Part shown: one piece after another, positions 1-64,000 of the stretch
Layout: each line of letters begins with the position of its first letter
How positions within the stretch are numbered: the first letter of the stretch is position 1
Source of the DNA: Bacteroidota bacterium
Lineage (GTDB): Bacteria; Bacteroidota; Ignavibacteria; Ignavibacteriales; Melioribacteraceae
NCBI GenBank assembly: GCA_018829205.1
Contig: JAHJUE010000007.1
Span: forward strand, 1 to 64,000
Direction of reading: 5' to 3'
Length of the DNA: 64,000 nucleotides
The notes under the pieces: model-generated
What the model saw: only the letters and a program-made list of their open reading frames with translations
Database searches by the model: none
Told to the model about the DNA's origin: nothing
Position numbers and translations under genes: made by a program

Positions 1-130
1 CATTCTTATTTATACTATTTTCAAAAAAAATATTGATTATATACCTAATTACAATCAAGCTTTAGCCGTTAATATATGATGAATTTTTATTTATAATTTT
101 TTCTATATTTTTATTGACTTTTTACACAGT

Positions 131-168
131 ACCTTTGTGGCTTAATTGTTTCGCCGCAAAAGCACAAA
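131..168. repeat. Dispersed hairpin element, TTTGTGGC family (copy 1)
   Basis: ACCTTTGTGGC at the left faces CGCCGCAAAAGCACAAA at the right, an imperfect inverted repeat. Related arms occur near 47.9, 50.5 and 55.2 kb, always between genes. The left arm also contains TACCTTTG, which fits the TAnnTTTG -7 consensus of Bacteroidota. It could therefore double as a promoter for the downstream gene, but no well-spaced TTTG -33 element is evident. Confidence 0.5.
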
Positions 169-240
169 AAAATTCTGAAATCATAATTAATAATTAATTA
201 TTTAATATTGAATTAATAATATTAATTTCATATCATTAAT

Positions 241-270
241 GCATCTCAGAGCAAAAAAACAAAGAGATGC
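241..270 (+). promoter_or_regulatory. Inverted repeat overlapping the start codon of the lamin-tail gene
   Basis: GCATCTC (241-247) is complementary to GAGATGC (264-270), and the second arm contains the ATG at 267. In mRNA this would form a 7-bp stem with a 16-nt loop that sequesters the initiation codon. No Shine-Dalgarno sequence is seen in this leader. A regulatory role is inference. Confidence 0.3.
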
Positions 271-3200
271 ATAAATATTTAATAATATTAGTTTCCTGCT
301 TCCTATTCTTTTTAACAAAAACATACGCTCAGTCCGGTTCACCCATCACATTTTCGGAAATCATGTTTGCGCCTTTATCGGGACAAAGCGAGTTCGTAGA
401 AGTTTTTAATACATCCGAAAACGATACAATAGATTTATCCGGCTTTCAGTTAAAGTATCTGCACACATCAAATACGGATAATATTATAACCTATAATAAC
501 GGACTGAAATTAAATCCGAAAAATTTCGCGATTATTTTTGAAGACGATTATGATTTTATTAACGGAATTTATAATTCTTTAATACCGGCAGAAGCTTTAA
601 TCCTAAAAATTGACAACGGCTCGTTCGCAAGCGGTTTGTCAAACACAACCGACAGAACATTATTTCTTATAAATTCATCAGGAGACACAGTTGATACATA
701 TACATATTCGGCAAATAATTCCAACGGAGTTTCGGATGAAAAAATTATACTTAATAAAAACAACTTAAATGAAAACTGGAGCAACTCGTTAACACAAAAC
801 GGCACACCGGGAAATTTTAATTCCGTTTCTCCGTTAAATTATGATTTAGCAGCGGTAAATTTATCTATTACTCCCGAAATACAATTTGCCGGATCAGAAA
901 TAAACCTAAACTTTACCGTAAAAAATTTAGGCATTTATCCGGCCGATATTTTTTCAGTAAATGTTTTCGATGATATAAATTATGATTCATCCGGTTCCGA
1001 AAACGAATTTATATTTTTTAAAAGTCTAACAAATCTGCACAGCGGCGACTCAATTAATCTTAATTTAGAAATTCCATTGTTCGAAGAACGAAACTACCGT
1101 TTTTATTTAGAGATTAATTTCAGCGCCGACCAGAATTTATCAAACAACTTTTCATTTATTGATTTTAAACCCCTGTCTAAACCAGCCGAATTCAACGATA
1201 TTATTATTAACGAAATAATGTATAAACCGCCGAACGATGAACCTGAATGGATTGAAATCTTAAATAACGGCAATAAAGAAATCAATCTGCAGCATTGGTC
1301 GCTAAGCGACAGAAATTCAAAAATAAATATCGCTGAAGACTCAGTTATTCTAATTCCCGGCGAGTATTTGGTATTATCTGAGGATGAGTCAATCACTCAG
1401 TTTTATAATATCGAATCACAACTTATTATATTAAAACTCCCTTCATTAAACAACAGCGGTGATGATTTATATTTATCCGATCAGTATAATAATATTATCG
1501 ACAGCGTTTTGTACTTATCGTCATGGGGAGGAAACGTCGGAACTTCTCTTGAAAAAATTGATAAAGATGCATCAGGCTCCGATTCATTGAATTGGTCATC
1601 TGCTGTTACTAATAAACATGCAACTCCCGGCGCAATAAACTCTATTACTCAAAAAGATTATGATATCAGAATATTGGAGTTGTTTACAAATACAGAATAT
1701 GTAATAACTCCCAATCCGGCATCAATAAATATTAAAATTCTTAACGCAGGAAAGAATTCAGTTAATAATATTATGCTGAATTTTTACAACGACCTTAATA
1801 ATGACTCTTTAGGCACGGCAAACGAAATTATTCACTCAGCCTCCATCCTCTTTATTAATAATGGTGATTCCATATTCTATAGTTTTGATTATGCCAATTA
1901 TAACATCGGGGAAAATTTAATTATTGCAGAAGCTACAATTAATAATGATAATTACTCAGAAGATAACATTGCATTTATAAATTTTAATGCAGTAATAATT
2001 AATGAAATCAGAAACGACATAGTTATAAATGAATTTATGCCTGCTCCGAATTCCGGAGAATCGGAGTGGATTGAAATTTTTAATAGAAGTAATAAACATA
2101 TTGATTTGAAGAACTACATGATTGCGGATGAATCCGACTCGGTCAAATTTTTAGATACTTCTTTTATTCTTAACCCCGGCGCATATTTTTTAATAATTGA
2201 TGATTCTTCATTTTTAAATAACTACAAAACTGAAACGTTTTATGTAATTATTAATTTTCCCGCTCTTAACAATACATCCGATAAAATTATTTTAATCGAT
2301 TCGTTAAAGCGAATTATTGATTCACTTCATTATAATTCGGAATGGACTGTTGAAACAGGCATATCCATTGAAAGAATTGATCCTTTCGAAGAATCCGAAT
2401 TAATAAATAATTGGCAAAAATCAAAAGATATTAGCGGAGCCACACCCGGTAAAATTAATTCCGTCGCAGTAAAATTTTTTGACGCCTCAATTATGCAAAT
2501 TAATTTTAACCCGCCCAGGCCTTTTTACGGCGATGATGTTTCAATTTCCGCAATAATTAAAAATGTAGGGAAAGAAATATCAAGCATTAATGTTCTCTTG
2601 TATGAAGAGGATAGTCTTCTTGAAACTTCCGAATTAGTTAGTATAAATCCGGGCGATTCGATAATTCATATTTTTAAATACAAAATAGAAAATCTTGAAT
2701 CGCGAAAAAACTTTGCAGCGGAAATTAGATTTAACATTGACCAGGATACAACAAACAATTTTTCATACTCTTCAATTATACCCGGATATAAATACAATTC
2801 ATTAATTATAAATGAGCTAATGTTCACTCCGCAAAACGGAGAACCTGAATGGATTGAGATTTATAATAATACAAATCATAGAATTTATTTAGAGGGTTTT
2901 AGTATTTCTGATATTCTTAGAAACCCTGTAAAAGCAAATATTAATGATTTGGATTTATTTGTAGAAGCAAATTCCTATTTAGTCATTGCAAAAGATTCGG
3001 CAATATTAAATTATCACGATGATATTCCCTCAAATATATTTGTTTTGCCTTTCGCAAATCTGAACAATTCCGAAGACGGCGTTGTGATAAAGGATTTTTA
3101 TAATAATTTGATTGACTCTCTTCATTACACATCAAAGTGGAATTCAAAAACAGGACACTCACTAGAAAGAGTATCTTTTAGTTCCGCGTCAAATGATTCA

Positions 3201-4907
3201 TCACAATGGAGTTATTCAACCGATATTGAACAAAGCACGCCCGGCAGGTTAAATAGTATTTCTCAAAAAACTTTTGATCTGGCATTAACCGATATTTCAT
3301 TTTTTCCTGAGATGCCTAAGTACGGTGATGAAATTACAATATATGTTTCGATAAAAAACACCGGGTTTTTAGAAGCGCAGAACTTTTATATAAAAATATT
3401 CGATAAGGGAAATTATATACTTAATGATATTTTTATTCCCGTTATTCATGTAAATGATTCGCTTACTATTAATTGCGGTTCTTATAAATTATTAGATGCC
3501 GAAATATTTTCCGTAGAAATCTTTTTTCCAACGGATTATAATTACGCAAATAATAAAGATTCTATTTCAATAATTCCCTCTTATAATAAAAACGATATAC
3601 TAATAAATGAAGTTATGTTTAATCCGGCGGCTGAAATTCCCGAATGGATAGAGTTCATTAATAATTCTAATTATGAAATTAATTTATTCGAATGGTCGGT
3701 TTCCGATGTGCTCCCTTCACCTAAAGCTGATTTTATTTCAAATGATTATACCAAAATTTTACCCGGACAGTATTTTGTAATCACTGGGGATACTTCTGCA
3801 TTTAAATTATTTTACAGCGTTGATTCTCCCGTTTTTCAATCCTCGTTCGGCGCATTAGGAAACGGTGAAGACGGGATTATCATTAAAGATTATTATGGAA
3901 ATATTATTGACAGTCTTTTTTACACCTCCGAATACGGGAACATAAAAGGGAGTTCGATTGAAAGACTGTCGCTTTCCGATTCGACAAATAAAAAAACAAA
4001 TTGGTTTATATCAATCAATGCAAGCGGCTCAACTCCTGGTTTTGGTAATTCCGTTTCGCAAACAAAAAGTTATAGCAGAAATCAGGTAATCATTAATGAA
4101 ATAATGTACGAACCCGGAATAAATAATTCCGAGTTTATAGAATTCTATAATAATTCAAATGCCGCGGTAGAATTAGGAGGTTGGATACTTGAAAACGGCA
4201 AGGGCGATTTCTTCAGAATTACGAACTCAAATTATATGCTTACGCGTGATTCTTATTATGTTACCGCGGCCGACTCCATGATTTATTTATTCTATAACTT
4301 CAGCGGAGTAGAAACTAATATAAATATATTAAACAAATCGAGTTTTGGTTTAACAAATGACGGGCAGATATTAACGTTAAAAGATATTAAAGGAAATATA
4401 ATTGATTCAGTTTACTACTCCGAGAAATGGCATAATCCAAACATACTAGAAACAAAAAACAAATCACTCGAAAGATTAAATCCATTAATAAATTCTAACG
4501 ATTCATCAAACTGGAGCACTTCCGCAAATGATATAGGCGCGACACCGGGAAAAAAGAATTCCATTTTTACGGATTACAAAATTAATAGCAGCGGTTTAAC
4601 TATTTCGCCAAATCCTTTCTCCCCTGATAACGACGGTTTTGAAGATTTCTGCACTATTAATTACAATTTGGGATTTCCGCTTTCGCAAATCCGCATAAAA
4701 ATATTTGATGATAGAGGAAGAATAGTAAGAACACTTGTAAACAATCAGCCGTCCGGATCAACGGGCACAATAATATTTAACGGATTAAACGATAATAATT
4801 CTCCGCTGAGAATAGGTATGTATATAATTTATTTTGAAGCCACAAACTCACAGACAGGTGAGCAGATAATATTAAAAGATGTGATTGTGGTCGCGAGGAA
4901 GTTATAA
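267..4907 (+). CDS. Large exported lamin-tail-domain / CARDB repeat surface protein
   Basis: This 1546-residue protein starts with a Sec signal peptide (cut near TYAQSG, residues 21-24). It then carries about six lamin-tail-like domains, recognisable by repeated (I/V)INE(I/F/L/V)M..P..(G/N)E.EWIEI.N beginnings near residues 28, 311, 584, 845, 1110 and 1274. Their ends resemble S(I/L)ER...ATPG..NS. CARDB-like beta-sandwich repeats lie between most of them. The last 100 residues (SPNPFSPDNDGFEDF onward) resemble the FlgD-Ig/gliding-type C-terminal domain used by secreted Bacteroidota proteins. A role at the cell surface in adhesion or matrix structure is likely, but the specific function is unknown. 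The ATG at 267 fits the signal peptide. No enzymatic motif is seen. Confidence 0.85.
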   Translation: MHKYLIILVSCFLFFLTKTYAQSGSPITFSEIMFAPLSGQSEFVEVFNTSENDTIDLSGFQLKYLHTSNTDNIITYNNGLKLNPKNFAIIFEDDYDFINGIYNSLIPAEALILKIDNGSFASGLSNTTDRTLFLINSSGDTVDTYTYSANNSNGVSDEKIILNKNNLNENWSNSLTQNGTPGNFNSVSPLNYDLAAVNLSITPEIQFAGSEINLNFTVKNLGIYPADIFSVNVFDDINYDSSGSENEFIFFKSLTNLHSGDSINLNLEIPLFEERNYRFYLEINFSADQNLSNNFSFIDFKPLSKPAEFNDIIINEIMYKPPNDEPEWIEILNNGNKEINLQHWSLSDRNSKINIAEDSVILIPGEYLVLSEDESITQFYNIESQLIILKLPSLNNSGDDLYLSDQYNNIIDSVLYLSSWGGNVGTSLEKIDKDASGSDSLNWSSAVTNKHATPGAINSITQKDYDIRILELFTNTEYVITPNPASINIKILNAGKNSVNNIMLNFYNDLNNDSLGTANEIIHSASILFINNGDSIFYSFDYANYNIGENLIIAEATINNDNYSEDNIAFINFNAVIINEIRNDIVINEFMPAPNSGESEWIEIFNRSNKHIDLKNYMIADESDSVKFLDTSFILNPGAYFLIIDDSSFLNNYKTETFYVIINFPALNNTSDKIILIDSLKRIIDSLHYNSEWTVETGISIERIDPFEESELINNWQKSKDISGATPGKINSVAVKFFDASIMQINFNPPRPFYGDDVSISAIIKNVGKEISSINVLLYEEDSLLETSELVSINPGDSIIHIFKYKIENLESRKNFAAEIRFNIDQDTTNNFSYSSIIPGYKYNSLIINELMFTPQNGEPEWIEIYNNTNHRIYLEGFSISDILRNPVKANINDLDLFVEANSYLVIAKDSAILNYHDDIPSNIFVLPFANLNNSEDGVVIKDFYNNLIDSLHYTSKWNSKTGHSLERVSFSSASNDSSQWSYSTDIEQSTPGRLNSISQKTFDLALTDISFFPEMPKYGDEITIYVSIKNTGFLEAQNFYIKIFDKGNYILNDIFIPVIHVNDSLTINCGSYKLLDAEIFSVEIFFPTDYNYANNKDSISIIPSYNKNDILINEVMFNPAAEIPEWIEFINNSNYEINLFEWSVSDVLPSPKADFISNDYTKILPGQYFVITGDTSAFKLFYSVDSPVFQSSFGALGNGEDGIIIKDYYGNIIDSLFYTSEYGNIKGSSIERLSLSDSTNKKTNWFISINASGSTPGFGNSVSQTKSYSRNQVIINEIMYEPGINNSEFIEFYNNSNAAVELGGWILENGKGDFFRITNSNYMLTRDSYYVTAADSMIYLFYNFSGVETNINILNKSSFGLTNDGQILTLKDIKGNIIDSVYYSEKWHNPNILETKNKSLERLNPLINSNDSSNWSTSANDIGATPGKKNSIFTDYKINSSGLTISPNPFSPDNDGFEDFCTINYNLGFPLSQIRIKIFDDRGRIVRTLVNNQPSGSTGTIIFNGLNDNNSPLRIGMYIIYFEATNSQTGEQIILKDVIVVARKL

Positions 4908-5019
4908 AAAATGCTCTTTAAAGAAACTTTTATCTAAATTAGCATTGAATTTTAATAATTATATATATATATATATTAATTTCAATTATTTAATATAATT
5001 AATGAGTCAATTAATAACA

Positions 5020-5027
5020 AAGGAGGG
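5020..5027 (+). promoter_or_regulatory. Strong Shine-Dalgarno sequence
   Basis: AAGGAGGG lies 3 bases upstream of the ATG at 5031. It fixes the protease start and shows that this organism uses canonical anti-SD pairing, which is often absent in Bacteroidota. Confidence 0.75.
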
Positions 5028-5030
5028 TAT

Positions 5031-6824
5031 ATGAAAACAATAAAACTTACATTATTCATTATTATAATAATTCTATTAATTCCGCAATTCTTATCCGCCC
5101 AATGCGGAACCTGCGAATCACCTGCCGCCGATTACTCAAAAAAGATTGTGAACAACACTTATATTACATGGCGTTTTGTAGAAGGCACTTCTAATGCGAA
5201 ATTGTATTATAGTGCAAATAATTACACACAAGACCCGGCAACAATAATCAGTACTGTAAAAGGGGCAATGTCTTCAGCATTAAGCAATTGGAAAAGCGCA
5301 ATAAGCGGCTATGATCTTAATATTAATTTTGCAGAAGATAATATTTCACAAAACGTTACAATAATTGTAAAATTCGATTCCGAAACCGTTGGCGGAGGTC
5401 ATTACAATTCGGGGTTTTTAACTTTAAATCCTAATGCTTTGTGGACTACGAATACTAATTTAATTGATGAAAATTGCAATAGTGAAACATGTTATAAAGG
5501 AGTTTACCAAAACATTCTTCACGAACTCGCTCATTATTTTCTTGGTGCAGGTCATCAGAATGAAGATAGATACAGTGTGATGCATCAAAACCCGATTGCT
5601 AGTGCGTTTACTTGCTGTGACCAGCAAATGATTCAAAACTTTTATAACCCCGAACACATAGTTAACGCTAAAAACAGTTTCGGTGGCAACGGGGTAATGA
5701 AAATTGACAATGGCGCTCCGGATACTATAAGCGCAGCAGGATTTAACAGCGATCCACTTAACTGGCGAGAGGCTAACTGGAACCATTCGCTTGAGGCTGT
5801 TGATGACCAAACTGTTACAGGTTTAACCTATGTACAAAGGTTTGATAATAAATGGATAAATTCACAAGGAGGAACAGAGGGTACAAATCCCTATTTCCCT
5901 CTACAAGTAAAAGCAGAAACCTATACTGCTGTTTTTAAAGACAGACTTAATGTAATATTTCAAAATTCATATGGAGGCGGTAGCATTACAGTAGAAGGCG
6001 AAAGTAAAAGTTCACCAACAGATGTGATATATGTTAAAAGAGACTATAGCAAAAATGCTTCCGCTCAGAATTATATATCGAACGGTATTCAATATACTTT
6101 TACTGAATGGAAAGACGATCTAAACAGAACTTATACAGGACCGAGTTACACTTTTTTCCCGGATGGGCACAGAACTTACACAGCTTATTTTGCGGTTGAT
6201 AAACCTGTATTTACAACTGCAGATAGAGGGTTAACATGCCCCTCGGCGGTAGGGCAGCCAATTACTTTGGTATGGAACGACCATGAAAACTCCTCGGTTT
6301 CATATAAAATTTACAGAATTGTAAAACATAACGGCGTAACAGGCCCGGAAACTCTTGTTGGAACCAAACCTCACGGAACAACTACGTTTACCGACAGAGA
6401 ATACGCGAAAACAAGTACGTATGAAGATTTAATTAAATATGATGTTAGAGCTTATTATTCCCCAAACGGTTCATATTCTGATCCTAACTGGATTTCAGTT
6501 ATAGGAGAAGTATTATTTAAACAATCAACAAATAATGAAATAGTTAACAGCGATTATTCTCTATCCAATTACCCTAATCCGTTTAATCCTTCAACAAATT
6601 TAGAGTTCAACTTACCTGAAGCCGCAAATGTAAGGTTAACAATATATAATGTACTGGGAGAGCAAGTAAAAGAAATTGCAAATTCTTATATTCCTGCCGG
6701 TTCTTATTCCGCAGTATGGAACGGCGATAATAAATACGGTGATAAAGTTAATTCCGGTATTTATTTCTCCGTTCTGGAAACAAACAAAAAAAGAATTGTT
6801 CAAAAAATGATTTTAAGTAAATAG
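5031..6824 (+). CDS. Secreted metzincin-like metalloprotease with T9SS type A sorting domain
   Basis: This 597-residue exported protein has a signal peptide ending near FLSAQ. Its zinc-binding motif HELAHYFLGAGH starts at H164 (E165, H168, H175) and is followed by a likely Met-turn, YSVM. The motif resembles metzincins (HExxHxxGxxH) but has one extra residue before the glycine, so the third ligand lies at +11 instead of +10. The protease domain covers about residues 45-215. Beta-rich modules follow, including a fibronectin-III-like stretch near 400-495. The C-terminus (SNYPNPFNPSTNLEF onward, about 85 residues) is a T9SS type A sorting domain, implying transport across the outer membrane and surface attachment or release. 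The start is fixed by the strong ribosome binding site. Substrate unknown. Confidence 0.85.
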   Translation: MKTIKLTLFIIIIILLIPQFLSAQCGTCESPAADYSKKIVNNTYITWRFVEGTSNAKLYYSANNYTQDPATIISTVKGAMSSALSNWKSAISGYDLNINFAEDNISQNVTIIVKFDSETVGGGHYNSGFLTLNPNALWTTNTNLIDENCNSETCYKGVYQNILHELAHYFLGAGHQNEDRYSVMHQNPIASAFTCCDQQMIQNFYNPEHIVNAKNSFGGNGVMKIDNGAPDTISAAGFNSDPLNWREANWNHSLEAVDDQTVTGLTYVQRFDNKWINSQGGTEGTNPYFPLQVKAETYTAVFKDRLNVIFQNSYGGGSITVEGESKSSPTDVIYVKRDYSKNASAQNYISNGIQYTFTEWKDDLNRTYTGPSYTFFPDGHRTYTAYFAVDKPVFTTADRGLTCPSAVGQPITLVWNDHENSSVSYKIYRIVKHNGVTGPETLVGTKPHGTTTFTDREYAKTSTYEDLIKYDVRAYYSPNGSYSDPNWISVIGEVLFKQSTNNEIVNSDYSLSNYPNPFNPSTNLEFNLPEAANVRLTIYNVLGEQVKEIANSYIPAGSYSAVWNGDNKYGDKVNSGIYFSVLETNKKRIVQKMILSK

Positions 6825-6832
6825 AAGCAAAC

Positions 6833-6897
6833 ATGTAGCACAGACTATCATGTCCTCCATAGTTTTAACGGAGGAGGATAGTCTGTGCTGCATTTAT
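6833..6897 (+). terminator. Long hairpin after the protease gene (TGTAGCACAGA family)
   Basis: ATGTAGCACAGACTATC (6833-6849) pairs with GATAGTCTGTGCTGCAT (6877-6893). An inner TCCTCC/GGAGGA stem extends the fold, and a T-rich stretch follows. It probably ends transcription of the protease gene. The outer sequence recurs in the hairpin at 8052-8080, so it is also a repeat family. Confidence 0.6.
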
Positions 6898-6954
6898 TTT
6901 GTAAAATTTATTTAACAATGATATTTTAGTTTAAGAAAACATACGGTAATAAAA

Positions 6955-8013
6955 ATGAAAAGAAAAATACTTTTGTTCCCGGTTTTAATAATAATACTTA
7001 TAAACAGTTGCAGCAGTGGAACTGACCCCGAAGAAAAAAAATCCCTACGAGATTATACTTGGACAGCAGACACTCTTACAACCGACCAAAGTGTACAAAC
7101 TCTTATGCGCTCAATATGGGCTTCTTCCTCTAATGATATTTATGTCTGTGGACACAATAATTCCGGTATTGGCAACATCTGGCATTATAACGGACATAAG
7201 TGGAGTTATATAGATGATATTATCCGCAATGATATTGGGAGGCTTGCGAGTTTATCTAATGTACATGGAACAAACGAAAATAATGTGTGGCTGGTTGGTT
7301 ATAACGGCGTAGCTAATACTGACAAAAAAAACTCTTTTATTGTTCAATACAACGGACAGAAATGGGTTGAACATAAAATTATTTATGGTTCGGCTATTAA
7401 TTGGGTTTATGCTGCTTCTGTAAATGATGTCTGGGCTTGCGGTGATGACGGTATTACATATCATTATAACGGCTCTGTTTGGGATATTGATACTATTAAT
7501 GTTCCTGTTAGCGGTGAAGCATGGTTTTCTCTTTACAGTATAGTGAAAGTAAATAATCAAGTTTATTGTGCAGGCTCAAGACTTGAACAAGGCGGCTTTA
7601 ACAAAAAGAATATTTTCTTTAAAAGAGAAAACGACAACTGGGTTGAAGTTGAAAGTTATGAAGAGAATCAAGGAATCAATTGGGGAACCAGACTTTTAGT
7701 CTCTACCTACAAAGAATTATATTCTATTGGTTCTGTTGGTGTACACAAATGGGAAGGCAGTCAATGGTTGAAAGTATTTTCAAGTCAATTCCCTTTAACA
7801 TGGATGGCGGACATAGGTGAAAATGATGTACTTATTACCGGCGGGTTTGGTAAAATATTTCATTATAACGGGGCTGATTGGAAACAATTTGAACAGTTTG
7901 AGAATATTGATTTTATCCATTCAGCAGTTTGGAGAAATGATGAAGAGGCTTTTATAGTAACTCTGGATTTAACCGGCACACCACAAACAACAATTATTTG
8001 GCATGGAAAATAG
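6955..8013 (+). CDS. Lipoprotein with beta-propeller-like repeats
   Basis: This 352-residue protein has a lipoprotein signal peptide with lipobox LINSC (Cys19), so it is anchored in a membrane. The rest consists of repeated blades of the type (I/V)WA.S.NDIYVCG.....IWHYNG..W (for example residues 56-85, 115-145, 150-175 and 285-310). This suggests a propeller fold of the kelch/YCF48 type often found in exported Bacteroidota proteins. No catalytic residues are evident. It stands alone between two hairpins of the same repeat family. Function unknown; ligand binding or surface display is inference. Confidence 0.75.
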   Translation: MKRKILLFPVLIIILINSCSSGTDPEEKKSLRDYTWTADTLTTDQSVQTLMRSIWASSSNDIYVCGHNNSGIGNIWHYNGHKWSYIDDIIRNDIGRLASLSNVHGTNENNVWLVGYNGVANTDKKNSFIVQYNGQKWVEHKIIYGSAINWVYAASVNDVWACGDDGITYHYNGSVWDIDTINVPVSGEAWFSLYSIVKVNNQVYCAGSRLEQGGFNKKNIFFKRENDNWVEVESYEENQGINWGTRLLVSTYKELYSIGSVGVHKWEGSQWLKVFSSQFPLTWMADIGENDVLITGGFGKIFHYNGADWKQFEQFENIDFIHSAVWRNDEEAFIVTLDLTGTPQTTIIWHGK

Positions 8014-8051
8014 ATGTGAGATGTGTGACATAAGATATGAGATCTAAAAAC

Positions 8052-8080
8052 TGTAGCACAGAATATTATTCTGTGCTACA
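8052..8080. terminator. Bidirectional hairpin between convergent genes (TGTAGCACAGA family)
   Basis: TGTAGCACAGAATA (8052-8065) and TATTCTGTGCTACA (8067-8080) are perfect 14-base arms. The hairpin separates convergent genes ending at 8013 and 8086. Its outer 11 bases match the hairpin at 6833-6893. Confidence 0.6.
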
Positions 8081-8085
8081 TAATG

Positions 8086-8988
8086 TTAAAACGCAAATGA
8101 CAAACCAAATCTAGCTGTTTCATAAGTAAGCGGAGTTTCAGTTTTAAAGGGCCAGTTCATTTCATCACGTTTTAAAACGTAGAACGCATAAGACACACCA
8201 TTCTTCAGAATAAAGTTTACAATCGGCGCGGCAGCCGGGGAACGGTCCATAATTTCTTCAACAAAATAATCAACAGCCTGAATTACAAACTGCTCCGCTA
8301 AAAAACTTCCGGCTTGTTTCCAAAATAAATGCCTTGGAAAAATAACTGATGTTTCATAATCGGCGTTCAAACCAAAAAATCCGCCGATCTCAATTTTTAT
8401 ACCTGCGGCGTTTGAATTACCGAAACGGAAATTGCCGTTAAATCTTTCAAGTTTTTTAACGTCTTCGGCAATAGCCGGAAGCGGAATGGAAAGAATTGTT
8501 ACATCCGGTAAATTTTTTACTTCAATTTTCGTCCAGGTAAAATCATATTGATAATACGGCATTATAGAAATTTCACCCAATTTATAACCATACCCGGTTC
8601 TGTTGCCGAAACCGAATTTCCATGCTTCCGTATTAAAACCTGTAAAACTTTTGTTGTTGTTTTTTAGTTCATTTGAAATGTTCGATCCGAAAATATATTT
8701 CTCGTCAAGTTCCAATACATAGTCGCTTTCATAAATATCGAGTGTGCTGTAACCGATTTTAAATTCGAGCATTCCTACTTCGTTTAAATTGTCATGCAGG
8801 CTTTTGTGTTTAGGCTCACCTAGTCCGTAATTAAACTCCATAAACGGACGGGCGTCATCGTGCCACATATCCCATCTATGTTCCCATTTATCGCGCCACT
8901 TTGATTTTTTCTTTTCTTCGCGATCCTGCGCCTGCAGGTTTAGGGCAAAAGTAATAAGAAGTAATAATAGAAATGATTTTTTGAACAT
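8086..8988 (-). CDS. Exported protein, probable outer-membrane protein (function unknown)
   Basis: This 300-residue protein begins with a clear signal peptide (hydrophobic LLLLLITFALNLQA, cut before QDRE). A charged stretch rich in Lys, Arg, Trp and Asp follows (residues about 25-47). The remainder alternates hydrophobic and polar residues with many aromatics and glycines and ends in ARFGLSFAF. A terminal Phe is typical of outer-membrane beta-barrels. I do not recognise the family. It stands alone on the minus strand between a convergent lipoprotein gene and the response regulator. Confidence 0.7.
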   Translation of the reverse strand: MFKKSFLLLLLITFALNLQAQDREEKKKSKWRDKWEHRWDMWHDDARPFMEFNYGLGEPKHKSLHDNLNEVGMLEFKIGYSTLDIYESDYVLELDEKYIFGSNISNELKNNNKSFTGFNTEAWKFGFGNRTGYGYKLGEISIMPYYQYDFTWTKIEVKNLPDVTILSIPLPAIAEDVKKLERFNGNFRFGNSNAAGIKIEIGGFFGLNADYETSVIFPRHLFWKQAGSFLAEQFVIQAVDYFVEEIMDRSPAAAPIVNFILKNGVSYAFYVLKRDEMNWPFKTETPLTYETARFGLSFAF

Positions 8989-9079
8989 AAAAAAACTCCG
9001 TAATAATTTTACGAAGTTTAGACGTAAATAGTCCGCAAAGAGTTACACTTTATATAAATCCGGTTAAAAAAAGAATAAG

Positions 9080-9487
9080 CTATTCTACTTTAATTCCGGA
9101 TTTAGATTCCAAAGTTTTAATTAAAGTATCCATTAAAACATCATTTTGAACAGGCTTGGTTAAAAAGACATCTACTCCGGCATTGTACGCGTTGTCTTTA
9201 TCTCTTTGGAAAGCGTGTGCAGATAATCCAACAACCGGCAGATCTTTATACTCAGCCATTTCACGGATTTCTTTTGTTAATTGAAGTCCGTCTTTTTTAC
9301 CGCGCAGCGATATATCCATCAAAATAATGTCAAACTTAGCGTTGTTTAATTTTTCATAAAAGGTTTCAGAGGAATCGCAGATTTCCAGATTAAATTTTCT
9401 TTTTAAAAAAATCTGAAGGAATTTCTGATTTTCGTAATCATCTTCTACAACAAGCAAGTTAGGTTTTTTGCTAATTTCTGAACTCAT
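9080..9487 (-). CDS. Single-domain response regulator (receiver only)
   Basis: This 135-residue protein is a CheY-like receiver with no output domain. Acidic residues D16/D17, phospho-acceptor D58 (in ILMDIS), switch S89 (in GLSAHAF) and K111 (in FLTKP) are all present, so it should be phosphorylatable. It probably works by protein-protein contact in a phosphorelay. No kinase is adjacent; the only histidine kinase in the window is about 28 kb away. It lies just downstream of carB on the same strand but is probably functionally unrelated. Confidence 0.9.
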   Translation of the reverse strand: MSSEISKKPNLLVVEDDYENQKFLQIFLKRKFNLEICDSSETFYEKLNNAKFDIILMDISLRGKKDGLQLTKEIREMAEYKDLPVVGLSAHAFQRDKDNAYNAGVDVFLTKPVQNDVLMDTLIKTLESKSGIKVE

Positions 9488-9596
9488 AATTATACCCCAT
9501 GTTACAACTTAATTATCGTAACAAATTTAGAAAATTTTAGCAAAATATAAGAATTTATATCATTAAATGAAAACTATAACGGCAAATACCGGCGGA

Positions 9597-12500
9597 TTAA
9601 TTATATTCATTCCAGCTTTTTATTTCAAGATCTTCCAGTTTTGTTTCTACAAGAGCTTCTGCCAGTCTCATTGCTATTTGCCTGTTTGTTATAAGCGGAA
9701 CCTTATAATCTACCGCGGTTCTGCGGATTGTATAATCATTTGTAAGTTCTTCTTCCTGGAAATTTTTAGGAATATTAATCACAAGATCAATTTTCCCGGC
9801 TTTTATGAATTCTGCGGCATTATTGCTTTTCCCTTCGAGCGGCCAGGCCAATGTTTCAACCGGAATATTGTTCGATTTCATAAATTTAGCGGTACCTTTT
9901 GTAGCATAAAATTTTACGCCAAGACTTAAAAATTTTCTAGTGGTTTCAAGCAGTTCGGCCTTTGATTCAATTGCTCCGGATGAAATTAAAATTGATTTGA
10001 TAGGAAATTTATATCCAACAGAAATTAAGGCTTTTAGAAATGCCTCGTTAAAATTATCCCCCATACAGGCAACCTCGCCCGTTGACGCCATTTCAACACC
10101 TGTAGTAGGATCTGCCCCTTCAAGCCGTGTAAATGAAAACTCAGGAGCTTTAACTCCAACATAATTATAGTTTAGACTTAGATCCTCAATTTTCTCGACT
10201 TCAATTCCCATAATAACTTTTGCGGCTATTTCAATAAAATTTCTTTTTAGTGTTTTTGAAACAAATGGGAAACTTCTAGAAGCTCTTAAATTACATTCAA
10301 TTACTTTAACCTTATTGTCTTTAGCAATAAATTGAATATTAAAAGGTCCGTTAATTTTTAACGTCATCGCAATTTTTTCGGAAATAGTTCTTATCTGCCT
10401 TACGGTTTCAAGATATGTTCTTTGCGGAGGAAGCACTAGTGTAGCATCGCCGGAATGAACTCCTGCGTTTTCAACATGTTCGGAAATAGCAAAACATACA
10501 ATTTCTCCCTTGCTAGCCACGCCGTCGAATTCCAATTCTTTGGCATTTTCCAAAAATTTACTTATAACCGACGGATACTCTTTAGATATTTCCGTAACCC
10601 TCTGCAAATATTGAAGCAGTTCATTTTCATTTGATGCAATTGCCATTGCCGATCCGCTTAATACATAAGAAGGACGCACTAATACAGGATATCCTACGTA
10701 ATCGGCAAATTCAACCGCGTCGGGAATAGACGTCAACTCTCTCCATTCAGGCTGTTCAATTCCCAAATTATCAAGTCTGCTCGAAAACTTGCTTCTGTTT
10801 TCTGCCCTGTCAATATCTTTCGGCGAAGTACCTAAAATATATATTCCCGCTTCGTAAAATTTAACCGCGAGATTATTGGGTGTTTGTCCGCCCATCGAAA
10901 TTATAACACCTAATGGATTAATTTTATTATTAATTTCGCGTACGGTTTCTAAAGTAATTTCTTCAAAAAAAAGTGCGTCTGATTCATCGTAATCCGTACT
11001 GACCGTTTCAGGATTACAATTAATCATTACAGTTTTGTATCCTTCCTTACGTAATGTTTGTCCCGTAATTACACAACACCAGTCAAATTCAACACTGCTG
11101 CCTATTCTATAAGGTCCCGAGCCCAAAATAATAACGCTGTTTTTATAATTAAATTCAAAATCATCGTCGTCGCAGTTATATGTTAAATAAAGATAATTTG
11201 TTTTAGCGGGAAACTCAGCCGCAAGAGTATCAATATGCTGAACTTTCGGTTTTATATTATATTTACCTCTAAGCTCGTACACTTCATTTTCCGTACATTT
11301 TAATATGTTCGCTATTTGTTTATCTGAGAAACCTAATTGTTTGGAATATTTTAGTAAGTCTTGATCAATGGTTTTAATAAATACTTCTTTGATTTTATTC
11401 TCTGTATTTATGATGTTATTTATTTTCTGAAGAAACCATTTATTGATATGAGTTAAATTATGTATATGATCAATTGAGTAGCCTGATTTAAATGCCTGAA
11501 CAACTGCGAAAATTCTTTCTTCGGTAGGTTCTTTTAAAGCGCTTTCAAGATCATCAAATATAATATTGTTTGTATTTGCTGTTATGCCGCTTACTCCGAT
11601 ATCCAGCATACGAAGCGCTTTCTGCAGAGCTTCTTCAAATTTTCTTCCGATTGACATTACTTCGCCGACAGATTTCATTGAAGAACCCAGTTGTTTTTTT
11701 ACCATTCTGAATTTTTTCAAATCCCATCTAGGCATTTTAACAACTACATAATCAAGTGCTGGCTCAAAAAACGCTTTTGTAGATTTTGTAATTGAGTTCG
11801 GAAGTTCATGAAGCCCGTATCCAATAGCTAATTTAGCAGCTACAAATGAAAGCGGATATCCTGTTGCTTTGGATGCAAGAGCCGAGCTTCTTGAAAGTCT
11901 TGCGTTTACTTCAATAACCCTATAATCCTCGGAATCAGGTGAAAGCGCGTATTGAATATTGCATTCGCCTACAATTTTTAAATGACGGATAACACGTATA
12001 GCAACTTCGCGCAGCATGTGGAATTCCCTGTTGGAAAGAGTCTGGCTTGGAGCAATAACAATGCTTTCGCCAGTATGAATTCCCATTGGATCAAAATTTT
12101 CCATGTTGCAAACGGTTATGCAATTGTTGTATTTATCCCGCACAACCTCGTATTCAATTTCTTTCCAGCCTTCCAAATATTCTTCTACAAGAATCTGCGA
12201 CGAATAACTTAAAGCTTTTGAAGCTAGTTTTTTTAATTCGGTTTTATTCCTGCAGATTCCCGAACCTAATCCCCCTAGCGCAAAAGCAATTCTAACAATA
12301 ATCGGGAATCCGATTTTACTTGAATAATTTACGGCTTCTTCAACCTTACCTACAGCCTTGCTTTGAGGAAACTTAACGTTAATTTCAGACAACCGGGTTG
12401 TGAACAACTCTCTGTCTTCGGTATTTAATATTGATTCAATAGGAGTCCCCAATACCTCAACATTATATTTTTCCAATATTCCTTTTTTGTAAAGATCCAA

Positions 12501-12788
12501 TCCGCAATTTAAAGCGGTCTGCCCGCCGAAACTTAAAAGTATGCTGTCAGGTTTCTCTTTCTGAATTACCTTTTCAACAAAATGGGAGTTGATAGGCAGC
12601 AGGTAAACTTTATCGGCTAAGTAATCGGACGTTTGAATAGTAGCGATATTAGGATTGATAAGAATTGTATAAATTCCTTCTTCCTGCAGCGCTTTAATTG
12701 CCTGGCTACCGGAATAATCAAATTCTCCCGCTTCGCCAATTTTTAATGCCGAACTTCCAATTATTAAAACTCTTTTATAATCGTTCAT
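9597..12788 (-). CDS. carB: Carbamoyl-phosphate synthase large subunit
   Basis: This 1063-residue protein is full length for CarB. It has two homologous halves, each starting with a preATP-grasp segment (IIGSSALKIGEAGEFDYSG at the N-terminus; VIILGSGPYRIGSSVEFDW near residue 550) and an ATP-grasp domain. An oligomerisation region lies between, and a C-terminal MGS-like allosteric domain (about residue 930 onward) follows. It makes carbamoyl phosphate from bicarbonate, ammonia delivered by CarA, and two ATP, for pyrimidine and arginine synthesis in the cytoplasm. Its ATG overlaps the TGA of carA by 4 bases (ATGA), indicating translational coupling. Confidence 0.97.
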   Translation of the reverse strand: MNDYKRVLIIGSSALKIGEAGEFDYSGSQAIKALQEEGIYTILINPNIATIQTSDYLADKVYLLPINSHFVEKVIQKEKPDSILLSFGGQTALNCGLDLYKKGILEKYNVEVLGTPIESILNTEDRELFTTRLSEINVKFPQSKAVGKVEEAVNYSSKIGFPIIVRIAFALGGLGSGICRNKTELKKLASKALSYSSQILVEEYLEGWKEIEYEVVRDKYNNCITVCNMENFDPMGIHTGESIVIAPSQTLSNREFHMLREVAIRVIRHLKIVGECNIQYALSPDSEDYRVIEVNARLSRSSALASKATGYPLSFVAAKLAIGYGLHELPNSITKSTKAFFEPALDYVVVKMPRWDLKKFRMVKKQLGSSMKSVGEVMSIGRKFEEALQKALRMLDIGVSGITANTNNIIFDDLESALKEPTEERIFAVVQAFKSGYSIDHIHNLTHINKWFLQKINNIINTENKIKEVFIKTIDQDLLKYSKQLGFSDKQIANILKCTENEVYELRGKYNIKPKVQHIDTLAAEFPAKTNYLYLTYNCDDDDFEFNYKNSVIILGSGPYRIGSSVEFDWCCVITGQTLRKEGYKTVMINCNPETVSTDYDESDALFFEEITLETVREINNKINPLGVIISMGGQTPNNLAVKFYEAGIYILGTSPKDIDRAENRSKFSSRLDNLGIEQPEWRELTSIPDAVEFADYVGYPVLVRPSYVLSGSAMAIASNENELLQYLQRVTEISKEYPSVISKFLENAKELEFDGVASKGEIVCFAISEHVENAGVHSGDATLVLPPQRTYLETVRQIRTISEKIAMTLKINGPFNIQFIAKDNKVKVIECNLRASRSFPFVSKTLKRNFIEIAAKVIMGIEVEKIEDLSLNYNYVGVKAPEFSFTRLEGADPTTGVEMASTGEVACMGDNFNEAFLKALISVGYKFPIKSILISSGAIESKAELLETTRKFLSLGVKFYATKGTAKFMKSNNIPVETLAWPLEGKSNNAAEFIKAGKIDLVINIPKNFQEEELTNDYTIRRTAVDYKVPLITNRQIAMRLAEALVETKLEDLEIKSWNEYN

Positions 12789-13864
12789 TTAATCATCCGT
12801 ATAAACTCATCAAAAATAAATGCCGTGTCCACAGGACCCGGTGCCGCTTCGGGATGGAATTGCACACTCATAAACGGCAGTAAATTATGTTTTAAACCTT
12901 CGTTTGTTCCGTCGTTCAAATTTTCGAACCAGACATTCCAGCCATCGGGCAATTTATCGGTCACTACATGAAAACCGTGATTCTGCGATGTGACAAAACA
13001 CTTGTTCGAATTTTTTTCTTGAACAGGCTGGTTTTGGCTTCTGTGTCCGTATTTTAATTTTTCAGTCTTTAAGCCGGAAGCTAAAGCCATAATTTGATGA
13101 CCTAAACAAATGCCCAGGGTTGGTTTTTCCATTTCTAATATTTTTTTCGCTTTGTTTACGAGCTCCTTGTACATATCCGGGTTTCCCGGTCCGTTCGAAA
13201 ATAAAACGGCATCAAATTCAAGTTCGTCTATATTGTAATTCCAAGGGACGCGTATTACTTCAACATTTCTTTCGGCCACGCATTTGGCAATACTGTTTTT
13301 GCATCCGCAATCAATCAGCAGAACTTTTTTCTTTCCGCTTCCTATTCTCTGCACTTCTTTTATTGTCACTTTTGATATTAAATCATCTTTATCGGGATCG
13401 TAAAAATCAACGTCGCCGTCAATAATAATTTTGCCGAGCATTGTACCGCTTTCGCGTAATATTTTTGTAAGCTTGCGGGTATCAATTCCGCTTAATGCGG
13501 GGACTTCGTTCTTATAAAGCCAGCTGGATAAACTTTGTTCGGAATTCCAGTGATCATATTCTTCGGAAACTTCACTAACAATTAATGCTTGAAGCTGTGC
13601 TTTATCCGATTCAAAATTGTGAAAAGGCGATTTGTCTTTTTCTAATACCGGAATACCGTAATTGCCGATCAACGGAAAGGTCATTGTAAGAATTTGACCG
13701 CAATAAGAAGGATCGGTAAATGTTTCGGGATAGCCCACCATGCCGGTATTAAAAACAACTTCGCCTGCGGTAGATTTAGGGAAACCAAATACCTTGCCGG
13801 TTAAAACCGTTCCGTCCTGTAATTGTAATTTACCTGTTCTATTAGCAGCGTTGTTTTTTTCCAC
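12785..13864 (-). CDS. carA: Carbamoyl-phosphate synthase small (glutaminase) subunit
   Basis: CarA hydrolyses glutamine and channels ammonia to CarB. The class I amidotransferase triad is visible: the nucleophile Cys in GICLGHQ and His/Glu in FHPEA. The N-terminal small-subunit domain (LQDGTVLTGKVFG onward) precedes it. An upstream in-frame ATG at 13936 would add 24 residues with no counterpart in the family. I chose the GTG at 13864 instead because AAAGGAGC lies about 4 bases upstream, giving 359 residues, a normal CarA length. It is followed directly by carB with a 4-base overlap. Confidence 0.95.
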   Translation of the reverse strand: MEKNNAANRTGKLQLQDGTVLTGKVFGFPKSTAGEVVFNTGMVGYPETFTDPSYCGQILTMTFPLIGNYGIPVLEKDKSPFHNFESDKAQLQALIVSEVSEEYDHWNSEQSLSSWLYKNEVPALSGIDTRKLTKILRESGTMLGKIIIDGDVDFYDPDKDDLISKVTIKEVQRIGSGKKKVLLIDCGCKNSIAKCVAERNVEVIRVPWNYNIDELEFDAVLFSNGPGNPDMYKELVNKAKKILEMEKPTLGICLGHQIMALASGLKTEKLKYGHRSQNQPVQEKNSNKCFVTSQNHGFHVVTDKLPDGWNVWFENLNDGTNEGLKHNLLPFMSVQFHPEAAPGPVDTAFIFDEFIRMIK

Positions 13865-14047
13865 TGAGCTCCTTTTAATTTCAGAATTTGTTTTAGGGAG
13901 GAAAAACGTTGGAATCAATATTAGAAATTTTATCATTAATAAGCAATTTGCTATGGAGAGAAATAATTACACTTTTGAAGAATATTATATTTTTATACAT
14001 TGAAGTCAAAGATAAATTCAAATTCATAAATCAATTGCGAATACCTG

Positions 14048-16306
14048 ATGATTAGAACTTTACTTTTTTATCCGGCTATTGCCATCCTATTTATTCTTGC
14101 TCTTTCAAGAAATAATTTATATGCTCAGCAGAATACGGGAACAATTAGAGGAATTGTAAGTGATTCAACTAACGGAGAAGCGCTCGCTTTTGCCAATGTT
14201 TACATACAGAGTTTAAATAGAGGTACAACGAGCGACCGCAAAGGTTTATTTTTTCTTACTTCAATTCCCTCAAACAGGTACTATGCAGTAACTGTTTCTT
14301 ACCTGGGTTATAAAACGAAAACCATCCATGTTATAGTTTCAAAAGACAGAATAACGGAAGTAGATTTTGAACTTAATCCTACGGAAATTGAACTTGAAAC
14401 AATTGAAAAAGTAGCCGAACAGATTTCAAAGGAAAAAGCCACTGACGCAGGACTTGATAAAATATCAATAAAGGATGTGGAAAGATTACCGCGCGGAGTA
14501 GAAACCGATATTTTCAGATCATTAAATTATTTGCCCGGCGTTCAGTCCGCGGGTGATATATCGGCCCGTTATTATGTGCGTGGTAGTAACTCAAATCAGA
14601 ATTTGGTATTAATTGAAGGCGCAACTATATATAATCCTTATCATGCTTTGGGTCTTTTCAGCGTTGTAGATCCTGAAATGATAAACAGCATTGAATTTTA
14701 TAAAGGAGGTTTCACCGCCGAATACGGGGGAAGACTTTCATCGGTATTAAGACTTGTTACGAAAGACGGAAACAGAAATAAGTACAGCGGCAAAGCAAGC
14801 GCAAGTCTGCTCTCTGGAAAAATATTGTTCGAAGGACCAATTCCCGACGGATCATTTATGATAACGGGAAGAAAAAATTATTCAAGCGATATACTAAAAA
14901 AATTCTTAAATGATCAAAGTGTGCCTGCCGATTTTTATGATTTTTCCTTTAAAGTTAATTACGCTAATGACGAGGTAATGGAAGACGGGAAATTTACGGT
15001 TCACGGTTTTTTCAGCGGCGATAATATACTAAATGAAGATCCGGCTAAAACGGATTTTAAATGGAATTCGAATTTAGTAGGAATTAAATGGTTTCAGCTT
15101 TCGAACACTCCTTTGTTTTACGAGGCAGGATTTTATATTAGCAGTTTCAGAGGAGAAGTAATTCCAAATGAAAGTAAAGCTAAACCCCAGATAAATGACG
15201 TAACGGATATAAGTGTTAGGTTTGATTTTAAATATCTGTATGACAGTAAGGACGAAATTGATCTCGGTTTTCATATTCAAGAAATCAAAACATTTTTGGA
15301 AATTGAAAACCTGGGAGGTCTGTCAAAAAATATTGGACCTACGGAAGGGGCGCAGGCAAACATAAGCGTTTATGGAAAATATAAAGTTTTAAGATTCGAT
15401 AATTTCGGAGCGGATATTGGTACAAGAATAAATATTGCAGGGGTCTCGAGCGGAGCCGGTAAAAATATATTGGAACCGAGAATTAGCTTAACCTATACTC
15501 CGCTTCCAGAAATATCATTGAAAGGAGCATGGGGAATTTACCAGCAGGAACTTACGACACTTTCGGACGAAGATCAGGTAATCACAATATTCGAACCATG
15601 GTTAATAAATCCAAGTTATATCGATCCTTCGCAGTCAAATCATTTTGTTTTGGGAATAGAAACATATTTTTTACCTGAACTTGAACTAAATGTTGAAGGA
15701 TATTATAAAAAATCTAAAAACATACCTTCATTAAATTATAATAAAATTACAGAGGATGACCCGGAATTTGTGAGCAGCAAAGAAGAATCTTACGGCGCTG
15801 AGTTTTATACGAGATATCATAATTCCCAAATAGATATTATTGCTTCTTATACATTAGGATGGGCATTTAAAGAAGTAGACGGACAAAAATATCATCCCCG
15901 TTACGATTCCAGACACACATATAATTTAATTTTCGCGTATAATTTTTCAAACGGCTGGTCCGCCAGCGCAAACTGGAATTTCAGTTCCGGTCTACCTTTT
16001 ACGCAGCTAATAGGTTATTACAATAAACTATATTTTGAGAATCCTTTTATAAGACTTTCTTCTTTAAATGATAAAAATCCTTACCCGATATTATCGGGAA
16101 GAAATTTAGGAAGACTGCCGGATTATCACAGGATGGATTTAAGTTTATCTAAAAAATTTACCTTCGACAATTTTAGTCTTTATGTTGACCTTAGCATTAT
16201 AAACATATATAACAGAGAGAATATTTTTTACTTTGACAGAGAAACAGGAGAAAAAGTAAATATGCTTCCCTTTTTGCCAACAGCTACAGTAAAGGTTGAA
16301 TTATGA
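14048..16306 (+). CDS. TonB-dependent outer-membrane receptor with carboxypeptidase-regulatory-like N-terminus
   Basis: This 752-residue receptor has a signal peptide (residues 1-26, ending LYAQ), a CarboxypepD_reg-like/DUF4480-type domain (GTIRGIVSDSTNGEALAFANV, about 30-115) and a plug domain (about 140-245, with RYYVRGSNSNQNLVLIEGA). A 22-strand-type barrel follows to the C-terminus. The stop overlaps the start of the next gene, a DUF4249 lipoprotein, by 4 bases. That pairing is common for Bacteroidota TonB receptors. It takes up or exports an unknown ligand using TonB energy. No SusD homologue is adjacent, which argues against glycan uptake of the SusCD kind. Confidence 0.9.
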   Translation: MIRTLLFYPAIAILFILALSRNNLYAQQNTGTIRGIVSDSTNGEALAFANVYIQSLNRGTTSDRKGLFFLTSIPSNRYYAVTVSYLGYKTKTIHVIVSKDRITEVDFELNPTEIELETIEKVAEQISKEKATDAGLDKISIKDVERLPRGVETDIFRSLNYLPGVQSAGDISARYYVRGSNSNQNLVLIEGATIYNPYHALGLFSVVDPEMINSIEFYKGGFTAEYGGRLSSVLRLVTKDGNRNKYSGKASASLLSGKILFEGPIPDGSFMITGRKNYSSDILKKFLNDQSVPADFYDFSFKVNYANDEVMEDGKFTVHGFFSGDNILNEDPAKTDFKWNSNLVGIKWFQLSNTPLFYEAGFYISSFRGEVIPNESKAKPQINDVTDISVRFDFKYLYDSKDEIDLGFHIQEIKTFLEIENLGGLSKNIGPTEGAQANISVYGKYKVLRFDNFGADIGTRINIAGVSSGAGKNILEPRISLTYTPLPEISLKGAWGIYQQELTTLSDEDQVITIFEPWLINPSYIDPSQSNHFVLGIETYFLPELELNVEGYYKKSKNIPSLNYNKITEDDPEFVSSKEESYGAEFYTRYHNSQIDIIASYTLGWAFKEVDGQKYHPRYDSRHTYNLIFAYNFSNGWSASANWNFSSGLPFTQLIGYYNKLYFENPFIRLSSLNDKNPYPILSGRNLGRLPDYHRMDLSLSKKFTFDNFSLYVDLSIINIYNRENIFYFDRETGEKVNMLPFLPTATVKVEL

Positions 16307-17259
16307 AAAGAAATTTTCTTTTATTTTTCGTGATTATTATATCAATTATTTCGTGCGAAGAGGGTTTCGAACCTACGGCTGAATTTCGGGAAGATTACGT
16401 TATGTTCGGAGTCATTAATGGTGATACAACTTATCAATCCGTTGTTATTTCAAAAAGTTATGAGCCCGATAATTTTAATCCTTACGCTAATACAAATGAT
16501 CCTGATATAAGAGACGCGGTTGTAACAATTACAGGAATGGATAAGGAATACGTTTTAAGAGATACAAGTATTGAACGGGCAGATAAATCGCGTTACACAA
16601 CAGATGAATATTTTTATTATACGGATGAGTTTAAACCAAAAATCGGGGAGGAGATTGAACTTAGGGCAGTACTGCCGAACGGGAAAGTTTTAACATCAAA
16701 AACAAAGCTCCCCGGTTTCTCCTTGTTTTCCTGGACAAACAGTGATGAGGCTCTTCCGATTAATAAAATTTATAGTCAGGTATTATTTACGTGGAAATTG
16801 AATAATGCATCAGATAATTTAGTTTTTCTCCCCAGGTTTTTAATTCATTACTATGAGAAAATTAACGGCGTTAATGTTAAAAAAGAAAAAGAGATTCCGC
16901 TCGAGTTAGTAAAATTAGGAAGTTCTTTAAAGGAATTATTCCCTAGCGCTTCAGGTAAAGATTATGTTTTGTATGATACAACGATTGTTTACGATACATT
17001 CAAAGAATTAAAAGGAAGCGGGAATCCCTCCGATATAACTATTATTAACGGCGAAGTTGAATTAACGGTGATGGATAAGAATCTAGGGAGTTACTACTCA
17101 TCAATTCAGACACTCAACGACGGGTATACAATAAAAATTTACGAAACCAACTATTCAAATATTGAAGGCGGAATAGGTATATTGGGTTCATATTTTACAT
17201 TTAAAAGGAATATAGAAATATTACATGATTTTATAGGCAGGTTCGGATATAATTTTTAA
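16303..17259 (+). CDS. DUF4249 family lipoprotein
   Basis: This 318-residue lipoprotein has lipobox IISC near residue 18 followed by acidic residues. The body is a beta-rich DUF4249-like module (conserved style VVISKSYEP, DAVVTITG, GKVLTSKTKLPG). Its start overlaps the TonB receptor stop (ATGA), so the two are translated together and the lipoprotein is a likely accessory lid or partner of the receptor. Biochemical function of the family is not established. Confidence 0.8.
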   Translation: MKRNFLLFFVIIISIISCEEGFEPTAEFREDYVMFGVINGDTTYQSVVISKSYEPDNFNPYANTNDPDIRDAVVTITGMDKEYVLRDTSIERADKSRYTTDEYFYYTDEFKPKIGEEIELRAVLPNGKVLTSKTKLPGFSLFSWTNSDEALPINKIYSQVLFTWKLNNASDNLVFLPRFLIHYYEKINGVNVKKEKEIPLELVKLGSSLKELFPSASGKDYVLYDTTIVYDTFKELKGSGNPSDITIINGEVELTVMDKNLGSYYSSIQTLNDGYTIKIYETNYSNIEGGIGILGSYFTFKRNIEILHDFIGRFGYNF

Positions 17260-17284
17260 ACTAGTATAATCACGAAAGTATTTA

Positions 17285-17470
17285 TTATTCTTTAGTATCC
17301 GAAGTCTTTTTTCTTTTTATAAAATTTAATGTCGTAATGCCCACAATTACTCCGCTGAAAAAAAGCGTAATTATATCTACGGATCTTACGGATCCGGCCA
17401 TTGAATAAACCGAAAGCAATGTAGCAAAGATAGAAACGAGGAACGCAACAACGTTTAGTTTTCTTCTCAT
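17285..17470 (-). CDS. Small two-helix membrane protein
   Basis: This 61-residue protein contains two predicted membrane helices (residues about 7-26 and 33-50) and a basic/polar tail (KRKKTSDTKE). It stands alone, convergent with the DUF4249 gene. No family recognised. Composition and charge distribution look like a genuine membrane peptide rather than a random frame, but size limits certainty. Confidence 0.5.
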   Translation of the reverse strand: MRRKLNVVAFLVSIFATLLSVYSMAGSVRSVDIITLFFSGVIVGITTLNFIKRKKTSDTKE

Positions 17471-17620
17471 ATTTAAATGCAGTCCTTGTTATTATTGAGT
17501 TAAAATATAATAATTATTTTATCTTGTTTCTGCCGGTTACTGATATTTAATTTCCAAGTACATTTTATAATGTTTTACATTATCCTTTATTATATTTAAG
17601 AACAATAATAGAAATATTTA

Positions 17621-18097
17621 ATGCTGAAATTTATTTTACATGATATTATTTTTATCACAACAGTATTTGTTTTAACCGCCTGTTCTTCAGTTCCTAGATT
17701 TACTTCTTCAAAAAATATTTCCGATAAAACGAACGGGAAAAGAATTACGGCTGAAAATGATAACCTTAATTTGTATAATAATTCACCTGTTATAGAAACC
17801 ATAAACGGAGTAGCTTCATTTTACGCAGACAAATATCACGGCAGAATAACTTCCAACGGTGAGACATATAACATGTACGGATTAACGGCAGCTCATCCAA
17901 CATTCCCACATAATACAATAATCCGCGTAATAAATTTATCAAATAATAAATCCGCTATCGTAAGAATAAACGACCGAATGCCGCAGAGACCTGATAGAAT
18001 AATAGATTTATCCTACGGTACAGCGTTGAAGCTTGAAATGGTTGAGGCAGGAATTACTGAAGTCACGCTCGAAATATTAGAATGGGGAATTGAATGA
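17621..18097 (+). CDS. rlpA: RlpA-like septal/cell-wall lipoprotein (double-psi beta-barrel)
   Basis: This 158-residue lipoprotein has a signal peptide ending in lipobox LTAC. After a linker, a double-psi beta-barrel domain begins with GVASFYADKYHGRITSNGE and contains the conserved segments LTAAHPTFPHNTIIRV and VRINDRMP. RlpA proteins act on peptidoglycan, with lytic transglycosylase activity in some species. The His and Asp of the barrel are present. It lacks the SPOR domain found in longer RlpA proteins, so recruitment to denuded septal glycan is not predicted. Monocistronic. Confidence 0.88.
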   Translation: MLKFILHDIIFITTVFVLTACSSVPRFTSSKNISDKTNGKRITAENDNLNLYNNSPVIETINGVASFYADKYHGRITSNGETYNMYGLTAAHPTFPHNTIIRVINLSNNKSAIVRINDRMPQRPDRIIDLSYGTALKLEMVEAGITEVTLEILEWGIE

Positions 18098-18220
18098 ATG
18101 AATTGGAAAAAGGGTAATTGGTAATAAAGGAAAAGGTAAGAGGGAGAATTAATAAAAAGGAGAAAAGAACTTTAATTGTGTTCCTATCCCCCTATTTATC
18201 CATTCCCCCGCTCTCAAAAA
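18098..18220. other. Purine-rich intergenic stretch, no gene seen
   Basis: The plus strand is G/A-rich (repeated GGTAAT, AAGGAAAAGG, AGGAGAAAAG) and then C/T-rich near 18180-18215, between convergent genes. The two parts are roughly complementary and could form a weak bidirectional terminator fold. I see no coding region or RNA gene. Confidence 0.3.
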
Positions 18221-19009
18221 CTATCGTACAAATTTCCACCAATAAAAATATTTATCTTCCAATTCCTGAACAGAAGGCATAGGGAAAAATTTTAAATCAT
18301 CCTTTGTCGCAAACCAGAATCCGTGCTTCAGAAATTTATATGAAATTTCTCTTAACAAACTTCCTAATCCAACGGTTTTTGTCATCTTATCCGGATTATC
18401 TTTTATTTCCATTACACAGTCAAAAAATCTGTAAGGATTTACGGCAGGAAGTTCAATTTGAAAAATTTCTTTATTTTTATTAAGCATCAGAAAATTTTCA
18501 ATATTAAAGTCGATTTGCGTAAACATAATCTTAGGCGCACCTTTGGATTTACTTTCTGTAATAAATTTTCCAAAGTCACGCTGATCTTTTGTTGAAATAA
18601 CTAATGTATCAAGCGGGGTAATTTCCTGGTAAATTCTTAGCAGATCCGGAGCGTTATACGCAGTATATTCCGCAGGCTGAATTGGAAGAACTTTTCCGTT
18701 TGCTGTACATAAAAACAATTTTTGGATTGCCTCTAACGGCACATATTCAAGCACATTATATGAAGCAATAAATTTTGTTTTTTTAGGTTCTCCGTTTTCA
18801 TGAGGTACGGTCTTAGCCAAATATTCGTCAATATTGAATTTTTCATGTCTAAAATTAATATCAATTTCGGCAAAAATTACTTTTCCGCTAAAATGTTTTG
18901 AACTTCCTGTTGTATAATGCTCGCCGAAACGTTCGGCGTCTAATTGAGAAGCTACCAATGCATTAATTGGGAAACAAATCATATATAAATGTTTTTCATA
19001 TTCCGGCAT
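18221..19009 (-). CDS. Conserved-looking protein of unknown function
   Basis: This 262-residue protein has no signal peptide or membrane helix and a normal mix of charged and hydrophobic residues, so it is probably cytoplasmic. I do not recognise a family. Visible features are an alpha/beta-like N-terminal half (YMICFPINALVAS, GKVIFAEIDINF), a mid-region KIMFTQIDFNIENFLML that echoes the first strand pattern, and an aromatic C-terminus (KYFYWWKFVR). The paired ..EIDINF / ..QIDFNI segments may mark an internal duplication. It is a single gene, divergent from the DUF6132 gene. Confidence 0.7.
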   Translation of the reverse strand: MPEYEKHLYMICFPINALVASQLDAERFGEHYTTGSSKHFSGKVIFAEIDINFRHEKFNIDEYLAKTVPHENGEPKKTKFIASYNVLEYVPLEAIQKLFLCTANGKVLPIQPAEYTAYNAPDLLRIYQEITPLDTLVISTKDQRDFGKFITESKSKGAPKIMFTQIDFNIENFLMLNKNKEIFQIELPAVNPYRFFDCVMEIKDNPDKMTKTVGLGSLLREISYKFLKHGFWFATKDDLKFFPMPSVQELEDKYFYWWKFVR

Positions 19010-19152
19010 GAATTTCTCCGTTTACTATTTCGATTACTTGTTTAAATTTGTAAGACACAAAGCTATTAAATTGGACTCTTAAGAGCAAGAAACGAATTTG
19101 AATCTTTTAAAGCAATTTTTCATCTAATTACTAAACATAAAATACGGTCGTT

Positions 19153-19374
19153 ATGAAATTTAAAATAGATAAAAGTTTTATTCTTAAAAAAATTCTTCCT
19201 GTTTTAGGCGGGGCGGTACTCGGTTTTTCGTACTATTATTTTATTGGCTGTAACGGAAGCTGCCCTATTTCAGGAAACCCTTATATTTCAACACTTTACG
19301 GGGCAGGGTTAGGACTACTTTGGGCATTGCCTATAAATTCAAAAAAGAAAGTTGAAAATGGAACAAGTAACTAA
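19153..19374 (+). CDS. DUF6132-like small membrane protein
   Basis: This 73-residue protein has one or two hydrophobic segments (residues 12-30 and 45-62) flanking a short loop with two cysteines (GCNGSCPISGNPYISTLYG). That loop pattern is typical of DUF6132 proteins. It overlaps the next gene, a DUF1858 CxxC protein, by 17 bases and is followed by a TlpA-like thiol-disulfide protein. A redox or sulfur-related membrane role is therefore plausible but unproven. Confidence 0.75.
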   Translation: MKFKIDKSFILKKILPVLGGAVLGFSYYYFIGCNGSCPISGNPYISTLYGAGLGLLWALPINSKKKVENGTSN

Positions 19375-19570
19375 GAATATAGAAATTGAGGATTTAGTCA
19401 ATTTATTGCCTGAATCTGTTTCTTATTTAATGAATCAAGGTATCAGATGCCTGCGCTGCGGAGAACCGATTTGGGGAACTCTTGAAGAAGCATCACTAGA
19501 AAAAGGATTTAATGAAAAAGATATAATAAAATTTGTAAGTGATTTAAATACTTTAATGAAACAAAAATAA
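19358..19570 (+). CDS. DUF1858 family CxxC protein
   Basis: This protein of about 70 residues contains the DUF1858 pattern (IEDLVNLLPESVSYLMNQGI) followed by CLRCGEP (C31, C34). The fold is associated with redox-active disulfides and hybrid-cluster proteins. An in-frame TTG at 19352 would add two residues; I prefer the ATG at 19358. The start lies inside the end of the DUF6132 gene, indicating coupled translation. Confidence 0.8.
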   Translation: MEQVTKNIEIEDLVNLLPESVSYLMNQGIRCLRCGEPIWGTLEEASLEKGFNEKDIIKFVSDLNTLMKQK

Positions 19571-19576
19571 TTTAGA

Positions 19577-19609
19577 TTTGTTTTAGTATGTATTACTTTA
19601 GTAAATTTG
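19577..19609 (+). promoter_or_regulatory. Bacteroidota-type promoter for the TlpA-like gene
   Basis: TTTG (19577-19580) and TAAATTTG (19602-19609) are separated by 21 bases. This fits the TTTG-(about 20)-TAnnTTTG arrangement recognised by Bacteroidota primary sigma factors. The ATG of the downstream gene is at 19629. Confidence 0.45.
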
Positions 19610-19628
19610 TTTAACCAACGGAGAAAAA

Positions 19629-20237
19629 ATGGCTAAAAACATTAACGGCATCGATCAAAAAAAGAATAAATCAAAACCTCTTATTAATCCAAAACATAAA
19701 AATTTAATATATACACTGGGTTTTTTAGGGATATTCCTTATATTTTTTGTAATTAACAATTCAGGCTCCGAACCTGAACAGGGTCCTTACCCTCCGGGAT
19801 ATGATAAAGCAAGTTCGGCAGAAAAAGGTGTTGCGCCGTCATTTGAATTATCAACTACCGACGGAGCAAAAATTAATTTGAATGACTACAAAGGAAAGGT
19901 TGTAATTCTGGATTTCTGGGCAACATGGTGCGGACCTTGCCGCAGAGGAATTCCTGATCTTGTTGAGTTAAAAGATAAGTACAAAGATAAGGGTTTTGAA
20001 ATTATAGGTATTACGGTTGATCAGGCAAATACAATGGATCAAGTAATACCCTTTATTAATAATTATAAAATTAATTATCCGGTTGCATACGCTAATAGCG
20101 ATATAATCAAAAAATACGGCGGTATTGATGCTATTCCGACTTCATTTATAATTGATAAGGAAGGAAAAATTGTATCAAAACATGTCGGCTTAATAATGAA
20201 AGAGCAGTATATAAAAGAAATTGAAGAAATTTTGTAA
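19629..20237 (+). CDS. TlpA-like membrane-anchored thiol-disulfide oxidoreductase
   Basis: This 202-residue protein has one N-terminal membrane helix (residues 27-43) and a periplasmic TlpA/ResA-like thioredoxin domain (from about residue 67). The active site is WATWCGPC (C101, C104) and the cis-Pro lies in AIPTSFII. Such proteins reduce disulfides in the envelope, for example in cytochrome c maturation. A separate promoter-like sequence precedes it. The two small genes upstream also carry cysteine motifs. It is not a lipoprotein; the anchor is a basic-flanked signal-anchor helix. Confidence 0.9.
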   Translation: MAKNINGIDQKKNKSKPLINPKHKNLIYTLGFLGIFLIFFVINNSGSEPEQGPYPPGYDKASSAEKGVAPSFELSTTDGAKINLNDYKGKVVILDFWATWCGPCRRGIPDLVELKDKYKDKGFEIIGITVDQANTMDQVIPFINNYKINYPVAYANSDIIKKYGGIDAIPTSFIIDKEGKIVSKHVGLIMKEQYIKEIEEIL

Positions 20238-20245
20238 TACAACAA

Positions 20246-20272
20246 TAGTGGTCGCATAGTATGCGACCACTA
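20246..20272. terminator. Perfect palindromic hairpin between convergent genes
   Basis: TAGTGGTCGCATA (20246-20258) and TATGCGACCACTA (20260-20272) are perfect arms. They separate the TlpA-like gene (stop 20237) from the convergent DUF971 gene, whose stop codon lies in the right arm. Probably a bidirectional terminator. Confidence 0.6.
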
Positions 20273-20602
20273 CTTTAAATTATCTTTCACTTCAAAAAAC
20301 TCCCCCCATCTTTGCAGCAGATCCCATGAATATAAACCGAAATTATATCCGTCCTTCCAGGTAATTTGAATGGCGTAATTGCCTACCATCTCAATTTTTT
20401 CTATCTCGTATTTACCAGGCTTATCCGGACCGGGTTCTGGGGGCGCATAATGTTTCCACAATATTGTTTCACCCTTATTTCCCGCATCGGGTGATTCATC
20501 GCGTAAAAATGGAATAGGGTAATTATATACTTTACCGTCATCCCATGTAATATGTAATTCTTTAGTTTCTTTATTTAATTTTATTTTTGTTGGGACAGCC
20601 AT
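20270..20602 (-). CDS. DUF971 (GBBH-like N-terminal) domain protein
   Basis: This 110-residue protein consists of a single DUF971 domain. It begins TKIKLNKETKELHITWDDG, the usual opening in which the protein distinguishes itself by a Trp-Asp-Asp-Gly strand. It ends YSWDLLQRWGE, also typical (YSWDYL). The fold is shared with the N-terminal domain of gamma-butyrobetaine hydroxylases and with Fe-S scaffold-associated proteins. The histidine and cysteine ligands of zinc-binding members are not obvious. Function in bacteria is unsettled. Confidence 0.85.
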   Translation of the reverse strand: MAVPTKIKLNKETKELHITWDDGKVYNYPIPFLRDESPDAGNKGETILWKHYAPPEPGPDKPGKYEIEKIEMVGNYAIQITWKDGYNFGLYSWDLLQRWGEFFEVKDNLK

Positions 20603-20627
20603 TCTTTCTTCAAACCTTATTATTTTT

Positions 20628-20663
20628 ATTCCGGCAATCCGCCGCGGCGGATTATGCCGGAAT
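20628..20663. repeat. GC-rich palindrome ATTCCGGC...GCCGGAAT
   Basis: ATTCCGGCAATCCGCCG (20628-20644) faces CGGCGGATTATGCCGGAAT (20645-20663), a near-perfect palindrome much richer in GC than its surroundings. It lies between the SPFH gene and the DUF971 gene. The ATTCCGGC core is shared with the element at 23170-23249. Confidence 0.55.
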
Positions 20664-20723
20664 TTTTAAAAACATTAATAAAAGATTCCCCCCCAAAACA
20701 TTAAGGAATAACAAAACAATGAA

Positions 20724-21596
20724 CTAATTGTCACCGCCTAGAATAATCGGAAGTCCATCTTTCCCGGAACCAATTACAACAACTTTTGAGTTAGGCGAAT
20801 TTGCTAATTTTTCAGTAGCTTCAATTCCTTTCCATCTTAACAGCTGGTTATTAATTCCTTCCGAAACGATAGCCTGAAAATCGCGTATACCCTTAGCTTC
20901 AATTCTTTTTCTTTCTGCTTCCTGTTCTTCTTTCTTTAATACAAATGCCATTCTCTGACTTTCCTGTTCTGCCTGCAATTTTTCTTCTATAGATTGTGTT
21001 AACCCTGCAGGTAAAACAATTTGCCTCATTGCCGCGGCTTCAATTAATATACCTCTCGGTCCTACAAGTTTTGAAAGCTCCGTCATAATTTCACCCGCAA
21101 GTATTTCTCTTGATGCTGTGTACAAAGCCTTCGCTTCGTATTTTGCGGTAACCCCGCGTACAACAGAACGGAACTGGGGTTTTAATATTACTTCATCATA
21201 AGCGGGTCCGACTGTTTTATAAATTTCATTTGCAATTTCAGGATCAAGCTTAAACAGCAAGCTGATTTCCAGCTGAACAGTTAAGCCTTCTTTAGATGGG
21301 ACATTCATTGTTTCTCTAAATTCCTGAGTTTTAATACTGAACTTTTCAACATTTGCCATAGGGTTAACCAGATTTACCCCGGCTTTTAAAGTATTATCAC
21401 TAACGTTTCCAAGGAAATCAACAACTCCAACAGTCCCCGCCGGAACTACAGTAAATAAATTAAACGCGGCAATTACAAATCCGCCGACTGAAACTAATAA
21501 ACCAAAATTCGCTTCTTGTTTTTTAAATCTTTTTTTGGCGCTTATATACGCAACAAATCCACCAACCATAGCAAAAAACGCGACTAAAAATATCAT
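20724..21596 (-). CDS. SPFH/prohibitin-family membrane protein
   Basis: This 290-residue protein has two N-terminal hydrophobic segments (about 1-17 and 28-52), then an SPFH/band-7 domain (VPAGTVGVVDFLGNVSDNTLKAG onward). A charged coiled-coil (EEKLQAEQESQRMAFVLKKEE, KRIEAKGIRDF) and a C-terminal segment follow. Prohibitin-like proteins form large membrane rings that scaffold proteases or membrane domains. GGAGG sits about 5 bases upstream of the ATG. A terminator separates it from lpdA, so it is probably transcribed alone or with the DUF971 gene. Confidence 0.88.
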   Translation of the reverse strand: MIFLVAFFAMVGGFVAYISAKKRFKKQEANFGLLVSVGGFVIAAFNLFTVVPAGTVGVVDFLGNVSDNTLKAGVNLVNPMANVEKFSIKTQEFRETMNVPSKEGLTVQLEISLLFKLDPEIANEIYKTVGPAYDEVILKPQFRSVVRGVTAKYEAKALYTASREILAGEIMTELSKLVGPRGILIEAAAMRQIVLPAGLTQSIEEKLQAEQESQRMAFVLKKEEQEAERKRIEAKGIRDFQAIVSEGINNQLLRWKGIEATEKLANSPNSKVVVIGSGKDGLPIILGGDN

Positions 21597-21682
21597 ATTA
21601 CCTCCATAAAAAATATTATAAATCTAATTTATAAAATAACTTTTCTAAAATTTAATTGTTTATTATAATACAAAAATCCAAC

Positions 21683-21713
21683 AAAAAAAAAGCGGGTTAA
21701 GTTCGCCCGCTTT
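21683..21713 (-). terminator. Rho-independent terminator after lpdA
   Basis: On the minus strand AAAGCGGG and CCCGCTTT form a stem with a 9-base loop, followed by a run of eight T. It lies directly after the lpdA stop and before the SPFH gene. Confidence 0.85.
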
Positions 21714-21726
21714 AGAAGAATGACAC

Positions 21727-23145
21727 TTATTTTCTTTTAGGCCTGAATAAATCTTTAGAATGCCCGAAATATACTTCCGCAGCTTCCATAACAGTTTCAG
21801 ACAATGTTGGATGCGGATGAATACTTAAAGCAATATCGCTGGCTAAGGCCGCCATTTCAACTGCAAGTACTCCTTCAGAAATCATTTCGCCTACACCAAC
21901 ACCGACCATTCCAACGCCCAAAATTCTATCTGTTTCAGGATCAATAATTAATTTTGTTAATCCGTCGTTTCTGCTTATTGAAGTAGCGCGTCCGCTTGCG
22001 GCCCACGGGAAACGTGCAACTTCAACCTTAATTCCTTTTTGTTTAGCTTCGTTTTCTGTTATGCCTGCCCATGCTAGTTCGGGATCAGTAAATACAACAG
22101 CGGGAATTGCGTTCGGTTCAAAAGCTGTCTTTTTACCCATGTACGCATCAACGGCAACTTTAGCTTCACCGTAGGCTTTGTGCGCAAGCATTGGATCTCC
22201 TGCAATGTCTCCGATTGCAAATATTGAAGGATCCGATGTTCTTTGCTGAAGATCAACCTCTACAAAACCTCTTTGAGAAACTTTTACTTTTGTATTTTCT
22301 AATCCGAATCCTGTTGAAACCGGTTTTCTTCCTACGGAAATTAATACCTTATCAAATTCTCTTTCGGGGTTTTCAATTCCTTCGCCTTCTAATTTTACCT
22401 TAATTCCTTTTTTAGACTCTTTCAAATCAACAACCTTAGTGTTGAGCAGAATCTCTTCAAATTTGGGAGCTATACTTTTATGTAGCACATTTACCAAATC
22501 TTTATCAGCACCAGGCAATAATCCCGAAGTCATTTCAACAACAGTTACCTTACTTCCCAACGAAGCATATACGGACCCGAGTTCAAGTCCTATATAACCG
22601 CCGCCAATGACCAATAATTTATTCGGAATTGTTTCAAGATTTAACGCGCCTGTTGAATCCCACACATGCGGCGAATCAATTGACAAACCCGGAACTTTGG
22701 CAGGTACCGACCCTGTAGCTATTATCGCTTTATCATAAATTAATTCCTCGGTAGTTCCGTCTGCTTTTGAAATTGATAATGAGTTGGAGTTTACAAATGA
22801 AGCTGTGCCTTGTATATAATTGATCTTTCTTGCTTTAACAAGCTGACCTAAACCGCCGGTGGATTTTCCGACTACCGCGTTTTTATGATCTCTTAATTTA
22901 TCAAGATTAATTTTAGGTTTTCCGAAACTAACTCCCCAATGTTCAGATTCGTTAGCTTCATTAATTAATTTTGCGATATGCAGTAACGCTTTAGAAGGGA
23001 TACATCCTCTGTACAGACAGACACCGCCCGGATTGGTTTCTTTATCAATTAATGTAACATTAATTCCGTGATCAGCTGCATAAAACGCAGCAGCATAACC
23101 GCCCGGACCGGCGCCAATAACAACTAAATCAGTTTTAGAACTCAT
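21727..23145 (-). CDS. lpdA: Dihydrolipoyl dehydrogenase (E3)
   Basis: This 472-residue flavoprotein reoxidises dihydrolipoamide on E2 with NAD+. Visible are the FAD motif GAGPGGYAA (residues 11-19), the redox disulfide GVCLYRGCIPSK (C43, C48), the NAD motif GGGYIGLELGSVYASLG and the C-terminal catalytic His-Glu (HPHPTLSETVMEA). The disulfide loop reads CLYRGC instead of the commoner CLNVGC. It follows aceE and aceF on the same strand, so it is the E3 of the pyruvate dehydrogenase complex, and possibly shared with other 2-oxoacid dehydrogenases. Confidence 0.96.
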   Translation of the reverse strand: MSSKTDLVVIGAGPGGYAAAFYAADHGINVTLIDKETNPGGVCLYRGCIPSKALLHIAKLINEANESEHWGVSFGKPKINLDKLRDHKNAVVGKSTGGLGQLVKARKINYIQGTASFVNSNSLSISKADGTTEELIYDKAIIATGSVPAKVPGLSIDSPHVWDSTGALNLETIPNKLLVIGGGYIGLELGSVYASLGSKVTVVEMTSGLLPGADKDLVNVLHKSIAPKFEEILLNTKVVDLKESKKGIKVKLEGEGIENPEREFDKVLISVGRKPVSTGFGLENTKVKVSQRGFVEVDLQQRTSDPSIFAIGDIAGDPMLAHKAYGEAKVAVDAYMGKKTAFEPNAIPAVVFTDPELAWAGITENEAKQKGIKVEVARFPWAASGRATSISRNDGLTKLIIDPETDRILGVGMVGVGVGEMISEGVLAVEMAALASDIALSIHPHPTLSETVMEAAEVYFGHSKDLFRPKRK

Positions 23146-23169
23146 TAAAAATTTTCTCCATTTACTGTT

Positions 23170-23249
23170 GTCATTCCGGCAGTCTTTTTGCCGGAATCTT
23201 TGCGAGTTTTAAATTTATTAGATTCCCGCAAAAAACATACGGGAATGAC
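23170..23249. repeat. GTCATTCC double-hairpin element between aceF and lpdA
   Basis: The element is bounded by GTCATTCC and GGAATGAC. Inside are two hairpins, ATTCCGGCA/TGCCGGAAT and ATTCCCG/CGGGAAT, so it could fold into a three-way junction. It lies inside the aceE-aceF-lpdA run and could affect mRNA stability or E3 expression. Confidence 0.55.
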
Positions 23250-23254
23250 GTCCA

Positions 23255-24937
23255 TTAAAGACTCATCAAAAAAGGATTTTCCAAGCTTTCAACAATATAC
23301 CTTAAAAATCTAATCGCATCCGCTCCGTCAATTATTCTGTGATCGTATGATAACGACAGCGGCATTAAAAATCTTGGTTCAAAGTTTCCGTCTTTATATA
23401 CAGGTTCCCATGCTGAACGTGATACACCAAGTATCGCAACTTCAGGCGCATTTACAATCGGGGTAAAATATGTACCTCCGATACCTCCCAGATTACTAAT
23501 TGTAAATGTACCTCCCTGCATATCTTCTATCCCGATTTTTTTATTTCTCGCTTTAACCGATATCTCTGTTAAATCAACCGAAAGCTGTGTGATATTCTTT
23601 TTATCCGCATCTCTAATTACTGGAACAAGCAACCCTCTGTCCGTATCAACAGCAATTCCTACATTATAGAATTTTTTATAAATAACCTGTTTCTTTTCCA
23701 TATCGATGCTGGAATTAAACTGAGGGAATTTCTTTAATGCCGAAGCGACAACCTTAAGCAATATAGCAGTTACGGTTAATTTTGCTCCTGCTTCCTCAAC
23801 TTGTTTCGCGAATTGTTTTCTTAGTTTTTCCAATTCGGTAATATCCGCTTTATCAAATTGCGTTACATGCGGAATTGTAGCCCATGCGTAGGATAGATGC
23901 TCAGCTGTTTTCTTTCTTACATTAGACATTGCTTCGGTATTAACTTCGCCCCATTTTGAAAAATCGGGTAAAGGTTCAGAAGCAATACCAAATGCCGCGG
24001 CGCCTCCCTTTGATAATTTTTCATTTAAATTTTTCGCGAACGCTTTTACGTCCTCAATTGCTATTCTTCCGCCGGGTCCGCTTCCGCCGACTTGATGAAT
24101 ATCAACACCAATTTCTCTTGCAAACTTTCTAACAGAAGGAGCGGCAGGCGCAATTTTTTCGGGCATATCTCTTTTACGCTGAATATTTGTTGAAGGTGCG
24201 GCAAGCGGCGAGGCCATTGTTCTTTCAACTTCTTTTGGAAGTTCAGTTTTTAGCGTTTCTGTTTTTATAGATTCATTTTGTGTTTTAATTTCGGATTTTC
24301 TGTTATCTGTTTTTTCGATTACTGCACCGGATGATTCAACTACTAAGATTGTTTCACCAACTTTAGCTTTTTCTCCGTCCTTAACTCTTACTTCAATAAT
24401 TTTTCCGGAAATATCAATAGGCACTTCAACAGTCGCTTTATCTGTTTCAATTTCAATCACCACATCATCAGCATTTACAATATCTCCAACTGATACCAAA
24501 ACTTTTGTTACATCGGCAGAAGAAATATTTTCGCCAAGTTCGGGAAGTTTAAATTCAACCTTACCCGCCTTAGCATGATTAGATTTTTTTTCTTCCGGTT
24601 TTTCCTCTTTTTTAATTTCTTCAGTCTTTTTCTCTTCAATCCCGGCAGGTTTACTTTCTTTTTCAGCGGCAGGTAATTTATTAGTCGCCGCGGATGAAGA
24701 GCCGTTTTCAACAGTAAAAATCACCTGTCCAATTTTAGCGGTATCACCTTCTTTTACATTAACGGATTTTACAATGCCACTTAATTCAGAAGGAACTTCC
24801 ACGGTTGCTTTATCCGTTTCTATTTCTACAACAACCTGATCAATTTCAACTGTATCGCCTTCTTTGACTAATACTTTCACTATATCGGCTGATGTAATAT
24901 TTTCACCTAGTTCAGGCAGTTTAAATTCATTTTCCAT
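23255..24937 (-). CDS. aceF: Pyruvate dehydrogenase E2, dihydrolipoamide acetyltransferase
   Basis: This protein of about 560 residues has two N-terminal lipoyl domains with lipoylated lysines in ETDKATVEVP (K43 and K167), separated by a Glu/Lys-rich linker. A peripheral-subunit-binding domain follows (APSVRKFAREIGVDIHQVGG, about 268-305), then the CoA-acyltransferase core with the catalytic DHRIIDG near the C-terminus. It transfers the acetyl group from E1 to CoA. An in-frame TTG at 24952 would add five residues; I prefer the ATG at 24937. It starts 30 bases after aceE ends. Confidence 0.95.
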   Translation of the reverse strand: MENEFKLPELGENITSADIVKVLVKEGDTVEIDQVVVEIETDKATVEVPSELSGIVKSVNVKEGDTAKIGQVIFTVENGSSSAATNKLPAAEKESKPAGIEEKKTEEIKKEEKPEEKKSNHAKAGKVEFKLPELGENISSADVTKVLVSVGDIVNADDVVIEIETDKATVEVPIDISGKIIEVRVKDGEKAKVGETILVVESSGAVIEKTDNRKSEIKTQNESIKTETLKTELPKEVERTMASPLAAPSTNIQRKRDMPEKIAPAAPSVRKFAREIGVDIHQVGGSGPGGRIAIEDVKAFAKNLNEKLSKGGAAAFGIASEPLPDFSKWGEVNTEAMSNVRKKTAEHLSYAWATIPHVTQFDKADITELEKLRKQFAKQVEEAGAKLTVTAILLKVVASALKKFPQFNSSIDMEKKQVIYKKFYNVGIAVDTDRGLLVPVIRDADKKNITQLSVDLTEISVKARNKKIGIEDMQGGTFTISNLGGIGGTYFTPIVNAPEVAILGVSRSAWEPVYKDGNFEPRFLMPLSLSYDHRIIDGADAIRFLRYIVESLENPFLMSL

Positions 24938-24966
24938 TTTTATATCATCCAAAATTTTATTTCAAA

Positions 24967-27648
24967 TTATGCTTTCAGCGGATTTAGTTTGTCCGGATTA
25001 ATTCCTAATTCTTTCTGAGCTTTCTTCAACACATCGGACTTAATTTTACCGTCCTTACTTAGTGCATATAAAGTAGCGAAAACAATATGTTTTGCATCAA
25101 CTTCAAAGAAATCTCTTAAAGATTTTCTGCCTTCGCTTCTTCCAAAACCATATGTACCAAGCGTGGTTAAAGGTCCGGGCAAAAATTTTGAAATTGAATC
25201 GGCAAGTATCTGCACATAATCCGAAGCCGCTACAAATACACCTTTTTCATCTTTTGTGATTTCCTGAATATACGGAGTTTTTTCTTTTTTACCGGGATTT
25301 AGAATATTATACCGTGTTGCGTCCATAGCATCTAGTCTTAACTGTTTATAGCTTGTAACGCTCCAAACATCGGTAGATACTTTATATTTATCTTCAAGAA
25401 TTTCAGCCGCTTTAATACATTCGTTTAGAATAGTACCGCTTCCCAACAGATGAGCTTTTGCGTTTGATTTTTTCTTTGATTCGCTGAATTTATACATTCC
25501 TTTAAGGATGCCTTCTTTTATATTTTTGCCTTTAGGCATTTCAGGCTGGATATAATTTTCATTCATTACGGTTATGTAATAAAAAACATCTTCCTGTTTC
25601 TCATACATTCTGTAAATACCATCTCGTATAATTACCGCGAGTTCATATGCAAACGCGGGATCATAAGCGACAAGATTTGGAATTGGATATGAAAGCAGAT
25701 GACTTTGACCGTCCTGATGCTGAAGTCCTTCACCGGCAAGAGTTGTTCTTCCGGCAGTTCCGCCAACTAAAAATCCCTTGCAGCGCATATCGCCTGCCGC
25801 CCACGCAAAATCTCCAATTCTTTGGAATCCGAACATTGAATAATAAATAAAGAATGGAATAGTATTTATTCCGTGAGTAGCGTAAGCCGTTCCTGCAGCG
25901 ATAAAAGATGACATTGATCCGGCTTCTGTTATACCTTCTTCAAGTATTTGTCCGTTCTTCGCTTCTTTATAATAAAGAAGACTATCACGGTCAACAGGTT
26001 CGTAAAGCTGTCCCGAATGGGCATAAATTCCTATCTGTCTGAATAAGGCTTCCATTCCGAATGTACGCGCTTCGTCGGGAACAATCGGCACTACAAGTTT
26101 GCCTACTTCTTTATCTTTCAACAATTTAGTTAAAATTCTTACGAAGACCATTGTTGTTGATACTTCACGGTCGTCAGTTCCTTTATAAAACTCTTCAAAT
26201 AATTCTTCGGAAGGAGTTTGAATAGGTTGATTTTTCACGACTCTTTTAGGAACGTATCCGCCTAGTTCTTTTCTTTTTTGTTTCAGATATCTGATTTCCT
26301 GACTGTCTTCGGCAGGCCTGTAAAAAGGCGCCTGCGAAACTTCATCATCGCTGATAGGAATACCAAAACGTGTTCTGAAATGTTTTAATTCTTCTTCGTT
26401 TAATTTTTTCTGCTGATGAGTAATATTTTTTCCTTCGCCGGCTTCGCCAAGTCCGTAACCTTTTACGGTTCTCGCGAGAATAACTGTCGGCGCTCCTTTA
26501 TGTTCAACGGCAGCTTTATAAGCGGCATAAACTTTTTCGGGATCGTGACCGCCCCGTTTCATTTTTTCCAGTTGTTCATCGGAATAAGTTTTTACAAGAT
26601 CCTGAAGTTCGGGATATTTTCCGAAGAAATGATCGCGGATATATTCTCCCCCTTCAACAATATATTTTTGCGATTCGCCGTCAATATTTTCATTCATTCT
26701 GCGGACAAGCAGACCGTTTTTATCCTGTTCAAAAAGAGGATCCCAATCGCCTCCCCATATAACTTTAATAACATTCCATCCGGCGCCGCGGAAACTTGCT
26801 TCAAGTTCCTGAATAACATTTCCGTTGCCTCGAACAGGTCCATCCAATCTTTGCAGATTACAATTAATTACAAAAACTAAATTATCTAATTTTTCTCTTA
26901 CAGCTAAAGAAATTGCACCTAATGCTTCAGGTTCATCAGTTTCGCCGTCTCCTAAAAATGCCCATACTTTTGAGCCGGTATCTTTCTTTAATCCTCTGTC
27001 TTCCAAGTATCTATTAAACCTAGCCTGATAAATTGCCATTATAGGTCCAAGTCCCATAGAAACTGTTGGAAATTCCCAGAATTCCGGCATAAGCCATGGA
27101 TGCGGATAAGAGGATAAACCTCCGCCGGGTTTTAATTCTCTTCTAAAATTTTCTAATTTTTCTTTTGATATTCTTCCTTCAAGAAAAGCGCGCGCGTAAA
27201 TACCGGGCGCGGCGTGACCTTGAAAATAAATTTGATCGCCGCCGAAGTTTTCATCTTTGCCACGAAAGAAATGATTAAACGCGATTTCATATAATGTTGC
27301 AGCAGAAGCGTATGTAGAAATGTGCCCGCCGATTCCGGTTTCTTCTTTATTGGCACGTACGACCATCGCCATCGCGTTCCAGCGGATAATACTTTTAATT
27401 CTTCTTTCAATTTCTCTTCCGCCCGGGAAGCTAGGCTGTTTTTCTTTCGGGATTGTATTAATATAAGGTGTGTTCGCCGTAAACGGGAGTTCTACCCCGG
27501 ATTCGTGGGCATAAGAATCAAGTTCATGAAGCAAGGCTTTAACTCTTTCGGGCCCGCCTTCCTGCAATACATATTCAAGCGACTCAAGCCATTCCCGCAA
27601 TTCAATTTCGTCAATAACGGCTTGACCATTATTTCTGTTATCACTCAT
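24967..27648 (-). CDS. aceE: Pyruvate dehydrogenase E1, homodimeric type
   Basis: This 893-residue protein matches the length of the fused, homodimeric E1 of gamma-proteobacterial type, not the split alpha/beta form. The thiamine diphosphate motif starts GDGETDEPEALGA and continues to NCNLQRLDGPV. HPWLMPEFWEFPTVSMGLG and AGRTTLAGEGLQHQDGQSH are also characteristic. It decarboxylates pyruvate and acetylates the lipoyl group of E2. It heads the aceE-aceF-lpdA run and has a possible SD (AAAGGAAA) upstream of the ATG. It points to aerobic acetyl-CoA production. Confidence 0.97.
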   Translation of the reverse strand: MSDNRNNGQAVIDEIELREWLESLEYVLQEGGPERVKALLHELDSYAHESGVELPFTANTPYINTIPKEKQPSFPGGREIERRIKSIIRWNAMAMVVRANKEETGIGGHISTYASAATLYEIAFNHFFRGKDENFGGDQIYFQGHAAPGIYARAFLEGRISKEKLENFRRELKPGGGLSSYPHPWLMPEFWEFPTVSMGLGPIMAIYQARFNRYLEDRGLKKDTGSKVWAFLGDGETDEPEALGAISLAVREKLDNLVFVINCNLQRLDGPVRGNGNVIQELEASFRGAGWNVIKVIWGGDWDPLFEQDKNGLLVRRMNENIDGESQKYIVEGGEYIRDHFFGKYPELQDLVKTYSDEQLEKMKRGGHDPEKVYAAYKAAVEHKGAPTVILARTVKGYGLGEAGEGKNITHQQKKLNEEELKHFRTRFGIPISDDEVSQAPFYRPAEDSQEIRYLKQKRKELGGYVPKRVVKNQPIQTPSEELFEEFYKGTDDREVSTTMVFVRILTKLLKDKEVGKLVVPIVPDEARTFGMEALFRQIGIYAHSGQLYEPVDRDSLLYYKEAKNGQILEEGITEAGSMSSFIAAGTAYATHGINTIPFFIYYSMFGFQRIGDFAWAAGDMRCKGFLVGGTAGRTTLAGEGLQHQDGQSHLLSYPIPNLVAYDPAFAYELAVIIRDGIYRMYEKQEDVFYYITVMNENYIQPEMPKGKNIKEGILKGMYKFSESKKKSNAKAHLLGSGTILNECIKAAEILEDKYKVSTDVWSVTSYKQLRLDAMDATRYNILNPGKKEKTPYIQEITKDEKGVFVAASDYVQILADSISKFLPGPLTTLGTYGFGRSEGRKSLRDFFEVDAKHIVFATLYALSKDGKIKSDVLKKAQKELGINPDKLNPLKA

Positions 27649-27868
27649 TTCAATTTCCTTTATTTATAAATTTATTTAATTCCGCTTCAAATTTGGACAT
27701 AAGGTAATTTTATAGATTTTAAGAACATAAATTTAACAATTTTCTGGAATACTTGTTTGAAAATTGACTAGAAATATTATTTAATGGGTAGAAAGCTTAT
27801 TTTTATCCAAATATTTCATTAAAAATTCATAAAAGACATTTTCTCCCTTTTAGCCTTTATTTTAGCGT

Positions 27869-30800
27869 TTAATCCAATAATTTAATTGTTTTTTTACAAA
27901 ATTCGATTAAATATTCAAGAACCGGTTCAGGCGAATTATATTTATTCTTCATTTCAAATTTCATTGAGTCGCTGTTTTGTTTAAACTGTATTTCTTTTGA
28001 ATAATTTTCAACAATAAACTTCATTAAAATTGTGAATTTATTTTTATAAAAATCTTCTCTTTCGGCTTTGGGAAGAATTATCGAAATTTTTTCTCGGGTA
28101 ACAACGATTCTTTCGAACAAGGCATAAGATGCGTGAAATCTTAAAACGGCTGTTAAAATTAATCTTTCAATAATTACAGGAAGTTTTCCGAAGCGGTCCT
28201 GCATTTCTTCCCGGATTTCATCAAGTTCGCTTATTTTCAGCATTGAAAACAACGCTGTGTAAAAACTAAGCCTGTCAGCCTGATCCGGCATAAAAGATTT
28301 TGGGATTCCAATTTCAAAATAAGTATCAATTGTAGGATCGCTGCGCTCAATATGTTTGGGTAAATCTTTAAATACTTCTTTAAATTCATGCTGTTTTAAT
28401 TCCTCAACCGCTTCATCCAAAAGTTTTACATACATTTCGAAACCGACTGTGTCAATTGCGCCGCTTTGTTCTGTGCCGAGGAGATTTCCCGCGCCTCGTA
28501 TTTCAAGATCGCGCATTGATAAATTAAATCCTCCGCCGAGGTCTGTGTATTCTTCAATTGCCTGCAATCGGCGCACAGCGTTTTTAGAAATAGTATTTAA
28601 AGAAGGCACAATTAAATATGCGTATGCCTGGCGGTCGCTTCTGCCGACACGTCCGCGTAACTGATGTAGTTCCGCAAGTCCGAATCTATCAGCACGGTTT
28701 ATAATTATTGTATTCACGTTAGGAATATCCAACCCGGATTCAATAATTTTTGTAGCCATAAGCATGTGGAATTTTTTATTCAAGAATTCATAAATAACTT
28801 TTTCAAGTTCGGCCGGACGCATCTGTCCGTGAGCCACCCCAATTTTTAATTCCGGAATATGTTTTAAAACATACGCCGCAATTTTATCAATCGACTGCAC
28901 ACGGTCGTGCACAAAATAAATTTGACCGTCGCGTTTTAATTCTTCCAATATCCATTTACGCATATTTACAATATCAAACTTATCAACCTTTGTATAAATG
29001 GGCTGTCGGTTAGGCGGCGGTGTTGCGATTATAGATAAATCACGCGCACCAAGCAATGATAAATTTAATGTTCGCGGAATCGGCGTCGCCGTTAAAGTGA
29101 GAGTATCAACATTAGCCTTTATTGAGCGAAGTTTCTCTTTTGCCATAACTCCAAAGCGGTGTTCTTCATCTATAATTAATAAACCTAGGTCTTTAAATTT
29201 AACGTCTTTTGATAAAAGTCTATGAGTGCCGATTATAATATCAATCTGCCCTGCTTCAAGTTTATCTATGGTTTCATTTTGAACTTTTTTTGTTGAAAAT
29301 CGTGAAAGCACTCCGACTTTTACTGGAAATTGAGAAAGTCTGTCCTTAAAAGTATTATAATGTTGTTCTGCAAGAATTGTTGTAGGGACAAGAAGTCCAA
29401 CCTGCTTGCCGTCGTTAACGGCTTTAAACGCGGCGCGCACGGCAATTTCCGTTTTTCCGAAACCGACGTCGCCGCAGACTAGTCTGTCCATCGGGTTTTC
29501 GGATTCCATATCGGTTTTCACATCTTCAGTAACTTTTGCCTGATCGGGCGTATCTTCATAAAAAAACGAAGCTTCTAATTCTTTCTGCCATATTGTATCG
29601 GGACTGAAATTATATCCTTGTGAAGCTTTTCTCATTGCGTACAATTTTATTAATTCATGCGCCGCTTCTTTAATTTTTGCTTTTACTTTTTTCTTGGTTG
29701 ATTTCCATTCGTTACTGCCCAGAAGCGATAGTTTGGGCGCCGCTTTATCTTGAGAGGAGAATTTTTTTACAAGTCCGAGATAATTTAAATTAACATATAC
29801 AACACCGCCTTCTGCATACAAAATTTTTATGCTTTCCTGTTCTACTTGTCCAATCTTAATAGTTTCCAATCCAACGTATTGTCCAATACCGAAAGTCTCA
29901 TGCACAACATAATCGCCCCTTTTCATTGAGGCAAAATCTTTTACACGCGATTTTTTATATTTCTTTTTTGTAGATAATATTGTTCTGTATGGTTTGTTGA
30001 AAATCTGGTAGTCTGTTAATAAAACTAATTTTTCTTTTTTTGCTATAAATCCTTTTTTGATAGCTAGAACTTCAATTTTAACCTTACCGGTTTCTAATAG
30101 ATTTCTTAATTCATCTTTAAAATCAGAAAGTAAATCATTAAGTCTTTTTGCCTGCAGCTCGTTCTCCGCCGTTATAATTATAGTATTACTTTTTGAAGCG
30201 AATTCATTAAGCAAATTAAAAAGCAGTTCAAAGTTGGAATTTATAATGGGGCATTCATTTAGTCCGAGTTTAATCCTGTTTTCATATTCTCCTAATTCGT
30301 CTTCAATTATCCATCTAACGTTCTGGTTAATTAGTTCGTCATAACTATTAAAAAGAATATTGCTTTCATTATTATCTTCACGGATTTCTTCTACGATGTT
30401 GTCGAATAGTTCTTCTTTTAATTCTTTATCAAGTTCTTCCCCCTCGGCCGTAATTTCCGGTATTATCGTTTCTTCAATTTTCTGTTTATTATTTTCTTTG
30501 AATAAATTATGAAGTTCATATTGAGCGGCTAATATTATGGATTTGTTTAAGTAATCAAAAATTGTTGCCGAATGCTCTTTTTCCAATGTATCAATTGCCG
30601 AAGCGAGGGTTACGGTTTCTATTCTATTTGAAGAACGCTGGCTTTCCGGATCAAAATATCTAATCGATTCGAGAAAGTCGCCGTCGAACTCCAGTCTGCA
30701 CGGACGTTTCTCGCTGTACGACCAGAAATCAATTATTGATCCTCGTATCGCAAAGTCGCCGGGATTTTCGGTAAATTTATCCTGCTGATAATTTAACAGA

Positions 30801-31237
30801 TTCAGATACTCGACCAATTCATCGTAGGTTAATTCTCCGCCGGTGGTTATTGTTGTTGTGTTTTTATTTAATTCATCCTTTGCGGGAAGTTTCTTTTTAA
30901 ATATCTGATAAGTAGTAATCAGTATAAATTTTTCGCGTTTGTTTAAGTCCGTTATTTTTTCTTGAATATCTTCCGAATTAAATTTATCTATTATAACCGT
31001 TAACTCTCCGAGACCAAGAATATTCATTTCAACATTTGTTTCATTAACCTGCTGAACTGTCGGGAGAAGAATGAGAATCTGATTCTCGTTTTCAAATAAA
31101 AATTTTACTGTTAATGAATTAGATGATCCCGGGAATACAGATACGGGGATAATTTTCTGATTATTATTTTTTACAACCGAAATTATTTCTTTAATAGATT
31201 CAAATTCTTTAAAGTGGTCGAGGACTAAATTTTTCAT
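27869..31237 (-). CDS. mfd: Transcription-repair coupling factor
   Basis: This 1122-residue Mfd removes RNA polymerase stalled at DNA lesions and recruits UvrA. Domains in order are a UvrB-like N-terminal module (about 1-330, with DFAIRGSIIDFWSY), a CarD-like RNA polymerase interaction domain (GDYVVHETFGIGQYVGLETI) and a superfamily 2 translocase with Walker A GDVGFGKTE and DEEHRFG. The helicase C half has LRGRVGRSDRQAYAYL, followed by the TRCF C-terminal domain. All helicase motifs look intact. It is divergent from the Lon-like gene. Confidence 0.96.
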   Translation of the reverse strand: MKNLVLDHFKEFESIKEIISVVKNNNQKIIPVSVFPGSSNSLTVKFLFENENQILILLPTVQQVNETNVEMNILGLGELTVIIDKFNSEDIQEKITDLNKREKFILITTYQIFKKKLPAKDELNKNTTTITTGGELTYDELVEYLNLLNYQQDKFTENPGDFAIRGSIIDFWSYSEKRPCRLEFDGDFLESIRYFDPESQRSSNRIETVTLASAIDTLEKEHSATIFDYLNKSIILAAQYELHNLFKENNKQKIEETIIPEITAEGEELDKELKEELFDNIVEEIREDNNESNILFNSYDELINQNVRWIIEDELGEYENRIKLGLNECPIINSNFELLFNLLNEFASKSNTIIITAENELQAKRLNDLLSDFKDELRNLLETGKVKIEVLAIKKGFIAKKEKLVLLTDYQIFNKPYRTILSTKKKYKKSRVKDFASMKRGDYVVHETFGIGQYVGLETIKIGQVEQESIKILYAEGGVVYVNLNYLGLVKKFSSQDKAAPKLSLLGSNEWKSTKKKVKAKIKEAAHELIKLYAMRKASQGYNFSPDTIWQKELEASFFYEDTPDQAKVTEDVKTDMESENPMDRLVCGDVGFGKTEIAVRAAFKAVNDGKQVGLLVPTTILAEQHYNTFKDRLSQFPVKVGVLSRFSTKKVQNETIDKLEAGQIDIIIGTHRLLSKDVKFKDLGLLIIDEEHRFGVMAKEKLRSIKANVDTLTLTATPIPRTLNLSLLGARDLSIIATPPPNRQPIYTKVDKFDIVNMRKWILEELKRDGQIYFVHDRVQSIDKIAAYVLKHIPELKIGVAHGQMRPAELEKVIYEFLNKKFHMLMATKIIESGLDIPNVNTIIINRADRFGLAELHQLRGRVGRSDRQAYAYLIVPSLNTISKNAVRRLQAIEEYTDLGGGFNLSMRDLEIRGAGNLLGTEQSGAIDTVGFEMYVKLLDEAVEELKQHEFKEVFKDLPKHIERSDPTIDTYFEIGIPKSFMPDQADRLSFYTALFSMLKISELDEIREEMQDRFGKLPVIIERLILTAVLRFHASYALFERIVVTREKISIILPKAEREDFYKNKFTILMKFIVENYSKEIQFKQNSDSMKFEMKNKYNSPEPVLEYLIEFCKKTIKLLD

Positions 31238-31262
31238 ATTTCCCGATAATTTAAATTATGAA

Positions 31263-31295
31263 AACCATCAATATCAGTAGGCGACCTTGATGGTT
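31263..31295. other. Inverted repeat in the mfd / lon-like divergent region
   Basis: AACCATCAA (31263-31271) and TTGATGGTT (31287-31295) flank a 15-base centre, just upstream of mfd and about 200 bases upstream of the Lon-like gene. There is no T-run, so it may be an operator or leader hairpin. Otherwise the 31238-31496 interval shows no gene. Confidence 0.3.
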
Positions 31296-31496
31296 AATCA
31301 TTTAAAATAAACATAAAATGCCCTTCGTCATATAAAAGACGCGGGCTTAAATCTTTAATAAAGCAACGGTAAATTTACATATTCTTTCAATAAATAGAAT
31401 AATTATTTGGTTAAAATAATAAGTAATCTTTCAATAACTCCAATTTTATATTATTTTGCAGTAATTATTTCCGCTCACATTTTGAGGCAACATTTT

Positions 31497-33962
31497 ATGC
31501 CGCACTTAAAAGCTCCCAAACCTAAAGAACTTAAAGCCGAAGAACTTAGATGGATTTGTGATCCTGAAGTTTTTGAAACGGAATCTACAACAAATTTAAA
31601 ACCGATTGAGGGAATTGTTGGACAGGAACGAGCGTTAAAGGCATTAAGGCTCGGCGTTGATTTAAGAAGTCCGGGATATAATATTTTTATTACAGGTCTA
31701 TCTGGAACCGGTAAATTTACTACAATAAGTAAAATGCTAGAGACTATTGATCCTGAATGCAAAACAATTGAAGATTATTGTTATGTAAATAATTTTAAAG
31801 ATCCCGACAGGCCAATGCTTTTAACCTTTCATGCAGGTAAAGGAAAAGAATTTAAAAATGAAATGGCGGCAACAATAAATTTTCTTCAGGAAAATATTCC
31901 TCATGTTCTTGAGACTAATCCTTTCAGACAAAAAAAAGAAAAACTTAATACTGAGTTCGGGAAAAAACAGCAGGAATTAATTCTCGGGTTTGAAGATAAA
32001 TTATCTAAAGACGGCTTTGCTCTCGGTCAGGTAAAAGTAGGCGAACTGCCTAAACCCGAGATTATGATAGTTATAGACGAAAAACCTGTTCAGATAATTC
32101 AGCTAGAAGAACTTGTACGAGAAAAGAAAATTTCCAAACAGAAAGCCGGCACATTAATAAAGAAGTATACAAAGTATCAAACCGAACTTCAGTCTGTTTT
32201 TAAAAAAGCTATGAAGCTTGGACACGAGTATAAACAGCGCGCCACAAAAATAGAAAGGGAAACTGTTGAAGACGTAATTAAGGTAGCCCTAAATGAACTG
32301 CTTGAAAAATATAAAAATGAAAAGGTGAAAATATTCCTCGAACAAGTTGAATTGAATATCTTGGAAAATCTTGATGTGTTTAAAGGTCAGCAGCCGAGCC
32401 GCGAAGAAACCGCGGAAGGTATAATTGTCGACTACCTGCGTGAATACGAAGTAAATGTAATTCTTGACAATTCCGAACTAAAGCAGTGCCCGGTTATAAT
32501 TGAATCAACACCTTCTTTTACAAATATATTCGGCACCATTGAAAAATTTAACGACGGCTCAGGAGGATGGTACAGTGATTTTACAAGTATAAAAGCAGGC
32601 TCTATTCTTAGAGCTAACGGCGGTTATATTGTATTAAACGCATTGGATATATTTACCGAGCCCGGCGTCTGGAAAACATTAAAAAGAGTTGTACTTCACG
32701 GTAAGCTTGAGATTCAGGAATTGGGAAATCAATTTCAATTTACAACAAGCATTTTAAAACCGGAACCAATTATTATTGACACTAAAATAATTTTAATCGG
32801 AAACGCCGAAATATATTCAATACTTTCACAAGGGGAGCCGGACTTTAATAAGATTTTTAAAATTAAAGCCGACTTTGATTATGAAATGAAAAAGTCGAAT
32901 TCGGCAATTATCGAATACGCAAGAGTTGTTAAAAAATTAGTAGAAAACGAAAACCTTTTGGAATTTGATAAAACAGCTCTCGCGAAAATTGCGGAATACG
33001 GAGCGCGTTACGCGGGCGAACAAAACAAATTAACAACAAGGTTTGCATACATTGCCGATTTAGCGAGAGAATCAAGTTTTTGGGCGCGCGACGTAAATGA
33101 AAAAATGGTAAAATCATACCATGTAATTCAGGCTTATGAAGCGATGCGCGAAAGACAAGGTTTATACGAATCGAAACTTTCAGAAATGATAAAGGAAGGT
33201 ACAATTCTGATTGATACTGCGGGAACACGAATCGGACAAATAAACGGACTCGCGGTTTACGGAACAAATAATCATTCATTCGGAAAACCAACCCGAATAA
33301 CGGCATCCGTTGCGCTTGGCAATGGAAATATAATTAATGTTGAAAGAGAAGCCGGACTTAGCGGAAGCTCGCATAATAAAGGAGTATTAATTATCGCAGG
33401 TTATTTCAGGGAAAATTTCGGCAATAAAATTCCGCTGTCGTTTACCGCAAGTCTTGTATTCGAACAGGGCTATGGAATGATTGACGGAGACAGCGCTTCT
33501 GTTACCGAGATTTGCGCCTTGCTTTCCTGTCTATCCGATATTCCTCTTAAACAATATATAGCAATTACCGGCTCTGTAAATCAAAAGGGAGATATTCAGC
33601 CAATTGGAGGAGTCAACGAAAAAATTGAAGGATTTTTTGATGTTTGCAAGATCCGCGGTTTAACAGGAAAAGAGGGCGTAATAATTCCATTTCAGAATAA
33701 GAAAGACTTAATGCTTAAAGAAGAAATAATGGACGCAGTGAACAATAAAAAATTTCATGTTTATCCGGTTGAAAAAGTTGATGATGCAATTGAATTGCTT
33801 ACCGGAGTTAAAGCCGGGAAACTTTTAAAAAACGGGAAGTATGAAGCAAATACGATTTACGGTCTGGTTGAAAAAAAATTAATTCATATGAGAAAGTTGG
33901 CAAGACCTTCACAGAATAATAATGTCCGTAAGAAAACAACAGAGAGAAAACATAAGAAATGA
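31497..33962 (+). CDS. LonB-like ATP-dependent serine protease (AAA_32 / Lon_C)
   Basis: This protein of about 821 residues has an N-terminal AAA+ module with Walker A GLSGTGKFT, a long coiled-coil insertion (about 90-270), the remaining ATPase part, and a C-terminal Lon-type protease domain. The Ser-Lys dyad is visible: S666 in GDSAS and K709 in GGVNEKIEG. Their 43-residue spacing matches Lon. An in-frame ATG at 31407 would add 30 hydrophobic residues. I prefer the ATG at 31497, which has GAGG 9 bases upstream and starts with the cytoplasmic-looking MPHLKAPKPKEL. It degrades unfolded proteins. It overlaps pyk by 4 bases. Confidence 0.92.
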   Translation: MPHLKAPKPKELKAEELRWICDPEVFETESTTNLKPIEGIVGQERALKALRLGVDLRSPGYNIFITGLSGTGKFTTISKMLETIDPECKTIEDYCYVNNFKDPDRPMLLTFHAGKGKEFKNEMAATINFLQENIPHVLETNPFRQKKEKLNTEFGKKQQELILGFEDKLSKDGFALGQVKVGELPKPEIMIVIDEKPVQIIQLEELVREKKISKQKAGTLIKKYTKYQTELQSVFKKAMKLGHEYKQRATKIERETVEDVIKVALNELLEKYKNEKVKIFLEQVELNILENLDVFKGQQPSREETAEGIIVDYLREYEVNVILDNSELKQCPVIIESTPSFTNIFGTIEKFNDGSGGWYSDFTSIKAGSILRANGGYIVLNALDIFTEPGVWKTLKRVVLHGKLEIQELGNQFQFTTSILKPEPIIIDTKIILIGNAEIYSILSQGEPDFNKIFKIKADFDYEMKKSNSAIIEYARVVKKLVENENLLEFDKTALAKIAEYGARYAGEQNKLTTRFAYIADLARESSFWARDVNEKMVKSYHVIQAYEAMRERQGLYESKLSEMIKEGTILIDTAGTRIGQINGLAVYGTNNHSFGKPTRITASVALGNGNIINVEREAGLSGSSHNKGVLIIAGYFRENFGNKIPLSFTASLVFEQGYGMIDGDSASVTEICALLSCLSDIPLKQYIAITGSVNQKGDIQPIGGVNEKIEGFFDVCKIRGLTGKEGVIIPFQNKKDLMLKEEIMDAVNNKKFHVYPVEKVDDAIELLTGVKAGKLLKNGKYEANTIYGLVEKKLIHMRKLARPSQNNNVRKKTTERKHKK

Positions 33963-35398
33963 GGAACAAATATTTTTTTGATTCAGCGAAGACAAAAATA
34001 CTTGCTACGCTAGGACCTGCTACATCTTCAATTGAAAAACTTGAAGAATTAATTGATGCAGGCACAGATGCGTTCCGCTTGAATTTTTCTCACGGAAATT
34101 ACGATTCCTTTGAGACATTATTTAAAAACATTGATGCCGTGTGTAAAAAAAAATCAATGCCTATTGCAATTCTTATTGATCTTCAAGGCCCAAAGATACG
34201 TTTAGGGAATCTTGAAAAAGATGAAATAGAAATTTTTTCGGGAGATAAAATTGAAATTACTATTGATGATGTTATCGGCACAAAGGACTTAATTTCTACT
34301 TCATATAAGCTTTTGCCAAATGACGCTGAGATTAATAATGATATTTTAATAGACGACGGTTTAATTCATTTAAAAGTAGTTGAAAAAAAAGAAAGGTCAG
34401 TAATCTGCTCAATTATCGAGGGAGGGATATTAAAACCCAAAAAAGGGATGAACCTTCCCGATATGCAGTTAAGTACCCCTTCTTTTTCAGAAAAAGATTT
34501 GCAGAATCTTGAGTTTGCCTTAAACCATCGTGTGGATTTTGTCGCATTATCCTTTGTTAGAAAAGCCGAAGATATAAAAAGTCTCAGAAAAATTATTTTG
34601 GGGAAAAATAAATTTATTCCGATTATAGCTAAAATTGAAAAGCCGGAAGCGGTTAAAAATTTTGAAGAAATATTAAATGAAGCAGACGGAATTATGGTTG
34701 CCCGCGGCGATCTCGGCGTTGAACTTGATACCGAAGACGTACCGATTATACAAAAACAAATAATAAGTAAATGCAAATCTGTCGGTAAATTGGTAATTAC
34801 GGCCACGCAAATGCTGGAGTCGATGATTCATAACCCTGTCCCGACAAGGGCTGAAGCATCCGACGTTGCCAATGCTGTATGGGACGGGACAGATGTTGTA
34901 ATGCTGAGCGGTGAAACCTCCATTGGGAAATACCCAGTTGAAACAGTTAGGACAATGAATAATATTCTATTAAAAACGGAATCTTATTCTGAATTTAATG
35001 TGAATATAAAACATGAGATTCCGAAACTTCTTAGCGATAATCTTTTTGACTCATCGGGACATGCAATTGCTAATATCGCCGAACAAATTAATGCGTCATT
35101 AATTGTTGTATTTACACATTACGGAAGAAAAGCGAAAGTCATCTCCAAATACAGACCTAAAGCAAGAATAATTGCAATCTCCGATAATTTTGATACATTA
35201 AATAGATTGAACATATATCACGGAATTATTCCTTATTTTCTTGAAAAATTTGAAACCGAAGATTCGGCCATTGAAGACGTGAATTCGGTATTAGTAAAAA
35301 ATAATTTAATTAAAAAAGGCGATATTGTAATTTATACCGCAGGCGCGCCTCACGCTGAAACCAGCAGAAGCAATTGGATGAGATTCGCTGAGATTTAA
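33959..35398 (+). CDS. pyk: Pyruvate kinase
   Basis: This 479-residue glycolytic enzyme converts phosphoenolpyruvate and ADP to pyruvate and ATP. Motifs include TLGPATSSIEKLEELIDAG with RLNFSHG, catalytic IAKIEKPEAV, MVARGDLGVEL and TATQMLESM...PTRAEASDVANAV. The C-terminal domain (from about 360) is complete. It overlaps the Lon-like gene by 4 bases and precedes amrS by 1 base, so the three appear to form an operon. The nearby pyruvate dehydrogenase genes are on the other strand. Confidence 0.96.
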   Translation: MRNKYFFDSAKTKILATLGPATSSIEKLEELIDAGTDAFRLNFSHGNYDSFETLFKNIDAVCKKKSMPIAILIDLQGPKIRLGNLEKDEIEIFSGDKIEITIDDVIGTKDLISTSYKLLPNDAEINNDILIDDGLIHLKVVEKKERSVICSIIEGGILKPKKGMNLPDMQLSTPSFSEKDLQNLEFALNHRVDFVALSFVRKAEDIKSLRKIILGKNKFIPIIAKIEKPEAVKNFEEILNEADGIMVARGDLGVELDTEDVPIIQKQIISKCKSVGKLVITATQMLESMIHNPVPTRAEASDVANAVWDGTDVVMLSGETSIGKYPVETVRTMNNILLKTESYSEFNVNIKHEIPKLLSDNLFDSSGHAIANIAEQINASLIVVFTHYGRKAKVISKYRPKARIIAISDNFDTLNRLNIYHGIIPYFLEKFETEDSAIEDVNSVLVKNNLIKKGDIVIYTAGAPHAETSRSNWMRFAEI

Positions 35399-35399
35399 A

Positions 35400-36434
35400 A
35401 TGGAATATTTATCCGAAGAAAAATATAAACTTGCCGAATGGTGGGAAACATTAGACAACGGCAAAATACTTTGTACACTTTGTCCGCGTTATTGTACAAT
35501 CGGAGAAGGTCAGGCAGGATTCTGTTTTATAAGACAGAATATTAATGGCAAACTATATTCAACAGGATACGGCAGACCAACCGGATTCGCGGTTGATCCA
35601 ATTGAAAAAAAACCTTTAAATCATTTTTTGCCGGGAACAAAGGTATTAAGTTTTGGAACGGCCGGATGCAACCTTGGATGCAAATTCTGTCAGAACTGGT
35701 CAATAAGCAAGGCCAAACTTGATGAGTTAAACTCTTTAGAAGCTTCTCCCGATAATGTAATTGAATTGGCGAAAAAATATAATACTCCTTCAATCGCTTT
35801 TACTTATAACGATCCGACAATATTCGGAGAATACGTTATTGATATTTCAAGAATAGCGAAAGAAGAAGGAATAAAATCGGTGATGGTTACGGCCGGATAT
35901 ATTGATAAGAAAGCGCGAAAAGATGTTTACAAATATATTGACGCCGCAAATGTTGATTTAAAAGCATTCAGTGAAAACTTTTATCATAAAATTACTTTTT
36001 CACATTTAAATGATGTGCTTGATACTTTAGTATGGCTGAAGAACGATACTGAAGTATGGTTTGAAATTACAACCTTATTAATTCCTGATGAAAATGATTC
36101 GGCAGAAGAAATTAAAAAAATGTGCGATTGGATAACAGCTAATTTAGGAGATGAAATTCCTTTGCACTTTACTGCTTTTCATCCTGATTTTAAGATGAGA
36201 AACAAAACAGCAACTCCGCCGTCAAAATTGGCCGAGGCTAGAAATATTGCGGTAAATGCCGGAATAAAATTTTGTTATGTAGGCAATGTAAGGAATAAAA
36301 AAGGACAGACAACTTATTGTCCCCAATGCAATAAAGAATTAATAGTACGCGACTGGCATTCGGTTTTAGCAAACAACCTTACCGGAAATGCATGTCCCGC
36401 CTGTAATCAGCATATTTCAGGCGTATTTATATAA
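35400..36434 (+). CDS. amrS: AmmeMemoRadiSam-system radical SAM enzyme (AmrS)
   Basis: This 344-residue radical SAM protein has the cluster motif AGCNLGCKFCQNW (C90, C94, C97). The N-terminal CxxCPRxC-type segment (CTLCPRYCTIGEGQAGFC) and a C-terminal zinc-ribbon-like pair (CPQCNKE...CPACNQH) match AmrS. AmrS is named for genomic association with AmmeMemoRadiSam A and B proteins, whose joint function is unknown; neither is in this window. It follows pyk by one base. It could be confused with pyruvate-formate-lyase activases, but the pattern CNLGCKFCQNW is the AmrS form. Confidence 0.9.
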   Translation: MEYLSEEKYKLAEWWETLDNGKILCTLCPRYCTIGEGQAGFCFIRQNINGKLYSTGYGRPTGFAVDPIEKKPLNHFLPGTKVLSFGTAGCNLGCKFCQNWSISKAKLDELNSLEASPDNVIELAKKYNTPSIAFTYNDPTIFGEYVIDISRIAKEEGIKSVMVTAGYIDKKARKDVYKYIDAANVDLKAFSENFYHKITFSHLNDVLDTLVWLKNDTEVWFEITTLLIPDENDSAEEIKKMCDWITANLGDEIPLHFTAFHPDFKMRNKTATPPSKLAEARNIAVNAGIKFCYVGNVRNKKGQTTYCPQCNKELIVRDWHSVLANNLTGNACPACNQHISGVFI

Positions 36435-36567
36435 AATTTGTTAATAATATTTAGTTAGGATATCCTTTAATATAACTTGATGATTATACCCGATTATAGT
36501 AATTTTAGCAAAACCTTATCGAGGGTCTTTTCTTAATTTATATTAACCAATAATAAAGGGGTGTCCT

Positions 36568-37041
36568 ATGAATAACCTATTCAAATTATTCGTTCTTTTT
36601 TTGTTAGTCTCAGCAAGTTTTGTCGGCGCAAAAGGTAAATACGGAGTTATCGGAAAAGTCTATACTGCCGAAAGAGCATTGGAGTTATACGGTCCGGTAC
36701 AAAAATCTATAGAAATGGATAAAAGTGATTTAATAGCAATGCTTGATCAATGCGAAAATTATATGATGTTCAAAATTAAAAACAATGAAGTTGTAATTGC
36801 CGACGACAATAGAAACGTACTTACAAGCAACAAAATATATTTAACAAGCAGCATCCTTACCGTAGTTTCAAGAAATGATGCTATAAGTGAAAATGAGAAA
36901 TTGAATCTTGTTAGTAAAAATAAAGTAATGGACATTATTAATAGTGAAAATTCGGACAGAGTAAAATTTGAAATCAGGGAAACTATACAAACTATTAGTT
37001 CTACATTGATGGTTTTAGATTTTATACTTCAGTCTAGATAA
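36568..37041 (+). CDS. Secreted protein of unknown function upstream of the seven-helix array
   Basis: This 157-residue protein has a signal peptide (hydrophobic LFVLFLLVSASFVGA, cut before KGKYG). The mature part is about 135 residues, mixed charge, with one Cys. It seems alpha/beta and has no known motif. Segments such as KVYTAERALELYGPVQKSIEM and IRETIQTISSTLMVLDFIL are amphipathic helices. AAAGGGG lies about 6 bases upstream of the ATG. It lies 63 bases before the first seven-helix gene on the same strand, so it may be an envelope partner of that array; this is inference. Confidence 0.7.
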   Translation: MNNLFKLFVLFLLVSASFVGAKGKYGVIGKVYTAERALELYGPVQKSIEMDKSDLIAMLDQCENYMMFKIKNNEVVIADDNRNVLTSNKIYLTSSILTVVSRNDAISENEKLNLVSKNKVMDIINSENSDRVKFEIRETIQTISSTLMVLDFILQSR

Positions 37042-37104
37042 TAAAAACCCGTATACAAGTTATAATTCATTTTGAATTCTTTTGTAATACTTAAATAATA
37101 TTAA

Positions 37105-37686
37105 ATGTATAATTTGTCAATATTAGAAATTCTGCTTTATTCGAGCCTAATAGTTTGGATCTTCCCCGTAATAAGACAATATCGGGGAAGAACCTTTTTC
37201 ATATTTCTTGTTATCGCCTTAGGTGACCCAATTACGATCTTACTTTCTATTCTTTTTAATATCAATTTAGGCCCCTTTTCTCCTTTATTTACTAGTTTTG
37301 TTTTAGCTTTAGTTGTTTTATTTAGTATTAAGGAGCCAAATAATATTATATTTTATATAATATTTTATTGTGTTTGTCTTTTTTTGCCTTTGTTAAGTGT
37401 TAATTATAAATATTATTATTTTTCAATGATTGTATTACATGTTTTTATATTTTATCAAATTTTGATATTTTTTATTAAGAATAATATAAGTGAAAAATCA
37501 ATAAATATTTTTTACATTATATTTTTGCTTTATGAACTGTTAAATATATTTAAGGTGAGCAACCTTGTTATTGGGGTTACAAATGCTTATGAATATCATG
37601 CTCTTACTTCAATCTTTCAAGTCGCGCTTGGACTCTACTTTTCAATCTTTAGAGAAAACAGCCCCAGAAACTTTATTAAGCTTTGA
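37105..37686 (+). CDS. Seven-helix membrane protein P1 (first of five tandem paralogues)
   Basis: This 193-residue protein has seven hydrophobic helices. The positive-inside pattern predicts the N-terminus outside and C-terminus in the cytoplasm. Features shared with P2-P5 are (I/V)W.FP..(R/K)QY at the first loop, DPI in helix 2, a Pro-rich start of helix 3 (GPFSPL), LLNIFKV in helix 6 and the tail Q...G.YFSI.(R/K)E.SP(R/K)N. I do not recognise the family. Its last 100 bases overlap the histidine kinase frame, and its stop reads CTT TGA, where a +1 slip would enter that frame. It is the only array member with an ATG start. Confidence 0.8.
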   Translation: MYNLSILEILLYSSLIVWIFPVIRQYRGRTFFIFLVIALGDPITILLSILFNINLGPFSPLFTSFVLALVVLFSIKEPNNIIFYIIFYCVCLFLPLLSVNYKYYYFSMIVLHVFIFYQILIFFIKNNISEKSINIFYIIFLLYELLNIFKVSNLVIGVTNAYEYHALTSIFQVALGLYFSIFRENSPRNFIKL

Positions 37687-38866
37687 AAATCCTATATTTC
37701 TCTCACTTATACTAATTGTTGTTATTTTATCAATAATAATAATTTATTATAAATTTGTTATAATTCCTCTAAAAATAAAATTTGTTGAAGAGAAGCAGGC
37801 GCTTCAGATGCAGCATTCTGAAATGATGGCTCTTTTTACAGAATTATCCCCCGACCCTGTTATTAGATGCGATATTTCAGGGAAAATTCTTTTATCTAAT
37901 GAAACCGCGAATGATATTTTTAGAAAAAAAGTATTAATCGGCGAATATATCGAAAATGTTTTCCCCATAATTAAAAATTTTGATATAGAAAAAGTAATTG
38001 ATTACGGCTTAATTAAAAATTTTGAACATAGCGTTGATGGTAAGCATTTTCAGTTTGTTGTCGCCGGAGTGCCGAAGTACAGCGCTATTCAGATTTACGG
38101 ACGCGATATTTCCGCGCTTAAAACCACCCAGCAGGATTTAAAGACTGCATTGTCAAAAGCTAAAGCGGCTACTAAATTAAAAGAGGAATTTCTTTCCCGG
38201 ATTTCGCATGAAATAAGATCACCTCTTGTTTCTATTCAAGGCTACAGCGAATTGTTAAAATCTCAGTCGAATGATTTCAGTCCCGAATTCCAGGGTATTT
38301 TTCAATCAATTGAAAACAACAGTAAAAGATTATATAGAACTGTAGAACTGATTTTAAATATGTCGCAAATACAGACTGGCAGTTATGAAAATTCCTATAA
38401 AGAAGTAAATATTTTTAACGTTGTAGATAGAACTTACAGAGAATTTAAATCACTGGCAGAAGAGAACAAACTGTCTTTCACTTTTGAATCAAAGATTGAC
38501 CCAAATACTAATATTTTTGCCGATGAATATTCGGTCAGTCAAATTGTTGTTAATCTTATTGATAATTCGTTCAAATATACTAGAGAAGGGAAAATTTCTC
38601 TTTTATTATATAAAGAAATGAACTTTATTAAAATTACAATTGAGGATACGGGCGTGGGAATTTCCGAAAAATATTTGGATAATCTCTTCCAGCCGTTTTC
38701 ACAAGAGTATTCGGGATACACAAGACCTTACGACGGTACAGGCTTGGGCTTAGCTTTGGTTAAAAGTTTTGTAGATTTGAACGAAGCAAAAATAGAAGTT
38801 AAAAGTGAAATTAACAGCGGAAGTAAATTTACCGTTACTTTTGATGAATTGTCAAAATCCGATTAA
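37583..38866 (+). CDS. PAS-containing sensor histidine kinase overlapping P1
   Basis: The kinase has one clear membrane helix (about residues 38-58), a PAS-like domain (about 70-180, ELSPDPVIRCDISGKIL), a HisKA domain with phospho-His H209 in SRISHEIRSPL, and an HATPase domain (N-box NLIDNSFKY; DTGVGIS; GTGLGLALV). It autophosphorylates and donates to an unknown regulator; none is adjacent. The start is uncertain. In-frame starts (TTG 37565, ATG 37583, 37589, 37598) all lie inside P1. Either the kinase initiates there by coupling, or it is made as a P1 fusion by +1 frameshifting at 37681. In the overlap the P1 frame is the conserved one, so the first 30 or so kinase residues may be a by-product. 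Confidence 0.85.
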   Translation: MLMNIMLLLQSFKSRLDSTFQSLEKTAPETLLSFENPIFLSLILIVVILSIIIIYYKFVIIPLKIKFVEEKQALQMQHSEMMALFTELSPDPVIRCDISGKILLSNETANDIFRKKVLIGEYIENVFPIIKNFDIEKVIDYGLIKNFEHSVDGKHFQFVVAGVPKYSAIQIYGRDISALKTTQQDLKTALSKAKAATKLKEEFLSRISHEIRSPLVSIQGYSELLKSQSNDFSPEFQGIFQSIENNSKRLYRTVELILNMSQIQTGSYENSYKEVNIFNVVDRTYREFKSLAEENKLSFTFESKIDPNTNIFADEYSVSQIVVNLIDNSFKYTREGKISLLLYKEMNFIKITIEDTGVGISEKYLDNLFQPFSQEYSGYTRPYDGTGLGLALVKSFVDLNEAKIEVKSEINSGSKFTVTFDELSKSD

Positions 38867-39027
38867 TTGGAAATAATATAATTCAATTAAATTATATTAA
38901 TTACATCCTATTCTTTTTAATCGCTCAATTCTTTTTATTTATTACTAATTATGCAAGACGTAATAGATAATAATTAATATTAATAAAACTTTTAAATGAA
39001 TATTGCTTGTTGTGAGAGGAACTAATC

Positions 39028-39612
39028 TTGTATCCTAATATCCCATGGATCGTATATATTAGTCCAATAATCTGGGTGTTTCCTGCATTTAAACAATACA
39101 GAGAAAAATTCTTTTTATTTTTTTTAATTATTGCCGTGGGTGACCCAATTGGACTAACTATTATATATATTCTAAAAAATAATATCGGTCCAATTCAACC
39201 GCTAATAGTAAGTTTTTTATTAGTGATTAGTGTAATAAATACAGAAAAATTAAAAAATAATTGGTTTGTTATTATTATAGTTCTAAGCACAATTTTTATG
39301 ATTCCTATAATTTACGGACATAGCAATGCATATTATATAGTTATTATTCTATTTCATTTAATGATATTTTATAAAATTCTGATATTATTTATTAAAAAAT
39401 ATTTAGAAACAAGGAATATTGATTTGTTTTATGTTTTAATTATGCTTTATATTTTACTCAATATTTTCAAAGTGAATGGCCTAGTTTTTCAGTTTGAAAA
39501 TGCTAAGTTATATCATTTTGTGACCACAGTTTTCCAAACCGCAATAGGTATATATTTTTCATTAATTAAGGAAAGTTCTCCCAAAAACTTAATTAGAATT
39601 AATACATTATAA
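39028..39612 (+). CDS. Seven-helix membrane protein P2 (TTG start)
   Basis: This 194-residue paralogue of P1 has the same seven helices, the first loop KQYREK, GDPI in helix 2, GPIQPL before helix 3, LLNIFKV in helix 6 and tail SLIKESSPKN. The only possible start is TTG at 39028 (no ATG or GTG nearby in frame) with AGAGGA 7 bases upstream. TTG initiation usually lowers yield. It stands 161 bases after the kinase. Function unknown; a sensor or partner for the kinase is an inference. Confidence 0.8.
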   Translation: MYPNIPWIVYISPIIWVFPAFKQYREKFFLFFLIIAVGDPIGLTIIYILKNNIGPIQPLIVSFLLVISVINTEKLKNNWFVIIIVLSTIFMIPIIYGHSNAYYIVIILFHLMIFYKILILFIKKYLETRNIDLFYVLIMLYILLNIFKVNGLVFQFENAKLYHFVTTVFQTAIGIYFSLIKESSPKNLIRINTL

Positions 39613-39743
39613 TTATCATGATTTTTCTTGTTTCTATATTTGACTAATTTATTTTCCCGATGCACAAATAAAGTTATGTTCATAAATCTATTTTAAACAT
39701 TTGAGTTGTTTTGGATATTATTCTTTAAAAGGATTGGATCATT

Positions 39744-40325
39744 TTGTCAAACATTCATATCATCCAAATTATTAGTCAAATTATATGGTTTTTCCCGGCA
39801 TTACGCCAATATAATGAAAAGTTATTTTATTTCTTTTTAGTACTTGCATTAGCAGACCCTATAAGTTTATTGTTTTTGTTTATTACAAAAATTCATCCCG
39901 CTCCGTTTTTCCCATTAGTATCAAGTTTAATCCTTGTATTAACTGTTATTGGAAAGGAAAAATTAAAAACTTATTCATTTCATATAGTAGTTACTTATTT
40001 TATTCTCATTCTTATTCCAATAATTATAGGAAGCAGGAGTTTTTATTATCTGCTTTTTTCATTACTTCATATATTTGTTATTTATAATATATTCGGATTA
40101 TTTATTAAGAGTTATTTAAAGGAGAACGTAATTAATATTTTTTATGTTTTAATAATATTATACGAACTTCTTAATATATTTAAAGTACTTAATATAGTTT
40201 TTCAATTTCCCAATGTTTCTCTTTTTCTTAATACGACACTATTTTTTCAAGTTATTCTTGGACTATATTTTTCAATAGTTAAAGAAAGCTCTCCTAAAAA
40301 CTTTTTTAGATTCAAAACCTTGTGA
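39744..40325 (+). CDS. Seven-helix membrane protein P3 (TTG start)
   Basis: This 193-residue paralogue has ADPI in helix 2, PAPFFPL before helix 3, ELLNIFKV in helix 6 and tail SIVKESSPKNFFRFKTL. The start is TTG at 39744 with GGAT 4-5 bases upstream. Its last 50 or so bases and the following 130 bases are nearly identical to those of P4, so the P4/P5 duplication crossed over in this 3' end. Confidence 0.8.
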   Translation: MSNIHIIQIISQIIWFFPALRQYNEKLFYFFLVLALADPISLLFLFITKIHPAPFFPLVSSLILVLTVIGKEKLKTYSFHIVVTYFILILIPIIIGSRSFYYLLFSLLHIFVIYNIFGLFIKSYLKENVINIFYVLIILYELLNIFKVLNIVFQFPNVSLFLNTTLFFQVILGLYFSIVKESSPKNFFRFKTL

Positions 40326-41170
40326 GTTTCAGAACAACATTGTAATTAATTTCTATTTAATAGTATTTATCGACAAACAGATTTAAACCTAAGACTTTAG
40401 AATTGATTTTAAATAATTGATATCTTATAATTAATTCAAAAGTTGAGGTTAAGCCATTTATCCCGGTGTCCATTTTTTAATTTATCTAAGTCCGATTGTA
40501 TGGATTTTCCCTGTGTTTCGTCAATACAAGGAGAATTTATTTTATCTATTTCTTGTACTCGCATTCTTTGATCCTATTGGAGTTATGTTTTGGTTATTCT
40601 TCAGCATCAATACAGCTCCTTTATTGCCCTTGTTAGTTAGCTTATCATTAGTACTAACTCTTCAAAATAAAAATAGTTTATTGAAATATAAATGGGCCGT
40701 AATTACCTCCTTTATTTCATTAGTTTTAATAACTATTCTTATAGGGAACAAAAGTTTATTTTACATGCAAATAGTTGGTCTTCATATTTATATTGTTTAT
40801 AAAATATTCATTTTATTTACAAAAAATAGTATATACGAAAAAGGGATTAATGTTTTTTATATATTATTATTGTTTTACGAATTGATGAATTTATTTAAAG
40901 TTTTTAATTATTTTTTCGCTTTTAATAATTTTTTCAAATACTCAACTATTACATCAATTTTCCAGATTACAATTGGAATATATTTTTCAATTGTTAAAGA
41001 AAGCTCGCCTAAAAACTTTTTTAGATTCAAAACCTTGTGAGTTTCAGAACAACATTGTAATTAATTTCTAATTAATAGTATTTAACGACAAACAGATTTA
41101 AACCTAAGACTTTAGAATTGATTTTAAATAATTGATATCTTATAATTAATCCAAAAGTTGAGGGTTAAGC
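40311..41170 (+). repeat. Tandem duplication, 715-bp unit (P4 and P5 with their leaders)
   Basis: The stop codons of P3 and P4 (40323-40325 and 41038-41040) are 715 bases apart and are followed by near-identical 130-base spacers, differing by about three substitutions and one inserted G. The duplicated unit is one spacer plus one seven-helix gene. The spacers are more alike than the two coding regions, whose proteins are about 85% identical by eye. Confidence 0.8.
40456..41040 (+). CDS. Seven-helix membrane protein P4 (probable ATT start)
   Basis: The full homologous frame begins at ATT 40456, two codons after an in-frame TAA at 40450. It gives 194 residues, exactly the P2 length. The N-terminus IYPGVHFLIYLSPIVWIFP aligns with P2 MYPNIPWIVYISPIIWVFP, so ATT stands where P2 has TTG. 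GAGG lies 7 bases upstream. No ATG, GTG or TTG exists until GTG 40513, which would delete helix 1. Helix motifs (FDPI, APLLPL, ELMNLFKV, tail SIVKESSPKN) are intact. It may be a poorly expressed gene or one that lost its start. Confidence 0.65.
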   Translation: MYPGVHFLIYLSPIVWIFPVFRQYKENLFYLFLVLAFFDPIGVMFWLFFSINTAPLLPLLVSLSLVLTLQNKNSLLKYKWAVITSFISLVLITILIGNKSLFYMQIVGLHIYIVYKIFILFTKNSIYEKGINVFYILLLFYELMNLFKVFNYFFAFNNFFKYSTITSIFQITIGIYFSIVKESSPKNFFRFKTL

Positions 41171-41171
41171 C

Positions 41172-41756
41172 ATTTATCCTGATGTCCATTTTTTAGTATT
41201 TCTAAGTCCAATTGTCTGGGCTTTCCCTGTATTCCGTCAATACAAGGAGAATTTATTTTATCTATTTCTTGTACTTGCATTCTTTGATCCTATTGGAATT
41301 ATGTTTTGGTTATTATTTAAAATCAATATAGCTCCGCTATTGCCCTGGTTAGCTAGTTTATCATTAGCACTAACTGTTCAAAATAAAAATACATTATTGA
41401 AATATAAATGGTCTGTAATTACCTCCTTTATTTCATTAGTTTTTATAACAATTCTTATAGGGAACAAAAACTTATTTTATATGCAAATAGTTGTTCTTCA
41501 TATTTATATTGTTTACAAAATATTCATTTTATTTACAAGAAATAGTATTTACGAAAAAGGGATTAATGTTTTCTATGTATTATTATTGTTTTACGAATTG
41601 ATGAATTTATTTAAAATGTTTAATTACTTTTTCACTTTTAATGACTATTATAAATACTTAACCATAACATCAATTTTCCAAATTACGATTGGAATTTATT
41701 TTTCAATTGTTAAAGAAAGCTCGCCAAAAAACATAATAAAGTTTAAAGTCGTATAA
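41172..41756 (+). CDS. Seven-helix membrane protein P5 (probable ATT start)
   Basis: The frame from ATT 41172 gives 194 residues, the same length as P4 and P2, starting IYPDVHFLVFLSPIVWAFP. GAGGG lies 7 bases upstream, and a TAA precedes at 41166. The next conventional start is ATG 41301, which would remove the first 43 residues, including helix 1 and most of helix 2. That frame stays open and alignable throughout, so the short version is probably not the real product. The body retains all family motifs, with tail SIVKESSPKN followed by a diverged end. P5 is the product of the tandem duplication with P4. Confidence 0.65.
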   Translation: MYPDVHFLVFLSPIVWAFPVFRQYKENLFYLFLVLAFFDPIGIMFWLLFKINIAPLLPWLASLSLALTVQNKNTLLKYKWSVITSFISLVFITILIGNKNLFYMQIVVLHIYIVYKIFILFTRNSIYEKGINVFYVLLLFYELMNLFKMFNYFFTFNDYYKYLTITSIFQITIGIYFSIVKESSPKNIIKFKVV

Positions 41757-41866
41757 GACCACTTATGTTTTTTAATAGACAAACTAGAAGAATTTTATTA
41801 TAGAAAATGCATATACGAGAGGATTTTTAATTGAATATATTACTTCATAAATTTAATAATATTAAT

Positions 41867-41897
41867 AAAAAAGCCTCTTTAAAAGAGGCTTTTTTGT
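41867..41897. terminator. Bidirectional terminator
   Basis: AAAAAAGCCTCTTT and AAAAGAGGCTTTTTT form a strong stem with A/T runs on both sides. It lies between P5 (+) and ahcY (-), serving both strands. Confidence 0.85.
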
Positions 41898-41918
41898 AAT
41901 ACTTTTTTTATCGCCCAA

Positions 41919-43196
41919 TTATGTTCCGGAACTATAATCAGTCATATAAACTTCCTGTTCTTTACTAAGTTTATCAATTTTATAACCCATAGTTTTTAAT
42001 TTAATACCGGCAATTTCCTGATCCTGAGTTACAGGAATATCTATTACTTCGGGTTCCAACAAAATACCTTGTTTATCATAACCGGCTAATCTTAGTTGAG
42101 ACATAAATTGATTAGCGAAAGACATATCCATTACTTCCGACGGATGACCTTCTGCAGCGGCTAAATTTACTAATCTGCCTTGAGCAAGTACATATATTTT
42201 TTTGCCGTTCTTTAATGTGTATTCCTCGTTATTAGGTCTTACTGTTCTTTTTGCTTTTTTAATTTTTTCAAGATCATTTAAATTAATTTCGCAATCGTAA
42301 TGACCTGTGTTGCAGACAATCGCGCCTTCTCTCATTTTTTCAAAATGTTTTTTAGTAATAATATCTTTTACTCCGGTTGCGGTAATAAATATATCACCAA
42401 TCTTTGCCGCTTCATCCATTGTCATAACAGTATGGCCTTCCAGCGTAGCTTTTAAAGCAGCCGTAGCTTTTACTTCTGTAACGATAACATTTGCACCTAA
42501 ACCCGCGGCTCTCATCGCGCAGCCTTTTCCGCAATGGCCGTAACCGGCAACAACAAAGTTTTTACCCGCTAACAATACGGAAGTAGCTCTTAATATACCG
42601 TCAATTGAAGATTGGCCTGTACCGTATACGTTATCAAAATCCCATTTTGTTTCAGCGTCGTTCACAGCAATAACGGGATATAATAATTTTCCGTCGGCAG
42701 CCATTGCTCTTAAACGGTGAACGCCGGTAGTTGTTTCCTCAGTTCCGCCGATAATTTCTTTAGCAAGCTTTGGATATTTTTTGTGCACAGTAAAAATTAG
42801 GTCTGCCCCGTCGTCAAGAGTTAAATTCGGTTTCATATCCAAAGTTCTATCAATTGACCAATAGAAATCCTTTACATCCTGACCGTGCCATGCATATATT
42901 TCCAAACCGTTTTTCGCTAATGCAGCAGCAACATCATCTTGAGTTGAAAGAGGATTGCATCCGCTCCAGCTTACTTTCGCGCCTGCAGCTACTAGTGTTT
43001 CGCATAATACGGCGGTTTCTTTTGTTACGTGCAAACAGCCTGCAATTCTATATCCTTTTAACGGTTTTGTTTTTGAATATTTTGCTCTAAGCGCCATCAT
43101 AACAGGCATACGTGATTCAGCCCATTCTATTTTTTTTCTTCCTTCGTCAGCAAGCTTAATATTCTTTACTTTATACTTCCCTTTTTTATAATCCAT
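41919..43196 (-). CDS. ahcY: Adenosylhomocysteinase
   Basis: This 425-residue enzyme hydrolyses S-adenosylhomocysteine to adenosine and homocysteine. The NAD-binding segment GYGHCGKGCAMRAAGLGA and VYGTGQSSIDGI are clear, as are CNPLSTQDDVAAAL and the C-terminal MTDYSSGT. It belongs to the shorter form that lacks the roughly 40-residue insertion of many bacterial and eukaryotic enzymes. It follows metK by 23 bases, forming a methyl-cycle operon that makes SAM and recycles its product. Confidence 0.97.
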   Translation of the reverse strand: MDYKKGKYKVKNIKLADEGRKKIEWAESRMPVMMALRAKYSKTKPLKGYRIAGCLHVTKETAVLCETLVAAGAKVSWSGCNPLSTQDDVAAALAKNGLEIYAWHGQDVKDFYWSIDRTLDMKPNLTLDDGADLIFTVHKKYPKLAKEIIGGTEETTTGVHRLRAMAADGKLLYPVIAVNDAETKWDFDNVYGTGQSSIDGILRATSVLLAGKNFVVAGYGHCGKGCAMRAAGLGANVIVTEVKATAALKATLEGHTVMTMDEAAKIGDIFITATGVKDIITKKHFEKMREGAIVCNTGHYDCEINLNDLEKIKKAKRTVRPNNEEYTLKNGKKIYVLAQGRLVNLAAAEGHPSEVMDMSFANQFMSQLRLAGYDKQGILLEPEVIDIPVTQDQEIAGIKLKTMGYKIDKLSKEQEVYMTDYSSGT

Positions 43197-43219
43197 TTTA
43201 CTTTGATTCTCCTATTGTT

Positions 43220-44371
43220 CTATTTTTTTATTAAATATTTCTTAAACTTTGGTACAAGGTCCAATGCTTCCCAGGTAAATTCTTTTTCATTTCTTCCAAA
43301 GTGACCGTAAGCCGCGGTCTTCTGGTAAATTGGTCTTCTTAAATTTAGTCTTGTTATAATTCCTTTGGGCGTAAGGTCAACTTCTTTTGAGATCATTGCC
43401 GAAATATCTTTATCGGGAATTACACCTGTTCCCTTTGTATCCACATAAATTGAAACGGGTTCGGCAACGCCAATAGCATAAGCTAATTGCACTAAACATT
43501 CTTTTGCTAATTTAGCGGCTACAACGTTTTTAGCGATATGACGCGCTGCATAGGTTGCGCTTCTATCAACTTTGGACGGATCTTTTCCTGAAAAAGCTCC
43601 GCCGCCGTGAGGCGCCCATCCGCCGTATGTATCAACAATAATTTTTCTGCCTGTTAAACCGCTGTCGCCGTGAGGCCCGCCAATTTCAAAACGTCCGGTA
43701 GGATTAACATAATATTTTGTTTTTTTATCCAAATATTTTGCGGGTATTATTTTATTTATAACATATTTTATTACATCGGCTTTAATTTTACTTTGTTTAA
43801 CATTAGCGTCATGCTGGGTAGAAATTACAACCGCGTCAACTCTTAACGGTTTGTGATTATCATCGTATTCAATAGTAACTTGAGATTTGGAATCAGGTCT
43901 AAGATACGGCATTAATTTCGGTTGTTTCTTCCTTATATCGGCCAATTTTTTTACGAGTTTATGAGCATACATAATAGGCATGGGCATTAATTCAGGAGTT
44001 TGATCACATGCGTATCCGAACATAATTCCCTGATCTCCCGCGCCGCCTTTATCAACACCCATTGCAATATCGGGCGATTGAGAATGTATAGCATTTAAAA
44101 CAGAGCATGATTCGGAATCAAATTTATATTCTGCTTCAGTATATCCAATATCTTTAACTGTTTTTCTAACCACTTCCTGTATATCAACATAAGCTGATGT
44201 TGTAATTTCTCCTCCGACAAGAACAAGACCGGTTGTAACAAATGTTTCGCATGCTACTCTTGCTTTTGGATCTTCTTTAAATATTGCATCCAAGACACCG
44301 TCGGAAATCGCATCGGATACTTTATCCGGGTGACCTTCAGATACAGATTCTGAAGTGAACAAGTATGACAT
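43220..44371 (-). CDS. metK: S-adenosylmethionine synthase
   Basis: This 383-residue enzyme makes SAM from methionine and ATP. Motifs include [18 protein letters not shown] at the N-terminus, [12 protein letters not shown], the phosphate loop [17 protein letters not shown] and the C-terminal [10 protein letters not shown]. It lies between a nucleotidyltransferase gene and ahcY with gaps of about 20 bases. No SAM riboswitch fold was seen upstream of the operon. Confidence 0.97.
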
Positions 44372-44390
44372 TATTTAGTTCCTCTTTTTT

Positions 44391-45368
44391 TTAGTGAAAT
44401 TCAATTTCGGATGAATCACCCGCGTTTAACTTTTTAAATGTACCTTTTATCAGCGCATCACTTCCTATTATGGAATCTTCCAATATACTTTTCTGAACCA
44501 CCGCGCCGGAATTTATTATCGAATTTTTTATTATGCAGTCAGTCACTTCACAATTATCGGCAATAGTAGTGAAAGGACCAATAACGGAATTTTTTATTTT
44601 CGCTTTTTCGGATATATAAACCGGATCATTAATTACTACGTTTTCTATTTTTCTATTCGATCCGTTCTTTGTTAATAAGAATTGATTTGTTGAAAGAACG
44701 GTTTCAGGTTTACCGCAATCATACCATCCTTCAACGGGAAAAGTTTTTATTAACTCGCCTTTTTCAATCATAAGCTGCAGAGCATCGGTAAGCTGATATT
44801 CACCTTTTGTTGTAATATTTTTTTCAACAATTTCATTTAGGCATTCAACAAGCAGTTTTGAGTTTGAAATGTAATAAAGTCCAACCAAGGCAAGTTTTGA
44901 TATCAGCGTCTGAGGTTTTTCAACAAGCTTTGAAATTTTATCACCGTCAAGTACCGCAACCCCAAATCTGCGCGGATCTTCAACTTCTTTAACCCCAAGC
45001 GCAGTTTGTTTTAATTTGAATACCTTGCTTAAGTCAACATCAAAAATTGTGTCGCCGAGAATTATAAATATTTCATCATCATCAAATGTCGGCACTGCAG
45101 TTAGAATAGCATGCCCGAGCCCAAGCATTTCTTTTTGTTCAACATATTCGGCTTTTAGCTGAGGATACGTTGTATGTACATATTCTTTAATTTTATCGCC
45201 GAGATGCCCTACAACGAATGTGGCGTTATTAATATTTTCACTTAACAACTTTTCAATAATATTTCCAAGAATCGGTTTGCCGCCGACATTCAACAATACT
45301 TTCGGTACCGAATATGTATGCGGTTTTAATCTGGTGCCTAAACCTGCGACTGGTATTATTGCTCTCAT
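44391..45368 (-). CDS. Sugar-nucleotide transferase (nucleotidyltransferase plus left-handed beta-helix)
   Basis: This 325-residue protein has an N-terminal nucleotidyltransferase domain (MRAIIPVAGLGTRLKPHTYS with the following PKVLL, and GDTIFDVD). A short C-terminal hexapeptide-repeat beta-helix follows (from about 255, PVYISEKAKIKNSVIGPF). Such proteins activate sugar-1-phosphates to NDP-sugars for cell-surface glycans. The exact sugar and nucleotide cannot be read from sequence; glucose-1-phosphate thymidylyl/uridylyl transfer is most likely. It is the first gene of the metK-ahcY run, though a metabolic link is not obvious. Confidence 0.88.
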   Translation of the reverse strand: MRAIIPVAGLGTRLKPHTYSVPKVLLNVGGKPILGNIIEKLLSENINNATFVVGHLGDKIKEYVHTTYPQLKAEYVEQKEMLGLGHAILTAVPTFDDDEIFIILGDTIFDVDLSKVFKLKQTALGVKEVEDPRRFGVAVLDGDKISKLVEKPQTLISKLALVGLYYISNSKLLVECLNEIVEKNITTKGEYQLTDALQLMIEKGELIKTFPVEGWYDCGKPETVLSTNQFLLTKNGSNRKIENVVINDPVYISEKAKIKNSVIGPFTTIADNCEVTDCIIKNSIINSGAVVQKSILEDSIIGSDALIKGTFKKLNAGDSSEIEFH

Positions 45369-45484
45369 TTATTCCTGTAGCTTGATAAAATTAAATGTTT
45401 AATTTAATCAATAGTCCAAGTATTATCAAATAAAGTTGTTAGAAGAATACTATTTGATTAGATTTAAAATAAAAAATTAAGATC

Positions 45485-46438
45485 ATGAAAATATCAAATA
45501 GAGTAACAAATCTTTTAGGAATCGAGTTTCCGATTGTGCAGGCGGGAATGGTTTGGGTTTCGGGCTGGAGACTTGCCTCTGCAGTTTCAAACTGCGGCGG
45601 ACTCGGTATAATTGGCGCGGGCTCAATGAAACCGGAGCTGTTAAAAGAACATATTCAAAAATGCAAGGCCGCAACGGATAAACCTTTCGGTGTAAATATT
45701 CCATTGCTGCGCGGAGATGCGGAAGATTTAATTAAAACCGCTGTTAATGAAAATGTAAAAATTGTTTTTTCATCGGCTGGGCACCCGGGAAAGTTTATTA
45801 AAATTTTAAAAGAGAACAATGTTAAAGTTATTCATGTAGTGCCATCAGTAAAGCACGGATTAAAAGCAGAAGAAGTTGGTTGCGATGCGGTTGTAGGAGA
45901 AGGTGTTGAAGCTGGTGGTCATAACGGAGCGGATGAAATTACAACTTTTTGTTTAATACCAAGATTGGCCGACTCATTAAGAATTCCTGTTATTGCCGCC
46001 GGGGGCATTGCAGACGGAAGAGGTATTTACGCTGCATTGTCGCTGGGCGCCGAAGGCGTGCAGATTGGTTCAAGATTCGCCGCGACAATTGAATCATCAG
46101 CGCATGATAATTATAAAATACGGTTATGCGAAGCCAAAGAAAATGACACTACGCTTATTCTTAAAAAAATAGGTATGGCTCGCTTGATTAAAAACGAATT
46201 TAGTAAAAATGTAAGTGATGCGGAATCTTCAGGCGCGGATGTTGACAAGCTGAAATCACTATTGGGACAGAAACGCGAAAGACTGGGGATCTTTGAAGGT
46301 GAAGAAAAAGATGGAATGCTGGAAGCCGGTCAGGGAATTGGACTTATAAACGAGATACTATCGGTGCCTGATCTATTCAAAAAATTTATTAATGAATTTG
46401 ACGAAACAGCAAAAAGAATTTCAGAAATAACAGTTTAA
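45485..46438 (+). CDS. Nitronate monooxygenase / FabK-like flavoprotein
   Basis: This 317-residue FMN-dependent TIM barrel starts with LLGIEFPIVQAGMVWVS, continues with SNCGGLGIIGAGSMKPE, and has the FMN/active-site segment GVEAGGHNG and the phosphate-binding PVIAAGGIADGRG. The family includes nitronate monooxygenases and FabK enoyl-ACP reductases; sequence alone does not separate them. No other fatty-acid synthesis gene is adjacent, so the detoxification role is slightly favoured. It is divergent from the nucleotidyltransferase operon. Confidence 0.85.
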   Translation: MKISNRVTNLLGIEFPIVQAGMVWVSGWRLASAVSNCGGLGIIGAGSMKPELLKEHIQKCKAATDKPFGVNIPLLRGDAEDLIKTAVNENVKIVFSSAGHPGKFIKILKENNVKVIHVVPSVKHGLKAEEVGCDAVVGEGVEAGGHNGADEITTFCLIPRLADSLRIPVIAAGGIADGRGIYAALSLGAEGVQIGSRFAATIESSAHDNYKIRLCEAKENDTTLILKKIGMARLIKNEFSKNVSDAESSGADVDKLKSLLGQKRERLGIFEGEEKDGMLEAGQGIGLINEILSVPDLFKKFINEFDETAKRISEITV

Positions 46439-46488
46439 TTATACTTAATTTCGTTTTATATTAATATAAATTTAGTATTTTAGACATC

Positions 46489-47208
46489 ATGTCTATTCAA
46501 GACGAAAAAAATAATTATCTGCGTTATTCATATACGTTTACTTTTGATAATAACATCAGTAAAACGTTTGAAGTTTTTGTCGATCCGGCAAATCTGCAGC
46601 TTATTCATAAAAAAGAAGCTGAATACCCTGAATGGACAAATCTTAGCAACTTTGCCTGCCCTCACTGTCCATTAAATCAAATAGAAAATAAATACTGCCC
46701 TGTCGCGATCAACCTTAAAGAAATAATTGATTTCTTCTCCGACATGCCTTCTTATTCTGTGGCGGATATAACAGTTGAAACAAACAATAGGAATTACTTT
46801 AAAAGAACTTCCGTTCAATCGGGTGTTAGCGGGGTAATTGGAATTATTATGCCCACAAGCGGATGCCCTATTACTACCAAACTTAGACCAATGGTAAAAT
46901 TTCATCTCCCTTTTGCTTCGATTGATGAAACAGAGTTCAGGGTTTTTTCAATGTATCTTTTCGCTCAATATTTAAAACATAGAAAGGGCGATTGGCCCGA
47001 CTGGGAAATGAAAGAATTAAAAATACTTTATGACGATATTTTAAAAATGAATCAGAATATTGCCCGCAGAATCGCGGATCTTGAAAAGAAAGACACAAGC
47101 ATTAATGCGGTTGTAGTATTAAATAACTTTGCTGATTCCGTTGCATTCAGTTTGGACGAAGACGATCTTTCCGACCTTGAATCTTACTTTTCCGAATTAT
47201 TAAAGTAG
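46489..47208 (+). CDS. Cysteine-motif protein of unknown function
   Basis: This 239-residue soluble protein has a conserved-looking cysteine set, CPHCPLN followed after six residues by CP, and then TSGCPIT. It resembles a metal or Fe-S site, but the family is not one I can name with certainty. Upstream residues (SYTFTFDNNISKTFEVFVDP) form a beta-hairpin-like N-terminus. The C-terminal third is helical with acidic residues. No signal peptide. It stands between the nitronate monooxygenase-like gene and a small membrane gene, all on the plus strand. Confidence 0.7.
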   Translation: MSIQDEKNNYLRYSYTFTFDNNISKTFEVFVDPANLQLIHKKEAEYPEWTNLSNFACPHCPLNQIENKYCPVAINLKEIIDFFSDMPSYSVADITVETNNRNYFKRTSVQSGVSGVIGIIMPTSGCPITTKLRPMVKFHLPFASIDETEFRVFSMYLFAQYLKHRKGDWPDWEMKELKILYDDILKMNQNIARRIADLEKKDTSINAVVVLNNFADSVAFSLDEDDLSDLESYFSELLK

Positions 47209-47282
47209 ATTTATTCTTATTTTAGAACTCTTTCTAATCAACTTTTGTTAAACAAACTAATAAAATAATAAATGGAGTAAAT

Positions 47283-47768
47283 ATGTCATTCTATCCAACA
47301 TTAATGACTTTACATATAATTTTCGCGGGAATCTGGCTTATTAATTTAGTAACCGATTCCGTATTAAAAAATAAAGTGAAAACAGAATTAAAAAATAATT
47401 CGGGTATTCAAATGATTTCACTTTACCTGCAATTCGGTAATTTATTAGGTATGATAGGCGCAATTGGGATTTTAGTATCCGGGATTGTACTAGTAAGTAT
47501 GAATCCGGGCTACGGATTTTTCGATATGACTTCAAACCACTGGCTTGCTACAAAACAAATAATTACAGTAATAATTTTAATTATGATATTCGCGGTTATA
47601 ATACCGACTTCAAAAAAAGTTAGGAATGAAATTGAAAACAATTTAAATAGCGGCGAAAATAAGAATTTAGAAGAAAATCTAAAGAAATTATTTAAAATCA
47701 ATGCATCAATTAACGGTCTTGTTGTTCTAAATTTTTTGTTCGCGATTACGCACAGATTTATCGGTTAA
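47283..47768 (+). CDS. Small four-helix membrane protein (DUF2269/CopD-like)
   Basis: This 161-residue protein has four predicted membrane helices (about 5-25, 46-72, 86-110 and 137-158) with histidines at LHIIFAG, NHWLATK and the C-terminal THRFIG. The pattern resembles DUF2269 and CopD-like proteins, which may bind haem or copper, but this is only a resemblance. GGAG lies 6 bases upstream of the ATG. Cellular role unknown. Confidence 0.65.
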   Translation: MSFYPTLMTLHIIFAGIWLINLVTDSVLKNKVKTELKNNSGIQMISLYLQFGNLLGMIGAIGILVSGIVLVSMNPGYGFFDMTSNHWLATKQIITVIILIMIFAVIIPTSKKVRNEIENNLNSGENKNLEENLKKLFKINASINGLVVLNFLFAITHRFIG

Positions 47769-47870
47769 GCTTAAAATTTATTATAAATTTAAAATCATAA
47801 ATATTGTCGCATTAATTCTGTATTTTAGTACTCTTAAAATTAGAAACAGTCTTTAAGATATTTATAATAC

Positions 47871-47937
47871 TTTGTGTCTTAGTGCCTTCGTGGCAAAGAA
47901 AAATCTAAAGATAATTAGCCGCAAAGACACAAAGGTA
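47871..47937. repeat. Dispersed hairpin element, TTTGTGGC family (copy 2)
   Basis: TTTGTGTCTTAGTGCCTTCG and the following TGGC at the left face GCCGCAAAGACACAAAGG at the right, between the membrane gene and dxr. The arms match copy 1 and the larger element at 55159-55303. Confidence 0.65.
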
Positions 47938-47969
47938 TACTTTAAGACGGTTTCATTGATTAATAAAAA

Positions 47970-49115
47970 ATGAAACAGAAAAAAATATTAATTCTCGGTT
48001 CAACTGGATCTATCGGTGTAAATGCGTTAAATGTAATCAGGGAATTACCCGAATATTTTTGCGCTGAAGCGCTTACAGTAAATTCAAATATTGACGAATT
48101 AGAAAAACAAATAAATGAATTTAATCCTTCGGCCGTTGTTGTTAGAAATGAAGCTAAATCGGCCGAATTAAAAAAAAGAATTAATAATAAATGTGAAGTT
48201 CTTTCGGGTGATGAAGGATTAATTGAAATTACCCGGCGCGGGAATTATGACATTTTATTATCATCGCTTGTTGGTTTTGCGGGACTGGCGCCGACAATAG
48301 AAGGAATAAAACAAAATAAAAGAATAGCGCTCGCTAATAAAGAAACATTGGTTGTTGCGGGCGAATTAATTATTGATCTATGCAAAAAATATAACGCCGA
48401 ACTTATTCCGGTTGATTCCGAACACAGCGCTATTTTCCAATGTTTGGTAGGCGAAAAAAGTAATGAGATTAATAAATTAATATTAACCGCTTCAGGCGGA
48501 CCTTTTTTCAATAAAATGAATCTAACGGATGTATCAGTATCTGAAGCGTTAAATCATCCGAACTGGAAAATGGGGAAAAAGGTTACAATTGATTCGGCTA
48601 CTATGATGAATAAAGGGCTCGAAGTTATTGAAGCACATTGGCTTTTTAATTTGCCTAAGGAAAATATTGAGGTTGTTATTCATCCGCAGTCAATAATCCA
48701 TTCAATGGTGGAATTTATTGACGGTTCAATTAAAGCTCAGTTAAGTCTGCCGGATATGAAATTGCCCATACAATATGCGTTTTCATATCCTGATAGAATT
48801 AAAACAGGTTTTGTAAAAACAAATTTTCCTAATCTTGGGCAGCTGACATTTTTTGAGCCTGACAGGGAAAAATTTAAGTGTTTAAATTTGGCATATGAGG
48901 TAATGGAACAAGAAGGAACGGCTCCTTGTATACTGAACGCCGCAAATGAATTAGCGGTAGATAAATTTCTGAAAGGTAAAATCGGCTTTACGCAAATACC
49001 GGATATTATTAATGAAGCGTTAAATAAAATAGAAAATCACAGAACTCCTGATATTGAAACCATTTTTGAGTGCGACCGTCAAACTAGGGAATTTGTGAAC
49101 AGTGTTTATAATTAA
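47970..49115 (+). CDS. dxr: 1-deoxy-D-xylulose 5-phosphate reductoisomerase
   Basis: This 381-residue enzyme makes 2-C-methyl-D-erythritol 4-phosphate, the committed step of the non-mevalonate isoprenoid pathway, using NADPH. The nucleotide motif GSTGSIGVNAL, ANKETLVVAGE and the metal/substrate-binding VDSEHSAIFQCL are present, together with SGGPF and MNKGLEVIEAHWLF. The length is typical. rseP follows after 15 bases; this gene pair is common in bacteria. Confidence 0.97.
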   Translation: MKQKKILILGSTGSIGVNALNVIRELPEYFCAEALTVNSNIDELEKQINEFNPSAVVVRNEAKSAELKKRINNKCEVLSGDEGLIEITRRGNYDILLSSLVGFAGLAPTIEGIKQNKRIALANKETLVVAGELIIDLCKKYNAELIPVDSEHSAIFQCLVGEKSNEINKLILTASGGPFFNKMNLTDVSVSEALNHPNWKMGKKVTIDSATMMNKGLEVIEAHWLFNLPKENIEVVIHPQSIIHSMVEFIDGSIKAQLSLPDMKLPIQYAFSYPDRIKTGFVKTNFPNLGQLTFFEPDREKFKCLNLAYEVMEQEGTAPCILNAANELAVDKFLKGKIGFTQIPDIINEALNKIENHRTPDIETIFECDRQTREFVNSVYN

Positions 49116-49130
49116 AGTGGGAAAAGATTA

Positions 49131-50486
49131 ATGGATTATATAATTTATTTTGTTATTACTATTGCGATACTTGTTTTTATTCATGAATTCGGGCATTTCG
49201 CCGCGGCAAAACTTTGCAAAATGCGGGCGGATGTTTTTGCTATTGGTTTCGGTAAAAGACTTTTCGGATGGAATAAAATTAATGGTTTTACATTCGGCGA
49301 TTTGGAAAAAGATTTTGATACTCAAGGAAACACGGATTACAGGTTGTGTTTAATCCCTTTGGGAGGATACGTTAAAATTGCAGGGATGGTGGATGAAAGC
49401 TTCGACACGGAATTCGCTAACGAAGAACCTAAACCTTATGAGTTTAGAGCCAAACCTACATACCAGAAATTGTTTGTAATTACCGCCGGAGTTATGATGA
49501 ATTTAACTCTTACGGTTGCAATCTTTTGGGGAATAAATTTCTTTCAAGGGAAACAAGTAATTAAAACAACTACAATAGGTGAGCTTTCATCAGAAGGTAA
49601 AGCCGCGGTTATAGGATTTCAGACTGATGATAAAATCTTGTCAATTAACGGACAACTGGTTGATAACTGGGAAGATGTTTTAACAAATATTTTTGTAGAG
49701 CAGATAAGTGTAGATAAAGAAGTTGTTGTTGAAAGAAATAGTCAGCAGGTAATTATAAATATTCCCGCCGATAGTATTAAATCGGCAACTAATGAAGTTC
49801 CATTTATACAACCCGGTGAAACTAAACCGGTTATAACAGAAGTAATGAAAAATTCGCCCGCCGAAGATGCGGGAATAAAAGCATATGATTTATTCTTATC
49901 ATTAAACAATATACCGTTAAACACAAGCGCGAAAGCAATTGAAGTTATATCTTCGAACCCAGATGTTGAAATGCCGCTTGTTATTCAAAGAGATGTTGAT
50001 ACGGTTTTTACAAAAGTAAAACCGGCAATGGACGGGAAAATTGGTGTTGTTATAACTGATTCGTATACCGGACCAATCGAATTTCAATCATATGGATTCT
50101 TTAGTTCGTTTGCAAAATCTTTTGAGCAAGTTAATTTTGTTACAATAAAGACCATATCGGCATTAGGCAGTGTAATAACAGGTGAAATAGAATTTAAAAA
50201 TGCTTTCGGCGGTCCTGTTAAAATTGCGCAATACGCTGTGCAGTCGGCCGATAACGGCATCATCTCGTTTTTATTTTTCCTTGCGATGCTAAGTTTAAGT
50301 TTGGCAATTATAAATATTCTTCCGTTCCCCGTATTAGACGGAGGACATTTTGTTATTATTTTAGTCGAAGGACTTCTAAAAAAAGAACTCCCCATTAAAA
50401 TAAAAATCGGTATTCAAAACGCCGGTTTTGTTTTATTATTATTATTGATGGCTTTTATAATTTATAACGACATAATAAGCTTATAG
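49131..50486 (+). CDS. rseP: RIP metalloprotease (site-2 protease)
   Basis: This 451-residue intramembrane zinc protease has HEFGH (H18, E19, H22) in the first helix, periplasmic PDZ domains (about 130-330, including SSEGKAAVIGFQTDDKILS), a final membrane helix region and the LDGGH metal ligand motif near residue 405. RseP cleaves anti-sigma factors in regulated intramembrane proteolysis. An ECF sigma/anti-sigma pair sits about 4 kb downstream, a possible but untested target. It is co-transcribed with dxr. Confidence 0.95.
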   Translation: MDYIIYFVITIAILVFIHEFGHFAAAKLCKMRADVFAIGFGKRLFGWNKINGFTFGDLEKDFDTQGNTDYRLCLIPLGGYVKIAGMVDESFDTEFANEEPKPYEFRAKPTYQKLFVITAGVMMNLTLTVAIFWGINFFQGKQVIKTTTIGELSSEGKAAVIGFQTDDKILSINGQLVDNWEDVLTNIFVEQISVDKEVVVERNSQQVIINIPADSIKSATNEVPFIQPGETKPVITEVMKNSPAEDAGIKAYDLFLSLNNIPLNTSAKAIEVISSNPDVEMPLVIQRDVDTVFTKVKPAMDGKIGVVITDSYTGPIEFQSYGFFSSFAKSFEQVNFVTIKTISALGSVITGEIEFKNAFGGPVKIAQYAVQSADNGIISFLFFLAMLSLSLAIINILPFPVLDGGHFVIILVEGLLKKELPIKIKIGIQNAGFVLLLLLMAFIIYNDIISL

Positions 50487-50490
50487 TTTT

Positions 50491-50556
50491 CTTTGTGCCT
50501 GCCTGCCGGTAGGCAAGTTTTAGCGGCGGAATATTTTTTTGCCGCTAAGGCACAAT
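50491..50556. repeat. Dispersed hairpin element, TTTGTGGC family (copy 3)
   Basis: CTTTGTGCC on the left faces GCCGCTAAGGCACAATG on the right. A nested TGCCTGCC/GGTAGGCA palindrome lies inside the left arm. It lies between rseP and the TonB receptor gene. Confidence 0.55.
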
Positions 50557-50688
50557 GTTTTTGTTCTTTATCAATTCGCGACGCATATTATTACACCTTG
50601 CGTAATATATCTGCCCCGGTTCGCAATTTCATTTCAAACACTTTCAAAAATTTCATTTTATAAAAACTTGTTTCTATACAGGAGAATT

Positions 50689-52521
50689 ATGTTTAGCAAT
50701 TTTTCTTTTTGCAGAATTATATTAATCTTTTTATCAACGCTGATTCTCAGCGGCAGTATTTTTTCACAGACAAAAGAATTTAAAACCAATGATGTAATAG
50801 TCACGGCCGGACGTTCACCAATTTCTTTCGCGGATTTAAATAGAGATGTAACCGTTATTTTTCCTGATGAAATAAAAAACACCGCTGTAAAGAGCGTTCA
50901 GGATTTGCTACAGTATACATCGGGAATTGACTTAAAACAAAGGGGCGTTGACGGAGTTCAGGCAGATGTCGCGATCCGCGGCGGGACATTTGAACAGACA
51001 TTAATATTAATCGACGGTATAAAAATAAGCGATCCGCAAACAGGGCATCATAATTTAAATTTACCCGTGTCACTTGAAAATATTGAACGGATAGAAATAT
51101 TAAAAGGACAGGGTTCAAGAATACACGGACCCAACGCATTCAGCGGCGTAATAAATATTATTACAAAAAAAGGAGGCAGCGCTTCCCTTTCGGTTAAATC
51201 TGCAGGCGGACAGAACGGATACTTTAGCAATTCATTAAACGTTTCGCTGCCTTTGGGATTTTCTAATAATAGATTATCACTATCAAAACAAAAATCTGAC
51301 GGTTACAGATTCAATACAGATTTTGATATTATTAATTTTTCATACGGCTCAACTATTTCTACAAATGCCGGAGCTATTAATTTTTTCTTCGGTTATAATG
51401 AAAAAGACTTCGGCGCTAACAGTTTTTATTCATCGGCTTTCCCGAATCAAGGCGAAAAAACAATTACAAAATTCGCAAACGTAAGCGGTGAATTCGGCAG
51501 TCCAGATTTTACAATCTCACCAAAAATTTACTGGCGCAGGAATGACGATGATTTTGTTTTAAGACGCGACAATCCTTCTTTCTATCACAATATTCATAAA
51601 ACAAATGTATACGGCGGGGAAATTCAAGCATCATTAAATTCAGATTTCGGGAAGACATCTTTCGGTGCCGAATATACAAAAGACGAAATTGAAAGCAATA
51701 ATTTAGGTAGCAGAACCCGCGAGAAAAAAGGCGTATTCGCCGAACAAAATTTAAAATTTGAAAATGGAATTAACTTAAACGCGGGAGCTTTTCTTTACAG
51801 CTTTTCAAATCTTGGTTGGAAATTATGGCCCGGATTTGACCTAGGATACAATCTGAATAATGATATACGAATTTTTGCTTCATACGGACGGGCGTTTAGA
51901 ATCCCGACTTTTACGGAGCTATATTACAATGACCCGGTAACCATCGGCAATCAGTATTTGAAACACGAAGAAACTACTAATTATGAAATAGGTTTAAAAT
52001 ATAATGCGAAATTATTTCAAGGCGGAATAAGTTTATTTAGAAAGGAAGGCAAGGATATTATTGATTGGGTTCGTGTTCAAGGTGAAACAAAATGGAGTGT
52101 ACTTAATATCGCAAAAGTAAATACAAACGGTATTGAAGTTTCGTTCGCTATTGAACCGGAAGCAGTTTTAAATTTCACGCCTATAAATCGTATTATTATA
52201 AGTTATACTTATTTGCATAACGACAAAGAAGTCTCGGAACTTGAATCGCGCTATGTGCTTGATCATCTTAAAAATCAAATTATTGTAAGCGTATCAAACA
52301 ACCTGTTTTTCGGTATTAACCAAAATTGGTTTTTCCGGTATGAGGACCGCATAAATTTTAATGATTCATTTATAACCGACGTACAGTTATCAAAAGATAT
52401 TTCTTACTTTAATATTTTTGTTAAAGCGACAAATTTATTTAATAATTATTATGAAGATATCGCTGGCATTCAGCTGCCCGGCAGATGGATAACAGCCGGC
52501 GCTGAATTTACAATTAATTAG
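50689..52521 (+). CDS. TonB-dependent outer-membrane receptor (BtuB/CirA-like)
   Basis: This protein of about 610 residues starts with a signal peptide (cut near IFSQ), a plug domain (about 30-150; SVQDLLQYTSGIDLKQRG, VAIRGGTFEQTLILIDG, GVINIITKKGG) and a barrel to the C-terminus. Longer in-frame starts upstream (50539) add a basic, non-signal segment. The ATG at 50689 with AGGAGA 3 bases upstream gives a clean signal peptide. Domain layout without a carboxypeptidase-like domain suggests siderophore or vitamin B12 uptake, but the ligand is unknown. It converges on a TonB gene. Confidence 0.92.
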   Translation: MFSNFSFCRIILIFLSTLILSGSIFSQTKEFKTNDVIVTAGRSPISFADLNRDVTVIFPDEIKNTAVKSVQDLLQYTSGIDLKQRGVDGVQADVAIRGGTFEQTLILIDGIKISDPQTGHHNLNLPVSLENIERIEILKGQGSRIHGPNAFSGVINIITKKGGSASLSVKSAGGQNGYFSNSLNVSLPLGFSNNRLSLSKQKSDGYRFNTDFDIINFSYGSTISTNAGAINFFFGYNEKDFGANSFYSSAFPNQGEKTITKFANVSGEFGSPDFTISPKIYWRRNDDDFVLRRDNPSFYHNIHKTNVYGGEIQASLNSDFGKTSFGAEYTKDEIESNNLGSRTREKKGVFAEQNLKFENGINLNAGAFLYSFSNLGWKLWPGFDLGYNLNNDIRIFASYGRAFRIPTFTELYYNDPVTIGNQYLKHEETTNYEIGLKYNAKLFQGGISLFRKEGKDIIDWVRVQGETKWSVLNIAKVNTNGIEVSFAIEPEAVLNFTPINRIIISYTYLHNDKEVSELESRYVLDHLKNQIIVSVSNNLFFGINQNWFFRYEDRINFNDSFITDVQLSKDISYFNIFVKATNLFNNYYEDIAGIQLPGRWITAGAEFTIN

Positions 52522-52527
52522 AAATTT

Positions 52528-52559
52528 AAATTCCCGGAAACATTTAGTGCCGGGAATTT
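52528..52559. terminator. Bidirectional terminator between TonB receptor and tonB
   Basis: AAATTCCCGG (52528-52537) and CCGGGAATTT (52550-52559) form a stem with a 12-base loop and A/T-rich flanks. It serves the convergent genes ending at 52521 and 52562. Confidence 0.8.
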
Positions 52560-52561
52560 TA

Positions 52562-53221
52562 TTAATCGATTTTTAATGTAAAAAGAAAATTTAACGCGAC
52601 TTGAACTTTGACCGGTTTTCCTCTTTGTCGTCCCGGTTTGAATTTAGTCTCTTTTACAACGCGTATAATTTCTTCGTCGCATCCTGCGCCGATCCCCTTT
52701 AATAATTCGACTTTTTGCACATCACCTTTTTCGTCGACAAATGCTCTTACATAAACCCTTCCCTGTATATTTGCTCTCTTCGCAATTTCAGGATAATTTA
52801 TTCTTTCATGAATTGCGGACATGCCTCCGATAGGCTCGGGCAGTTCCTCAACCGCAATAAAAAACACAGGAGCTTCTTCAATTTCTTCTACTACTTCCGG
52901 GGGCGGCGGGGCTTCAACAGTTTCATTTACGTCCAGCTCAGTATCTTGAATCTCAATATCCTCCAGCACATCATCGTCCGGTGCTTCAATAGGAATAGGA
53001 GGTTTCGGAGGTGGTGGTGGCAGATCGTTCTGTCTTGTAGCTTCAATATCTTCTACATTAATTAATTCCTGCGGAGCTTCAAAGATAACTGCGGTTTTTT
53101 CAAACATCGGGAAAAACTTGAAAGCCGCAATTAAGAATACCAATGCTAAAATCAAACTTATTTCAAAAGTCTTTTTGTACTTTAGTTTTAAATCGTACTT
53201 TGGATTTTTACGAAGAGCCAT
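52562..53221 (-). CDS. tonB: Energy transducer TonB
   Basis: This 219-residue TonB has an N-terminal membrane helix (residues 22-40), a periplasmic proline-rich linker (PPPPPKPPIPIEAP and EAPPPPEVVEEIEEAP, about 65-120) and a TonB C-terminal domain (about 128-219; YPEIAKRANIQGRVYVRAFV, KGIGAGCDEE). It transfers proton-motive force to outer-membrane receptors. AAAGGAGG precedes the ATG. It is the last gene of a run with an ECF sigma factor, anti-sigma factor and lipoprotein TonB. The C-terminal domain is closely similar to that of its upstream neighbour. ExbB/ExbD are not in the window. Confidence 0.94.
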   Translation of the reverse strand: MALRKNPKYDLKLKYKKTFEISLILALVFLIAAFKFFPMFEKTAVIFEAPQELINVEDIEATRQNDLPPPPPKPPIPIEAPDDDVLEDIEIQDTELDVNETVEAPPPPEVVEEIEEAPVFFIAVEELPEPIGGMSAIHERINYPEIAKRANIQGRVYVRAFVDEKGDVQKVELLKGIGAGCDEEIIRVVKETKFKPGRQRGKPVKVQVALNFLFTLKID

Positions 53222-53328
53222 TTAAACCTCCTTTTAATTTGCAATAATTTGCGGAGGAGCAGTGTATTATTCCGGAAGTATCGGAATAATACACTTTAAG
53301 AATATTGATGTTCCGGGACATTATATTT

Positions 53329-54069
53329 TTATTGTAGTTTGAATAGAATAGGAACAGTGACCTGTACCTTTATATTCTGCCCATTTTCTTTAGCAGGAAT
53401 AAATTTTGACTGCTTAACAGCATCCAAAGCGGCTTCATCGCAGCCTGCGCCAATTCCTTTAATTACTTCGGCACTGTCTACATTTCCTGTTTCATTCAAA
53501 AATGCTCTAATAAAAACTCTTCCCTGAATTCCTGCCTTTTTAGCTAATTCCGGATAATGCACAAGTTTAGAAATTGCCTGGATTCCACCAACTGGCTCGG
53601 GCATTTGTTCAGCGCTTAAAAAATAATCAGTTCCGTTAAATTGGAGATCATAAATAAATTTAATATTAGCACCGTTTATTACCGCCGGTTTAAATTTCCA
53701 ACCTGATACTTCGTCAATAACAATTTGATCTAAATCTTTGCCCATGCTTTTATTAATAATCAATTTGTCAACCGTACCGGTCTCACCGACTAACAACGAA
53801 TATGAATAATTTTGCTCTTTAGAATCAAACAGCAATTCAGCATACCCATCGGCGGCTTTTAATTTTTTTAGTAATTCATTTCTTACCTGTTTATCCCCAT
53901 GGCTATTTTCGGCGGGCACTGCCGGAGAGTCGTTCTTACCTGCATTTCTGTAAAATTCACCCATTGAAACATAGCCGCTTAAATCTGCATTAATTACTTC
54001 TAGTTTCTGTTCATTATTACACGAATAGATTAAGAATCCAATCAACAGAATGAAAATTATTTTTTTCAT
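53329..54069 (-). CDS. Lipoprotein with two TonB C-terminal-like domains
   Basis: This 246-residue protein has a lipoprotein signal (lipobox IYSC, Cys17) instead of the usual TonB membrane helix, and no proline-rich linker. A degenerate TonB-C-like domain (about 85-155; KSMGKDLDQIVIDEVSGWKF) is followed by a canonical one (about 160-246; EPVGGIQAISKLVHYPELA, KGIGAGCDEAAL) nearly identical to the next gene's C-terminal domain. It probably sits as a lipid-anchored envelope protein. Whether it transfers energy or competes with TonB is unknown. The gap to the anti-sigma gene is 7 bases. Confidence 0.85.
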   Translation of the reverse strand: MKKIIFILLIGFLIYSCNNEQKLEVINADLSGYVSMGEFYRNAGKNDSPAVPAENSHGDKQVRNELLKKLKAADGYAELLFDSKEQNYSYSLLVGETGTVDKLIINKSMGKDLDQIVIDEVSGWKFKPAVINGANIKFIYDLQFNGTDYFLSAEQMPEPVGGIQAISKLVHYPELAKKAGIQGRVFIRAFLNETGNVDSAEVIKGIGAGCDEAALDAVKQSKFIPAKENGQNIKVQVTVPILFKLQ

Positions 54070-54076
54070 GTTTGCC

Positions 54077-54544
54077 TCATAATTTTGACGTTACTATTAC
54101 TTCGTTATTTGCTTTAACTTTTATATCCGGTGTGGGAAGACTGTTAATTATAACATGGATAAGCTGTTCCTGTTTATTTACATGTTCAATAGTTTTTTCT
54201 AATTTTTCTCTATAGTTATTGGATTCATTATAAAACAATATTGAAACTATAAGAAGAATTACTGCAAGAGCGTATGAAGCTGCGGTAAAAAAATTATTCG
54301 TAAACAAAAACGACAGTTTTTTACTCTCCTTTTTTTGAAGAGAATAAAAAATTCTTTCTTCCAGTTCATGCGGAAATTCTTCAATTGTTTTTTCAACGGA
54401 TGATTTAACTAAATTCATTTTCTTGAAATATTCCCGGCAATCTGCATCCTGGGATAAATATGTAAACAGCATTGCTTCATTTTCCCTGTTCATTTCGCCG
54501 TCAAAATAGCTGTTAATCATATATTTATATTCATCATTTTTCAT
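54077..54544 (-). CDS. Putative anti-sigma factor, single-pass membrane protein
   Basis: This 155-residue protein has a short N-terminal cytoplasmic domain (INSYFDGEMNRENEAMLF, resembling anti-sigma zinc-finger openings), one membrane helix (about 86-104), and a periplasmic coiled-coil tail. Position right after an ECF sigma gene (7-base gap) supports the anti-sigma role. The zinc motif HxxxCxxC is incomplete: only one Cys, in DADCREYF, and no His at the expected position, so it probably acts without zinc. Possible cleavage by RseP-type proteases is inference. Confidence 0.75.
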   Translation of the reverse strand: MKNDEYKYMINSYFDGEMNRENEAMLFTYLSQDADCREYFKKMNLVKSSVEKTIEEFPHELEERIFYSLQKKESKKLSFLFTNNFFTAASYALAVILLIVSILFYNESNNYREKLEKTIEHVNKQEQLIHVIINSLPTPDIKVKANNEVIVTSKL

Positions 54545-54551
54545 TTTCGCC

Positions 54552-55112
54552 TCACTGAAAAACTTTTGATATTTTACTTAATAATCTCTGCCTTGTATTA
54601 TATAATCGGCTTTTAACAAGATTTTCATCAATACTCATTATCTGCGAAATCTCTTTGTAACTCATACCCGAATATTCTTTTAATACAAAAACTTCTCTTT
54701 GTTCAAAATCCATTTCACCAAGTTCTTTCTTAATTATTTCACCGACTTCATTCAGCTCCAACTCATTTGCCAAATTATCACCTGAAGAAATGTCTATTTC
54801 ATCAATATCCGTTACTGCGAATTGATCAACTCTAATTTTCTTATTTCTGAAATAAGAATAAATCTCATTTCTTGCAGTTTTAAAAATCCAATAATTAAAA
54901 CTGTTTTTATTTCTTATTAAATCCATATTTTCAAAAAATTTCAAAAAAACATTTTGAACAATATCTTCACTTATCAGCCGGTCACCCACCATTCTTAAAG
55001 TATAATTAAATACCTTTGTTTTATAACGGTTATAAAACAATGTGAATTCAACTATCTTTTGGGATTCTTTTTTCAACAGATTTTCGTCTTTAATTAAAAG
55101 ATGCACTAACAA
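54552..55112 (-). CDS. ECF-family RNA polymerase sigma factor
   Basis: This 186-residue sigma factor has region 2 (YNRYKTKVFNYTLRMVGD, SEDIVQNVFLKFFENMDLI) and region 4 (LGEMDFEQREVFVLKEYSGM, YKEISQIMSIDENLVKSRLY helix-turn-helix). Regions 1.1 and 3 are absent, as usual for ECF factors. It directs RNA polymerase to envelope-related promoters. It leads an operon with its anti-sigma factor and two TonB-type genes, so it probably controls TonB-dependent or envelope functions. Confidence 0.93.
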   Translation of the reverse strand: MLVHLLIKDENLLKKESQKIVEFTLFYNRYKTKVFNYTLRMVGDRLISEDIVQNVFLKFFENMDLIRNKNSFNYWIFKTARNEIYSYFRNKKIRVDQFAVTDIDEIDISSGDNLANELELNEVGEIIKKELGEMDFEQREVFVLKEYSGMSYKEISQIMSIDENLVKSRLYNTRQRLLSKISKVFQ

Positions 55113-55158
55113 CGGAAATGTTGTATAAGGTAAGATATTTTTTTTATAAAAGTAAATG

Positions 55159-55303
55159 AAGCTGTCTTAAAATTGTTTTGTGACTTTTCGTGCCTTAGTG
55201 ACTTTGTGGCTAAAGATGTGAATTTGTTTTATTATCAATCTTTTTCATCCACTAAGACACTAAGACACTAAGACACAAAATAAAATTATTTTTGCGACAG
55301 CTT
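55159..55303. repeat. MITE-like element of the TTTGTGGC hairpin family
   Basis: The element is bounded by perfect 8-bp terminal inverted repeats AAGCTGTC and GACAGCTT and is about 145 bp long. Its long arms are imperfectly complementary: TTTTGTGAC..CTTAGTG on the left and CACTAAGAC..ACACAAAA on the right. The right arm holds three tandem ACTAAGAC units (55251-55274). There is no ORF. It lies between the sigma factor promoter and an outer-membrane protein gene. It looks like a non-autonomous mobile element related to the shorter copies elsewhere in the window. Confidence 0.7.
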
Positions 55304-55311
55304 TATTATTC

Positions 55312-56001
55312 TTAAAAGTATGCAGCTACACCGATATGGATAGAAAGCAGATCGGTAGTAGATTTTTTGGCATTATAAGTAATCGAAGAATTCGCCGGAT
55401 TTATTACAACCGAACCTTCGGTTAAATATTCTGACTCGCTTCCAAGAAGATAACGGGCTTTCAGATCAAGGTATATATCAGGACCAATACCTAAACCGGG
55501 AACAAGGTTTATTAATATTCCTCCGCCAAACCCGTAACTGAACGCGAAATCGTCAAAGTTTGTTGATGAAGCAAATTTTTCGTCATTGTTTGTGCCTTTT
55601 ACTTCAGTGGTCGTAAACAAATAGGTACCTCCGACAAGTCCTTCTACATAAGGACGAATAGGTCCGCCCAACGGAGAAACCAATGCGAGCAAATGAAAAT
55701 TAGCAAGATTATAACTTCTATCAACATCAACCGTAACATCCGGCACATAAACACTTAACGGCGCTTGTCTTGATTCATTCCCGTAAACCATATAAGCCGC
55801 GCTTACACCAATACTAAAAGGCGTAAAAATACCTGGCGATGATAATGTTCCCTGAACCTGCAGGCCGTATCCCAGTTTATCAATATTATCTTTAAATTCA
55901 CCCTGCGGAAGACCAAGCATTAAACTCCCGCTTAACGTTTGGGCTGAAATGCTTCCCGCAAGGAAAAACAATAGAATAAGTAAAGCATTGATTTTTTTCA
56001 T
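55312..56001 (-). CDS. Outer-membrane beta-barrel protein
   Basis: This 229-residue protein has a signal peptide (about 20 residues, ending SAQ) and a body with repeated alternating strands and glycine-rich turns (SYGFGGGILINLVPGLGIGPD). The C-terminal strand IHIGVAAYF ends in Phe. This fits a small eight-stranded outer-membrane barrel. Ligand or function unknown. It lies directly next to the MITE-like element, whose end is only 9 bases from its stop. Confidence 0.8.
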   Translation of the reverse strand: MKKINALLILLFFLAGSISAQTLSGSLMLGLPQGEFKDNIDKLGYGLQVQGTLSSPGIFTPFSIGVSAAYMVYGNESRQAPLSVYVPDVTVDVDRSYNLANFHLLALVSPLGGPIRPYVEGLVGGTYLFTTTEVKGTNNDEKFASSTNFDDFAFSYGFGGGILINLVPGLGIGPDIYLDLKARYLLGSESEYLTEGSVVINPANSSITYNAKKSTTDLLSIHIGVAAYF

Positions 56002-56038
56002 AATTAGATTATCTCCGATAGTTGTATTAAGTTTTTAA

Positions 56039-56641
56039 TTAATCGAATTTTATATCATGTTCAAAAGACGATTGATTTAAATTCATATATTCATCAAATG
56101 GAATTTCTAAAGTACCGAACATTTTTAAATGCTCGGTTTGAAACTGAACGTCAAGCAGTTTATAGCCCTTTTGATTTAATCTTTCTATTAATTTTACAAG
56201 CGCCGCTTTTGATGCCTGCGTAACTTTTGAAAACATTGACTCGCCGTAAAAAGCGCCTCTGTAAGCAACGCCGTATAGACCGCCCACAAGTTCCGACTTT
56301 TGGTAAACTTCCACCGAATGTAGATAACCTATTTCATGCAGCCCCTTATAAGCATTAATAAGTTTCGTGGAAATCCATGTCTCTTTTCTGTCCGCGCAAT
56401 TTTTAACAACTTCCATTGTCGCCAGATCATAACGGTATTCAAAGTCGCATTCATCCATAAATTTTTTTAGAGTCCGCGGAACGTTAAAACCATCCAGTGG
56501 AATTATTGTCCTAGTTTCAGGCAAATACCAGTTTACTTCTCCGTCATCTTCAGCCATTGGAAATGCGCCGTTAGCGTAAAGCTTAATCATATTATAAGGA
56601 AGCAGGAGTTCGTCTTTATTTACAAATCTTTCGTCATTCAT
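56039..56641 (-). CDS. aat: Leucyl/phenylalanyl-tRNA-protein transferase
   Basis: This 200-residue enzyme attaches Leu or Phe to N-terminal Arg or Lys of proteins, marking them for ClpS/ClpAP degradation (bacterial N-end rule). Characteristic segments are LYANGAFPMAEDDGEVNWYLPET, GYLHSVEVYQ, GGLYGVAYRGAFYGESMFS and LLDVQFQTEHLKMFG (all present, each given here in part). The length is slightly below that of the E. coli enzyme. The gene stands alone; clpS is not in the window. Confidence 0.95.
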   Translation of the reverse strand: MNDERFVNKDELLLPYNMIKLYANGAFPMAEDDGEVNWYLPETRTIIPLDGFNVPRTLKKFMDECDFEYRYDLATMEVVKNCADRKETWISTKLINAYKGLHEIGYLHSVEVYQKSELVGGLYGVAYRGAFYGESMFSKVTQASKAALVKLIERLNQKGYKLLDVQFQTEHLKMFGTLEIPFDEYMNLNQSSFEHDIKFD

Positions 56642-56762
56642 TTTTAAATTGTATTAATCTCAATAATCGGACCAGTAATTTATAAAATAAAAAAGAATAT
56701 TATTTCGAAATCGATTCATATTTCATTATAATTACAACAATTTTTACCGGAGATTTTATTAA

Positions 56763-57671
56763 GTGTCTATTTCTGAAAAATACCGTTCACTTTTATATTC
56801 ACTAAGCGCTGTTTTATTCTGGTCAACGATTGCTACGGCATTTAAGATTACACTTGCCGGGATGAACAGTTTCCAGCTTGTGTTTTACGCTTCACTTGCA
56901 AGCTCGATTGTTCTTGGTATTTTCGCTTACAATAAAACAAATAATTTAGGAAAGATACTATTTTCAAAATATAACTTGTTTAAGAACCTTTTGATGGGAT
57001 TTATAAATCCTTTTGTTTTTTATTTTGTTTTGATAAAAGCTTACGATCTTTTAACAGCCCAGGAAGCTATGATACTTAATTATTCATGGCCGATAGTTCT
57101 TTCTATTTTTTCAGTGATATTTTTAAAGGATAAATTTTCGTCTAAAACCATCCTTGGATTAATTACCGCTTTTGTAGGAGTTATAATTATAGCAACACAC
57201 GGTGATTTTTCATCGTTATCATTTCATCATTTGTTGGGAACATCTTTAGCACTTACCAGCACATTAATTTGGTCGGCTTTTTGGATTTTAAATTTAAAAG
57301 ACAAACGGGAAGATATAGTAAAATTATTCGGGGCCTTTTTCTTCGGTACAATTTATACGGCTGTTTATTTATTGTTTTTTGATTCATTTTTAATTGACGA
57401 ATCAATTTATATTTTAGGCGCAGTTTATATTGGACTTTTTGAGATGGGAATTACCTTTGTACTTTGGTTAAAGGGATTGTCACTTTCACAAAACAGGGCT
57501 AATACATCTACCCTTGTATTCCTTTCCCCTTTTCTTTCATTGATTTTTATAATGATTATACTCGGCGAACAATTGTATCTTTCATCAATTTCCGGTTTAT
57601 TTTTCATAATTGCGGGAATATTTATTCAGCAAACCGGGAAGAAAAAATCTCAGCTTAATATAAAAGTCTGA
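56763..57671 (+). CDS. EamA-family (DMT) transporter
   Basis: This 302-residue inner-membrane protein has ten predicted helices arranged as two EamA repeats (about 10-140 and 150-290). A typical Pro-containing helix SWPIVLSIFSVIFLKDKFS closes the first repeat. The start is GTG at 56763 with CGGAG upstream. It probably exports a small metabolite or amino acid; the substrate cannot be predicted. It overlaps the convergent metallo-hydrolase gene by 22 bases at the 3' ends. Confidence 0.9.
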   Translation: MSISEKYRSLLYSLSAVLFWSTIATAFKITLAGMNSFQLVFYASLASSIVLGIFAYNKTNNLGKILFSKYNLFKNLLMGFINPFVFYFVLIKAYDLLTAQEAMILNYSWPIVLSIFSVIFLKDKFSSKTILGLITAFVGVIIIATHGDFSSLSFHHLLGTSLALTSTLIWSAFWILNLKDKREDIVKLFGAFFFGTIYTAVYLLFFDSFLIDESIYILGAVYIGLFEMGITFVLWLKGLSLSQNRANTSTLVFLSPFLSLIFIMIILGEQLYLSSISGLFFIIAGIFIQQTGKKKSQLNIKV

Positions 57672-58597
57672 CCAATTTCCTGAAGTCCGATTTTAATTTT
57701 ATAATTGGGCGCCGAGTTCAACATCCAGCTTATAGGTTCTTCGAAAGGTTCGCTCCCCTGCTGGAATGTTTTTGTATGCATTGGAATAAAATATTTTGCG
57801 TTAATATTATCAGCCATCTGAAGGGCTTCTTCCGGATTACAGTGCGCCCTTTTCCACGGATTGTAAGCACCGATGGGCATAAGCGCAACATCAATATTTT
57901 CATTTTTTAAGATTTCAAATTTGTCGGTATTTGTAGTATCCCCGGCAAATAATACCTTCTTCCCGTTTCTTTCAATTAAGTAGGCATTATAACTTCTTCC
58001 GTCAAAATGATATCCTTTGGAACGGTCTTTTTCCCAAGGAAATCTCCAGCCGAAATGTTTAACTTCAAGAGCTTTAAATTTGATATCATGAATTTCAAAT
58101 TCATTTCCCCAGTCCATTACTTTTAATGATTTCCAATTTAAATCGCTAATCACGTCGTCGGTATTGTAGGCTGTTATCACATCTATCTGATCCGGATATT
58201 TATCGGATAATTCCTCAAGTGTAGGGTAATCCATATGGTCCATATGCGCGTGCGATAAAAGTATTAAATCCGGTTTGGGAAGTTCATCAAAACTTAATGC
58301 CGGAGGGGTAAGTCTCGAAGGCCCTAAACTTGTCCCGAAAAAGTATAACCCAACCGAGCCGAATAAAACCGGATCGGTTAATATCCATTTCCCAAAAAAA
58401 TTAATCAGCATTGTAGAATGACCGATCCATGCTATAGTTAATTTATCTTTTTCCCATTCACCGGGCCGGGGTAAATAATTTAATCCTTCTTTAACATTGG
58501 GAAAACCATAAGTGTTTTTTACAAAGGGGGGCAGAATTAAAGAACCTAGCCCTGCGATAAAACTGTTTTTAATAAATTTTCTTCTCGTATTTTTCAT
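57650..58597 (-). CDS. Tat-exported metallo-beta-lactamase-fold hydrolase (UlaG/NAPE-PLD-like)
   Basis: This 315-residue protein has a twin-arginine signal (TRRKFIKNSF, residues 4-13, then a hydrophobic stretch) and an MBL fold with the zinc motif SHAHMDHMDYP (H116, H118, D120, H121). Further ligands are likely in LFAGDT (Asp) and PMHTKTF (His). The pattern resembles the UlaG-like branch that includes N-acyl phosphatidylethanolamine phospholipase D, so a lipid or phosphoester substrate is possible. The 3' end overlaps the EamA gene. Tat export suggests folding and metal loading in the cytoplasm before export. Confidence 0.9.
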   Translation of the reverse strand: MKNTRRKFIKNSFIAGLGSLILPPFVKNTYGFPNVKEGLNYLPRPGEWEKDKLTIAWIGHSTMLINFFGKWILTDPVLFGSVGLYFFGTSLGPSRLTPPALSFDELPKPDLILLSHAHMDHMDYPTLEELSDKYPDQIDVITAYNTDDVISDLNWKSLKVMDWGNEFEIHDIKFKALEVKHFGWRFPWEKDRSKGYHFDGRSYNAYLIERNGKKVLFAGDTTNTDKFEILKNENIDVALMPIGAYNPWKRAHCNPEEALQMADNINAKYFIPMHTKTFQQGSEPFEEPISWMLNSAPNYKIKIGLQEIGQTFILS

Positions 58598-58617
58598 GTA
58601 ATTGTAAACTGAATATT

Positions 58618-58902
58618 TCTTATAAAAGTTTCAATAAATTTATTTTTATTAATATCGCAGACCCGCGGATCTGAATTATCGTTATTGAATAAATGTAAAT
58701 AATGATTTCCACAAATCATAGTTTTGAATTTATTTTTATATGCGCTATAAATCCTTATAGTTTATTTGTTTCTTTAATTCTGCATTAAATCTTAATCTTA
58801 TTAATTCAATTTATAGCAATTGAATATTTCTAATGTAATTACTATTATTATCCCGTATTTCATTTCTCAATAACAGTTATCAAAATTTTCCCGAGTGATA
58901 AA
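58618..58902. other. AT-rich intergenic region without a recognisable gene
   Basis: The interval between the divergent MBL hydrolase gene and the short exported ORF is very AT-rich. I see no RNA gene or strong hairpin. It should hold the promoter of the MBL gene. Confidence 0.3.
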
Positions 58903-59136
58903 ATGAAAAAATTAATATTATTTTTTTTCTTATTGATTACATACAACTCAATAAACGCTCAGTTCTTAAACTTCACGTCAAAAAATATATATTTCTTAAA
59001 AAGTTTTATAACCGACTCAAGGTTTAAAACTATTTGGCTTCAAAATCAATCGGAGTGGCAGCTGTCAAGATCAGCAGTCTTTGTAAATCTATCTGATAAA
59101 TATTTAAAAACAATCATCTTCACAATAAATTTATGA
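58903..59136 (+). CDS. Possible small exported protein
   Basis: This 77-residue frame starts with a credible signal peptide (LILFFFLLITYNSINAQ, cut after AQ). The mature part of about 58 residues contains no known motif. The upstream context (CGAGTGATAAAATG) holds a weak GAG-like ribosome site. It could be a real small secreted protein or a decayed remnant of a longer exported gene. It lies in otherwise empty DNA. Confidence 0.35.
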   Translation: MKKLILFFFLLITYNSINAQFLNFTSKNIYFLKSFITDSRFKTIWLQNQSEWQLSRSAVFVNLSDKYLKTIIFTINL

Positions 59137-59286
59137 TCCGGACATTTTGTTATTGGTCATTTGAAAGATTAGCTGAAATGCTTCCTTATGAATTTGAACC
59201 CTAATAAACCATAATAACTTTTCCCGCGCAATTTGAACCTTCAACGCCTTTTGTTTGTTCTCTTAATAAATTACAAAGGATAATTG

Positions 59287-59748
59287 ATGAAAGTTTACGA
59301 GTTAAAAAGAGAACAGTTATTAAAAACTGATATAAAAACAGCATGGACTTATTTTTCAAACCCTAAAAATCTAAATGAAATTACTCCGCCGGATTTAAAC
59401 TTTGAAATTATTTCGGAATTAAAAGAAAACATGTATAATGGACAGATAATAATCTATAAAATTGGAATACTGCCGGGCATAAAACAAAGTTGGGTTACCG
59501 AGATTAAAGCGGTTGAACCCGGTAAAATGTTTATTGACGAGCAGCGGTTCGGGCCCTATAAGTTCTGGCATCACAAACATATTTTTGAGGAAACCGAAAA
59601 AGGTGTTTTGGCAATTGATTTAATTCATTATTCACTACCCTTTGGTTTTATTGGAAGACTTGTATATAATTTGTTTGTTAAAAGTAAACTCAATGAAATA
59701 TTTACCTACCGGTATAATACTTTAGAAGAACGTTTTAATAAATTTTAG
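59287..59748 (+). CDS. SRPBCC-family (START-like) ligand-binding protein
   Basis: This protein of about 153 residues resembles the SRPBCC/polyketide-cyclase fold: KTAWTYFSNPKNLNEITPPDL near the start, then W.TEIKAVEPGKMFIDEQRFGPYKFWHHKH, each only partly quoted. It lacks a signal peptide and is probably cytoplasmic. The TTG at 59284 is in frame but the ATG at 59287, with AAAGGA upstream, is preferred. Ligand unknown. It is followed by a DUF1569 and a 2OG-oxygenase gene in the same direction. Confidence 0.85.
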   Translation: MKVYELKREQLLKTDIKTAWTYFSNPKNLNEITPPDLNFEIISELKENMYNGQIIIYKIGILPGIKQSWVTEIKAVEPGKMFIDEQRFGPYKFWHHKHIFEETEKGVLAIDLIHYSLPFGFIGRLVYNLFVKSKLNEIFTYRYNTLEERFNKF

Positions 59749-59803
59749 TTTGCAAAATAATAGTATGCTTGTTTATATTGCTTTATAAACAAAAGGAATC
59801 CGC

Positions 59804-60256
59804 ATGGATAAACCGCTCATTAAAAAACTGGAATTATTAAATAATTTGAAAATAGATTCAAAACCATTGTGGGGAAAAATGACAGCTCAACATATGGTGG
59901 AACATCTTGTCGGCGCTTTTGAAATGTCTTTCGATAAATTAAAATTGAACTGTTTTAATCCTCCTGAAAAGTTGCCAGTATTAAAAAAATTCCTGATGAG
60001 CAATCGTCCGCTTCCAAAAGATTTTATAAATCCTGTTATAGGCCCCGATTTACAACCTCTTAGATTCCCGAATCTTCAGAATGCCGTTTGGGAATTAACA
60101 AATTGCGTAAACAAATACTATGAGCATTTCAACGACAATCCGGATGCGCTTACTACAAATCCAACTTTCGGAGAATTAAATAAAAAAGAGTGGGATGTAT
60201 TTCACGAAAAGCATATTACACATCATTTCACACAATTCGGGCTTGAAGATAAATAA
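59804..60256 (+). CDS. DinB-like (DUF1569) protein
   Basis: This 150-residue helical-bundle protein has the pattern WGKMTAQHMVEHLVGAFEMS near residue 24 and HEKHITHHFTQFGL at the end. In DinB-like proteins the histidines of such segments can bind a divalent metal. Function unknown; members act as thiol-S-transferases in other families. No signal peptide or membrane helix. Confidence 0.8.
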   Translation: MDKPLIKKLELLNNLKIDSKPLWGKMTAQHMVEHLVGAFEMSFDKLKLNCFNPPEKLPVLKKFLMSNRPLPKDFINPVIGPDLQPLRFPNLQNAVWELTNCVNKYYEHFNDNPDALTTNPTFGELNKKEWDVFHEKHITHHFTQFGLEDK

Positions 60257-60347
60257 TTAATTCTCTTTTGAAATTTGAAATAACAGTACTATATTTTCCA
60301 GCCACATTAGGAAGCGCTTTAACATTACAAACAACATTTCGAATTTC

Positions 60348-60968
60348 ATGGTTAGTGAATCTATTATTGAAAAGATAATAGATGATTTAGCAGAAAAAGG
60401 ATGGTCTTGCCGAAAGAATATCCTGCCGGAATCTTTTTTAAATATTTTGCTGAATGAAGCTTTGGAACTCTGGAATAATGGGGAGTTTAACAAAGCCGGA
60501 ATAGGCCGCCAAAATAATTCTTATATCCGGCCGGAAATAAGAAGCGATAGAATTTTTTGGCTTGATGAAAATAATTTATCCTGCGCGCAAACATTATATT
60601 TCGATTTTATTAATAATCTAAAATTGCGAATAAATAAAAATTTTTTCCTCTCCTTAAAAACATTTGAAGCTCACTTTGCAGGCTACCCGAAAGGTTCGTT
60701 TTACAAAAAACATCTTGATCAATTCCAATCGGTGCAGAACAGATTAATATCAGTAATCCTTTATTTAAATTTTGATTGGAAGGAAGTATACGGCGGTAAA
60801 CTTAGAATTTATTTAAATGAAAATAATTTTGAAGATATACTTCCTGAAGCAGGAACTTTAGTATGTTTTAGGAGCGATTTAATTTATCACGAAGTTTTAA
60901 AATGCACAAAAGAGAGATTCAGTTTAACAGGCTGGTTAAGAAGAGACGAAGGAGTTTTTCCAGTATAA
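60348..60968 (+). CDS. 2-oxoglutarate/Fe(II)-dependent oxygenase
   Basis: This 206-residue protein has the iron ligands H-x-D in FYKKHLDQF and a distal His in LIYHEVLKC. An Arg, likely for 2-oxoglutarate, follows in ERFSLTGWLRRDE. The double-stranded beta-helix pattern (LISVILYLN, GGKLRIYL, GTLVCFRSDLIYHE) is typical of prolyl-4-hydroxylase-like enzymes. The substrate is unknown; protein hydroxylation or DNA/RNA demethylation cannot be told apart. Upstream region 60258-60347 is short and AT-rich. Confidence 0.88.
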   Translation: MVSESIIEKIIDDLAEKGWSCRKNILPESFLNILLNEALELWNNGEFNKAGIGRQNNSYIRPEIRSDRIFWLDENNLSCAQTLYFDFINNLKLRINKNFFLSLKTFEAHFAGYPKGSFYKKHLDQFQSVQNRLISVILYLNFDWKEVYGGKLRIYLNENNFEDILPEAGTLVCFRSDLIYHEVLKCTKERFSLTGWLRRDEGVFPV

Positions 60969-60976
60969 AATAATAA

Positions 60977-60990
60977 AGGGCTATTGCCCT
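60977..60990. terminator. Short hairpin between convergent genes
   Basis: AGGGC and GCCCT form a short stem with a TATT loop between the 2OG-oxygenase gene (stop 60968) and the convergent ABC permease gene (end 61010). It is weak, but its position suits termination. Confidence 0.35.
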
Positions 60991-61009
60991 CTATTAAACT
61001 AAAACTTTA

Positions 61010-63442
61010 TTACTCATATTTTAATGTCTTTGCCGGATTTGTTAACGAGGCTTTAACCGCTTGAAAACTTATAGTTGCAACCGCGATTAATAAAGCAATT
61101 ACACCCGCACTAATAAATATTGAAATTGTTATATCAGATTTATAAGCAAAGTTATTAAGCCAGAGATTCATTCCGTAATAAGCTATGGGCCATGCAATTA
61201 TGTTCGCAATCAAAATTAATTTTACAAACTCAAAAGTAAAACGCGAAACAATATTTGTTACTGAAGCGCCGAGTACTTTCCTAATTCCGATTTCTTTTGT
61301 TTTTTGTTCGGCCGCAAATGATGCTAAACCGAGCAAACCTAGACATGCAATAAACACGGCAAGAAATGAAAATACTCCGAATATTTCACCAAGCTGCTCT
61401 TCAGATTTATACAAACTATCAAAATCTTCATTTAAAAATGAATACTCAAAAGGATAATCCGAATTATATTTTTCCCATATACCTTTTAAATAATCTATAG
61501 CTGCCGGAAAGTTGCCTGAAAGTCTTATTGAAAAATTTCTTCCGTTTGTTTTTGTATTTACAAAAATAATAGGCGAAACTTCGTTGTGAAGAGATTCAAA
61601 ATTAAAATCTGCCAATACTCCAACTATTGTCCCCGGTACATCTCCGTAAACCAGCGGCTTACCAATCGCTTCATCCGGCGACCAGCCTAATCTTTTAGCT
61701 GCAAATTCATTTATTATGTACGAGCTAGAATCATCTGTAGAAAATTCACGGGAAAATTTTCGCCCCCCCAAAAGTTTAAATTGATATGTGTCAATAAAAT
61801 CGTTATCAACTTGAACCACCGCTAATCTAAATCCTAAAGGAACGGTTGAATTATTTTCATACCTTTCAGCACCCCAACTGTTTAAGAGTTTATCCGAAGG
61901 TATTAAATCCGAAGTAGCGGCGCTTGTAATATTAGGATTTTGCAAAAGTATAGATTTAAATCCATCAAGGTTTTCACGCATACTTTCTGATGCCGGTAAT
62001 ATTACAATTTGATCTTTATTAAACCCAAGCTTCTTGTTTTTAAAATATTCCATTTGATTTGAGACCACACTCATACTAATAATTAGTACAATTGAAATTG
62101 TAAACTGCGCAACTACCAATGTTGTTCTGAATAATGATCTGCCGGAACCTGGCTGACTGTTTCCCTTTAACACCGAAGATGGTTTAAAAGAAGAAAGCAG
62201 AAATGCAGGGTAACTTCCCGAAATAAGTCCGACAAGCAAAGCTATTAAAAATATTCCGCCGACTGCCGCAAAATTTTGGGTATAATTAACAGCTAATTCT
62301 TTACCAATAAAATTATTCAAGGCAGGCAACGCTGCTTCTAGCAATCCGATAGAAATTATAACCGCAAAAAATGTTATGAATAAGGATTCACCGATAAATT
62401 GATAAACCAGCTGCTTTTTATAAGCGCCCAAAACTTTACGCATTCCAATTTCTTTTGCTCGTTTGGATGATTTTGCGGTGGCTAAATTCATAAAATTAAT
62501 ACAAGCAATTAATAAAATAAAAACCGCAATAGCCGAGAACAAATATACATTAGTAATATCACCATTTTGTTCAAACTCTGAATTAAGATTTGAGTACAAA
62601 TGGATGTCGGTTAAATTTTGCAGATGTAATAAATTTGTTTTACTCGGAGGCTGCGTTGGATCATGACCCGTATGTCTTTTAATAGCCGCGCCGTAATGTT
62701 TATCAATAAAAGAAGGTATATTTATTTTCAGTTCTTCTTTTAATTTAGCGTTGCCCAATAGTAAATAAGTCGCGTAATTATTGCTGCTCCAGTTCGTTTC
62801 AAAAAAGTCCCGGCCAAAAACATTGTACAAAGAAATAAGTGAGCCGAGATAATCAAATTTAAAGTGAGAATTGCGCGGTACATCTTCAAAAACACCTGTA
62901 ACAAGCAAATCGGCCTGATCTTCGTAATTAATGGTTTTGCCAATCGGATTTTCATTTCCAAAAAGTTTTTTTGCCATGCTGTGTGAGATTACAACAGAGC
63001 CCGGCTCGGCCAAAGCTGTTTCTTTGTTGCCTTCAATCAATTTAAAATCGAATATTTTAAAAAAATCCTTTTCCGCCCAGTAAAATTTTTCTTCAATAAA
63101 AATCTTATTGTTATATTTTAATTTTGTGTTGTAGTCTGATAAAATTCTTACCATTCTTTCAATTGTTTGCGGATAATCATTAATTAAAAGGGTACCTATC
63201 GGCTGTGCAACTCTCGCGAGATGCAGGTTTGATTCACCATCCTGATTTAACCATTCGCGGGTAACTCTAACAATTCTGTCTTTTTTAGAATGAAATTGAT
63301 CGTAGCTAAGTTCATCTTGCACAAAAAGAAGAATGACTATGGCACACGCTATTCCAACCGCAAGACCGAGAATATTAATTAATGAGAATAGTTTATTTTT
63401 AAAGATGTTTCTGAATGCAATTTTAAAATAACTTTTTAACAT
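61010..63442 (-). CDS. MacB/FtsX-type ABC transporter permease
   Basis: This 810-residue permease begins with KSYFKIAFRNIFKNKLFSLI. It has two FtsX-type blocks: helix 1 near residue 20, a large periplasmic MacB_PCD domain, helices around 290-390, a second periplasmic domain, and helices around 680-800. EIGMRKVLGA and EIGIRKVLGA mark the two FtsX halves. Such permeases drive lipoprotein extraction, toxin or peptide export with a separate ATPase that is not in the window. A second, very similar permease follows on its upstream side, suggesting a gene duplication. Confidence 0.9.
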   Translation of the reverse strand: MLKSYFKIAFRNIFKNKLFSLINILGLAVGIACAIVILLFVQDELSYDQFHSKKDRIVRVTREWLNQDGESNLHLARVAQPIGTLLINDYPQTIERMVRILSDYNTKLKYNNKIFIEEKFYWAEKDFFKIFDFKLIEGNKETALAEPGSVVISHSMAKKLFGNENPIGKTINYEDQADLLVTGVFEDVPRNSHFKFDYLGSLISLYNVFGRDFFETNWSSNNYATYLLLGNAKLKEELKINIPSFIDKHYGAAIKRHTGHDPTQPPSKTNLLHLQNLTDIHLYSNLNSEFEQNGDITNVYLFSAIAVFILLIACINFMNLATAKSSKRAKEIGMRKVLGAYKKQLVYQFIGESLFITFFAVIISIGLLEAALPALNNFIGKELAVNYTQNFAAVGGIFLIALLVGLISGSYPAFLLSSFKPSSVLKGNSQPGSGRSLFRTTLVVAQFTISIVLIISMSVVSNQMEYFKNKKLGFNKDQIVILPASESMRENLDGFKSILLQNPNITSAATSDLIPSDKLLNSWGAERYENNSTVPLGFRLAVVQVDNDFIDTYQFKLLGGRKFSREFSTDDSSSYIINEFAAKRLGWSPDEAIGKPLVYGDVPGTIVGVLADFNFESLHNEVSPIIFVNTKTNGRNFSIRLSGNFPAAIDYLKGIWEKYNSDYPFEYSFLNEDFDSLYKSEEQLGEIFGVFSFLAVFIACLGLLGLASFAAEQKTKEIGIRKVLGASVTNIVSRFTFEFVKLILIANIIAWPIAYYGMNLWLNNFAYKSDITISIFISAGVIALLIAVATISFQAVKASLTNPAKTLKYE

Positions 63443-63508
63443 AATTCACCAATAAAGGTTGCCGTTAGAAAATTAGACTTACATTGCTAAAAAAGGTTGT
63501 AGTATAAA

Positions 63509-63547
63509 GGAAAAAATAAATCCGGAGAATTTAATTAAAATTCCCCG
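63509..63547 (-). terminator. Terminator after the partial upstream permease
   Basis: On the minus strand GGGGAATTT and AAATTCTCC pair (one G-T wobble) around a short loop, followed by a T-rich tract. It lies between the stop of the partial permease and the start of the next one, so the two are likely transcribed separately. Confidence 0.55.
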
Positions 63548-63554
63548 AATATTT

Positions 63555-64000
63555 TTATTCATATTTTAGCGAATCCACAGGATTAGTAAGTGCCGCTTTT
63601 ATTGCCTGTGTACTAACCGTAACAATAGCAATCAATAGTGCGGCTATGCCCGATAAAAGGAATATCCAAATTCCGATTTCAGTTCTATAATAAAAATCCT
63701 CAAGCCATCTGGTCATTACATAATACGCAATGGGCCATGCTATTAAGTTTGAAATTATAATCCATTTTGTAAATTCTTTTGATAACAAAATAAGAATAGA
63801 AAATACCGAAGCGCCTAATGTTTTTCTAATTCCTATTTCTTTTGTTCTTTGTTCTGCTGTGTATGCCGCCAAACCTAATAAACCAAGGCACGCAATTAAA
63901 ACGGCAAGCACTGCAAAAGACGTAAACAGTTTTCCTGTTCTTTGTTCGCTGGAATATATGCGGGCAAAATCATCGTCAAAAAACGTATATTCAAATGCCT
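63555..64000 (-). CDS. MacB/FtsX-type ABC permease, C-terminal part (cut by window edge)
   Basis: The reading frame stays open to the end of the window, so only the C-terminal 148 or so residues are seen. The FtsX segment EIGIRKTLGASVFSILILL and the final TQAIKAALTNPVDSLKYE match the neighbour's C-terminus (AVKASLTNPAKTLKYE). A GTG at 63911 inside the frame should not be taken as the start. The two genes are paralogues. Confidence 0.88.
   Translation of the reverse strand, partial: AFEYTFFDDDFARIYSSEQRTGKLFTSFAVLAVLIACLGLLGLAAYTAEQRTKEIGIRKTLGASVFSILILLSKEFTKWIIISNLIAWPIAYYVMTRWLEDFYYRTEIGIWIFLLSGIAALLIAIVTVSTQAIKAALTNPVDSLKYE

Follow-up and report, generated by a model that had tools for sequence, protein, structure and literature searches.

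The array of five seven-helix membrane proteins (7TM; P1 to P5) in the 64,000-nt stretch of Ignavibacteriales DNA analysed here (the window) probably arose by lineage-specific expansion of a two-component module with a split receptor. As judged from conserved gene content, the module is a gene set that recurs within the Ignavibacteriales and comprises an exported protein (EXP), a predicted N-out/C-in 7TM protein, a kinase without an extracellular sensor and a response regulator. The split-receptor reading is supported by the source genome itself, since EXP, 7TM and a kinase whose N-terminus is the same occur together at two of its loci. The features of the window that bear on this reading are as follows.

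9080-9487, minus strand: orphan single-domain receiver, beside carbamoyl-phosphate synthase genes
36568-37041, plus strand: EXP, exported protein of ~157 aa with a signal peptide, directly before P1; ends LDFILQSR, without CPPxC
37105-37686, plus strand: P1, seven-helix membrane protein, complete ORF
37565-38866, plus strand: sensor histidine kinase (TM-PAS-HisKA-HATPase), starting inside P1 in the +1 frame
39028-39612, plus strand: P2, stand-alone 7TM paralogue, complete, TTG start
39744-40325, plus strand: P3, stand-alone 7TM paralogue, complete, TTG start
40326-40455, plus strand: P3-P4 spacer, ~97% identical to the P4-P5 spacer
40456-41040, plus strand: P4, stand-alone 7TM paralogue, complete only if read from an ATT codon
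41041-41171, plus strand: P4-P5 spacer, ~97% identical to the P3-P4 spacer
41172-41756, plus strand: P5, stand-alone 7TM paralogue, complete only if read from an ATT codon

Distribution of the module

We searched 97 related genomes for 7TM and EXP and fetched 78 loci. 7TM was found in 56 of the genomes and EXP in 60; both occur in 54, 7TM alone in 2, EXP alone in 6 and neither in 35, a co-occurrence with a Fisher p of 8e-18, uncorrected for phylogeny. EXP adjoins the 7TM gene in 59 of the 78 loci, and in 57 there is a neighbouring regulator or receiver. The sequence-only reading had linked the family to kinases and would have been contradicted by homologues that never occur near them; in 65 of 78 cases the homologous locus adjoins a kinase whose TM-PAS input is the same. 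EXP and/or the module kinase is present in 73 of the 78 loci, and both are present in 51. The loci with neither are L077, L082, L105, L113 and L122; in L082 an EXP tail lies where the contig is cut off.

The usual locus in relatives has a single 7TM copy and a receiver. The syntenic order there is pyruvate kinase, radical-SAM protein, EXP, 7TM, kinase and single receiver, with ahcY and metK downstream of the receiver on the opposite strand; these flanking genes were named from the window sequence and from matching lengths. Across 395 genomes of the phylum, strong 7TM matches were found only within the window's order, with three marginal ones outside it, and the named genomes with matches are Stygiobacter, Melioribacter and other Ignavibacteria. 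A search of plasmids gave no match to the 7TM family. No common target genes were found among the module neighbours, which vary in kind and include just one frequent family, the receivers, and the open full-text literature yielded no description of such a module.

A seven-helix family with a cytoplasmic C-terminus

The five copies had been described as sharing a seven-helix plan and motifs; they are indeed intact paralogues, and (R/K)QY, DPI, LLNIFK and YFSI.(R/K)E.SP(K/R)N all align across P1 to P5. Similarity within the array is far above chance (E down to 1e-40), with 41% identity to P1 for P2 to P5 and 85% between P4 and P5. An AlphaFold2 model, for which an alignment of 95 homologues was used, reproduces the seven helices (mean pLDDT 95, pTM 0.89). 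The basic residues of the family sit in loops 1, 3 and 5 and in the C-tail, and the 95 homologues have 1.5-2.7 K+R per cytoplasmic segment versus 0.2-0.6 outside, in agreement with the N-out/C-in topology proposed from the window.

The family is also as unrecognised as the sequence-only reading had it: the 7TM proteins have no match in Pfam, NCBIfam or PHROGs, nor among PDB sequences. A transporter match, which would have spoken against a receptor, did not turn up in the family searches of the 7TM proteins. When the model was compared with PDB folds, the best match had a Z of 10.7 and an rmsd of 4.4 over 186 residues, where helical bundles can reach 13 by chance, and Foldseek returned E 0.45 or worse. 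The fold matches listed are nearly all GPCRs or rhodopsins; as these weak scores fall within the chance range of helical bundles, we do not claim a GPCR relationship from the model.

Conservation in the 7TM family is concentrated on the cytoplasmic half of helices 1-2 and on helices 6-7, a pattern that would suit a common output face. The conserved residues on the cytoplasmic side (W18, RQ, DP, Y143, K150 and F179) are retained in P2 to P5. Among the conserved columns, no residues stood out that separate 7TMs with EXP from those without.

Distant homologues at five loci are one-component fusions with a C-terminal LuxR/GerE DNA-binding domain:

L055, 964-1755: 7TM-LuxR/GerE fusion
L059, 12402-13232: 7TM-LuxR/GerE fusion
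L117, 8001-8852: 7TM-LuxR/GerE fusion
L209, 5672-6568: 7TM-LuxR/GerE fusion
L211, 5669-6580: 7TM-LuxR/GerE fusion

They match the 7TM family across the full seven-helix length (hhalign 98.7%, E 3e-16) and are the strongest evidence that the seven-helix part would be an input unit with a cytoplasmic C-terminus. The fused domain would place the 7TM C-terminus inside, and because distant homologues are fused to LuxR DNA-binding domains, the family is likely to signal to the cytoplasm.

The exported partner

The exported ORF that precedes the array is, to judge from its homologues, the partner family of the 7TM protein, a pairing absent from the sequence-only reading. EXP has no Pfam or NCBIfam match. 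Fold searches gave only weak sliding-clamp-like scores (Z 7.7), and a weak match to Pumilio among PDB sequences (E 0.0016) was judged to be chance. Its relatives in Ignavibacteria carry CPPxC at the extreme C-terminus, and their genes lie directly upstream of a 7TM gene. The matches numbered 67, of which 2 are N-terminal pieces of broken frames; among the remaining 65 full tails, 63 have CPPxC and one, in L106, has CLPLC, such that CxxxC is kept in 64, and the window copy alone is without a cysteine pair. Possible roles of the tail are those of a ligand, a redox switch or a metal site. A second EXP-7TM pair, on contig C5 of the source genome, follows a kinase and a response regulator of the LuxR type. 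With EXP and the 7TM protein, two unnamed families would be added to bacterial signalling, one a seven-helix receptor-like protein and the other its exported partner with a Cys tail.

EXP is not obligatory, because it is wanting directly upstream of 28 of the 89 non-window 7TM genes, and several kinase-regulator-7TM loci are entirely without it. Two of these EXP-less loci, L074 and L086, lie beside CcmB-type and ABC-transporter genes; the L074 neighbours are cytochrome c maturation-like by family search, and L068, L091, L044 and L204 have neighbours of comparable sizes and order. At L124 (6917-7729), a single ORF with two tandem EXP domains lies upstream of the 7TM gene. Four EXP genes without a detectable 7TM are followed by hydrophobic polytopic proteins of ~205-230 aa without a Pfam match, which may represent a second partner family or a very divergent one:

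L197, 5348-5962: polytopic protein after a 7TM-less EXP
L198, 5285-5923: polytopic protein after a 7TM-less EXP
L199, 6309-6995: polytopic protein after a 7TM-less EXP
L201, 1694-2332: polytopic protein after a 7TM-less EXP

Kinases, their shared input region and the missing receiver

The ORF after P1 had been read as a histidine kinase, and the domain searches bear this out (HisKA PF00512, 7e-14; HATPase PF02518, 7e-23; H-box SHEIRSP). It opens at 37565 (TTG), with in-frame ATGs at 37583, 37589 and 37598, and its N-terminus consists of a very short segment and then one TM, with no extracellular sensor domain. Module kinases are of two types, HisKA (window type) and HisKA_3 (C5 type), neither of which has an extracellular sensor domain. 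One input region precedes both types of transmitter, because the TM-linker-PAS profile of the HisKA type matches 42 of 42 HisKA_3-type kinases. Only three places in the source genome score high with this profile: the window, C5 and C17, where the kinase (L246:6559-7785) lies beside phenylacetate-degradation-like genes with neither EXP nor 7TM nearby. Both the LuxR fusions and the occurrence of two kinase cores behind one TM-PAS input suggest that the input unit is modular.

About 100 nt at the 3′ end of P1 (37565-37686) are shared with the kinase, which is read there in the +1 frame, and this overlap is conserved in most relatives, with a kinase-frame ATG inside the 7TM gene. P1 ends in CTT TGA, an RF2-like +1 context, and a +1 reading enters the kinase at an ENP motif. 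A programmed +1 frameshift between P1 and the kinase was set aside: in relatives the stop codon is TAG or TAA, and in most of them an in-frame kinase ATG lies upstream. Overlapping genes would be the simpler reading. A frameshift may still apply, since L078 and L093 are without any of the usual start codons for the kinase at the junction.

No response regulator lies beside the window kinase, and P2 to P5 occupy the receiver's place. Within the source genome, the orphan receiver at 9080-9487 is the closest to the post-kinase receiver of relatives (39% identity, 103 bits versus 60 for the next), and it may be the phosphorylation partner of the kinase. Its orthologues (63-92%) were found in 14 of 14 relatives checked and are linked to the module at 28-50 kb in several. 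Because some of these genomes also keep the module receiver, the gene at 9080-9487 is a paralogue and a candidate partner only.

Origin of the array

A tree of the 7TM genes places P1 as the orthologue of the single-copy gene at the syntenic locus. P1 to P5 are monophyletic and form a ladder, P1,(P2,(P3,(P4,P5))), in agreement with gene order; the clade neighbours the same-synteny gene of genome G024, and the divergent C5 copy also falls within it, on a long branch. On this phylogeny, the window array is a lineage-specific expansion in which P1 would have been duplicated stepwise into P2 to P5. The dN is below the dS for every 7TM pair where both were computable, with a dS of 0.34, a dN of 0.08 and a dN/dS of 0.23 for P4-P5, and P2 to P5 are, by these ratios, under purifying selection. 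The ~97% identity of the P3-P4 and P4-P5 spacers despite this dS suggests gene conversion or a constrained, possibly functional spacer; Rfam gave no match, spacers included. The ATT codons of P4 (40456) and P5 (41172) align with the TTG start of P2, and at the first ATG, GTG or TTG of either gene helix 1 or more would be lost.

G024 (L049) is the nearest relative at the locus; it too has no receiver, but its 7TM gene is single and its EXP has the tail CPPWC. Because the receiver is missing there while the 7TM gene is still single and the CPPWC tail is present, receiver loss probably preceded the expansion, and the EXP tail would have been lost later, in the order that we infer. 7TM arrays expanded several times, since those in L074, L075, L081 and L113 are each monophyletic; L204 has a further array, of three copies. 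Such repeated, independent expansions could serve as a natural test of the number of membrane receptors that can share one kinase.

The region had also been noted as AT-rich, and its GC content is 23-26% against 32-40%. A foreign origin on this ground was rejected: homologous 7TM genes are in every case AT-richer than the locus around them, 92 of them averaging 6.3 GC points below it, low GC is thus typical of the family, and AT-richness is therefore no evidence of foreign origin.

Relation to known systems

LiaFSR-type three-component systems, described from Firmicutes, have an intramembrane-sensing kinase controlled by a separately encoded membrane protein (PMC7191749). The module resembles them in combining a kinase without an extracellular sensing domain, a separate membrane protein and a response regulator in one locus. 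However, no exported protein with a Cys tail accompanies LiaFSR, the module kinase has a single TM and a PAS domain, and neither EXP nor 7TM showed a relationship to LiaF in Pfam or NCBIfam. RocA has seven membrane spans, is not the active kinase, and binds and modulates the histidine kinase CsrS in the membrane (PMC6635533). The likeness of RocA-CsrS to 7TM and kinase would be one of function; RocA has a cytoplasmic domain and comes from unrelated bacteria, and no exported partner is mentioned in the part of the description consulted (PMC6635533). By analogy, LiaFSR (PMC7191749) and RocA-CsrS (PMC6635533) would be the nearest functional counterparts of the module.

7TMR-DISM receptors (PF07695), which are also present in the window's order, likewise have an extracellular part, seven helices and an intracellular signalling output, but as one polypeptide, whereas the exported part here is a separate gene (36568-37041). 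The PF07695 profile matched neither P1 to P5 at E<=10 nor the 95 homologues at E<=1, it has no match anywhere in the source genome, and hhalign against the 7TM family gave a probability of 14%. HisKA_7TM (PF16927) is a seven-helix N-terminal region of kinases, but it is fused to the kinase and shows no similarity to P1 to P5, with no match in these proteins or the source genome and an hhalign probability of 0.4%. Because the module encodes its receptor, its periplasmic partner and its kinase in separate genes, each could be deleted or swapped alone.

Proposed mechanism and alternatives

In the split-receptor module, the 7TM protein would be the input unit and would switch the kinase by contact between helices within the membrane. 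EXP would probably modulate the 7TM protein from the periplasmic side, its CPPxC tail being the putative active element, and the kinase would then phosphorylate a separate receiver. In our preferred reading, the extra copies P2 to P5 would give one or more kinases a more diverse input.

The sequence-only reading had offered, as one possibility, an array of receptors in which several stand-alone copies, here four, feed one kinase or compete for it. Its receptor part stands, in that the seven-helix family is unrecognised, the topology is receptor-like, kinases are associated and the LuxR fusions show signalling use. Service to one kinase is possible but doubtful: the array does adjoin one kinase and P2 to P5 retain the conserved cytoplasmic-side residues, but three kinases in the source genome have the same input region, and the P2-P5 pool therefore need not serve only one of them.

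We also considered a minimal (~190 aa) GPCR-like receptor, encoded apart from its kinase and switched by the CxxxC tail of the exported partner, with output via an exchangeable kinase core or a fused DNA-binding domain. This seems rather unlikely to us; if it were true, receptor arrays would let several inputs converge on few kinases.

Alternatively, the 7TM protein might process, export or modify EXP, as AgrB does AgrD, with the kinase sensing the product itself. Such a role would suit EXP-7TM being the tightest pair, the short conserved C-terminal cysteine tail on EXP, and the four 7TM-less EXP genes that precede other hydrophobic polytopic proteins of ~205-230 aa. We consider it improbable, however: P1 to P5 and their homologues match no AgrB-type family in Pfam and no peptidase or transporter family, the 7TM family is fused to DNA-binding domains, the module kinases have no extracellular domain with which to sense a product, and several kinase-regulator-7TM loci have no EXP at all.

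Decay could account for a window locus without receiver and CPPxC tail. That the array is largely neutral or decaying, with tandem duplication following both losses, fits these absences and the non-standard ATT starts of P4 and P5, but we give it little weight, as the five 7TM ORFs and the kinase are all intact, the P4-P5 dN/dS is 0.23 with dN below dS wherever both were computable, and similar arrays arose independently in L074, L075, L081 and L113, with a further array, of three copies, in L204.
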